From Lentisphaeria bacterium (GTDB lineage Bacteria; Verrucomicrobiota; Lentisphaeria; JABSQK01): DNA of 40,311 bases. Of the stretch, positions 1-40,311 are shown in pieces; the first letter of the stretch is position 1, and each line of letters opens with the position of its first letter. The notes beneath the pieces are model-generated. The model did no database searches. It was not told the origin of the DNA and saw only the letters and a list, made by a program, of their open reading frames with translations. The position numbers and the translations under genes are program-made. The stretch spans positions 1-40,311 of the forward strand of contig JABSQK010000307.1 of assembly GCA_013215875.1 (NCBI GenBank). The letters are read 5' to 3'.

Positions 1-479
1 CGCTTTTGCTCGTTGAGCGCTACTGTACTGATGGTGGTGACTGTGTGGTAATTGGCTGCCCCATCTTTGCTGCCAATGCGGGTCACGCATACGAGGGTAT
101 TGTCACGTTCAAAAAACTGTGTAACTGGTGCGGACGCTGCGATCCAGTGCCTTTCGAACCCGGGCACAGCATCTGCCTTGTGTCCCAATTCTCTTGAAAC
201 AGACGATACAATTATACGGCCATTACCACTCAGCACCATACCGTGCTGAAAGTCAGCGCCAAGCAGTTCACTCATAAACGTCTTTTGTGAGAGGGTGTGC
301 AATTCCAGTTCACCCTGGGCGATTAATTGTCCAACCATACGTAATTGGGAGTAGGCACGTTCATCAACAGCTGCGCTGAAGCGCTGCATATAGAACCAGC
401 CGAGCAATCCGAGAGCAATGGTCTGGATGCAACAGACTAGCAACGCGATCTTTACGATCAGTCGCGATCTATGGAGCAT
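1..479 (-). CDS. Membrane sensor protein, N-terminal part (probable sensor kinase; runs off the left edge)
   Basis: This reading frame is absent from the ORF track because it has no stop inside the window. It opens with ATG at 479 and stays open for 159 codons to the left edge. Residues about 7-30 form a hydrophobic segment (IALLVCC...ALGLLGWFY), followed by an extracytoplasmic-looking region with GMVLSGNGRIIVSS, the style of a Cache/CHASE-like sensor domain. The start lies inside the last codons of the upstream binding-protein gene (tATGctccatag), an 11-base overlap that implies translational coupling. A membrane sensor coupled to a periplasmic binding protein suggests that the binding protein supplies the ligand signal. 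The output domain (histidine kinase, GGDEF or other) is outside the window, so the class is inferred. Confidence 0.6.
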   Translation of the reverse strand, partial: MLHRSRLIVKIALLVCCIQTIALGLLGWFYMQRFSAAVDERAYSQLRMVGQLIAQGELELHTLSQKTFMSELLGADFQHGMVLSGNGRIIVSSVSRELGHKADAVPGFERHWIAASAPVTQFFERDNTLVCVTRIGSKDGAANYHTVTTISTVALNEQK

Positions 480-1758
480 AATGCTTTGTATCCTCTAAAG
501 ATTCCAGGCGGGTTTCTTTGAGTTCTTTTTCATTGCTCACTGTCTCGGGGCTGGCACGCCCAATTATCTTGATACCATCTTGAGGCCGTTTGGCAGTAGG
601 GTCCCACTGGGCAATGTACACACATTGCTGTACGTGATGACTTACCGGGTCAATATAGGCATCCGTGTGTTGCATGCGCTCCTTCGCTGTCCACTTGTAA
701 TTTTCAAGCTCTTTAATGATTGCATGGTTGTCGGTGGTTCCTGCACGCTCGATTGATGTGAGCAAGGCCATTGTGGCCAGGTAGGCCATATGTACAACAT
801 TGCCGGGATAATCCAGTGTTGTTTTGCCATAACGCTGGCGATATTCTGCGACGAATTCTGCAGTTCCCGGGGTGTCCAGATTCCAGGCCCAAGTAGTGCC
901 GAAGAGCGGGCGCATGGTCCCGGGCGCATTATAAAGCGCCGGCCAGTCTGCCTGGTTTAAGAGCCATAACTGGTCGCGCAAAACCTCGGGTGTCACCTGG
1001 GAAAAAAGTTTGGTCTGATTGGACCCGCTGACGCTGAGCACAACAACGTCCGCTGGTATAGCAGCAATTTTGGCCAGTACCACCTTTGTATCTTTAAATT
1101 TTTCCGCGATAATAACTTCGCCAACGACTGTGCCACCAGCCTTCTTAATCAGCGGCCTAGCGGCAGCGGCATTGCTGTGGCCCCAGTCGTAGTCTTCAGT
1201 CAGAAGCAATACCCGTTTGGATTTGCGATTTACCAGGGCATAATCAATAAGTGCTCGGGCGAAATTGGCGCCATTGGCATCAAACACGAATTTACTGCGG
1301 TGGGCATTAATGCCTGATTCAGCCGGTGATGACGAATTTGTATTGATGAAAATGACGCCATATTCCTGGCAGACTTTGGACATGGCTGCAGCGACACCGG
1401 AATGGATGGCACCTACCATAAATGAAATTTTGTTTTCGACGATGAGTTCTCTGGCAACTTTAGCAGCTTTATCGGGGTACTCTGTGGGATCTCGCAGTAT
1501 CAAAACGATTTCACGTCCGAGGCAACCACCTTTTGCATTAAATTTGTCGATTGCCATTTGCACGCCGCGACGGTCTGCCTCTGAATCGGCGGAGAAGCGA
1601 CCCGAAACGGGGGGTACATGCGCGATGATGATTGGTTTTTTTGAGTCATTCGAATGAGAAGATGGAGTAGGTGCAATCGACTGTTCCGCCTTCGGTCTAA
1701 ATACCCAACAAAGTATGGCTATCAGACATACACTAACTACAATTAGTGACCTTTTCAC
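469..1758 (-). CDS. Periplasmic branched-chain amino-acid-type ligand-binding protein (Peripla_BP_6)
   Basis: A 429-residue protein with an N-terminal hydrophobic segment (about residues 4-20) that has no clear lipobox and so may act as a signal peptide or anchor. The body reads as a type I periplasmic binding protein of the LivJ/urea/amide group: AHVPPVSGRF near the N-terminus, GVQMAIDKFNAKGG, LILRDPTEYPDKAA, then FMVGAIHSGVAAA and the second-lobe segment RVLLLTEDYDWG. No permease or ATPase genes lie beside it. Its 3' end overlaps the start of a membrane sensor gene, so a role in sensing rather than uptake is more likely (inference). The ligand cannot be told from the sequence. Confidence 0.8.
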   Translation of the reverse strand: MKRSLIVVSVCLIAILCWVFRPKAEQSIAPTPSSHSNDSKKPIIIAHVPPVSGRFSADSEADRRGVQMAIDKFNAKGGCLGREIVLILRDPTEYPDKAAKVARELIVENKISFMVGAIHSGVAAAMSKVCQEYGVIFINTNSSSPAESGINAHRSKFVFDANGANFARALIDYALVNRKSKRVLLLTEDYDWGHSNAAAARPLIKKAGGTVVGEVIIAEKFKDTKVVLAKIAAIPADVVVLSVSGSNQTKLFSQVTPEVLRDQLWLLNQADWPALYNAPGTMRPLFGTTWAWNLDTPGTAEFVAEYRQRYGKTTLDYPGNVVHMAYLATMALLTSIERAGTTDNHAIIKELENYKWTAKERMQHTDAYIDPVSHHVQQCVYIAQWDPTAKRPQDGIKIIGRASPETVSNEKELKETRLESLEDTKHYAP

Positions 1759-2025
1759 TTCATTTCCTCATGCTTATACAGGCCGCCCAATAGACCTAGC
1801 GATTTCCTCACCCTTAAGGAATTAATTATTCCTCTTATTATAGGTCTTCTTGGCTTAAAATACCAGTTATTTAGAGTGATTCAAATACCTGAATTTGAAG
1901 ATTATTTGATAAGAAGAAACAACGGATTTATTATATTGCCTCCAGACTGATAACGGTTAGAGTAAAATGCCAATCCAGGTAACATTATAGAATGGCTTAA
2001 AAGATAAAATTTAGAGGAAAATAAC

Positions 2026-3573
2026 ATGCGAACATCAATTATACCCAAACCACAATCACTAACTGAATATGACGGCTATTTTATTTTAGATACAGATGCG
2101 TCCATTAGTTTTGCTGGTGAATCTTCAGATGGTGTTGCGGAACTATTAGTGGATTACTTAAAACCGGCTACCGGGTTTGAATTACCGATTGCTAACAGTG
2201 CAAGTATTAGACTGGACTGTGGGCCTGCCGGAGACGAAGACGAGGCTGGTTTTGTAGACGAAAGCTACACTCTTACTGTGAATGAAAATGGCATTCACTT
2301 AAAAGCAGCAAATGCCACTGGCCTTGCCCGGGGTATCCAAACGCTGCGCCAACTCTTTCCAGCAGACATAATGAAAGACACGGTTCAAGATTGTGAATGG
2401 TCTGTGCCTTGTGTGGAAATTGAAGACCGTCCGCGCTTTCGCTGGCGCGGGCAGCACCTGGATGTCTGCCGGCACTTTTTTTCGAAAGAGGACGTGTGTA
2501 AATTTATTGATCTGTTGGCATTGCACCGTTTAAATATGTTTCATATTCATCTGACCGAAGATCAGGGTTGGCGCATTGAAATAAAAAAATACCCGCGTTT
2601 AACGGAAGTGGGATCCATTCGTGAAAAAACACTAATTGGTCATGACAGGGATCGTCCCAGAAAATATGATGATACCCCCTATGGCGGATTTTACACTCAG
2701 GAAGACATCAAAGAGATTGTTGCTTTTGCATCCCGGCGACATATCACCCTCGTTCCGGAAATTGATATGCCGGGTCATATGGTTGCGGCGATTACTGCGT
2801 ATCCGGAACTGGGTAATTTTAAAATGGAAACACGGGTGCGCTGTCATTGGGGCATTTCGCAGAATGTTTTAAACATGGAGCAATCCACTGTTGATTTCAT
2901 GAAAGATGTCTTAACTGAAGTGATGGATCTTTTCCCTGGTCGCTTCATTCATATTGGCGGCGATGAAGCGCCCAAGTTTGAATGGAGTGAAAATGAAGCT
3001 GCGCAAAAACGCATGGCTGCACTCGGCTTGAAGAGTGAAGACGAGTTGCAATCCTGGTTTATCCAGCAAATGGATACACACATCAGCAGTGCCGGCCGAC
3101 GGCTCATCGGCTGGGATGAAATACTCGAAGGCGGGCTTGCAGATAATGCGGCAGTGATGAGCTGGCAAGGTGAAGATGGCGGACTTGCAGCCGCTGCTCA
3201 AGGTCATGATGTGGTCATGGCTCCGTGCCAAATTATTTATTTTGACTATTATCAGGCCGAACCGATTGAGGAAGAGCCTCCTGCAATTCGAGGCATGAGT
3301 AAGGTAAGTGATGTCTATGCGTATGAACCAATTCCAAATAATATGGGAGCTGAGGTTCAGCATCATGTACTTGGCAGTCAAGGCCAGCTTTGGACCGAAT
3401 ATATGGCAGATATGAAACATGTGGAATACATGGGTTTTCCAAGAATCAGTGCATTGGCGGAAGTCTTATGGCTGGATGCTGAAAATAAGAATTACGATGA
3501 TTTTATCGAACGTTTAGGCGGTTTTCGGCAGCGTTTGGATGCACTGAAAGTGAATGCACATCCACGGCCGTAG
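2026..3573 (+). CDS. Beta-N-acetylhexosaminidase, glycoside hydrolase family 20
   Basis: A 515-residue enzyme that removes terminal GlcNAc/GalNAc from glycans or chitin and peptidoglycan fragments. An N-terminal GH20b-type domain (about residues 1-125, with ARGIQTLRQL) precedes the TIM barrel, which begins at WRGQHLDVCRHFF. The HIGGDEAP motif places the Asp-Glu pair at about D313-E314, the residues used for substrate-assisted catalysis in this family. FHIHLTEDQGWRIEIKKYP, EIDMPGH and the final RLDALKVN are also typical. I see no signal peptide, so a cytoplasmic or unconventional location is likely. The start has a good ribosome site (AGAGGAAA) seven bases upstream. It is a monocistronic gene with no sugar transporter beside it. 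Confidence 0.93.
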   Translation: MRTSIIPKPQSLTEYDGYFILDTDASISFAGESSDGVAELLVDYLKPATGFELPIANSASIRLDCGPAGDEDEAGFVDESYTLTVNENGIHLKAANATGLARGIQTLRQLFPADIMKDTVQDCEWSVPCVEIEDRPRFRWRGQHLDVCRHFFSKEDVCKFIDLLALHRLNMFHIHLTEDQGWRIEIKKYPRLTEVGSIREKTLIGHDRDRPRKYDDTPYGGFYTQEDIKEIVAFASRRHITLVPEIDMPGHMVAAITAYPELGNFKMETRVRCHWGISQNVLNMEQSTVDFMKDVLTEVMDLFPGRFIHIGGDEAPKFEWSENEAAQKRMAALGLKSEDELQSWFIQQMDTHISSAGRRLIGWDEILEGGLADNAAVMSWQGEDGGLAAAAQGHDVVMAPCQIIYFDYYQAEPIEEEPPAIRGMSKVSDVYAYEPIPNNMGAEVQHHVLGSQGQLWTEYMADMKHVEYMGFPRISALAEVLWLDAENKNYDDFIERLGGFRQRLDALKVNAHPRP

Positions 3574-3804
3574 CGGTTTAGAGCTGGAAAAATTAGTAGC
3601 CTGCAACAAATGAAAGTGATGGTGGGGGATACTGACTTTGCTACGCGCGTCAACGTGGAGCAAGATACCCAGTGTGAATGGCAAAGTTTTAAGACGGGAA
3701 GACTGGGAATTTTCGTTCCCACACCATGAAATTTACTCGTAGTGGGACTTCTCAAGAGGCAGCAATACCGAATGGATGCTCTGAAATGCAGAGATGCCAG
3801 TTAA
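3574..3804. other. Intergenic gap between convergent GH20 and RbgA genes
   Basis: No recognisable gene. The GH20 frame stays open for 51 codons beyond its TAG stop (to TGA near 3729), but the family's normal C-terminal end lies before the TAG. A short hairpin (CTCTG-aaatg-CAGAG, near 3778-3792) sits between the convergent genes but lacks a T-tract, so it is at best a weak terminator candidate. Confidence 0.4.
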
Positions 3805-4683
3805 CTATTCAGGATCTTCGTGGACGGCAGTTTCGATGCACGCTTTGCCAATGAGGCCTTCGCGGTAATCTTGAAGGATACGCTTTGAAGCCTGGTCGAT
3901 AATCACTTCATTTTCCTGTTTCAGATAGCCAAATTTTTGGCCAATTTCTTCTATAAATTCTGCGGCATTTTGCGGAATTGATTTTAGACGATAGTGCTCG
4001 AGGCTCAGTCCGATATCCTGTTTGGTGAGATGCAGCAGGTATTCACAGAGCAGGTCGCGGCCGGGAATGCTATCTTTTAAGGATTCTATTAGGGCGAGTT
4101 TTAGTCCTGTTTCTACTGTTTTTATTGAGGGAATCATGATGCCCGGCGTATCCATGAGTTCGAGCTTGTCATTGAGCTTGACCCATTGTTGATGCCTGGT
4201 AACACCAGGTCTGGGGCCGGTTTGGGTGCGTTTCTTTTTTATGAGGGCATTAATTAGAGATGATTTTCCGACATTGGGCTGGCCAATGATCATGGCCCGT
4301 ATTGGACGAAGAAGAGGTGTTGTTGCACCTTGTACATCCTTACGGTATTTTGTGGCCGTATCTAAAATAAGTTGAGGAATTTTTTGCAGGATCTTTTGCT
4401 GTTTGTGGTGCATGCTGATACAGCCTTCTCCTTTGGCTCTAAAATAATGCTTCCATTCGGCGACTTGATTTTCATCTGCCAAATCAGATTTGCTGAGGAT
4501 GATGAGTTTGGCTTTGTTTTGAAAAATCGTTTCGAGTTGATGGTTCCGTGAACTCAGAGGGGCGCGGGCATCGCAAAGGATGACTGCAATGTCGATCAGT
4601 TTTAGTTTTTCCTTAAGCTCCCGTTCGGCCTTAAGCATATGGCCGGGGTACCAGGAAATTTTATGGTAGGCTTCAAAGTCCAT
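3805..4683 (-). CDS. rbgA: Circularly permuted ribosome-biogenesis GTPase, RbgA/YlqF family
   Basis: A 292-residue GTPase with the permuted motif order G4-G1-G3. SKSD (residues 64-67, in place of NKxD) comes before the P-loop GQPNVGKSS (134-142), PGVT (about 160) and DTPG (178-181). WYPGHMLKAERELKEKLKLID at the N-terminus is diagnostic of YlqF/RbgA, and the C-terminal ANTAR-like helical region ends with ILQDYREGLIGKACIE. The family acts in late assembly of the large ribosomal subunit. It is the last gene of a five-gene minus-strand run; its start overlaps the previous gene by 11 bases. Assignment to RbgA rather than another permuted GTPase rests on the N-terminal motif. Confidence 0.92.
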   Translation of the reverse strand: MDFEAYHKISWYPGHMLKAERELKEKLKLIDIAVILCDARAPLSSRNHQLETIFQNKAKLIILSKSDLADENQVAEWKHYFRAKGEGCISMHHKQQKILQKIPQLILDTATKYRKDVQGATTPLLRPIRAMIIGQPNVGKSSLINALIKKKRTQTGPRPGVTRHQQWVKLNDKLELMDTPGIMIPSIKTVETGLKLALIESLKDSIPGRDLLCEYLLHLTKQDIGLSLEHYRLKSIPQNAAEFIEEIGQKFGYLKQENEVIIDQASKRILQDYREGLIGKACIETAVHEDPE

Positions 4684-5845
4684 CTTCGTTATATTCGTAA
4701 TCTATTTCGTTTTGCTCGTGATTTGTTTGCTGGAATATAGCTGTTTGTGATGGAATGGAAATTGGTTCGCAATAAATCTCTCGTTCTGGACATTGGTGGC
4801 GTGTCCATGCTGCAAAGTCGAGTATTTGCGGATAGTCCCAGTGCAGGTGTTCCGTCTTACGGTCGAGATGGCTGCCATTTGTGCAAATGCCAGGATTGAG
4901 ATTTTTAATGATGAGTGGATTTGTCGCAGCACTATTTGAGATGATTTTGCGGATCATACTTTTGAGGCGGCTCATATTTTTTCGTTTGGCAAAACACATG
5001 CTTTGATCCGTCTTTAAGCTTTTTTCGTCGACGGTTATTTTATGCAAATCTAAACAGATTGTCATATGTTCAGTTAGATCATCCCTCAGCTTTTTTGTAT
5101 CCACTTCGCCATTTTTTGATAGGGGGCAGTCGAGGGTTTCACCGACTTCCTTTGCAGGTAAATTATAGGACCAGGCAAGGAACCAGGTGAAGCGGTAGGA
5201 CCGTGCTGTAACCACTGTTTCATCTTCCACATCGCAAATTATTCGTTCGTATATAACGGTGCCACTCTCAAAGCTGAGTTTATATTTTTGGCTCATCTCG
5301 TCTATGTTCAAGCCATTGTTCCAGCGCCAAACATCGCTACCACAGCCTATTTCGAGGCAGTGCCCAGCTTTGTTTTTCAAAATGACCAGTAGGGGTAATG
5401 TCGCAAATTCGATTGTTGTACAGGGGGCCCAAGGGCTGAGTTTGTAGTCCTGGTCGAGGAATTGCATCTCAACAAAGCTTCCGTTTATTTCGAGTTTTGC
5501 CAGACTTAATGACGATGTAATGAACGTTTGTCCGGGGATAAGGATGTCGCTTGTGAAGCGAATGTTGTTTTCTGCATAACGGTGCGTATGTGAAAATCCG
5601 ATTCGACTACCAAATGGTAAACGACCTTTTGAGCTGAAGACTGCGATATTTGCTTTGCGAATAATTTTCGACTCATCGGCAATTGCCAGGGAATCATTTA
5701 GTTTATTGATTTCTGAAGTGATGGCGCCGAAATCTGCTATTTCAGGAATGTGTAAGGAGTCTGGTCCAGCAATCGAATCTTCGTCATACGAGGATAGCCA
5801 ATTTGCAGTAAAGCCGCTTATGCGGCGGAGGTCATCACTAATCAA
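4673..5845 (-). CDS. Protein of unknown function (390 aa)
   Basis: I do not recognise this family. The frame is open for 390 codons and packed between its neighbours (6 bases after the acidic-protein gene, 11-base overlap with rbgA), which supports it being real. The protein is mixed alpha/beta in composition with no signal peptide or membrane segment, and ends in an acidic tail (NEIDYEYNEDGL). A central segment has LEIGCGSDVWRWNNG and FTWFLAWSYN. LEIGCGSD resembles a methyltransferase motif I by chance wording, but the surrounding sequence does not support a SAM-binding fold. The track start is TTG at 5845 with no clear ribosome site, so the true start is uncertain and translation may rely on coupling. 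Confidence 0.65.
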   Translation of the reverse strand: MISDDLRRISGFTANWLSSYDEDSIAGPDSLHIPEIADFGAITSEINKLNDSLAIADESKIIRKANIAVFSSKGRLPFGSRIGFSHTHRYAENNIRFTSDILIPGQTFITSSLSLAKLEINGSFVEMQFLDQDYKLSPWAPCTTIEFATLPLLVILKNKAGHCLEIGCGSDVWRWNNGLNIDEMSQKYKLSFESGTVIYERIICDVEDETVVTARSYRFTWFLAWSYNLPAKEVGETLDCPLSKNGEVDTKKLRDDLTEHMTICLDLHKITVDEKSLKTDQSMCFAKRKNMSRLKSMIRKIISNSAATNPLIIKNLNPGICTNGSHLDRKTEHLHWDYPQILDFAAWTRHQCPEREIYCEPISIPSQTAIFQQTNHEQNEIDYEYNEDGL

Positions 5846-5851
5846 GGGGAA

Positions 5852-6958
5852 CTAATCTTCGTCGAACAAGTCAGCTTGTTTTTTAGTTTGTTTTGCTTTT
5901 TCAGGCGCTTTCTTGGTTTTTTTAGGTGCTTTCTTGACGGGTTTTTCTTCCTCTTCATCCTCTTCATCATCCCAATCATCTTCCTCGCCTTCGTCATCCT
6001 CGCCTTCGTCATCCTCTTCGCCTTCGTCTTCGTCGCCAGCATCTTTTTTGTCGTCTTTTTTATCGTCGTCTTTTAGGAGGTCGAGGAATTTTTTACGCAG
6101 GTCCTCTATTTTACCCTTTGCCCCGGTTTTTTCAGTTTCAGTTTCTGTAACTTCTTCTTGAGTACCGCAAATTTCCCAACGTTGGAGGTCTCTATTCCAG
6201 CAGAAGCCACCTTTCTCGTAAACTTCGGACTCGACTTCACTGCGAATAATTTCAATTTTTTCGGCAAGAACCTTTGATAATGCTTCATTAAAAACTGTTT
6301 CTTTTGCTTCCCATTGATTGGCAATTTTGATATAGCCTTCACGGTTCCAGACAGCAGGGGAGAGTTTTTTGGAAATAATTTTCATTTCCATTTGTCGTTG
6401 ATTTTCAAATATATTTTCGAGCCGTTGTTTCTCTGTTTCAACTCTTTTCACATGCGTAGCAAGGTCGAAATGTGCTAAATGATTTGGGTCTATGAGATCT
6501 TTATTATATTTTACATCGCCCAGTCGAATCCATGTCCGGGCCAATTGACGAATATGCCCAGTGATTACTTTGTATTGTCCGCCACGTCGTATATTTTTTA
6601 TCCGGATAGTTACTTTTTCATTTAATTCATATATCCGGTATTTTTTCTTCACTTGTATGGCGATTTCTTCGTAGCGAGACTTTGGAAATGTTTTGCTTAC
6701 TTCGTCTTCAATTTCATGCTTAAGAATATCCGTAACAAATTTTTTACTGTATGTGGGTGGGTTTATCGGAAGACCCACATTTACCGCTTTGGCTATGTCG
6801 GTAACTGATAATTCCGTCATGGCCTTTTCTAATGTTTGTTTTTGAATGTCGTATTCAAATGCCTGCAGTTTTGCTTTAACTTCTGCAGCGTCGTATTTTA
6901 CAGCCCATGTATTTAGGGTCAGAAGAGTGAAGAGACTTAAAGATAGGATTGCTTTCAT
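5852..6958 (-). CDS. Secreted protein with a highly acidic then lysine-rich C-terminal tail
   Basis: A 368-residue protein with a classic signal peptide (MKAILSLSLFTLLTLNTWA). Residues about 20-270 form a charged, probably helical domain of unknown family with a YEKGGFCWNRDLQRWEICG segment containing two cysteines. From about residue 295 the sequence is almost entirely Asp/Glu (DEDEGEEDDEGEDDEGEEDD), then switches to a Lys/Pro/Ala stretch (KKAPKKTKKAPEKAKQTKK) and ends DLFDED. The acidic block is encoded by 15-base tandem repeats. The start is supported by GGGAG nine bases upstream. The tail could bind cations or a basic partner in the periplasm; this is inference only. Confidence 0.7.
   Translation of the reverse strand: MKAILSLSLFTLLTLNTWAVKYDAAEVKAKLQAFEYDIQKQTLEKAMTELSVTDIAKAVNVGLPINPPTYSKKFVTDILKHEIEDEVSKTFPKSRYEEIAIQVKKKYRIYELNEKVTIRIKNIRRGGQYKVITGHIRQLARTWIRLGDVKYNKDLIDPNHLAHFDLATHVKRVETEKQRLENIFENQRQMEMKIISKKLSPAVWNREGYIKIANQWEAKETVFNEALSKVLAEKIEIIRSEVESEVYEKGGFCWNRDLQRWEICGTQEEVTETETEKTGAKGKIEDLRKKFLDLLKDDDKKDDKKDAGDEDEGEEDDEGEDDEGEEDDWDDEEDEEEEKPVKKAPKKTKKAPEKAKQTKKQADLFDED
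5982..6028. repeat. 15-bp tandem repeat encoding the acidic DDEGE block
   Basis: The unit TCCTCGCCTTCGTCA occurs twice in direct succession (5982-5996, 5997-6011) and is followed by a degenerate third copy. It is a whole number of codons, so copy-number change would lengthen or shorten the acidic tail without a frameshift. Confidence 0.7.
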
Positions 6959-6973
6959 TGGGATTCTCCCGGG

Positions 6974-7780
6974 TTAACTGCCCAAAGGGAAGGGCATTTG
7001 ATGAATGTCGCCCTCACATAAATTCGTGAGTATATAAGCTGCTTTATGTACATTGTGTAAATTTCCATCTAACATTGCAGATAAAAAGATCTGACATAAT
7101 AACGTTAACCACAAATCTTTATTTGTGCAATGGTGAATTTTCGTTTCGCCTTTAGTGAAACGCGTAATTTTCCAATTTTCGGATGGATCCAGAAGATTAC
7201 CAAAGTTGTCGAGTAAGCAATGTTTTCCTCTGTAGAGGACAACAGACCCTTTCCAACTGGCATTTATCCCAAACTGTTGTGCCAAAATGGTCAAAACAAT
7301 TTGTGATCCTGTCCGATGCTTTAATACATCATTATTCATGAATAAGTCAAGTCCTAAAATATCTTCCTGAGGTATCGAGAATTCTTCATTGCGCATAAAT
7401 GTTGCCAGCCTGATTGTTGTTAAGCGCCTGGGCATACGTTTTGAAATTTCTCTAAAGACAAGTTCGGTGTTATTATGGTCTACATTTGGGTTGAAGAGAT
7501 AATTGATTTCTTTTACACCTTCCCAAAGAGAGAAGCTGTTTGACTGGACTTTACTTATAAAATTATCACGTTTGCGTCGCAGGGTGATGATATTACTAAG
7601 CTGGTGAATTTTTGAACGCAAAGCGGAATTGTTCGTTTCTTGAAATTCTTGAATAAGTTCATCTACATCGTCGTTTAATTCGAGCAATTGTTCCATTGCA
7701 ATAGATGAGACATGTTGATCTTCATCGGCCAGAAGATTTAAGAGGGCATTAATTTTTACGGATTCTGATACTTTTTCCAT
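6974..7780 (-). CDS. HEAT-like plus SirB1/transglutaminase-like protein (divergent)
   Basis: A 268-residue protein. Residues 1-70 are helical and HEAT-like (LLNLLADEDQHVSSIAMEQLLEL). The rest resembles the SirB1-type transglutaminase-like domain: LWEGVKEINYLFNPN, then LKHRTGSQIVLTILAQQFGI, matching the family's R-x-G-x-x-x-x-L-x-x-L-x-x-x-x-x-x-x-G-I pattern, then RGKHCLLDNFGNLLDPSENW in place of the usual PGHFLLR region. No cysteine sits where a transglutaminase nucleophile would be, so it is probably non-catalytic. Its start shares one base with the stop of the lytic transglycosylase gene (TAATG), so the two are translationally coupled. The assignment is a fold-level guess. Confidence 0.5.
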   Translation of the reverse strand: MEKVSESVKINALLNLLADEDQHVSSIAMEQLLELNDDVDELIQEFQETNNSALRSKIHQLSNIITLRRKRDNFISKVQSNSFSLWEGVKEINYLFNPNVDHNNTELVFREISKRMPRRLTTIRLATFMRNEEFSIPQEDILGLDLFMNNDVLKHRTGSQIVLTILAQQFGINASWKGSVVLYRGKHCLLDNFGNLLDPSENWKITRFTKGETKIHHCTNKDLWLTLLCQIFLSAMLDGNLHNVHKAAYILTNLCEGDIHQMPFPLGS

Positions 7781-8352
7781 TAATTTACCTTTTGACTGTA
7801 ATGACTTTTATACTTTACTACAGAACTAATATAGTTCCGGGTGGATGAAATGGGTATACGTTCGAGTAGGTTTTTCTTATAATTTTTATCCCAGCGTAAG
7901 GCTCTGCTTCTACCGGCATTATATTGGCTGAGGGCGAGAATGACCTGGCGTTCTTTTGAGAGGTGCTTAAATTGCGACATTGCTCGGTTCAAATACCAGC
8001 TGCCAATCTGAATATTGAGCTCAATTTGGAATAATTCGGATTTTTCAGGCATGGGGTTTTTAGTAATTCTCGACCAATCTTGGACAGCGCCCATTGTCAG
8101 TTGCATAAGGCCAATTTCACCCGCGTCACCCACGCTGTCTGCTTTAAAGTCGCTTTCCTGTCGAATTACAGCAATAATCAGGCTTGGATTCATGCTTTCT
8201 TTCTGGGCAACTGTATTTATTATCGGGGTAATTTGAGCAAGCCTTTCATACCTCTGATTGAGTGGCAGTAGCCCTGCAATTAACCCCAATGCAGATATAC
8301 AAACAATAAATACGATAACATACTTTATATGCTTTTTATTAAAGCGCCTCAT
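7780..8352 (-). CDS. Lytic transglycosylase, SLT domain, membrane-anchored
   Basis: A 190-residue protein with one N-terminal membrane segment (residues 11-29) and a single SLT (goose-lysozyme-like) domain. The catalytic glutamate is E66 in AVIRQESDF, followed by GEIGLMQLTMGA and the distal ALSQYNAGRSRALRW motif, all typical of Slt/MltC-type enzymes that cut peptidoglycan to anhydromuramyl products. The protein is short for the family and carries no extra domain. ATG is preceded by GGAGG at good spacing. It is the first gene of the five-gene run and divergent from the histidine kinase at 8481, so the 128-base gap must hold both promoters. Confidence 0.9.
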   Translation of the reverse strand: MRRFNKKHIKYVIVFIVCISALGLIAGLLPLNQRYERLAQITPIINTVAQKESMNPSLIIAVIRQESDFKADSVGDAGEIGLMQLTMGAVQDWSRITKNPMPEKSELFQIELNIQIGSWYLNRAMSQFKHLSKERQVILALSQYNAGRSRALRWDKNYKKNLLERIPISSTRNYISSVVKYKSHYSQKVN

Positions 8353-8480
8353 TGTCTTCCTCCATTAAAAATATACGCACAAACATTGCTTGAATCAAGT
8401 AGAATTAAATAATATAAAATACCTCTCTTGAAATTTTATAAATCTTTAGTAGTGTGATTCTTGGTAGATCATGGTGAAAA

Positions 8481-10685
8481 ATGGGTGTTGTAAGCAAAAT
8501 AGTAGTTGTATGTTCGGATGCGTACAGGTCTTCAATTTCTAAATGTCTGGATACGTTACCGGATTTGAACTTTATGTATATTGATGTTGAAGAGCATGTC
8601 GATATACCTGAAGACGCCCTTGCTGTAGTCATATCCTCACTTAATTACGAAGAAAATATTTCCTTTTATAGTCAGCTTAATTTAAATGACCACATTCCAG
8701 TTATCTGTATAAGTGAATTGGGCGAAGATGAAGTGATAAAGCTTCTTAGTAAAGGGATTGATTTTCACCTGGAGCCTTTCCAGATAAGTCGTCTGCCAGT
8801 ACTCATAAATAAATTTCGCAAATTTCATGAGCATTCTGATTTTCACTATATGAATCACCTGCCCTATGTGATTGTTGCTGTCGATCGTTTTCATCAATTG
8901 AAATACATGAATAAGTTGGCCACGACTTATTTTGGGCACTTTTCCAATTTAAAAAAGGTCGATTGGTTTGAGCACTATATCGACCATGATAATGGTATAA
9001 CCGAAGATAGTTTTTTTGAGTTTCTGATTAGTCCTGTGAATGAATTTCATCTTGATTTTCCAATCATAGATATAAATAAAGAATCTGTTGACATGCAGTG
9101 GCGAATATTGAAAATAGAAAATGATGCAGTTTTATTCTGTGCCACAGTCTGCTCTGTGGATGAGAGTAGTCTGGAGCGCATTCATGATCAGGAAATTCTT
9201 TTAGACCAGTCTACAGATGCGGTTTTTGTCTGTGAAAATAATGGTACAATTATTTATATGAATCACACAGTGTCGTTACTCTATGGTTTTGACCCGCATG
9301 AATTAAAGGGACGTACTATCGATGTGCTTTGTCCCAGCAGCGATTATGATGTGTTTGGAGAGATTCACGAACGTGCGTTGAAATCGAGAGAATGGATTGG
9401 TGAAATGAGGCAGGTGGATGTAAATGGAGATGAATTTATTGTCTGCAGTCGCTGGAGTGTAATGAATGAGAGCGGGCATCTTCTAATTACAAATACAGAC
9501 ATGACAGATATGAAAGTGTATGAAGATCATTTTCTTAGAACTCAACGTCTTGAAAGCATTGGAACACTGGCAGGCGGTGTGGCCCACGATTTAAATAATG
9601 TCTTATCGCCTATTATCATGGCGAGCTTTATGCTGCAAATGAAAGTCACTGACAAAAAATCTCAAAAACTATTAAAAACGATTGAGGAAAGTGCGGAAAG
9701 AGGCTCTGAGATTATTAAACAGATTCTTGCTTTTGCGAAGGGTGATGACAATCAACTTGGGGTGGTTCAACCGAAACATATTTTGCGTGAAACATTTAAG
9801 ATTATCTCCAGTACCTTTCCCAAAACCGTTGAAATTATTTCTGATATTCCCAAGGGTTTGTGGACTATTCAGGCAGATGCAGTACAAATTCAACAGATCA
9901 TTTTGAACCTTTGTTTGAATGCCAAAGATGCCATAAACTCGGATGGAAAAATAAATATACATGCCGAGAATATCATAATCGATAAGAACTTTTCCCAGCT
10001 TCATCCTGATGCCGAAGTGGGCCCTTATTTGAAATTAAGCGTGGTTGATAACGGCCATGGAATACTTCCTGACCACAAGGATAAAATCTTTCAGGCATTT
10101 TTTACGACCAAAGAATATGGCCAGGGAACAGGTCTTGGGTTGTCGACGGTGATGACAATCATTAAGCGGCATCATGGCTTTGTCCTGGTCGATAGTCATG
10201 CCGGCTTAGGGACGAATTTTCAGGTGTTTATTCCTGCATTGCCAGAGAACTATTCAGTTGAGAATAACGATATGCTGAGCTTATTTGATGTGAGAAAACA
10301 TGAAGAATGCATCTTATTAATCGATGAAAGCGAGGAACTATTAGAGCTCACAACGGAATTACTTGAAGCCTATGGTTATAGATGTATGCAATCGACAAAT
10401 GCGGCGGAAGCAATCGGGACGTACGTTCAATACCAGGATGAAATAGACCTTGTATTAACAAACCTGCATATGAGCGATATGAATGGCGCTTCTATTTTAA
10501 GAGCGATACGTAAAATAAATGACAAAGCTTTACTGATTGCCAGCGGGCATGACTACACAAAAGAAGTGGGTGAATTATTTAATGCAGCTTTGAAACGTCC
10601 TTACACAGCCAGAAAACTCTTGCAAACAATTAATGACTGTTTAGAAGTCAATTATAACGAGGAAGAAGCGCTCAGCGCTAATTAG
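8481..10685 (+). CDS. Hybrid sensor histidine kinase with N- and C-terminal degenerate receiver domains
   Basis: A 734-residue cytoplasmic protein with no membrane segments. In order: a receiver-like domain (about 4-115), a weak PAS-like segment (about 128-225), a clear PAS domain (about 235-355, FVCENNGTIIYMNHTVSLLYGF), HisKA with GGVAHDLNN and phospho-acceptor H369, an HATPase domain with NLCLNAKDAI, VVDNGHGI and GQGTGLGLS, and a C-terminal receiver (about 610-725). The HisKA/HATPase core looks intact. The C-terminal receiver has N661 where the phospho-accepting Asp is expected (DLVLTNLHMSDMNG) and R706 at the usual Lys position before Pro. The N-terminal receiver-like domain has serines at the acceptor position (AVVISSL). 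Both are probably pseudo-receivers. No partner response regulator lies nearby. Confidence 0.9.
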   Translation: MGVVSKIVVVCSDAYRSSISKCLDTLPDLNFMYIDVEEHVDIPEDALAVVISSLNYEENISFYSQLNLNDHIPVICISELGEDEVIKLLSKGIDFHLEPFQISRLPVLINKFRKFHEHSDFHYMNHLPYVIVAVDRFHQLKYMNKLATTYFGHFSNLKKVDWFEHYIDHDNGITEDSFFEFLISPVNEFHLDFPIIDINKESVDMQWRILKIENDAVLFCATVCSVDESSLERIHDQEILLDQSTDAVFVCENNGTIIYMNHTVSLLYGFDPHELKGRTIDVLCPSSDYDVFGEIHERALKSREWIGEMRQVDVNGDEFIVCSRWSVMNESGHLLITNTDMTDMKVYEDHFLRTQRLESIGTLAGGVAHDLNNVLSPIIMASFMLQMKVTDKKSQKLLKTIEESAERGSEIIKQILAFAKGDDNQLGVVQPKHILRETFKIISSTFPKTVEIISDIPKGLWTIQADAVQIQQIILNLCLNAKDAINSDGKINIHAENIIIDKNFSQLHPDAEVGPYLKLSVVDNGHGILPDHKDKIFQAFFTTKEYGQGTGLGLSTVMTIIKRHHGFVLVDSHAGLGTNFQVFIPALPENYSVENNDMLSLFDVRKHEECILLIDESEELLELTTELLEAYGYRCMQSTNAAEAIGTYVQYQDEIDLVLTNLHMSDMNGASILRAIRKINDKALLIASGHDYTKEVGELFNAALKRPYTARKLLQTINDCLEVNYNEEEALSAN

Positions 10686-10769
10686 TCTGCTTGAATAGCA
10701 AGTGGAAATTCTGAATCGATTTTTCTAAATAGTTGAGAATACTGACGTTTTGTATTTTACTGAATGAAA

Positions 10770-11516
10770 CTATAGAACCGTTTCACCATCAATCATACCA
10801 ATGGATATATCGAGCTCGTCTTTATTTGCTACTCGCTCAATCGCTCCATCTTTAATCCATACAACCCGGTCTGATGACGATAACATTTTCTTATCGTGTG
10901 TCGCTGAAATAATTGTAATATGTAATTCAGTTTTCAATTCCTGAAGCAGGTCGATGACCTGCTGTCCGGTCTTGAGGTCGAGGTTACCAGTTGGTTCGTC
11001 AGCCAGGATAATTTTTGGTTTATTAACGAGTGCTCTGGCAATGGCAATACGCTGCATTTGCCCACCTGAAACTTGTGTGGGTAAATGATCAAGTCTGTGT
11101 CCAAGACCGACACGTGTAAGAACTTCTTTCGCTTCTTCATTTGCCTGGTCAGGGCCGGCGCCTTTGAAAATTCGTGCAATTGCTACATTTTCTAAACAGG
11201 TCATTGTTTCAATGAGATTGAATGACTGAAAGATAAAACCGATACGATTACACCGCACCCATGCGAGTTGTTTGGAATTTAATTCCGACAACCTGAAACC
11301 ATCAATTGATACGTGTCCCTCTGTAGGCGTATCTAGACCACCAATCATATTGAAAAAGGTTGATTTGCCAGAACCGGATGGCCCCATTATTGAGATATAT
11401 TCACCGCGTACAATATCGAGTGTAATGCCACGAAGTGCATGCACTTCAATATCACCCTTGCCATAAACCTTGGTCACATTCTTAGAACTTATGATGATAT
11501 CGTCGTCGTCACTCAT
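10770..11516 (-). CDS. ABC transporter ATP-binding protein (LolD/MacB type)
   Basis: A 248-residue ATPase from the ATG at 11516. The ORF-track start at 11576 adds 20 residues that overlap the permease and lack family similarity. Walker A is GPSGSGKST, the Q-loop [18 protein letters not shown], the signature VSGGQMQR, Walker [13 protein letters not shown], and a switch His occurs in ISATHDKKM. The order and wording match the LolD/MacB/FtsE group that drives mechanical transporters rather than importers. Stop of the permease and start of this gene share one base (TAATG). It is the third gene of a three-gene operon with two ATPases around one permease. Confidence 0.9.
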
Positions 11517-12190
11517 TATTCTTCCACTCGCATTGCTTCTACCGGCTCTTTTTTCGCTGCAACAATTGCCGGCCAAATTGCCGCCACAACAGAGATTATT
11601 GTACCAATTAAAAAACTGAGTATTACCGCAAAAAATATCGCAGCAAAAGGGAAGTCAATAAATACGAATTTTCCATAGTAAAAGAGATTCAGGACAATAG
11701 AAACGCAAAAACCGAGGGCTATACCCAATACGGTTCCTACGACACCTTGCAGGGATGATTCTATAAAATAACTTTTTATGATGAATGAATCCAGCGCTCC
11801 CAAACACTTGAGTGTACCAATTTCTTTGATACGTTCGGTAACACTCATAAGCATAGCATTTATAATCCCCACGAGGCAGATTAATAAACTCAAGCCAATA
11901 AGTAGAAATATCATCGTGTCTGTTTCGCCGGAGGAATATGCAATAATATCGACACTATTTTTTTGAAGTAGGCGTATCAAGGCATCACTATTTTGTGCAA
12001 CAAGGGCTTTCAAGATGCTTTCATTCATTAACATATAGGTTAAAAAGGCAATACCGAGTATGACACCAAACATGGTAATGAGACTGCGTAGAAAGCGACG
12101 TTTTAAGCCAGCAACACTGACATCAAAAATAACCTTCCAGGGAACTGAGCCCAGTTCCTCAATTTCGCTTAATTTATCATTTTCAGCCAT
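11516..12190 (-). CDS. Short FtsX/MacB-type ABC permease lacking the periplasmic domain
   Basis: A 224-residue membrane protein. An N-terminal helix preceded by [20 protein letters not shown] (the MacB-type entry motif) is followed by only about 35 residues before three more membrane segments and the conserved [14 protein letters not shown] coupling motif. It ends in [18 protein letters not shown], a typical FtsX-family C-terminus. Normal MacB/LolC proteins are about 400 residues because a large periplasmic core domain sits between helices 1 and 2; here it is almost absent. Both boundaries are TAATG junctions with ATPase genes, so all three are co-translated. It may act with a periplasmic partner encoded elsewhere (inference). 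Confidence 0.85.
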
Positions 12191-12933
12191 TATTCAATGC
12201 TCCCAATAGCGATATCGAGATCGGCACGTTCTTCCAAGCGTGCAGCCTTACCATCGCGGATCCATAAGATTCGGTTTGATGCATCGAGCATCTTCATATC
12301 ATGGGTTGCAGAAATAATGGTGATGTTGTGTTCATCTCTTAAGCGGACTAATAAATTGATAATTTCTTCGCCTGTTTTATCATCGAGGTTGGCAGTGGGT
12401 TCGTCAGCCAGGATTATAACCGGGTCATTTGCCAGTGCTCTGGCGATTGCCACGCGTTGTTGCTGGCCCCCGGAGAGTTCGTATGGGCGATGAAAGATAC
12501 GATCTCCCAAGCCGACCAGATCCAGAATATGGCGGCCTTTTTCCCGGGCATCATCTTGAGACATGCCTGCGAAGATCATCGGCAATGTAATGTTTTCCAA
12601 TGCAGTGAGAACGGGGAGGATATTGTAGCTTTGGAAAATATAGCCGATTTTGTGGCAGCGCATCCATGCAAGTTCAAAGCTGTCGAGTTGGGCCACATCG
12701 ATTTCATCGATAAAAACCATGCCTGAAGTTGGTGAGTCGATTCCGCCAATCATATTGAACAAGGTGGATTTTCCAGAGCCAGACGGACCCATTATCGCCA
12801 GGTACTCACCTCGATAAATATCGATTGTGACACCATCAAGAGCCTTGGTGACATTGTCGCCCTCACCATAGTAGCGCTTCACATCAATTGCCCGTATAAC
12901 GATGTCTTTAAATTCGTCTTCTGTCTTTGTCAT
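12190..12933 (-). CDS. ABC transporter ATP-binding protein, second copy (LolD/MacB type)
   Basis: About 247 residues from the ATG at 12933 ([10 protein letters not shown]). The track start is a TTG at 13002 that adds 23 residues without family similarity; it has GAAGG just upstream, so the longer form cannot be excluded. Walker [10 protein letters not shown], signature LSGGQQQR, Walker [14 protein letters not shown] and switch ISATHDMKM are all intact. The protein is closely similar along its length to the other ATPase of the operon (shared [20 protein letters not shown] / [16 protein letters not shown]), so they probably arose by duplication and may form a heterodimer on the short permease. 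Confidence 0.88.
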
Positions 12934-13018
12934 CTTAACCAGTTGAATGTATCTAATTAGTCTGTGAAAATCTGAAAATACCCGCAATATTAGTGAGTTC
13001 AACCTTCAATTGGAGAAT

Positions 13019-13042
13019 AGTGAAATAAAACGTAGTTTCACT
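13019..13042. promoter_or_regulatory. Inverted repeat upstream of the ABC operon
   Basis: AGTGAAA (13019-13025) and TTTCACT (13036-13042) are perfect 7-base inverted arms around a 10-base spacer. The repeat lies between the stop of the minus-strand gene at 13169 and the start of the ABC operon. It could be an operator or an mRNA hairpin; there is no T-tract. Confidence 0.35.
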
Positions 13043-13168
13043 GGTTTCAAAGCAGCGATATTACTGTGCCTTGTCGTGGCTTATTCGGGTGATTGGAAAT
13101 AGCGATTTTCGGGCATCTTTTGAGCGAGAGATACATTTAATTGATAGTCCCAGTAAATTCGTGTTTAA

Positions 13169-13801
13169 TTAGCGGCCTGTAATCCATTCTGATTCAAACC
13201 AGGTAATTTTGTATGTCGCACGGATATGTACACCCCACTGCGATTCAACAAACTTTTGAAGCTCTTTAAAGCCCCATAGCATGGTATGGTATGCTTCTCC
13301 TTCAGCAAGCTCAACAATGCCACCTCGTTTTTCCACATGGGCAATGCCTGTTGTATAGGCGACACGTTGGAGGACGAGGAGAAAGAAAAAATAGATCGTG
13401 GGTAATTTTCCCAGTTCGATCAGGAAATTTATATAGCGACAATGCAGAAATTCTTCTTCTGTTGTTTCTTCGGTGACTTCAATTGTTTCATAGTCCTGTA
13501 TCTCATTATAAAGTTTGAAGACAGAGAGCGGGTGCACTTTGAAAATATTTGTTTTGGTACTGTAATCGGCCTGCCATGAAGGGATCTTTTTCTTCTCTAA
13601 CCCTGATATAAACACCAATTCTGATACATCGGCAATGTGTTCTTTCACAAATAATGTAAGAATTGCGCCGGCAATTTCTACATCATTTGCCTTGTCACAA
13701 AGATCATCAATTTTTTCTAAAGTGTCTTCGTTCCCTTTTAAATAGGAATTTGAAAATTTTTCAAGTTGAGCCCAAGTGCTCTTTAAAGTTCGTTTTGCCA
13801 T
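13169..13801 (-). CDS. Protein of unknown function (210 aa)
   Basis: I do not recognise the family. The first 70 residues are helical and acidic (STWAQLEKFSNSYLKGNEDTLEKIDDLCDKAND), and a later hydrophobic stretch (INFLIELGKLPTIYFFFLLVLQRVAYTTGI) could be a buried or membrane helix. The C-terminal part is Trp-rich (LWGFKELQKFVESQWG, ITWFESEWITG). ATG has AAGGAT at correct spacing, supporting the start. It is divergent from sfsA with a 71-base gap. Confidence 0.65.
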   Translation of the reverse strand: MAKRTLKSTWAQLEKFSNSYLKGNEDTLEKIDDLCDKANDVEIAGAILTLFVKEHIADVSELVFISGLEKKKIPSWQADYSTKTNIFKVHPLSVFKLYNEIQDYETIEVTEETTEEEFLHCRYINFLIELGKLPTIYFFFLLVLQRVAYTTGIAHVEKRGGIVELAEGEAYHTMLWGFKELQKFVESQWGVHIRATYKITWFESEWITGR

Positions 13802-13872
13802 AGTATCCTTTTTAGCTAATCAAGCACTATATCAAAACAGTAGGAATTTACCAATGCGTTTGGAACATTGAT

Positions 13873-14577
13873 ATGAAATACCCGGAACCCTTGATAAAAG
13901 CGCGTATAATTAAACGCTATAAACGCTTTTTAGCCGATGTCGAGCTCGAAGATAAAACAGTAATTACTGTGCATTGCCCGAATTCCGGCAGCATGAAAAC
14001 ATGTTGGGAAGAAGGCTGGGATGTACGCATTAGCGATAGTAAAAATCCCAAACGCAAGTTGCAATATACTCTGGAGATGACCCATAATGGCAGCTGCTGG
14101 ATCTGTGTGAATACACAAATTCCCAATAAAATTGCCCTCGAAGCAATTACTGATAAACGCATTCCCGGTTTAGAGGATTACGATACGATACGGACAGAAG
14201 TGAAATATGGCAAAAACAGCCGAATCGATTTACTGACAGAAAAAGATGGCAGGAAAACATTCATTGAAGTGAAAAATGTAACCTTGCTGGGCGATGATGG
14301 CAATTACCAGTTTCCAGATGGTGTAAGTGCCCGGGGTTTGAAGCACCTTAATGAATTAATCGATCAGGTAAAGGACGGCCAACGCTCTGTTATGCTATAC
14401 GTTATAAATCGATCCGACGGCTCTATTTTTAAGGCAGCAAAGGACATTGATCCTGACTATAGTGAGGGCCTTCAAAGAGCCTATGCAGCAGGAGTGGAAG
14501 TCATTTGCTGCCAGTCACGTGTCAGTCCTGAGGAAATCGAACTGACCGGTCAATTAATCGACTTTGAGATTGAGTAA
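13873..14577 (+). CDS. sfsA: SfsA family DNA/RNA nuclease (sugar fermentation stimulation protein)
   Basis: A 234-residue protein matching SfsA along its length. The N-terminal OB-like part holds RYKRFLADVEL and HCPNSGSMKTC. The C-terminal nuclease-like domain holds IDLL (Asp), TFIEVKNVTL (the E-x-K of the PD-(D/E)xK fold), FPDGVSARGLKHLNEL and the final EGLQRAYAAGVEV. The family was first described as affecting maltose use in E. coli and is now considered a nucleic-acid-binding nuclease; its physiological role is unsettled. Length is normal. It appears monocistronic. Confidence 0.93.
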   Translation: MKYPEPLIKARIIKRYKRFLADVELEDKTVITVHCPNSGSMKTCWEEGWDVRISDSKNPKRKLQYTLEMTHNGSCWICVNTQIPNKIALEAITDKRIPGLEDYDTIRTEVKYGKNSRIDLLTEKDGRKTFIEVKNVTLLGDDGNYQFPDGVSARGLKHLNELIDQVKDGQRSVMLYVINRSDGSIFKAAKDIDPDYSEGLQRAYAAGVEVICCQSRVSPEEIELTGQLIDFEIE

Positions 14578-14664
14578 TTCTCAGCAAACCGTCATGAAAA
14601 CCCACTGCCTTGAGCTGACATAAACGACATGTAATCCCGTCTAAAAATATAAAAAGGATTATTC

Positions 14665-15000
14665 ATGGATACAGAACGTGTCACAAAAGATGAACGCAAC
14701 TTCGCCCTCCTTTCCCATATTGGTTCTCTTTTTGCACCCATCCTGGCACCACTTGTTGTCTGGTTGATCAAAAAAGAAGAATCTGAATTTGTGGAAGAAC
14801 ATAGTAAAGAAAGCCTCAATGCAAGTATCAGCGTCAGCATTTATATGCTTATTTGTTTACCTTTATTTTTCGTACTCATCGGTATTCCGCTATTCTTTGT
14901 TGTATGGATTTGTTTTATTATTTTTACCATTCAGGCTACAATGGAAGCGTCAAAAGGGGACTATTATCAATATCCGATGATTATTCGTTTCGTTCAATAA
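14665..15000 (+). CDS. DUF4870 domain small membrane protein
   Basis: A 111-residue protein with the DUF4870 pattern: NFALLSHIGSLFAPILAPLVVWLIKKEES at the first helix, then FVEEHSKESLNASISVSIYMLI, a second and third hydrophobic segment, and a short tail ending in YYQYPMIIRFVQ. Two to three membrane helices are visible. The molecular role of the family is unknown. ATG has AAGGA seven bases upstream. It is convergent with the small gene at 15045. Confidence 0.88.
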   Translation: MDTERVTKDERNFALLSHIGSLFAPILAPLVVWLIKKEESEFVEEHSKESLNASISVSIYMLICLPLFFVLIGIPLFFVVWICFIIFTIQATMEASKGDYYQYPMIIRFVQ

Positions 15001-15044
15001 TTAATATAAAGTATGAATGGGTATTTGGGGTAAAAATTGAGAGT

Positions 15045-15362
15045 TTAGGCGAGCAGAGAAATATGTTGCCCAGTAATTTGATCGGGATTATAATTCAGGG
15101 TTAATTTGCGCCCACGATTATCATAGACCGAAAGCTTCATGATTTTTTGCTCGACCTGCTCCATTTCCTGAATGCGGCTTTCACTTAGAGCCTGGGAATC
15201 TTCCAATCGATCTTCTTTCAAATAGGAGAAAGCGATTGGGCCAAGATTAAACTGCAGGTGTTCTGTCGAGGACTGAACGACCTGCCGCTGCTGTTCGCGA
15301 AACTGATGATCGCGAACTGCTAAGCTTTGATTTTGTACCACCATAGTATTTTCAAGCTGCAT
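15045..15362 (-). CDS. Small protein of unknown function (105 aa)
   Basis: I do not recognise it. It is Gln/Glu-rich and predicted to be helical in the middle (RDHQFREQQRQVVQSSTEHLQ; SESRIQEMEQVEQKIMKL), with a C-terminal part (VYDNRGRKLTLNYNPDQITGQHISLLA) that resembles a short beta segment. No signal peptide or membrane helix. The ribosome site is weak. It stands alone between a convergent DUF4870 gene and the RmlD-like gene, with an AT-rich upstream gap of 113 bases. Confidence 0.5.
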   Translation of the reverse strand: MQLENTMVVQNQSLAVRDHQFREQQRQVVQSSTEHLQFNLGPIAFSYLKEDRLEDSQALSESRIQEMEQVEQKIMKLSVYDNRGRKLTLNYNPDQITGQHISLLA

Positions 15363-15475
15363 ATTGTTTCCGTATATTCTTCTTTAAACACAATCATCTA
15401 AAATTGACATATTACAAGATTCATTTAAACTTTATTTTATTTTAATTGTTTTAACAATAAAAGTTTTACCAAATA

Positions 15476-16297
15476 TTATTTTTCCGCCTCAAAAATTGTA
15501 GGAAATGGGTTGCTTAGGGCATCTGAATATAGGGTCATTAATTCGATTTTTCCAAGATGCGGGCACTTTTGCATGGCTCGTGTCTCATATTTAAATGCAC
15601 ATTTAAGATTATAGGACTTTTGCAGGTATTTTGCTAGGTCGACGCGATTGATTGCCGGAGCTGCAATGTGGCGGATGCCACAGATTTCACTTTCTGCATA
15701 GTCCATAATGAGCCTGCAAAGGGCATTTGTATACACGGCAGAGCGTGATTCGTCCTCTATGATGGTCATGGGCAATTGCTGAGAAGCACGGTATTTTAGC
15801 CAATCCAAATGACCGCTTCTTCCGTTAATTGATGGACCTATAGGCAAGCCAAAGCGTATAACAAGCGAGTTTCTGTTTTCCTGGACGCGAGTTTCAGCAG
15901 CTACCCGGCTTTTTCCATAGACAGATATGGGGCAGGGTAGGGAGTCTTCTGTATAGCTTCCATCTGCACCAAAAACATGATCGGATGACATATAGATAAA
16001 GCGCACCGATTGAGGTAATTCGTTGAGCATTCTCTCAATATGTGCAACATTTATCTCTTGAGCCCAGGCTGGATTTGTTTCACATTGCTCCACATCGCAT
16101 ACCGCATGGCAATAAATGATGTGACTGGGCTGATATTTCGCAATAATTGAGCGAATCCAGCTTGTTGATTCGAGCTCAAGCTGTTGCCAATTATTTTGAG
16201 GTGATTTATTTGGGGGAATAAAAGGGATTAAGTCAGGGTAGTTGATTGCCAGGTTGTAGCCACAAATTGAGCTCGCTCCGAATAGAAGCGCTTTCAC
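15476..16297 (-). CDS. RmlD-like NAD(P)-dependent sugar-nucleotide reductase (extended SDR)
   Basis: A 273-residue extended short-chain dehydrogenase resembling dTDP-4-dehydrorhamnose reductase. The N-terminal Rossmann motif is GASSICGYNL; VRFIYMSSDHVFGADGSYTEDS matches the RmlD SSDYVFDG region; ISVYGKSRVAAE supplies the Tyr-x-x-x-Lys pair; and RFGLPIG follows. No other rhamnose genes are nearby, so the substrate is not established. The start is GTG, and GTGA overlaps the stop of the upstream phosphodiesterase-like gene, so they are co-translated. Confidence 0.8.
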   Translation of the reverse strand: MKALLFGASSICGYNLAINYPDLIPFIPPNKSPQNNWQQLELESTSWIRSIIAKYQPSHIIYCHAVCDVEQCETNPAWAQEINVAHIERMLNELPQSVRFIYMSSDHVFGADGSYTEDSLPCPISVYGKSRVAAETRVQENRNSLVIRFGLPIGPSINGRSGHLDWLKYRASQQLPMTIIEDESRSAVYTNALCRLIMDYAESEICGIRHIAAPAINRVDLAKYLQKSYNLKCAFKYETRAMQKCPHLGKIELMTLYSDALSNPFPTIFEAEK

Positions 16298-17628
16298 GAT
16301 TGAATTAAAGCAGAAATATCGAGCATGGAAATGGTCTCACGTTCCCAATCTTTATAGTTGCTGATGAAAACGGGTCCCTTTTGGGGGTCTTTTGCCAAGC
16401 GGCCATGACTGCCTTTTACAAACGATGTATCTAGGGGTATGGCGTTCATCTGGTAGCGCATGCCTATCTTTTTTCGAGCTAAAGCCAATCCGGCGCGTTT
16501 TTTACCGCCTTTAGGATCAAAGAAGAGTTCACGGGGGTCATAGCCCGGTTTATTGTGAATATCGATGGTATTGGCAAAATCCGGTCGGTCCTGATCATTT
16601 AACCAATAATCATATGTAAACCAGTTCTCTTCATCGGCAATGGCAATTAATTCGCCAGATCGGGCATGATTTACGCCCATTTCAGCTTTTCCATCGCTAT
16701 CCAGGACACGCGCTACACCTGATATGCCCTGTAGCAATGTGCGTACTTTTGAGCTTGTTTCATCATCTTTGCAGTAAATATGAGCAATTTGATGATCCAC
16801 AACGGCAAATGCAGCGCTGCTACCAAAGTCGATCAACTCGCCAGTGGCATTTTTCATGACGGATAAGAATCCTGCTTCCCGCAGGTAAACGTTCAAGGAA
16901 ATGGCATGTTTCACGTCCTCAATGCCATATTCACTGGCAACAATAATCCGGCAGTCTTTTTCCTGAAAATGCTGCAAAATAATATCGATGATGTCATCGA
17001 GCTCTTTCAGGTTGCGAATGAGCGTTTCAGCATCGTTTCCGAAGCGTTGCAGGTCATAATCCAAATGGGGTAGATAGCAGAGCCCCAGATCGGGGTTTGT
17101 GAGGTCAAATGCCGTGCAAAAGCTTTCGGCGATCCATTTCGACGAACGACTATCGGCTAAGGGTCCCCAAAAGTTGAAAAAAGGGAATTCGCCATGTTTT
17201 TCGTTTAATTGCTGCTTTAAGTCATGCGGATATGTATAAATATCCGGGCTTTTTCGTCCATCGCTATGGTAAGCTGGGCGTGGGGTTACAGTTGCGCTCA
17301 CATCCGTATTCATTGCATACCAGAAGAAATGTTTTAAGACAGACATGTCCTTACTTTGCCAGAGCAGTGGGGCATCAATTAGTCGCTGGCTTTGGCGCCA
17401 GAGCCAGCCTTCGCCGAGCTCACGAAAATACCAGCCATTGCCTACAATGCCGTGTTCTGAGGCTGTTTTTCCCGTAAGCATGGATGTTTGTGCAGTCGTT
17501 GTCAGGGCGGGAAACACACCTTCCATTGGGCAAATAAAACCGCCGTCACTGAAGGCTTTCAGTTTTGGCATACGCGAATCGACCATATCAGGTGTCAGGC
17601 CAACAGTATTTATTAGGATCGTTTTCAT
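16294..17628 (-). CDS. Alkaline-phosphatase-superfamily protein (nucleotide pyrophosphatase/phosphodiesterase-like)
   Basis: A 444-residue protein of the type I phosphodiesterase/nucleotide pyrophosphatase group, most like the EboF-type subgroup: FPALTTTAQTSMLTGKTASEHGIVGNGWYFRELG near the N-terminus, YLPHLDYDLQRFG in the middle, SEYGIEDV, and a C-terminal KPGYDPRELFFDP and GSHGRLAKDP. The nucleophile region (TTT) is present. The usual first metal-binding Asp is replaced (ILINTVGL) and the usual SDHGM is SEYGI, as I recall for this subgroup. No other ebo genes are in the window. No signal peptide. Substrate unknown; it is coupled to the RmlD-like gene. Confidence 0.78.
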   Translation of the reverse strand: MKTILINTVGLTPDMVDSRMPKLKAFSDGGFICPMEGVFPALTTTAQTSMLTGKTASEHGIVGNGWYFRELGEGWLWRQSQRLIDAPLLWQSKDMSVLKHFFWYAMNTDVSATVTPRPAYHSDGRKSPDIYTYPHDLKQQLNEKHGEFPFFNFWGPLADSRSSKWIAESFCTAFDLTNPDLGLCYLPHLDYDLQRFGNDAETLIRNLKELDDIIDIILQHFQEKDCRIIVASEYGIEDVKHAISLNVYLREAGFLSVMKNATGELIDFGSSAAFAVVDHQIAHIYCKDDETSSKVRTLLQGISGVARVLDSDGKAEMGVNHARSGELIAIADEENWFTYDYWLNDQDRPDFANTIDIHNKPGYDPRELFFDPKGGKKRAGLALARKKIGMRYQMNAIPLDTSFVKGSHGRLAKDPQKGPVFISNYKDWERETISMLDISALIQS

Positions 17629-17705
17629 ATGAAGCTACTATGTCCTCAAAACAAGAATTAACTAATGATATTCGCTAAATTGATCGTCTCTAAATGATTT
17701 ACATC

Positions 17706-17733
17706 TTGACAAAGATATTTTATCAACTATTAT
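17706..17733 (+). promoter_or_regulatory. Sigma-70-type promoter for the MoxR-DUF58-TgpA operon
   Basis: A perfect -35 TTGACA (17706-17711) is followed after 16 bases by TATTAT (17728-17733), with an overlapping TATAAA three bases further on. The ATG of the MoxR gene is 22 bases downstream of the -10. Confidence 0.6.
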
Positions 17734-17755
17734 AAAATCATTATAAAGAGTTACT

Positions 17756-18682
17756 ATGCAACTAGACATTAAGACAAATGATAAACTTGATCAACTGCGT
17801 GCCATTCTTAATACTCACATTATTGGCAATTCCTTCCAAATAGATTTATCTTTAACCAGTTTAATTGCCGGCGGACACATCTTAATTCAAGGCAATCCGG
17901 GTACAGGGAAAACCTCCTTTGCCAAGCTTCTTTCCGATATGATTCGTTGCAATTATAAGCGCATCCAATTCACTCCTGATTTACTGCCAGCGGATATTCT
18001 GGGATTTTCCATGTTTAACCAGAAAAACCAGGATTTTGAGTTCATTGAAGGACCCGTTTTTACAAATATTTTATTGGCCGATGAGATCAACCGTACCACT
18101 CCGCGGATTCAAAGTGCGCTTCTCGAGGCGATGAATGAAAAACAGGTTACCATCGATGGAAAAACCCGTCAGCTCTCAGACCTGTTTTTTGTTATTGCCA
18201 CCCAGAACCATTTTCATACGACAGGAACATACCCACTTCCAGAATCTCAGCTCGACCGTTTTCTTATCTCCTTTGAAATGAATTTGGCCAATGCGGAAAC
18301 AAATGCAGAGATCTTACGCCTGCATTTATCTCAGGAAAATACCCCAGAAGCTGTCATAAGTGAAGCAGATGTTTTAAGCTGGCAGGAATCCTGCCGAAAT
18401 ATGACAGTGAGTGATACATTGGTTGATTATCTTGGACGTCTTGGTGAAGCCTGTAATAATGATAAGTCCTTTCGTACGAGCATTTCCAGTCGTGCGCTCC
18501 TGGCACTCATGCGTGCATCACAGGCCTGGGCATTTTTAAATGAACAAACGGCCGTCTACCCGGAAGATGTTAAACTCTTGATGCCCTTTGTATTTGCGCA
18601 TCGTTTACAACTTAAGGCAGGCAATAAAAACTTCACTGTTCATGACCGATTGGATGAGATTCTAAAACAAACAGAAATCTAA
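17756..18682 (+). CDS. MoxR family AAA+ ATPase
   Basis: A 308-residue AAA+ ATPase. Walker A is GNPGTGKTS, Walker B with the MoxR signature is LADEINRTTPRIQSALLEAMNEKQVT, sensor 1 is VIATQNHFHTTGTYPLPESQLDRF, and the C-terminal lid contains TSISSRALLALMRASQAWA and the closing FAHRLQL. MoxR ATPases act as chaperone-like partners for DUF58 and VWA proteins. It is the first gene of a MoxR-DUF58-transglutaminase operon, with only a 3-base gap to the next reading frame. Confidence 0.95.
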   Translation: MQLDIKTNDKLDQLRAILNTHIIGNSFQIDLSLTSLIAGGHILIQGNPGTGKTSFAKLLSDMIRCNYKRIQFTPDLLPADILGFSMFNQKNQDFEFIEGPVFTNILLADEINRTTPRIQSALLEAMNEKQVTIDGKTRQLSDLFFVIATQNHFHTTGTYPLPESQLDRFLISFEMNLANAETNAEILRLHLSQENTPEAVISEADVLSWQESCRNMTVSDTLVDYLGRLGEACNNDKSFRTSISSRALLALMRASQAWAFLNEQTAVYPEDVKLLMPFVFAHRLQLKAGNKNFTVHDRLDEILKQTEI

Positions 18683-18685
18683 ATC

Positions 18686-19078
18686 ATGGCTGTTCAACGT
18701 ATTGAGATTCATTTGGACCACATCAAGTTCCCGGTTCCGGGGTTTCGTGGTTATCTCGTCTTATTTGCCAGTATGTTGTCTATCTACTTCGGTTATTTTT
18801 TTCAAGATATAATTCTAACAGCCATTGGAACTTTTCTGCTCTTTTTTCTGGTGCTCTCGTTCTACTTTTGCCGGCGCAACCTCAAGGATATGCGCTTAAC
18901 ACGGTATTCAGCTGCTGAGGTGTTTGCAGCATATCCGCTTAAAATTCGCTATCATATTGAGTCCGGAGATAACAAACAGCATTTTCAATTTGCCATTTAT
19001 GATTCCTTTTGTGGACATAGCTTTGAAAAGCCTGGTGAGTTGCGCCGCAAAGGAAAAATCTTGATGTCAGTGAATTGA
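18686..19078 (+). CDS. DUF58 protein, N-terminal half (frame broken at an A5 run)
   Basis: A 130-residue frame carrying two membrane segments (about residues 22-55) and the start of the ectodomain-like beta region. It ends at a TGA just where DUF58 proteins continue. A one-base change at the run GGAAAAATC (near 19052-19060) would join it to the next frame as RRKGK|NLDVSELNEPQD, giving a normal-length DUF58 protein. The window of overlap between the two frames is 19039-19078. It may be a sequencing error, an inactivating deletion of one A, or -1 slippage on AAA. On its own this half has no complete domain. Confidence 0.75.
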   Translation: MAVQRIEIHLDHIKFPVPGFRGYLVLFASMLSIYFGYFFQDIILTAIGTFLLFFLVLSFYFCRRNLKDMRLTRYSAAEVFAAYPLKIRYHIESGDNKQHFQFAIYDSFCGHSFEKPGELRRKGKILMSVN

Positions 19079-19824
19079 ATGAGCCTCAAGATTTGAAAGC
19101 ATTTACACAATTCAAAGAAAGGGGTGTGTGGGATTCATTCCCCATTCGAATTGAGTCCCGTTTCCCATTTGGTCTTTTCTGCAGCAGTTATCAACAAATT
19201 GTCGATTTCGAAATTACTGTCTTTCCCGAACCGCTTGAGGACCCGAACTTGATTCCCTTAAATTTTGCCAAAGTCGGTTCAGATGATATTGCCGTAAATG
19301 AATTAAACGAAGAATTTTACAAAGTGCGTGAATATCGCAATGGGGACCCTTTGAGATTGATAAATTGGGCCTTGTCGGCAAAACACAGCCAGCTGGTTGT
19401 CAGTGAATATCAAAGCTTGAGCAACAGTCAGTACCTGCTTGTTTATCATGCCAGCAAGATCAAATCGGCAGTTGTGAAAGAAGACAGCAGTTTAATTCTT
19501 AGAGCATTAAGTACGCTCATCTTGAACTTCAAAAATGAACATCGCACGCTGATATTTATCGCAGATTTTAACAACTGGGAGCGTATTGAGATCGTCAATG
19601 ATCATAGCATGAACGAAGCTTTAAAAAGCCTTGCCAGGGCAGATGTCAAAAGTACCCATGCCATTTCAAAACTCAAACATGTTCTTGAATCACACCAGGA
19701 TATGCACATCATACTTTGTAGCCATTTAGAAATTGAAAACTGGAACACACCCGACTTATCCCCCTATCAAATCATTTGTCTCGATGGCAATCTCGACTGC
19801 ACGGAGATGTCATATGAAGCGTAA
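19075..19824 (+). CDS. DUF58 domain protein, C-terminal half
   Basis: A 249-residue frame holding the DUF58 hallmark REYRNGDPLRLINWALSAKHSQLVVSEYQ and the preceding RFPFGLF and VFPEPLEDPN segments. The only possible start near the break is TTG at 19075, which has no good ribosome site, supporting the view that this is the second half of one gene with 18686-19078. DUF58 proteins occur with MoxR ATPases and TgpA-type transglutaminases in a membrane-linked system of poorly known function. It is followed by the transglutaminase gene, whose ATG lies inside its last codons. Confidence 0.85.
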   Translation: MNEPQDLKAFTQFKERGVWDSFPIRIESRFPFGLFCSSYQQIVDFEITVFPEPLEDPNLIPLNFAKVGSDDIAVNELNEEFYKVREYRNGDPLRLINWALSAKHSQLVVSEYQSLSNSQYLLVYHASKIKSAVVKEDSSLILRALSTLILNFKNEHRTLIFIADFNNWERIEIVNDHSMNEALKSLARADVKSTHAISKLKHVLESHQDMHIILCSHLEIENWNTPDLSPYQIICLDGNLDCTEMSYEA

Positions 19825-21745
19825 ACGATTTGCTATCCTTATGTTCCTCATTCAGCTCGCTTTTCTGGCAGTTCTGAGCTTCAGCTGGCTGCTCGCACTG
19901 CCGCTGATCTGCCTGTTTATTCAATTGCTTTCGGGTACGAAGAAAAAAATCTCAGTTGTTCTGATTCATTTCAATCCGATTATTTTTGGTGCAGTGAGCA
20001 TGTCGTTTATGTTTAGCTTACAATATGTCTTACTCTTGGCATCTATTTATTTACTCATCTTTCTCATTGGCCGGGAACGTCTGGATTTTCAAAAATACCA
20101 GTTTAACGGGGCACTATTTTATTTATTAGAAACCGGTTTTTCATTGGTCTATTGTTATTATGCATTCAGTTTATATTTGCCCGATTATACACAAACACTG
20201 ATTCTCTATTGCTGTTCTATTGTATCTGTTTGCATTTCATTGCGGCTTGTCTTAACCGATTTCAGATTTAAGAAATCGGTCAGCTTGCATCTCTATCGCA
20301 TGCCTCTTTCGATTATGTTGACATCTGCATTTCTTCTTCTGCTGGCATTTCCCTATATCAAATCGGGCAAGAAGAAACAATCATTTTTGAATAACCCTCT
20401 ACAAGTTGATTCTAATGTACTTATTCTGGATGCGCCCTCGAAGAATAAAAAGCCGGAGGTTATTGCCTACTTGGAAGCAAAGAAAAAGCTCAAAAACGTC
20501 CCCTATTTGAGGGTCCGCAATTACAGCCTTTTTGAGGGTAATGTCTGGAAGATGGCCGATACTAAAGTGTCCTGGATTCAAGATCCGGATGATAAACAAA
20601 AAGATGGTTGGATCCAAATTGGAAAAGCGGATAAAAATGTGATTTCCTATCACATTTATCAGAAAAAAAGCAGCTCACACAGGCTTCTTTATTTAGGCAA
20701 TCTCAAGCGTATACACTTAGGCCAAATCCTCAGCTCAGGAGATGGCAATTTTCAAGTACCTGTCTCAACCAGGATAAATATTAATTACGAAATTGAATCA
20801 AGCACAGTTTTTTTTAATTCAAAAAGGCACCGACGAATAAATACACGTGCCAGTGCCAAAATGTATACCGAATTACCTCAGCACCCTTTTATAGATAAGG
20901 TCAAAACCCAGGCGAAAGATTTGACAGAGTATGCCACATCGGACGGCGAACGAATTGCCATACTGTTGAGTTACTTTAAAGATAATTTCACCTACGAACT
21001 GTGGAAAGATGCAGTGGGCAATCAAACGATGAATGACTTTCTCTTTAAAAAGAAAAAAGGCCACTGCACCCTTTTTGCCAGCGCGATGCTGTTTTATCTC
21101 CGGTCATTGGATATTCCCTGTCGTATGACTGTGGGCTATATTGGTAAACTTCACGACCCTCAAAAGAATCTATATTTGTTCAGTACAGCCTCGTATCATG
21201 CCTGGGTCGACGTGAAATATAATGGTCAGTGGATTACGGTAGACCCAACACCAGCGGCTCAACGACTGCCGCAATTGAACACTGCCAACAACGAATTCAA
21301 TATCAGTGAATTTGCAGCCCTGGGTTCAGGATCATTTGACGACCTCAAAAATGGCAAATCAAGACTTATTGACCCAAGAAAGATTCGTGCAGTAGCGAGT
21401 AAAGCAGCTATTTATATATTGCCGCTTATCATTCTTACACTTATGCTCTGTGGGGGTAGAAAAAAGAATCGTGTGGAGACGAAAAAAGCGCCGAAGAAAA
21501 AAGCGCCGAAGAAAAAAGCCGCGGAAACAATTTATCAGTTAATCAAAGTGCAGTATAAAGAGCGGGATATTCCTGGAGAAACGCCAAAAGAGTTTCGTCG
21601 GCGACTGAAAAAAACAAAACATGTTGTAGATGAACTGGATGCTTTTATCGACTATTATTACAAAATAGAATACGAAAATGAACTCGCCGATCCAGAAAAA
21701 GAAACTGCCTTTACGGAACAATTTTCGAAAGAGAAAGTGTCCTGA
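19814..21745 (+). CDS. TgpA-type membrane transglutaminase-like protein
   Basis: A 643-residue protein from the ATG at 19814 (MKRKRFAIL), which has GGAG seven bases upstream; the track start at 19733 lies within the DUF58 frame. About five or six membrane helices occupy residues 5-190, followed by a large extracytoplasmic part with the transglutaminase core. The triad is C418 (KGHCTLFASAM), H462 (SYHAWVDV) and D477 (TVDPTPAA). A last helix (about 530-550) leads into a Lys-rich linker and a DUF4129-like cytoplasmic tail (IPGETPKEFRRRLKK). This matches the Pseudomonas TgpA layout. It completes the MoxR-DUF58-transglutaminase operon. Confidence 0.92.
   Translation: MKRKRFAILMFLIQLAFLAVLSFSWLLALPLICLFIQLLSGTKKKISVVLIHFNPIIFGAVSMSFMFSLQYVLLLASIYLLIFLIGRERLDFQKYQFNGALFYLLETGFSLVYCYYAFSLYLPDYTQTLILYCCSIVSVCISLRLVLTDFRFKKSVSLHLYRMPLSIMLTSAFLLLLAFPYIKSGKKKQSFLNNPLQVDSNVLILDAPSKNKKPEVIAYLEAKKKLKNVPYLRVRNYSLFEGNVWKMADTKVSWIQDPDDKQKDGWIQIGKADKNVISYHIYQKKSSSHRLLYLGNLKRIHLGQILSSGDGNFQVPVSTRININYEIESSTVFFNSKRHRRINTRASAKMYTELPQHPFIDKVKTQAKDLTEYATSDGERIAILLSYFKDNFTYELWKDAVGNQTMNDFLFKKKKGHCTLFASAMLFYLRSLDIPCRMTVGYIGKLHDPQKNLYLFSTASYHAWVDVKYNGQWITVDPTPAAQRLPQLNTANNEFNISEFAALGSGSFDDLKNGKSRLIDPRKIRAVASKAAIYILPLIILTLMLCGGRKKNRVETKKAPKKKAPKKKAAETIYQLIKVQYKERDIPGETPKEFRRRLKKTKHVVDELDAFIDYYYKIEYENELADPEKETAFTEQFSKEKVS
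21481..21519. repeat. 15-bp tandem repeat encoding KKAPK units in the TgpA-like protein
   Basis: The unit GAAAAAAGCGCCGAA is repeated twice and begins a third time (ending in GCCGCGG), encoding the KKAPKKKAPKKKAAE linker right after the last membrane helix. Each unit has an A6 run, so the region is prone to length change by slippage. Confidence 0.65.
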
Positions 21746-21752
21746 AGAAAAA

Positions 21753-21826
21753 TGGCTACCCCGCCTAGACTTGAACTAGAACTCAGTGGATCAAAACCAC
21801 TTGTGCTACCATTACACCACGGGGTA
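21753..21826 (-). tRNA. tRNA-Gln (anticodon UUG), CCA encoded
   Basis: The minus strand reads a complete cloverleaf. The acceptor stem TACCCCG pairs with CGGGGTA over 7 base pairs, discriminator G, then an encoded CCA (21755-21753). The D-arm contains TAATGGTAGCAC, the anticodon arm is AGTGG-TTTTGAT-CCACT giving anticodon TTG, and the T-arm contains TTCAAGTCT. It lies 8 bases beyond the TgpA-like stop, on the opposite strand. Confidence 0.95.
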
Positions 21827-21964
21827 AGCGCGTCTCACTATAGACAAAAAAAAATCCAATTCCAGTCATTGCAGGTGAATAATTAATCTAATTTTTCGCT
21901 TGTTTTTAAGCGTGTGGATTTAACCCTGAAGCGATGATTGGTGTACCTTAAACCTTATAATTGA

Positions 21965-22813
21965 CTACAATTGTTCAAAGATATGGCGCGTCGCCTGCGA
22001 TTTATTCAGGGTATAAAAATGTATACCATCGACCTTGTTCTTGAGTAAATCTACGCATTGTTCCACAGCCCAGTCGACACCGATTTTTCGAAGATCGTCA
22101 TTTGGCGCATTGTATATTTTTTTCAATAAGTCTGCCGGTACTCTAGACCCGCACATACCGCACATGCGTTCGACGCCTTTACGGCTCAGAATAGGCATAA
22201 TACCCGCAATGATTGGCACATTGATTCCAACAATTTCACAGCGCTCTTTAAAATCATAAAAATCCCGATTATCGAAGAAGAGCTGGGTAATGATAAGGTC
22301 TGCCCCGGCATCGACTTTTTGTTTCAGGTAATCCAGATCTTTCAATTTGTCGGATGTTTCAGGGTGACCTTCAGGATACCCGGCTACGCCAATCCCGAAA
22401 TCACCAATTTCACGAATGAGCGATACAAGCTCTGCAGCATAGGAGAGGCCATCCTTAGGCGGGATAAAAGCGGATTCTCCTTTAGGAGGATCACCACGCA
22501 GAGCCAGGATGTTTTTTACACCACTGTCGCGGTATTGTTCAATACTTGTGCGTAAGTCGGACCGAGTTTGTCCCACACAGGTCAAATGGGGGACAGCTGG
22601 TATGCCTAGTTCCTGGTTGAGTTTCAGGACGAGTTCTTCCGTGCGGTTACGCGTTGATCCGCCAGCACCGCAGGTAACAGAGACATAACTGGGCTTCAGG
22701 TCGGCTAATTCGCCTACCTGCTTTTCAAGCTCAGATGAAGCAGCTTCTGTTTTAGGGGGAAAAAACTCAAATGAATAGCTGACTTTTTCTTTTAATAGTT
22801 CTGCAATTTTCAT
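21965..22813 (-). CDS. metF: Methylenetetrahydrofolate reductase
   Basis: A 282-residue flavoprotein that reduces 5,10-methylene-THF to 5-methyl-THF for methionine synthesis. It matches MetF throughout: YSFEFFPPKTEAA (with the catalytic Glu), SVTCGAGGSTRNRT, PHLTCVG, NILALRGDPPKGE, GVAGYPEGHPE, GADLIITQLFFDN, VPIIAGIMPI and GVDWAVEQC with GIHFYTLN near the end. Length is normal for the short bacterial form. It follows an 84-base gap after the 222-residue protein gene on the same strand. Confidence 0.96.
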   Translation of the reverse strand: MKIAELLKEKVSYSFEFFPPKTEAASSELEKQVGELADLKPSYVSVTCGAGGSTRNRTEELVLKLNQELGIPAVPHLTCVGQTRSDLRTSIEQYRDSGVKNILALRGDPPKGESAFIPPKDGLSYAAELVSLIREIGDFGIGVAGYPEGHPETSDKLKDLDYLKQKVDAGADLIITQLFFDNRDFYDFKERCEIVGINVPIIAGIMPILSRKGVERMCGMCGSRVPADLLKKIYNAPNDDLRKIGVDWAVEQCVDLLKNKVDGIHFYTLNKSQATRHIFEQL

Positions 22814-22897
22814 AACTTATTCGCTTATCCGGATATTTGAATATACTATAGATTCGCTATGGATAAGTTCAATAGCCAGGCTGGTCTGATTATCTGA

Positions 22898-23566
22898 TTA
22901 ATTAAAAAGTCTGTAAAAGCGGTCTTCATATTTTTCGAAGATTCCATAGCGCTGGAGCTTGTTGCCCAGGGCTTGTGCTTTTGATGGGTCAATTGAAGCA
23001 ACCTGGAAATCCATTTCTATTTCCCTCTCCAGTTCCAAATCTATTTCATGGGCCCGTGAATTAATTTGTTGAAAATTATGTGGTGCGGATTTTTCTATAT
23101 AATCACGTAAAAATTTCAGCAGCGATACTTCCCAAAGCTCATCAGCACCAACAATGACTGCCGCGAGCGGGTCATCGCTGTCGATGACAGCTTGTTTGAC
23201 TTTTTCAGTGATTTGGTCCAATGGTTCACTGAGTGTTTCAGAGCTGATATGTTCCTTGCGAAACTGCAGGCCGTATTGTAAAATCTTTATTGCATCGCCA
23301 TGATTAATGAGGAAGTCCGCGTACTCTTGAGCCTTATCCCCAAAGCCGTCGAGGAGTTGGTTTGCAAATGAGCGCGGGGTGATTATTTGCGGCCGTTCGG
23401 AAATAACTTTTCCTGTACGCACCCTTACTTTATTTATATTATCCATCAATTCACTGATCACATGATAGGTTAAAGTTGTTGCACCAAAGGTTTCCAGAGT
23501 CTGTTCTGGCGGGCGGATGACCCGGGTAATTTTTGCAGCATACCAAATGTCACTTTCATTTGACAT
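22898..23566 (-). CDS. Conserved protein of unknown function (222 aa, PVC-type)
   Basis: A soluble, largely helical protein. The N-terminal part (AKITRVIRPPEQTLETFGATTLTYHVISELMD) and RPQIITPRSFANQLLDGFG, followed by YADFLINHG and ILQYGLQFRKE, match in my memory a family found in Planctomycetes and Verrucomicrobia with no known role. LWEVSLLKFLRDYIEKSAPHNFQQ is another typical block. No catalytic motif, signal peptide or membrane segment is visible. It follows the HspQ-like gene by 44 bases and probably shares its mRNA. Confidence 0.75.
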   Translation of the reverse strand: MSNESDIWYAAKITRVIRPPEQTLETFGATTLTYHVISELMDNINKVRVRTGKVISERPQIITPRSFANQLLDGFGDKAQEYADFLINHGDAIKILQYGLQFRKEHISSETLSEPLDQITEKVKQAVIDSDDPLAAVIVGADELWEVSLLKFLRDYIEKSAPHNFQQINSRAHEIDLELEREIEMDFQVASIDPSKAQALGNKLQRYGIFEKYEDRFYRLFN

Positions 23567-23610
23567 AAATTAATTGTCTCCTAGCGGTTGAGGGCTGGCA
23601 AGGTGTATGG

Positions 23611-24132
23611 TCACTCTGGCCATGGAAACCGGTTGCGTATATACTTACCATCTTTAAAGTCTATAAAAAAGCGCTGAATCAGAGGATGTTCGATACTTGA
23701 TTCATCACTGTCGAACCACAAGCTGCATTGTGCCGCATAGGTAACTTGCACCGTTTTGTTAACCAGAACATAATACCATGGCTGGTTTTTCTCAGGTTTG
23801 CTGCGGTTGTTTTCATACCAGGACTCTTCTGCCATACATTTTGTATGTACGTGAACAATGACACCACGATAACTGTAACGCCGGTGTTTGACAATTTGCC
23901 CGGGAACAAAAAGCTGTTCTGTGGCGCCGATTCCCAACTGCAAATGGTAATCGCTTACTAGTTTTAAAATTTCCATCACCTTTTCTTCTGGAATCGCTTC
24001 ATTCAGATTGCGTAGCTCATTATCCAGATTATCGCCAAATGCACTCAGTTGACGTACAATGTTTTTGCGTATATCAGTGTCATCTTCCTTAAGAAGCTCA
24101 ATCATAAAAGGTAATTGTTTTGAATCTGGCAT
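23611..24132 (-). CDS. HspQ/YccV-like domain protein with HEAT-like N-terminus
   Basis: A 173-residue protein. Residues about 75-160 form a YccV/HspQ (hemimethylated-DNA-binding-like) domain: FVPGQIVKHRRYSYRGVIVHV, then NQPWYYVLVN and a beta-rich end with AAQCSLWFD. In E. coli HspQ affects Lon specificity. Unlike the ~105-residue E. coli protein, this one has an extra helical N-terminus (FMIELLKEDDTDIRKNIVRQLSAFG) resembling one HEAT repeat and similar to the N-terminus of the SirB1-like protein at 6974-7780. It is the first gene of a minus-strand run toward metF. Confidence 0.78.
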   Translation of the reverse strand: MPDSKQLPFMIELLKEDDTDIRKNIVRQLSAFGDNLDNELRNLNEAIPEEKVMEILKLVSDYHLQLGIGATEQLFVPGQIVKHRRYSYRGVIVHVHTKCMAEESWYENNRSKPEKNQPWYYVLVNKTVQVTYAAQCSLWFDSDESSIEHPLIQRFFIDFKDGKYIRNRFPWPE

Positions 24133-24231
24133 CTCTCACTATAAAATCACCTTCCCCACTTTGCAATGTTTGTTGGCATCTATATTGCGTTAACTAGTAG
24201 ATTAATTCAGGCTATTTGAAGTGGATTACAG

Positions 24232-24265
24232 TAAGAATAATTATAGATAAATTAAGGTATTCTTA
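24232..24265. promoter_or_regulatory. Inverted repeat upstream of the TolC-family gene
   Basis: TAAGAATA (24232-24239) and TATTCTTA (24258-24265) are perfect 8-base inverted arms with an 18-base spacer in the divergent gap between the HspQ-like gene and tolC. It is a candidate operator; the AT-rich composition makes chance occurrence possible. Confidence 0.3.
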
Positions 24266-24330
24266 TTGATTTTCCTTGATAAAGATTTAGTATTGCAGCA
24301 TGGATTTAACTGAAAAGTGAGGGAATAAAA

Positions 24331-25629
24331 TTGAATAAAAATAAAATAGTGGCAATACTAGCCCTTTTCGCTGGCGTATTGACTGTAGTAAATGCCCAGG
24401 ATACGATCGATAATTTAAAAGATGCGGTTTCACTGGCTATCGAAAATCATCCTCAAGTAATGAAGGGTAAAGCCGAAAGAGATTCCACCATAGAATTACG
24501 TCAAGAAGCAAAGTCTGGCTACCTTCCAACTCTTGAGTTGCGTTCAGCGGGTGGCTATGAAAACAGTCAAACAGAATCAATTGAAAATGAAGGCGATCAT
24601 TATCGCTCACTTGGACGGAATGAAAATTCCTTATCCCTAAGGCAAATGATCTGGGATGGTGATGAAACAAAAAGCCGCGTGAGTCGCCAGAATGCGTTAT
24701 TGAAACGTGCAGACCATTCAATTCGTGACAACCAGGAGTCAGTTGCCTTACGTGTATCGCAATCTTACCTCGATGTTATGAAAAGTAATGAAAAAGTTAT
24801 CATCGCAGCAGAAAATGTGGAATCCCACCGTGTAATTCTAAAGACTGTGGAAGACCGCTTTAAGCAAAAACTTGGTCGTGAAGCAGATATCACGCAGGTC
24901 AAAGGTCGTCTTGCATTAGCGCTCGCACAGCTTAAGCGGGAAGAAGCTACAAGTAAAGCCTCAATTGCCCGATTTGAAGAAGCCGTTAACAAAAAGCCCG
25001 GCAAACTAAAGAAAGCACCCAGTCTTATAAAACAACTGCCCAAAAAACTTAGCGAAGCCAAGGAAATGGCCATGATTCTACACCCTGCATTAAAAGCACA
25101 AACAGAAGGAATAGAAGCACAAAAGGCCGCAGTTACAGAAGCAGAATCACGCTTCCAACCTAAACTATTCCTCGAGTCAACGGCTTCAGAAAATGAAAAT
25201 ATCGGTGGTAATCGTGGCAATGAAGATCACTTTACGGCGCTTTTGGTACTCACGTACAATATCTATCGTGGTGGTGGCGATGCTGCAAACTTAAGAGGAC
25301 AAAAGGCTGCATTGAAACAACAAGGAGCTGAATACAAAGAATTGCAATTAGCAATTATACGTGACCTGGCAGTGTCCTGGTACAATCGCGAAGGAACAAT
25401 TGTAGAACTCGAATACTTTATTCAGCATGAGGAAGCAAGTAAGAAAACGCTTGAAGCTTACAATGCTCAATACAAACTCGGACAACGTACTTTGTTTGAC
25501 TTACTCAATGCGCGTAGTGAACTTTTTCGTTCAAAAACCACAGTTGTTGATACACGTTATGCAAACATACTGGGTATTCACCAGATATTAGCTAACATTG
25601 GTATATTGAGCAAAAACCTGGCTAAATAA
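24331..25629 (+). CDS. TolC family outer-membrane efflux protein
   Basis: A 432-residue protein with a signal peptide (NKNKIVAILALFAGVLTVVNAQ) and two OEP repeats. The first begins DAVSLAIENHPQVMKGKAERDS and includes SGYLPTLELRSAGGYE; the second begins EAKEMAMILHPALKAQTEG and includes SRFQPKLFLESTASENEN, then LTYNIYRGGGDAANLR. Long coiled helices and the late YKLGQRTLFDLLNARSELF motif are typical of TolC. It forms an outer-membrane exit duct for efflux or type I secretion. The start is TTG with GAGGG at good spacing. No inner-membrane pump or adaptor gene is adjacent, so it may serve several systems. Confidence 0.93.
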   Translation: MNKNKIVAILALFAGVLTVVNAQDTIDNLKDAVSLAIENHPQVMKGKAERDSTIELRQEAKSGYLPTLELRSAGGYENSQTESIENEGDHYRSLGRNENSLSLRQMIWDGDETKSRVSRQNALLKRADHSIRDNQESVALRVSQSYLDVMKSNEKVIIAAENVESHRVILKTVEDRFKQKLGREADITQVKGRLALALAQLKREEATSKASIARFEEAVNKKPGKLKKAPSLIKQLPKKLSEAKEMAMILHPALKAQTEGIEAQKAAVTEAESRFQPKLFLESTASENENIGGNRGNEDHFTALLVLTYNIYRGGGDAANLRGQKAALKQQGAEYKELQLAIIRDLAVSWYNREGTIVELEYFIQHEEASKKTLEAYNAQYKLGQRTLFDLLNARSELFRSKTTVVDTRYANILGIHQILANIGILSKNLAK

Positions 25630-25655
25630 ATTTAGATCCACCAAAGATAATACAC

Positions 25656-25694
25656 GCCTGTTTCTTATTTAGATGCAGGCTTTTTTTTGCCTGC
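25656..25694. terminator. Bidirectional-type intrinsic terminator between tolC and rbsK
   Basis: GCCTG (25656-25660) pairs with CAGGC (25676-25680), followed at once by T8 (25681-25688), a Rho-independent terminator for tolC. The T8 is itself flanked by GCAGGC and GCCTGC, forming a second inverted repeat. Position between two convergent genes fits. Confidence 0.7.
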
Positions 25695-25698
25695 GACT

Positions 25699-26613
25699 TC
25701 AATCTTTATTTTCTGAGAGGAAACTATTAATTTCTGAGAGGGTGGGGATTGATGGTTGAGCGCCAATGCGAGTAACCGAAATTGCTGCGGCAGCATTTGC
25801 AAAGCAGGCCGCTTGTTGCAGGCTTTGTCCATCAATGAGGGCTGCAGCCAGTGCACCACAAAAGGTATCACCAGCGGCTGTTGTATCTTGTGCATCTACC
25901 CGAAACGAGGCAACTTTAAACAGCGTGCTATCTTCCACAATTAACGCACCTTCCGAACCCAGTGTCAGTATGACAAAATAAGGGCCCTTTTCTGCCAACG
26001 CCATGATGCTTGTTTCGTAGCCGGTATCATCTGGGTCTTTACCAAGCAGGGCATTTGCCTCAGTTTCATTTACAATTAGACCATGAAGATCCACAATAGA
26101 AGATGCCATTTCACAAACAGGGGCATAGTTCATAATCACCTTTGTATCCACTTCCTTTGCCAGCTTAAGTACATGGTTTGCCGTATCTGCCAATAGTTCA
26201 TTCTGCAAAATAATGTAGCCCGACTCGGCAACTAAAGCAGGATCGATGTCCTCAGGAAGAAGTTTATAATTTGCCCCTGGCGCCACCCCGATACAGTTTT
26301 CTCCACCGTCTTGAATCATAATTAAAGCAGTGCCGCTTGAGGTGTTATCGACACTCTTTATATGAGACGTATCAATTCCGTCATCTTGAAATCCTTGAAT
26401 CATTCCCGGACGATAAATATCATCGCCCAGGCAGCTGACAAACGTGACCTCTGCACCTGCTCTTGCTGCTGCAACCGCCTGGTTGGCACCTTTGCCGCCC
26501 ATAGCCTGCATATAAGTGCCACCAGTGACGGTTTCGCCAGGACGTGGCAAATGATCCAGAGTCATGATGAAGTCAATATTGGAACTGCCAATAATGCAGA
26601 GGCGTTTTTTCAT
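25699..26613 (-). CDS. rbsK: Ribokinase (PfkB family)
   Basis: A 304-residue carbohydrate kinase that phosphorylates ribose at O5. The N-terminal IGSSNIDFIM and LPRPGETVTGGTYMQAMGGKGANQAVAAARAGA match ribokinase closely. The C-terminal PfkB signature DTTAAGDTFCGALAAAL contains the catalytic Asp, and the VTRIGAQPSIPT ending is typical. It lies 30 bases after the CDGSH gene on the same strand. No ribose transporter is adjacent, but a FucU/RbsD-fold mutarotase lies 2 kb away on the other strand. Confidence 0.93.
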   Translation of the reverse strand: MKKRLCIIGSSNIDFIMTLDHLPRPGETVTGGTYMQAMGGKGANQAVAAARAGAEVTFVSCLGDDIYRPGMIQGFQDDGIDTSHIKSVDNTSSGTALIMIQDGGENCIGVAPGANYKLLPEDIDPALVAESGYIILQNELLADTANHVLKLAKEVDTKVIMNYAPVCEMASSIVDLHGLIVNETEANALLGKDPDDTGYETSIMALAEKGPYFVILTLGSEGALIVEDSTLFKVASFRVDAQDTTAAGDTFCGALAAALIDGQSLQQAACFANAAAAISVTRIGAQPSIPTLSEINSFLSENKD

Positions 26614-26643
26614 ATGTGTCGAGTCAGATTAGCAACTAGCTAA

Positions 26644-26856
26644 TTAATCGTTGATTACGATATTTGTCGGATCTGCCTCGAAATTGCCATTATGTGACCC
26701 ATCGCAAAATGGTTTACTTTTAGATAATCCACAACGACAAAGTGCCACTGAGCCACCTTTGCCTTCGTTCACCTGTTCGTTGCCATCTGCATCTGTCCAT
26801 GTGGCGGTGCCTTTTACGATGATGGGGCCGTTTGGTACTGCGTTTAATTCAGTCAT
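26644..26856 (-). CDS. CDGSH iron-sulfur domain protein
   Basis: A 70-residue protein with one CDGSH motif: C40-R-C42-GLSKSKPF-C51-DGSH55. The three cysteines and the histidine are the known ligands of a 2Fe-2S cluster in this family. The N-terminal half (GPIIVKGTATWTDADGNEQ) is a short beta region as in bacterial single-domain members. ATG is preceded by AAAGGA at 7 bases. It is the probable first gene of a two-gene unit with ribokinase. The likely role is electron transfer or redox sensing (inferred from the family). Confidence 0.92.
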   Translation of the reverse strand: MTELNAVPNGPIIVKGTATWTDADGNEQVNEGKGGSVALCRCGLSKSKPFCDGSHNGNFEADPTNIVIND

Positions 26857-26965
26857 ATGTCATCCTTTTTAGTTGTCTAACTTGTTTGATTTGCCAAACC
26901 CACAATAAACCGTGTTAATTTCTTTTGCAAATTGGTAATTGCAAATCTCCAAGCTAAACTACAGT

Positions 26966-26987
26966 TATAATAAGGAAGGAGGGTGCT
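26966..26987 (+). promoter_or_regulatory. -10 TATAAT and strong ribosome site before the zincin-LdcA-FucU unit
   Basis: TATAAT at 26966-26971 is a perfect -10 but no good -35 lies 16-18 bases upstream. It is followed by AAGGAAGGAGGG immediately before ATG at 26988. Upstream, TTGCAAAT occurs twice with a 14-base period, a possible activator site. Because the -10 is so near the ATG, a transcript from it would have a very short leader, so it may not be the real promoter. Confidence 0.35.
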
Positions 26988-27575
26988 ATGAAACGTCGAT
27001 ATTTACACCGTATTCGCAATAAGCTAGTTCCTGAAATACGCGATGGTCGCTACCCCATAGTTGAAGCCTATGAGTCAATGCCAGAGATCATAAAACGCAA
27101 ACCGGGTTCAGGTTACAAACACTTACTACGCAAATCAGAGATCTATACATTTATCGAATTGATACCCGACTGGGAACTCATCTCTGAAGGCCTGGATTGT
27201 ATCATACTGGATACTTGTTTGGACGATTGCATGGGCTGGCACAGCGACAATACCATTGCCATAAGTGCCTGGGAACGGGAAATTGTCTGGCGCGACTGTG
27301 ATTATGAATTTTACACCGAGCATCGCGCAACGCTTGAACGTCTCGATGTACCCGTGGAAAAACACGGCAAAGATGTGCATATCATGTTTACCGAGAATAC
27401 CGCAAAAGCATTCCAGCTCCTGCATATATTTCTGCACGAACTGGGGCACCATCACGACCAGATGACCACAAAGAAAAAGCGAAATCCCGGCCGTGGTGAA
27501 CTATTTGCAGAAAAGTGGGCATTGGAATATGAAGAACTAATATTTGATGAGTATGTTCGACACTTTGAACTCTAA
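26988..27575 (+). CDS. Zincin-like putative metallopeptidase (HELGHH)
   Basis: A 195-residue protein of unknown family with the zinc motif HELGH at residues 150-154 in FLHELGHHHDQM, followed by RGELFAEKWALEYEE, where a downstream Glu could be the third ligand. The N-terminal part (YPIVEAYESMPEIIKRKPGSGY) shows no known domain. No signal peptide, so a cytoplasmic role is expected. The strong ribosome site fixes the start. Its last codons overlap the start of the LD-carboxypeptidase gene. Peptidase activity is inferred from the motif only. Confidence 0.7.
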   Translation: MKRRYLHRIRNKLVPEIRDGRYPIVEAYESMPEIIKRKPGSGYKHLLRKSEIYTFIELIPDWELISEGLDCIILDTCLDDCMGWHSDNTIAISAWEREIVWRDCDYEFYTEHRATLERLDVPVEKHGKDVHIMFTENTAKAFQLLHIFLHELGHHHDQMTTKKKRNPGRGELFAEKWALEYEELIFDEYVRHFEL

Positions 27576-28458
27576 GGCTGCTCTTCTAGCTCCCTCCTCA
27601 TCATTAAAAGAAAACGATCTTACGGCTGCTAGATCGTTTCTCTCATCCAGCGGAATAGAATCCATCGATTCCGCTCATTTATTTTCTCGTGAACGCTTTC
27701 TCGCTGGCAGCGACAGTGAGCGAAGCGCAGATATAAATGCTGCCTTTTCCGACACGGACATAGCATTGATTTTTACCGTACGCGGTGGCTATGGTGCCAT
27801 GCGGGTCCTGGATAAACTTGACTATGATCTAATCAGCCAAAATAAAAAACTATTATTTGGTCTATCGGACAGTTCAGCGTTGCAGCTTGCTTTGGCTAGT
27901 CAGGCAAACCTGAAATCATTTTCTGGATTATCATTAACATATGACTTAAAAAAAGACCAGCAGCTGAGTCCCAAAATTCGCGATTGTTTTAATTCTATTC
28001 TTAAGAATGAAGTCTACACTGAGACAGATTTTGAATCATTTGAAGCCCTTGAAATAGAGGGCAGGGTGTATGCATCTTGCCTCACTCTGCTTGCCTCCCT
28101 TTGCGGCTCTCCATACATACCGGACTTAAGGGACAGCATTCTGATTATTGAAGATGTAAAAGAAGAACCATACCGCATCGACCGTATGATTCAGCAGTTG
28201 AAGCTTTCCGGACATTTACAATCGCTCAAAGCTTTGATCTTTGGTGCATTCAATGGCTGCACATCAAAAGATCCGGGCGATGGTAGCATGATGGAGCTCG
28301 TAGCCGACTGGAATAAACAGCTCGATTGCCCCGTCATTTATAATTTTCCATATGGTCATATTAAAGATAGAGTGATTATTCCTGTCGGTGGCCATTTGAA
28401 AATTGCCAAAGAGACGATATTTATCTATCCTGAGACGGATCAATTAACGATAAACTAA
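27547..28458 (+). CDS. LD-carboxypeptidase, S66 family (LdcA-like)
   Basis: About 303 residues. The family cuts the L,D bond of muramoyl tetrapeptides in peptidoglycan recycling; some members process microcin-type peptides instead. KAALLAPSS opens the N-terminal domain; [20 protein letters not shown] and [15 protein letters not shown] hold the nucleophile serine region; [21 protein letters not shown] supplies the Glu; and FPYGHIKDR supplies the His. The start is uncertain: TTG 27544, ATG 27547 or ATG 27553 all overlap the zincin gene by about 30 bases, implying coupling. It is a little short of the usual start in any case. Confidence 0.9.
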
Positions 28459-28468
28459 GGACGCTATT

Positions 28469-28903
28469 ATGTTAAAAGGAATTTCACCGCTTTTAAGCCC
28501 GGAGCTGCTCGCCACATTATGTGAAATGGGCCATGCAGACGAAATAATTCTAGCCGATGCACATTTTCCAGGAGCGACATTTAATGCGAATGTGATTCGC
28601 GCCGATGGCTTGCTGATTCCCGATCTGCTGCGGGCAATTCTTCCATTGCTTGTACTGGATGAATACGATGATCACCCTGCAATGATGATGGATGTTGTCA
28701 GTGGCGATACTTTGGACCCGAGCGTGGAATCTGCCTATCGTGCAGCGATTGATGAATCCTACCCTGAAACTCCAGAGATATTGCGTATAGAACGTTTTGC
28801 ATTTTATGAGCGAGCTAAAAATGCCTTCGCAGTGGTAATGACAGGTGATACATCCAAATACGGAAACATCATTCTCAAAAAAGGGGTTACACCCGTTTCC
28901 TGA
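28469..28903 (+). CDS. fucU: RbsD/FucU family sugar mutarotase
   Basis: A 144-residue protein of the FucU type, which interconverts alpha and beta anomers of fucose (and other sugars). It has [17 protein letters not shown] near the N-terminus with the conserved His, [14 protein letters not shown], and [32 protein letters not shown] at the C-terminus, all characteristic. Length is normal. It follows LdcA by 10 bases with AAGGA before the ATG. No fucose catabolic genes accompany it; a ribokinase is nearby on the opposite strand. Confidence 0.93.
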
Positions 28904-28917
28904 TTAACCAGGCGGGC

Positions 28918-30495
28918 TTAGAATTTATCGCGTAATTCTTTTTGCAATTTGGGATCTTTTTCTTTTGCTATAAACTTCTTTATCGCCACCAGTAATGCAC
29001 CATCTTTATGCTTTTTTGCAGCGCGGATCAAGTGGGTGGCTGAGCGAAGCTTTATCTCTCTATTTTTAGAGCTTAATCCGAGAAGAAGCAGTTTTCTGAA
29101 ATACTGATATTCAATTTTAGTAACGACTTCCACTTTTATCGCAAGATCGATAATTTTTTTATGCTGTGCATCCAATTTACTTATCTCATAGCAATCAATG
29201 AGCTTTTTGAGAATTTGAGAATTCAGTACTTTTCCCTTAAGAATGTGAATGATTTCCATTTTTACAGCGACAATTTTTACCGGGAAGAGCTCATTCAATT
29301 TTATGATTATACTCGCCATGCCCGGACCTTTACTCTTTTTTAGCTTTCCTTTTAATTGTGCCACTTCCACAAGGATTGCCTTTTTATACAGTTCCTGGCG
29401 CTCAGACTTAGGCGAGTCTTTTAGAAATACGCGTTTTACATCAGTACCGCTCTGCCCCATATCAATGAGTGTCTTTGCAGCTTTAAGACGAACATTACGA
29501 TATTTGCTTTTTATGAACAGTTTGAAAAAACGAACAAGTGTCTCTTCTCTATATGCCACTAATCCCTTTTTAAATTTTTTGCCACGCCCTATTTTTTGAA
29601 TGAAAAAATTAAGCAGCGTGAGGTGATTATTTTCATTGTTTATTTTGTTGAGATGTTTTTTCAAAACGACATAGAGCCGTTCTGTGAATTCGGGATAATC
29701 TTTAAGCATAGTTTTTAGGTTTTTTTCATTCCCCCCGCTGATCATTTTTTTAAGTAATTTTGTGTATACCTTTTCACGCTTTCTCCGCTTCAATGCAGCG
29801 CGAATGTCGGTAAGTTCATTCTTTGTTAAAAGCTTGGCTATCCGTTTCAATTCGGCGAGATCCTGTTCGCCTTGAGGTTCGGACAGAGCGACCAACATGG
29901 CTGAACTATAGTAGTAATCACGATTTATATCTGCCAGACTCTTTTGGCAAAATTGAATAAGCCTGTTCGGCATGTTTTTATCCAGACCATCATATATATC
30001 TATCACTGTTTGAAAACTATGCGCATTATATTTCATGCAAGGCAGCAGTTGATCATACTTATTACGCTGTATCAAGTAGAGACCTATGCGACGTATATTT
30101 TCTTTTACCAGATACGTTTCAGTGGCCAATGGAAAGGAGACTGTTAAATCATGGGCATACAATGAGATAATTCTGTTCAAACTGACTTCGTCGTATTCGA
30201 ATAAACTCTTTTGCCTAAACATCAGGGAATCCTTTCCACTAATATCGCGAGGGGCACGAACGAAAATTTTGACTTTTTCTAAAATGGTTTTGTCTTTAAT
30301 TATAAGCTTGCCGGGCCGCATCTCTCCAGGGCCATAATCAGCTTGAATGTGATAGATTTCTTTCCCTTTTAGGCCGATCTCCAATAGCAACTTGCATGAG
30401 CTGCCTTTTTTATATTGATACGTTTTCACAAGGAATCGTGTGACAGCACCGGGATCTATTAAAGTATGAAATCCCTTCTTTACGCTTATTTGCAA
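28918..30495 (-). CDS. Large helical-repeat protein, main body (5' end severed by a TAA)
   Basis: A 525-residue frame of lysine-rich alpha-helical repeats, HEAT/ARM-like in style (VRLKAAKTLIDMGQSG; EIKLRSATHLIRAAKKH), with an N-terminal beta-rich segment. I do not recognise the family. The track start is a TTG at 30495 without support. The same frame continues upstream past one TAA (30589-30591) into FQTLAALSIEKLELAPGDYTIHFKS and a signal peptide beginning at ATG 30756, so the true gene is about 612 codons long. See the separate fragment entry. Convergent with fucU. Confidence 0.75.
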   Translation of the reverse strand: MQISVKKGFHTLIDPGAVTRFLVKTYQYKKGSSCKLLLEIGLKGKEIYHIQADYGPGEMRPGKLIIKDKTILEKVKIFVRAPRDISGKDSLMFRQKSLFEYDEVSLNRIISLYAHDLTVSFPLATETYLVKENIRRIGLYLIQRNKYDQLLPCMKYNAHSFQTVIDIYDGLDKNMPNRLIQFCQKSLADINRDYYYSSAMLVALSEPQGEQDLAELKRIAKLLTKNELTDIRAALKRRKREKVYTKLLKKMISGGNEKNLKTMLKDYPEFTERLYVVLKKHLNKINNENNHLTLLNFFIQKIGRGKKFKKGLVAYREETLVRFFKLFIKSKYRNVRLKAAKTLIDMGQSGTDVKRVFLKDSPKSERQELYKKAILVEVAQLKGKLKKSKGPGMASIIIKLNELFPVKIVAVKMEIIHILKGKVLNSQILKKLIDCYEISKLDAQHKKIIDLAIKVEVVTKIEYQYFRKLLLLGLSSKNREIKLRSATHLIRAAKKHKDGALLVAIKKFIAKEKDPKLQKELRDKF

Positions 30496-30588
30496 CTTAC
30501 GATCCAGTTTCTCAGACTTGAAATGTATCGTGTAATCACCCGGAGCAAGCTCAAGCTTCTCTATGGATAAAGCTGCCAGTGTTTGAAA

Positions 30589-30756
30589 TTAGCTGCCATC
30601 TTCAGAATATTGAATGTCATGGCGGTATCCATTTACAATGTGCACGGGCTCTGCATAAAGAGTCCCCAATGTAAAAATAGTAACTAAAATTATAATTTTT
30701 TTATAAGTCAAAATAGTCCTAAGTAATAGCTTATAAGCGCATTTAATATAAGACAT
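30589..30756 (-). pseudogene. Severed 5' part (signal peptide) of the helical-repeat gene
   Basis: From ATG 30756 the minus strand encodes 55 residues: a basic N-terminus, a hydrophobic segment (KKIIILVTIFTLGTLYA) typical of a signal peptide, then EPVHIVNGYRHDIQYSEDGS and TAA. The next codons in the same frame read FQTLAALSIEKLELAPGDYTIHFKS, straight into the 525-residue frame. The two parts read as one PEGA/Ig-like N-terminal domain (verb GDYTIHF) interrupted by the stop. A single base change (for example CAA or GAA to TAA) would explain it. Confidence 0.7.
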
Positions 30757-30912
30757 ACTTTCTTTTTTTCCAATCCATTTATGTCCCTCATCGTGGGTAA
30801 ATTAAATATCGAATGAATCACATTTTAGAAAAAGAATAATGACTAATTTTAGTTCTACTGCTTGCCTGCACACTGTAAGAGTGATTTAGTTTCTTTAATA
30901 AAGGAGAAAGCT

Positions 30913-31254
30913 ATGCCGGATATTGAAGTGCAAGGGTTCGACCACGTTGCAATATGGGTAACTGATTTGCGAAAATCAGCCGACTGGTACATTGAGCATC
31001 TTGGGCTGCAGGAAGCCAGTGTTTCGGGTAATCATATCTTTCTAAAAATGGCTGGAGGTCAAGTGCTGGCATTGTTTGAAGCAACGAGCCCTGAGCAAGT
31101 GGGTTCAGGGGTTCAACATATTGCCCTTACCTTGGCCCCGGGCGAATCGGAAAAGGCTTTGCACATTTTAAAGGAAAAAGGATTTCCCCTTGAACGCCGC
31201 GGACACAGTATGGGCTTCCCAGATCCAGATGGGTATTGGATACATTTTAAGTAA
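30913..31254 (+). CDS. Glyoxalase/VOC family protein
   Basis: A 113-residue vicinal-oxygen-chelate fold protein from the ATG at 30913, which follows AAAGGAGA; the track start at 30862 adds 17 unrelated residues. GFDHVAIWVTDLRKSADWYIEHLGL is the standard first beta-alpha unit with a metal-binding His; VQHIALTL supplies the second His; and FPDPDGYWIHFK is the usual C-terminal end with a ligand position. Substrate is not known; many small VOC proteins are lyases or resistance-like binders. Confidence 0.9.
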   Translation: MPDIEVQGFDHVAIWVTDLRKSADWYIEHLGLQEASVSGNHIFLKMAGGQVLALFEATSPEQVGSGVQHIALTLAPGESEKALHILKEKGFPLERRGHSMGFPDPDGYWIHFK

Positions 31255-31512
31255 CTTAGGATTTATACTGCTTAATAAGTTAATCCAGTACTCTGTAAAC
31301 ACTTATAGTATACTGAGTGTACTAGTCGCATCGAAACACAAACACTGACGAACGTATCACGGTGCTGCATGAAGAACTTGTGGCGCATTAAAGGCCGACT
31401 TCGAAGTGGTCATTCCCCAGCAGTAATACAGTACTATTGGAAAAATTCATTTAAGCCTTGAGCTGGGCGGCAAAATTTTCTATACTATGTGGAATGGATC
31501 TCCGGGAGAGAT
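31255..31512. other. Intergenic region, no gene seen
   Basis: About 258 bases between the VOC and ankyrin genes. It holds only short open frames (30 codons or fewer) and no convincing terminator or RNA structure. The region directly before 31513 has GGGAGAG as a ribosome site. Confidence 0.5.
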
Positions 31513-31908
31513 ATGTCAAATCCAGAATTAACAACTATAGAAAATGAAGAGCACGATAGAATTATGCTCGATGTGGTAGGGACGATGAATGAAAATAATG
31601 AAACAAGTATTCCAGATATTTTTCCAGAAGCAGTGCTTGTGAATGAATTGGAATATTGGGCTTCACTGGGTAATACGGGAAAAGTGAAAATGGCGCTTCA
31701 AAATGGGTCCGATATAAATGCCGCCAGTGACAATGCCTATACCGCATTACACGGCGCAGCCGAGAATGGACACATCGAGGTATTGGCAATATTGCTTAAA
31801 GAAGGGGCCGATGTTAATGCCAAACTCAATAGCGGTCAAACACCATTGGACCTCGCTCGCATGGCTGGACAGTCAGAAGCATTTTCATTCTTAGATGAAC
31901 AACGATAA
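31513..31908 (+). CDS. Small ankyrin-repeat protein
   Basis: A 131-residue protein from the ATG at 31513, which has GGGAGAG just upstream (the track start at 31489 lacks one). After an acidic N-terminal region, residues about 50-130 contain an incomplete first repeat (LEYWASLGNTGKVKMALQNGSDINAASD) and two ankyrin repeats: YTALHGAAENGHIEVLAILLKEGADVNAK and QTPLDLARMAGQSEAFSFLDEQ. Ankyrin repeats mediate protein binding; the partner is unknown. No signal peptide. Confidence 0.88.
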   Translation: MSNPELTTIENEEHDRIMLDVVGTMNENNETSIPDIFPEAVLVNELEYWASLGNTGKVKMALQNGSDINAASDNAYTALHGAAENGHIEVLAILLKEGADVNAKLNSGQTPLDLARMAGQSEAFSFLDEQR

Positions 31909-31984
31909 TAACTAGCCCGATTCTTCTTGAAAATATGTTTTATTCCCTTAAGTATTATATATCAAAATCTTAAACGGGAATTAA

Positions 31985-32365
31985 ATGACTGATAAACAGG
32001 AAAAATACTGGATCGTTGCTGGATCAATCATCATGCTGCTGGCCGTTGTACTAGGGGCCTTTGCGGCTCATGCACTGAAAGCCCAACTCAGCCCGGCATA
32101 TATGGCCGTTTTTAAAACTGCGAACCAATATCATTTTATTCATGGGCTGGCAATATTCATCTGCATGCTCATACCAAAACTAAATTATAAACTGCGTAAT
32201 GCCGCGCTCATCGCATTTAGCTCCGGCATCGTACTCTTCTCAGGAAGCCTGTACATTCTGGCTATAAGCGGAATGAAAAAGCTCGGCATGGTCACGCCCT
32301 TTGGCGGACTTGCATTCATTATCGGTTGGGCACTGCTCGCACTAGCTGCCATAAAGGCAGAATAA
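31985..32365 (+). CDS. DUF423 family membrane protein (YgdD-like)
   Basis: A 126-residue protein with four membrane helices matching DUF423: IVAGSIIMLLAVVLGAFAAHALKAQLSP, then VFKTANQYHFIHGLAIFICML, ALIAFSSGIVLFSGSLYILAISG and VTPFGGLAFIIGWALLALAA. The GAFAAHALK and TPFGGLAFIIGW segments are family hallmarks. Role unknown. It is immediately upstream of the GbsR-type operator and gene but separated by 99 bases. Confidence 0.93.
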   Translation: MTDKQEKYWIVAGSIIMLLAVVLGAFAAHALKAQLSPAYMAVFKTANQYHFIHGLAIFICMLIPKLNYKLRNAALIAFSSGIVLFSGSLYILAISGMKKLGMVTPFGGLAFIIGWALLALAAIKAE

Positions 32366-32406
32366 CTTTTTTCAGTTTTTTTTCATTTAGCACTTGCACT
32401 TTCACA

Positions 32407-32428
32407 ACTTTCACTTAATATTGAAAGT
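32407..32428. promoter_or_regulatory. Operator A: ACTTTCA-N8-TGAAAGT upstream of the GbsR/MarR gene
   Basis: A perfect 7-8-7 inverted repeat. An extra half-site ACTTTCAC sits 9 bases upstream (32398-32405), giving ACTTTCACAACTTTCAC. The repeat ends 36 bases before the regulator ATG. The near-identical element at 33009-33030 strongly suggests a shared transcription factor, most simply the GbsR-type protein itself. Confidence 0.75.
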
Positions 32429-32464
32429 ACAGGAACTATAACAAGCTGAATAAAGAGGAAGACC

Positions 32465-32977
32465 ATGTCAGATAAATTGAAAGATGCCCAGGACGAATTC
32501 TTAAACCACTGGGGCGTGGTTGGCCCGCAATGGGGGATTAATCGTACCATGGCCCAAGTACATGCCTTATTAATTATCTCAGTCGACCCAATTTCAACAG
32601 ATGACATCATGGAGGAACTGGCTATCAGCCGGGGCAATGCTCATAAAAATCTAAAAGAATTGCAGAACTGGGGGCTTATTCGAACAATCATAAAGCGCGG
32701 CGACCGCAAGGAATACTTCGAGGCAGAAAAAGATGTGCTCAAAATGTTTAAGCTTGTTATCAAGGAGCGTCGTCGTCGCGAATTGGACCCAGCCATAGAG
32801 GTGGTCACAGCCTGCGCAGAAAAAACTGTCGGAATGAAAGGCAAAGAAGCGGAACTCTTTCATAAACAAATGAAGGATATAAGTGAACTGCTTGGCACAG
32901 GTGCAAAAGTGCTCGATAAATTTTCTCAATCGGATAAAAATCTCGTTCTCACTCTACTACTAAAAACATTGAAATAG
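32465..32977 (+). CDS. GbsR/MarR-type winged-helix transcriptional regulator
   Basis: A 170-residue regulator of the GbsR branch of the MarR superfamily. WGVVGPQWGINRTMAQVHALLIIS is the signature N-terminal block; PISTDDIMEELAISRGNAHKNLKELQNWGLI is the winged-helix DNA-binding part; and GDRKEYFEAEKDVLKMFKLV follows. The C-terminal helical region probably mediates dimerisation. GAGGAAG before ATG fixes the start. It is preceded by operator A and followed, after operator B, by a four-gene operon on the same strand, so it is probably an autorepressor and local repressor (inference). The effector is unknown. Confidence 0.92.
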   Translation: MSDKLKDAQDEFLNHWGVVGPQWGINRTMAQVHALLIISVDPISTDDIMEELAISRGNAHKNLKELQNWGLIRTIIKRGDRKEYFEAEKDVLKMFKLVIKERRRRELDPAIEVVTACAEKTVGMKGKEAELFHKQMKDISELLGTGAKVLDKFSQSDKNLVLTLLLKTLK

Positions 32978-33008
32978 GAAACACACAAACTAAAAAAATT
33001 TCCGTACA

Positions 33009-33030
33009 ACTTTCACTATTTACTGAAAAT
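33009..33030. promoter_or_regulatory. Operator B: ACTTTCA-N8-TGAAAAT upstream of the membrane-protein/DCC operon
   Basis: Same 7-8-7 geometry as operator A with one arm mismatch. The wider match is ACAACTTTCACT-N7-GAAA(G/A)TACA in both places. It lies 30 bases before the ATG at 33060. Confidence 0.75.
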
Positions 33031-33059
33031 ACAATAAAATAAAAAAGGAGTAATACGAA

Positions 33060-33461
33060 ATGAACAACTACATAATGATCACCTACAGTTTGTACATTGT
33101 AATCAGCGTCGGGATAACCATTTGGGTGGGGCGCACGCTCTACAAAAACGGCCGGATATTTTTGGTGGATAGCTATGCGGGAAATATTGAGCTGGCAGAT
33201 TCTGTAAATCACCTCTTGGTGGTGGGATTCTACTTAATTAATATTGGCTTTGTTAGCCTGGCCTTAAAAAGTGGTTTGCAGCCGACGCAGAATTACGAAG
33301 TCTTCGAGGTTTTGAGCGGCAAAGTAGGAAAGGTTTTACTTGTTCTTGGTGCAATGCATTTTATGAATTTAATAATCTTTAGCAAAATGCGCAAACGTGC
33401 GATGCTATTCAAAGAACCGCCACCAGTGCCTGCAGATAGAGCTATAAAAGTAGAAGGATAA
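33060..33461 (+). CDS. Small integral membrane protein of unknown function
   Basis: A 133-residue protein with three hydrophobic segments (about residues 4-24, 50-70 and 88-108): MITYSLYIVISVGITIWVG, LLVVGFYLINIGFVSLAL and VGKVLLVLGAMHFMNLIIF. The stretch between the first two contains GRIFLVDSYAGNIELADSVNHL. I do not recognise the family, but small membrane proteins of this kind can sit beside DCC oxidoreductase genes. It is the first gene of the operon behind operator B, with GGAG upstream, and lies 5 bases before the next gene. Confidence 0.78.
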   Translation: MNNYIMITYSLYIVISVGITIWVGRTLYKNGRIFLVDSYAGNIELADSVNHLLVVGFYLINIGFVSLALKSGLQPTQNYEVFEVLSGKVGKVLLVLGAMHFMNLIIFSKMRKRAMLFKEPPPVPADRAIKVEG

Positions 33462-33466
33462 ATGAC

Positions 33467-33904
33467 ATGAAATTACTCTATGTGCTATACGATAGAAATT
33501 GTGAGTTGTGCCGGCGCTGCAAAAACTGGCTGGCCAAGCAACCGAAGTATATCGATATGATTTTTATTGCACAGCAGAGCAATCAAGTAAAAATCATAAT
33601 GCCGGATTTGGTCAATGACTTGAGCCTCGATGATTTAATTCTAGTCAGCGATACGGGTTTGGTTTACAAAGGAAAAAAGGCTTGGATCATGTGCATGTAT
33701 GCATTGAAAAACTACCGAGAATGGTCCTTGCTCTTCGCCAGGCCTGGTTTTGATGTATTGACCAGAGCAGTCGTGCATCAGATCAGTTCAAACAGAAAAA
33801 GTATTTCCGGGGCATTATTGAAATTGAATGCGAGTAACTGTGAAACGGGAAATTGTGATATTCACAGTAATGACGTGAACAAAAACAGTAGGAGAGGATT
33901 ATGA
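33467..33904 (+). CDS. DCC family thiol-disulfide oxidoreductase (DUF393)
   Basis: A 145-residue thioredoxin-like protein. The DCC motif is YDRNCELCRRC (usual form YDGxCxLC), with the first two cysteines spaced as a CxxC redox site and a third cysteine directly after. KGKKAWIMCMYALKNYREW matches the family's S/G-x-A-x-x-x-x-L region, and there is a Cys-rich tail (NASNCETGNCDIHS) not typical of the family. The stop overlaps the start of the TIGR01777 gene (ATGA). It probably acts on thiols of the neighbouring membrane protein or of an oxidoreductase; this is inference. Confidence 0.88.
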   Translation: MKLLYVLYDRNCELCRRCKNWLAKQPKYIDMIFIAQQSNQVKIIMPDLVNDLSLDDLILVSDTGLVYKGKKAWIMCMYALKNYREWSLLFARPGFDVLTRAVVHQISSNRKSISGALLKLNASNCETGNCDIHSNDVNKNSRRGL

Positions 33905-34869
33905 AAAAAATAGCCATTGCGGGTGGAAGCGGATACATGGGAAAGCTGCTTATTCATTATTTGATGGGCAGGGGCCATCAGCTGATTGTATTGAGCAGAA
34001 AGGACTTTGAAAATCAGAAAAATCTGGAGTTTGTTAAATGGGATGGGCGGACTCATGGAGCCTGGCATGCGGCTTTGGAAGATGCCGATGTCTTAATTAA
34101 TCTCTGCGGGCAATCTGTAAATTGCCGTTACAATGAAAAAAATAAGCAGGCAATTTATCAATCCCGCTTGAAGAGTACACAGCTTTTAGGCGAAGCACTT
34201 GAGCGACTGGATTGTGGTCCTGAGCTGTGGATGAATGCCAGTTCTGCGACGATCTACAGAAGCAGTAAAGTCGAAATGGATGAAGAGGCACAACATGGAG
34301 AAGGATTTTCAGTTGAAGTTTGTGAGCAATGGGAAAGCCGTTTTTACAAATACAAAAAAACCGGTGCCCGGCAAATTGCCTTGCGAATGGCCATGGTGTT
34401 CGATACGGCTGCAGGTGGCCCATATGATCATATGAAAGAGGCCGTACAACTTGGTTTTGGCAAGGGAATCGGCGATGGAAATCAATATGTCAGCTGGATT
34501 CACGGCCATGATTTATGCAGGGCGATTGACTTTATGCTCATGCACAAGGAGCTTGAGGGAAATATAAATATTTCATCTCCACAGCCTATACCAAATGCAG
34601 ATTTTATGAAGATTATCGCCGATAGCCAAAAGCCCCTATTTCGTATGCGTTGTCCGAATTGGTTGTTAAGCCTTGGGGTAATTGTGAAGCAAACGGAAAA
34701 AGAACTCGTGCTGAAGAGTCGTCGGGTTGTTCCAAAACGATTATTGGATGCCGGCTTCCATTTTCATTATGCAGATTTTGTTGATGCGGAAAAAGAACTT
34801 TCGAGCAGAACAAAATCTGCAACAAATAGCGAAAATGTATATTGCAATATCGATCGCTGGGAGAGGTAA
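33901..34869 (+). CDS. TIGR01777 family NAD-dependent epimerase/reductase-like protein (YfcH type)
   Basis: A 322-residue extended SDR-like protein. The nucleotide-binding motif GGSGYMGKLL begins at about residue 8; VKWDGRTHGAWHAALEDADVLINLCGQSV is the TIGR01777 signature; SRLKSTQLLGEAL, NASSATIYR, VCEQWE and LRMAMVFDTAAGG follow; and YVSWIHGHDLCRAIDFML and the C-terminal RRVVPKRLLDAGFHFHY are also typical. A 40-residue tail extends beyond this. Role unknown. It is coupled by ATGA to the DCC gene and ends one base before the DUF2071 start. Confidence 0.93.
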   Translation: MKKIAIAGGSGYMGKLLIHYLMGRGHQLIVLSRKDFENQKNLEFVKWDGRTHGAWHAALEDADVLINLCGQSVNCRYNEKNKQAIYQSRLKSTQLLGEALERLDCGPELWMNASSATIYRSSKVEMDEEAQHGEGFSVEVCEQWESRFYKYKKTGARQIALRMAMVFDTAAGGPYDHMKEAVQLGFGKGIGDGNQYVSWIHGHDLCRAIDFMLMHKELEGNINISSPQPIPNADFMKIIADSQKPLFRMRCPNWLLSLGVIVKQTEKELVLKSRRVVPKRLLDAGFHFHYADFVDAEKELSSRTKSATNSENVYCNIDRWER

Positions 34870-34870
34870 A

Positions 34871-35455
34871 TTGCAATCTAAGCCGGTATTTTTAGAAGCA
34901 GACTGGTCGTGGCTTATCATGCTTAACTACGAGATCGACCCTGAGAAACTTTTGCCACTTGTACCGTTTGGCACAGAGCTCGACTTTTATAATGGCACGT
35001 GTTATATCAGCATTGTTGGATTCTGGTTTTCAAATACACGGGTAAAAAAGATCGGCTTTCCATTCCATCGCAATTTTGAGGAACTTAATTTGCGTTTTTA
35101 TGTGCGCCGAAAATCAGCCGGTGGCTGGCGCAGGGGAGTGGTATTTGTAAAAGAACTGGTCCCGAAATTTGCCATCGCCTTTATTGCCAGAACACTATAC
35201 AATGAAAATTATATATCACTGCCAATGGCCCACGAGCATATTTTTGAAAATAAAATTCCGCAAAAAATTTCCTATTCCTGGAAGCTAAATAATCATTGGA
35301 ATCATTTGTCTGTTAGCCCTGAAGTAGAAGAAAGATCATTTATTTCAAATAGCGAACAAGAGTTTATCACTGAACACTATTGGGGATATTCTGCCAAAAA
35401 TGAAAATTCCTCAATCGAATATGAAGTGCAACATCCCGCTTGGACATATCGATAA
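34871..35455 (+). CDS. DUF2071 family protein (conserved C-terminus cut off by in-frame TAA)
   Basis: About 194 residues from TTG at 34871, which has GGGAGAGG at ideal spacing and follows the previous stop by one base; the track start at 34727 lies inside the TIGR01777 gene. FLEADWSWLIMLNYEIDPEKLLPLVPFGTELDFYNG, SIVGFWFSNTRV, then LNLRFYVRRK, GVVFVKELVPK and ITEHYWGYSAK are DUF2071 hallmarks. It stops at TAA after HPAWTYR, exactly where the family normally continues. The same frame goes on for 46 codons with the expected ending (see next entry). Function of the family is unknown. Confidence 0.85.
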   Translation: MQSKPVFLEADWSWLIMLNYEIDPEKLLPLVPFGTELDFYNGTCYISIVGFWFSNTRVKKIGFPFHRNFEELNLRFYVRRKSAGGWRRGVVFVKELVPKFAIAFIARTLYNENYISLPMAHEHIFENKIPQKISYSWKLNNHWNHLSVSPEVEERSFISNSEQEFITEHYWGYSAKNENSSIEYEVQHPAWTYR

Positions 35456-35596
35456 ATAGATAAATTTGAGTTGCAATGCAATATGAAAGAACTCTACGGA
35501 GAATCATTCGGCCCTTATATAAAGGGTGACCCCAGTACTGCATATCTCTGTGAAGGGTCAAGAGTAACAGTTCATAACGGTATAAAAATGAGTTAA
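35453..35596 (+). pseudogene. Severed C-terminal part of the DUF2071 gene
   Basis: In the frame of the DUF2071 gene, beyond TAA at 35453-35455, 46 codons remain open to TAA at 35594-35596. They read IDKFELQCNMKELYGESFGP, then YIKGDPSTAYLCEGSRVTVHNG. LYG...F, and P-S-x-A/V-x-L-x-E-G-S-x-V-x-V are the conserved end of DUF2071 proteins as I know them. One substitution (e.g. CAA or GAA to TAA) explains the break. A hairpin CCCTT-atata-AAGGG (near 35513-35527) lies in it. Confidence 0.7.
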
Positions 35597-35714
35597 AACC
35601 AATCTCCTCAAGAAAATTAATAATGCATTTATCAGTTGAAAAAGACCATTTTTCTTATAGATTTATATGACTTAGCGGTCTTGCATGATCGCGCTAAATA
35701 AAAGGGAAATTATT

Positions 35715-36188
35715 ATGAGCACATCATTGAATCTCGACGGACTGGAAGAAAAAAACTATTGCGCAGGAGATACAATTCTTGCAGAAGGACAAACGTCCGA
35801 TAATGTTTATGTATTAAAGAGTGGTACACTTAAAATATCTCGTGCCGGAATCGAAATTTGCAAAACAGATAAGACAAATACGATGTTTGGCGAAATGAGT
35901 GTTTTGTTAAGTAGCGAACTTACAGCAACGGTCTCAGCAGATACAGCTGCAACAGTCTATATTATTTCTGATTTAAAAGCTTATCTTCAGGGAAATTCGG
36001 ATGCAGCATTACAAATTTCCACAACACTTGCTGAACGTCTACAGGCTATGAATGACCATTTTGTGGAAATCAAAAATGAATTGGGCTCGGCAGAAGGTTC
36101 AGGCGGTGGCGCACTGCAAAATATTATTCGTTCCATGGATATGTTCTGGGGTACAGTAATTGTTGGACCTGATACGGATTCTGAATAG
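35715..36188 (+). CDS. Cyclic-nucleotide-binding domain protein
   Basis: A 157-residue protein from ATG 35715, preceded by AAGGGA; the track start at 35685 adds 10 residues without support. A single Crp-like cNMP-binding beta roll covers residues about 10-105: YCAGDTILAEGQTSDNVYVLKSGTLKISRAG, then FGEMSVLLSSELTATVSADTAATVYII. The phosphate-binding cassette FGEMSVLLSSELTATV keeps G-E but has E-L-T-A in place of the Arg, so nucleotide binding is uncertain. No DNA-binding domain follows, only a helix and a short tail (SGGGALQNIIRSMDMFW). It lies 8 bases before hemB and is probably co-transcribed with it. Confidence 0.85.
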   Translation: MSTSLNLDGLEEKNYCAGDTILAEGQTSDNVYVLKSGTLKISRAGIEICKTDKTNTMFGEMSVLLSSELTATVSADTAATVYIISDLKAYLQGNSDAALQISTTLAERLQAMNDHFVEIKNELGSAEGSGGGALQNIIRSMDMFWGTVIVGPDTDSE

Positions 36189-36196
36189 CTGAAATA

Positions 36197-37177
36197 ATGA
36201 ATCGCATCAGTTTATTACAAAGGCCGCGGCGCAACCGGCAGTCTGCTGCAATACGAGACATGGTTCGCGAAACGGTTCTTACAGCTCAGGACTTTATTCT
36301 ACCTCTTTTCATTATTGACGGAGAGAATAAGTCCGAAGCAATCGCATCCATGCCGGGAATTTCCCGACTGAGCCCCGATCTTATTGTCAGCGCCTGCAAA
36401 GATGCTCATGCTGCAGGTATTCCGGCTGTCGCCTTATTTCCGTGTTTAGGTGATTCAAAAAAAGATCCCCTGGCCACAGAGGGTTCGAACCCGGATGGGC
36501 TTTTCCAGGATACGATAAAGCGGATAAAAGATGCAGTGCCTGAGATTGCCATTGTTTCAGATGTGGCAATGGACCCTTATTCCAGCGATGGCCATGATGG
36601 GCTTGTAAGAGATGGCGAAATTCTCAATGACCCAACTTTGGAAATACTTGCAGCAATAGCCATAAGCCAGGCAGAAGCCGGTGCGGATATCATAGCACCA
36701 TCGGATATGATGGATGGACGCATTGCATATATTCGCGATGTATTGGATGAGAGTGGTTTTGAAAAAGTTGCCATTCTGGCTTACTCCGCAAAATATGCCA
36801 GCAGTTTCTATGGGCCATTTCGTGATGCGCTTGATTCAGCACCGAAGGAAGGGGATAAAAAAACCTATCAAATGGATCCTGCAAATCTGCGCGAAGCCAT
36901 ACGTGAGGTGGAACTCGATATTGCAGAAGGAGCCGACATGGTTATGATAAAACCTGCTCTGCCTTACCTCGATGTAGTAAAGACCATATCAGATTTTTCT
37001 ACTGTGCCCGTCGCGGCATATAATGTAAGTGGTGAATATGCCATGATAAAAGCTGCTGGACAACTCGGCTGGCTCGATGCGGAACAGGCTGCGATGGAAT
37101 CTGTACTTTCAATAAAACGAGCCGGGGCAGATATCATTCTGACATATTTTGCTATGGAATTAGCCGATAAGCTCTAA
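36197..37177 (+). CDS. hemB: Porphobilinogen synthase (delta-aminolevulinic acid dehydratase)
   Basis: A 326-residue enzyme that joins two 5-aminolevulinate molecules in heme synthesis. RPRRNRQSAAIRDMVRETVLTAQDFILPLF, LFPCLGDSKKDPLATEG, PSDMMDGRIAYIRDVLDE and the two catalytic lysines K199 (AYSAKYASSFYGPFRDA) and K252 (MVMIKPALPYLD) identify it, as does PVAAYNVSGEYAMI. The metal site is VAMDPYSSDGHDG: Asp replaces the zinc-binding cysteines, as in magnesium-dependent members. The weak ribosome site and 8-base gap suggest coupling to the cNMP-binding gene. Confidence 0.96.
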   Translation: MNRISLLQRPRRNRQSAAIRDMVRETVLTAQDFILPLFIIDGENKSEAIASMPGISRLSPDLIVSACKDAHAAGIPAVALFPCLGDSKKDPLATEGSNPDGLFQDTIKRIKDAVPEIAIVSDVAMDPYSSDGHDGLVRDGEILNDPTLEILAAIAISQAEAGADIIAPSDMMDGRIAYIRDVLDESGFEKVAILAYSAKYASSFYGPFRDALDSAPKEGDKKTYQMDPANLREAIREVELDIAEGADMVMIKPALPYLDVVKTISDFSTVPVAAYNVSGEYAMIKAAGQLGWLDAEQAAMESVLSIKRAGADIILTYFAMELADKL

Positions 37178-37201
37178 GCTGGAATAACTCATAAATCCAT
37201 C

Positions 37202-37246
37202 TACTGCAAGGGCGATTTGTTGCAGTATCAGTCACTTAGAACTGAT
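37202..37246. terminator. Weak tandem hairpins between convergent hemB and SrkA-like genes
   Basis: TACTGCAA / TTGCAGTA (37202-37209 and 37220-37227) are perfect 8-base arms with a 10-base loop, and ATCAGT / ACTGAT (37227-37232 and 37241-37246) forms a second hairpin. Neither has a T-tract, so termination is only suggested by position. Confidence 0.3.
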
Positions 37247-37299
37247 GATGATTTGAAGTGCTAAGCTCAAAAATCGGATCTTATATAGAGAAAGCTTGA

Positions 37300-38256
37300 T
37301 TAACGTAACGAATTTTTGATTGTCATTAATTGTTTCTGCAGGTCATTAATTTCCACTTGCCAAAAATCGCTTGTTCCCCAATGAGGGAAATTGTGTCTGA
37401 AGACGGGATCGTTTATTTGCATGGAGCACCAGGCGGAGAAGTAAAGCATACGCATCACCCGCAGTGGTTCGATGAGCTTCAATGAAAAATGGTCAAACTC
37501 ATAGAATTCTTCATAGCCATCAATCAAGAGATCGAGTATCTGGCGTGATTCCTCCACGGAGCTCGACAACATGAGCCAGAGATCCTGCACTGCCGGACCC
37601 ATTGCCATATCATCGAAGTCAATCAGCATTAAACCATCTTCAGAATGCTCAAGGATATTATTCATATGCAGATCGCCGTGAATGCGGATGCGGTCTACAT
37701 CTTCAAATAAAGGGCAAATGAGCGACATGAGCTCATCAGTAATCTCGTTAAATTGTGCCAGGTGCTTTTCGTCGATAAATCCTTGCAGGGTTGAGATGTC
37801 ACTTTTAGTTGATAATGACGGATCCATAATTATCCGGTGCTCCGCTTCGAAGCGTTGACCTACCATATGGCAGCGACCAACTATGCGGCCGAGACGCAAC
37901 CAGTTTTCATCATCTTCCACTTGCAGGGTATGGCCCCATTTCTTCGGAAATACGGCAAAGTAAATGCCCTTGTACTCGGCCAGCGTTGACTCGCCAATTA
38001 CCAGCGGAGGGATAACAGGAATTTCATCTTCGACACAGTCCATGATAAAATCGTGTTCATCAAGAAGAGCATCCATTTCCCAACGCCCGGGACGGTAAAA
38101 TTTTGCGACGAAGCGGTCGCCGTCGACATCCTGCAATTCATAGACCCGGTTGATATAGCTTGGGTGAGAGTGGGCCAGGCCTGTAAAGCCTTTACCCATG
38201 ACTTGCTCAACGGCATCAATTACATTATCGGGACTTAATTCTTCAAAATCATTCAT
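37300..38256 (-). CDS. srkA: SrkA/RdoA (YihE)-like stress-response protein kinase
   Basis: A 318-residue aminoglycoside-phosphotransferase-fold kinase. An N-terminal lobe with VDGDRFVAKFYRPGRW holds the ATP-binding Lys52, the middle has FAVFPKKWGHTL, and the catalytic part is RIHGDLHMNNIL (about residue 195) with LMLIDFDDMAMGPAVQDLWLML following. In E. coli the protein phosphorylates Ser/Thr and protects stressed cells. Its ATG lies inside the final codons of the upstream secreted zincin-like gene (8-base overlap), so the two are coupled. Confidence 0.92.
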   Translation of the reverse strand: MNDFEELSPDNVIDAVEQVMGKGFTGLAHSHPSYINRVYELQDVDGDRFVAKFYRPGRWEMDALLDEHDFIMDCVEDEIPVIPPLVIGESTLAEYKGIYFAVFPKKWGHTLQVEDDENWLRLGRIVGRCHMVGQRFEAEHRIIMDPSLSTKSDISTLQGFIDEKHLAQFNEITDELMSLICPLFEDVDRIRIHGDLHMNNILEHSEDGLMLIDFDDMAMGPAVQDLWLMLSSSVEESRQILDLLIDGYEEFYEFDHFSLKLIEPLRVMRMLYFSAWCSMQINDPVFRHNFPHWGTSDFWQVEINDLQKQLMTIKNSLR

Positions 38257-39466
38257 AAAAATATTTTACGTTATATTCTTTTTTTGGATTCTTACAATAG
38301 TCCAGAAGCTTCGACATGTTTGCCTTCAGTCCATTATTTACTTTGAGCCGTTCGAGTATTTCATCTTTAGTGAATTTAGCATGAAGATCCTGCAGATTAA
38401 TTACTGCTATAGCATTGGCTAGATCCATATATAGTTGCCGTTTGCGTTTAAACAAGCGCAGCATCTTTTCCTTGCTGAAAAGACCTTTCTCAAGGTGCAC
38501 ATCAAGCTTCAGGGGAGATTTATCATCTTCCTTCCAGCCCCAGTTCGCCAACAATTCTTCAAGCCGCTGCTTTTTCTTTGGCGGACAGAGCTGTGAGTTC
38601 TTAAAGACACTGATCACATGGTTGCTAAAACCATCTTTGTATTCGATATTTGCCAGAGTTTTTTTGGGGATGATGGAACAGAGATAGCGTAAATATTTTT
38701 CTTTTTCAATTGAATAGAGCAGGGAGACCCAAGCTGTTTGAAGCGGATACTCGATTGTACCGGGCTTTACACCCTTAAATGAATTATTCCATTCATCAGC
38801 GAGCAGTTCGGTTTGCCCTTCGATGAAGAACGATTCAGCCAATCTGCTCTCGCTTACAGGAAGCAGATGATGCCAGAATTCATGTGCAAAGCTATCGATA
38901 AAGTTTCCAGTATTTTTGTAGGCGATGTCGAGATTAATCGCAATGACTTGTAATGCAGGAAAATATACAGCGGCAGTTTGAGATGTCTGACTGCGTTGAA
39001 AATAACGAAATCTGAAATGAAGCGTTTGTTTAAGGCGTTTTTTAAATAATTTCCTTACCTCGGCATCATTTGTCAGATTCTTTATGGACGCATCGAATGT
39101 CTTATTAACGAGCTTGTAATGAGCCGCGATTTCCTTACAGAACTTTAATCGTTTCTTTGCCGATACGTACAAAAGCTTTTCATTTGCCATCTCTTTTTTG
39201 TAACTGGTCCAGATCTTTTTACATTCGGGGCTACGGCAATTTTTACTGCTTATAAAATCATTTTTCTTTTTGTACCAGAGGGCTAATTTCTCATGCTGCC
39301 TTTGCATACGGCGGCGTTCATCCTTGAGCTCAAGGCCAGTTACTGGATCAATCGCTGCCTGCCGGTACAGTTCGTTGAGCAAAGCTGCATAGATCGAATC
39401 AGAAAAATCAGCAGCGGATGCACTCGTAAAATACAGCAAAAACAAGATGGTGAGTTTTTTTGTCAT
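38249..39466 (-). CDS. Secreted zincin-like protein of unknown family (HEFWHH)
   Basis: A 405-residue protein with a signal peptide (KKLTILFLLYFTSASAA). A basic helical region (residues 40-160) precedes VIAINLDIAYKNTGNFIDSFAHEFWHH, in which HEFWH (195-199) fits the HExxH zinc motif with catalytic Glu. FIEGQTELLADEWNN follows about 25 residues later, where the E-x-x-A-D pattern could supply the third ligand. The C-terminus is a lysine-rich helical region. Zinc binding and proteolysis are inferred from these motifs only. It is the first gene of a two-gene unit with the SrkA-like kinase, and divergent from the Gfo/Idh gene. Confidence 0.72.
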   Translation of the reverse strand: MTKKLTILFLLYFTSASAADFSDSIYAALLNELYRQAAIDPVTGLELKDERRRMQRQHEKLALWYKKKNDFISSKNCRSPECKKIWTSYKKEMANEKLLYVSAKKRLKFCKEIAAHYKLVNKTFDASIKNLTNDAEVRKLFKKRLKQTLHFRFRYFQRSQTSQTAAVYFPALQVIAINLDIAYKNTGNFIDSFAHEFWHHLLPVSESRLAESFFIEGQTELLADEWNNSFKGVKPGTIEYPLQTAWVSLLYSIEKEKYLRYLCSIIPKKTLANIEYKDGFSNHVISVFKNSQLCPPKKKQRLEELLANWGWKEDDKSPLKLDVHLEKGLFSKEKMLRLFKRKRQLYMDLANAIAVINLQDLHAKFTKDEILERLKVNNGLKANMSKLLDYCKNPKKEYNVKYFYE

Positions 39467-39555
39467 AGCTTCATATAATATGCTTTACATTGCCTAAATG
39501 CTATATAAAGTCACAGCTTAAGCAAATTAATTGCCGCTCAGGAAGGAATCGAAAG

Positions 39556-40311
39556 ATGAAGACACATAAAATTGGTATTATAGGTATTGGCATGATCAGC
39601 GAATTTCATGCTAAAGCACTTGCAGAAATTCCCAATGCAGAACTCGTTGCGGCACATTCTCGCAGTCTGGAAAAAGCAGAAAAATTTACTGCAGAGTTTG
39701 GTGGCAAGGCATATGATTCCATTGATGAATTTATGGCTGATCCTGAGATTGAAATTGTCAGTATCTGCACGCCATCTGGTGCCCATGCTGAAACTGCCAT
39801 TGCAGCTGCCAAGGCTGGAAAGCATGTGATATGTGAAAAACCCATCGAGATTTCCCTTGAGCGCATCGATGCTATGACTCAGGCCCATGCGGATGCCGGT
39901 ACCAAGCTTTGCGGAATTTTTCCATACCGGTTTAACGATGTGACAAACGAAATGAAACGAGCAGTTGATGCCGGACGTTTTGGCAAGCTCACATTTGCTG
40001 CAGCTCATGTACCCTGGTGGCGCGACCAAAAATATTATGATGAAGGCGGCTGGAAAGGAACCCAACAATTAGATGGCGGAGGCGCTTTGATGAATCAATC
40101 AATTCATGCTGTCGATTCGCTTATCTGGTTAATGGGCGATGTGGATTCTATTATGGCCTATACAGATTGTTTGGCGCATGATAATATCGAAGTGGAAGAT
40201 ACTGCAGTTGCCTGTTTGCGTTTTAAGAATGGCGCATTGGGGCTTATCAGCGGTACAACCAGTATCTATCCGGGACATTTTCGCCGGGTGGAAATTTGTG
40301 GCAATGAAGGA
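39556..40311 (+). CDS. Gfo/Idh/MocA family oxidoreductase, N-terminal part (cut by the right edge)
   Basis: An open frame missing from the ORF track because its stop lies beyond the window. ATG at 39556 follows GGAAGG by nine bases, and 252 codons are present. KIGIIGIGMISEFHAKALAEIPNAELVAAHSRS is the Rossmann fold of the GFO/IDH family; VSICTPSGAHAETAIAAAKAGKHVICEKPIE contains the EKP motif with the catalytic-region Lys; and the C-terminal domain begins with GIFPYRFN and includes LDGGGALMNQSIHAVDSLIWLMG with the conserved His. Substrate is not known; the family oxidises sugars and inositols using NAD(P). Confidence 0.93.
   Translation, partial: MKTHKIGIIGIGMISEFHAKALAEIPNAELVAAHSRSLEKAEKFTAEFGGKAYDSIDEFMADPEIEIVSICTPSGAHAETAIAAAKAGKHVICEKPIEISLERIDAMTQAHADAGTKLCGIFPYRFNDVTNEMKRAVDAGRFGKLTFAAAHVPWWRDQKYYDEGGWKGTQQLDGGGALMNQSIHAVDSLIWLMGDVDSIMAYTDCLAHDNIEVEDTAVACLRFKNGALGLISGTTSIYPGHFRRVEICGNEG

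Follow-up and report, generated by a model that had tools for sequence, protein, structure and literature searches.

A split DUF58 gene in a moxR – DUF58 – transglutaminase operon of a draft Lentisphaeria-class genome is best explained as one gene lacking a single base

The DUF58 gene analysed here is the split member of a plus-strand operon with the order moxR – DUF58 – transglutaminase, which lies in a draft genome of the class Lentisphaeria within a stretch of 40,311 nucleotides (hereafter the window). The split gene is very probably one ordinary DUF58 gene that lacks a single base within or beside the A5 run (19055-19059), and no recoding is needed to explain it. In the sequence as it stands, translation stops after a piece of 130 amino acids, which comprises two membrane segments and the first portion of the soluble region, and the upstream start does not give rise to the DUF58 core.

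The 5' open reading frame (18686-19078, +) begins with ATG and encodes 130 amino acids with two N-terminal hydrophobic segments, and the 3' open reading frame (19075-19824, +) has its first possible start at TTG 19075 and encodes 249 amino acids. The latter lies in the -1 frame relative to the former and is already open at 19039, running on to the stop at 19824, so that the two share only the 40 bases 19039-19078, as the original prediction had described. The TGA stop of the 5' piece (19076-19078) overlaps the TTG codon in a TTGA sequence. Between 19053 and 19061 the sequence is GGAAAAATC, with the A5 run inside it, and the zero frame at the junction reads GGA AAA ATC. This is the likeliest point of the -1 change: coding in the true frame appears to extend to about 19057, after which the 5' frame would add only the false tail ILMSVN before its stop, and joining the frames at this site yields a product of 379 amino acids in which RRKGK is followed directly by NLDVSEL. 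The 3' frame carries the DUF58 hallmark REYRNGDPLRLINW, where it had been placed from the outset, and Pfam recognizes DUF58 there (E = 2.6e-5, with 24.0 bits just above the curated cut-off of 23.4 for PF01882). The 130-residue piece had no Pfam match of its own, and NCBIfam gave no match. A continuous DUF58 protein with N-terminal membrane segments is thus absent from the window sequence, whereas it is present in the relatives.

Both neighbours in the operon are intact, in agreement with the original prediction. Upstream, moxR (17756-18682, +) encodes a MoxR-type AAA+ ATPase of 308 amino acids (Pfam AAA_3, E = 2.5e-59, and AAA_lid_2) with 47-57% identity to its counterparts in close relatives. 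Downstream, a transglutaminase-like membrane protein of 643 amino acids (19814-21745, +; ATG at 19814; Pfam Transglut_core, E = 3.5e-20) has homologues behind DUF58 in the relatives. Shine-Dalgarno sequences in the operon are weak: none was seen for moxR or DUF58, and the transglutaminase gene has GGAG. Divergent from the operon, on the minus strand at 15476-17628, lie a phosphodiesterase/nucleotide pyrophosphatase-like gene and then an RmlD-like sugar-nucleotide reductase gene, with a 4-base overlap.

The relatives support a single gene. In all five of the nearest, the joined 379-residue protein aligns across the junction with an unbroken open reading frame of 379-438 amino acids, in which the counterparts of the 5' and 3' parts (the latter 19039-19824 in the window) are fused; because these frames run unbroken through the junction, the split is to be read as one gene minus one base and not as two genes. 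For three Lentisphaeria (L016/L069, 410 amino acids; L018/L071, 379; L019/L073, 380) the alignment of the joined protein extends from residue 16-21 to residue 353-371; for L017/L070 (417 amino acids) it begins at residue 60, and a Verrucomicrobiales record, L072 (438 amino acids), aligns as well. In these relatives the DUF58 frame sits directly behind moxR (in L071 a stop codon interrupts moxR itself) and before the transglutaminase gene. They were found by an alignment scan of contigs, an earlier single-protein scan of contigs having given no match, and none is closer than about 30% identity, so the lost base is inferred from them rather than seen in a sister strain. The split state was found in none of the five, and the pair of separate genes for which the original prediction had suggested searching relatives was not found, which bears out its claim that both frames belong to one DUF58 protein. 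A class-wide search gave matches in 131 of 198 genomes with an internal stop in none among the matches listed; most of these are more distant DUF58 paralogues, and the set of close orthologues is small.

The coding signal leads to the same conclusion. With codon scores trained on the window's own genome, the 5' piece averages +0.06 and the 3' piece +0.12 bits per codon, like the neighbouring genes, and wrong frames score -0.5 to -1.0. In alignment with a single protein from a relative, moreover, the two pieces cover consecutive stretches, the 5' part about residues 21-100, and the split is therefore more than a chance arrangement of open frames. Across the 40 shared bases, frame 1 scores better as far as GGA AAA, and frame 2 does so beginning with AAA AAT. 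Because the score switches there, and the alignment continues across, the frame change can be placed at the very run that the original prediction had named. In gene order, the two hydrophobic segments, the REYRNGDPLRLINW motif and joined length, the locus resembles the DUF58 (PF01882) genes of other MoxR – DUF58 – transglutaminase operons, and it differs from them in that its frame is broken once in the window's genome.

Could the ribosome itself bridge the two frames? In a programmed or tolerated -1 frameshift, lysyl-tRNA would slip back on GGA_AAA_A, giving a low level of full-length DUF58 protein beside the short membrane piece. The direction of the change, an A_AAA tetramer at the junction, a GGTGA at 19034-19038, some 15 bases before it, that looks like an internal Shine-Dalgarno sequence, and the still coding-like 3' frame would all fit such a mechanism, and the -1 direction and A-rich site are shared with programmed frameshift genes of the dnaX and IS3/IS911 type. 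However, the DUF58 site lacks the heptamer, the stem-loop or pseudoknot signal and the conservation of those genes. No in-frame X_XXY_YYZ heptamer was found at the junction, only the tetramer, and this occurs 1,036 times (about 20 per 1,000 codons) in the window's genome, in every one of the 102 open reading frames of at least 300 codons that were examined. In E. coli, tetramers of this sort that have no stimulator shift, on average, hardly more than background, and even a strong pseudoknot leaves A_AAA the weakest of six clearly shifty ones (PMC4066793). The 121 bases downstream contain no stimulatory fold, at least as modelled without pseudoknots (z = 0.20; 110 of 200 shuffled sequences gave an equally good or better fold), and the five close relatives use one frame throughout, with no conserved frame change. 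A literature search on frameshifting in this bacterial group returned nothing relevant. Since neither heptamer nor fold, neither the frequency of the motif nor its conservation speaks for it, we reject a programmed slip; frameshifting at this junction is not supported, and we consider it very improbable. The original prediction had allowed the frames to be rejoined at the A5 run either by one added base or by a slip back on AAA, and only the first of these is well supported, the second being left with an ordinary motif that has neither stimulator nor conservation.

It is likewise hard to read the two frames as translationally coupled genes, in which ribosomes ending at the TGA would restart at TTG 19075 and make a soluble 249-residue DUF58 piece apart from the membrane piece. 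The TTGA overlap would suit such coupling, and in an operon that does not rely on strong Shine-Dalgarno sequences the missing site says little against it. Nevertheless, most overlapping gene pairs in the window's genome start with ATG, the 3' frame is already coding-like upstream of TTG 19075, where two genes would have no need of it, and all five nearest relatives have a single open reading frame, for which reason we reject this reading and give it only a very slim chance. Least credible of all is that the A run causes transcriptional slippage or phase variation. There is a homopolymer at the junction, but the runs for which productive slippage is described have 8-9 A (PMC1088944), and a run of five is too short. 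Such a run is also unremarkable: the plus strand of the window has 133 runs of five or more A, and 11% of its 40-base stretches contain an A5 run.

We therefore return to a single gene lacking one base. How the base came to be missing is less certain than that one gene was broken. There is about an even chance that the sampled cells carry a real, recent mutation that inactivated the gene, and a somewhat smaller one that the consensus of the draft assembly is wrong at this point. The large GeneTack survey (PMC3711429) classes singleton frame changes confirmed by homology as pseudogenes or recent indels on the one hand and as sequencing errors on the other, with errors expected to make up most of them; the DUF58 split, confined to one genome, confirmed by homology and free of a recoding motif, is like them in each of these respects, and no difference was found. 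An assembly error is plausible on these grounds and because the source genome is a draft assembly (876 contigs, 92.7% completeness, 5.1% contamination).

A codon-score scan for frameshifts over about 249 kb (the window and 19 sampled stretches), which needs long pieces and which short frameshifts can escape, listed 56 adjacent same-strand frame changes, most with an ATG near the junction. Five doubtful candidates, four without a convincing ATG and one with a TTG start and a Shine-Dalgarno-like site, were examined with Pfam, and all proved to be distinct gene pairs (SerRS/MatE, MoaC/MobB-MobA, ACP/DUF58, epimerase/DUF2071 and DUF58/TPR). Within the sampled sequence, then, no clear frameshift other than the DUF58 split came to light; this speaks against an assembly that is prone to indels throughout, though a lone error would still be compatible with it. 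Elsewhere in the window, an epimerase (DUF1731) gene at 33898-34869 and a DUF2071 gene at 34715-35455 have open frames that overlap by up to 155 bases; according to Pfam they encode two different proteins, and they form an ordinary gene pair with no frameshift.

Damage to the same operon in two relatives slightly favours a real lesion, although the pattern was noticed after the fact in few genomes and we give it little weight. In an ALOHA Lentisphaerales MAG (G008; L046/L071, JAKVBD010000010.1), moxR (L046:5917-6867) has an in-frame TGA at L046:6502-6504 and the transglutaminase gene (L046:7962-10091) an in-frame TAG at L046:8826-8828; neither the intervening DUF58 gene nor any other aligned gene in the 15 kb has an internal stop. 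In G006 (L045/L070) an IS110-family transposase gene (L070:3557-4945, -) lies between DUF58 and the transglutaminase gene, and the transglutaminase frame loses similarity after DKYGWV at its 3' end, near the contig end. It is possible, though in our judgement unlikely, that this operon has been switched off repeatedly in Lentisphaeria by independent lesions (the frameshift in the window, nonsense codons in G008 and the IS110 element between genes in G006), which would point to conditional loss; a functional recoding site is less likely.

In summary, the locus should be annotated as one frameshifted DUF58 gene and not as two proteins. Draft genomes commonly contain single genes broken in this way, and in itself the present case matters little. 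If independent lesions of this operon were confirmed in more Lentisphaeria, however, they would give a modest clue to the conditions under which bacteria can do without the MoxR/DUF58/transglutaminase system.
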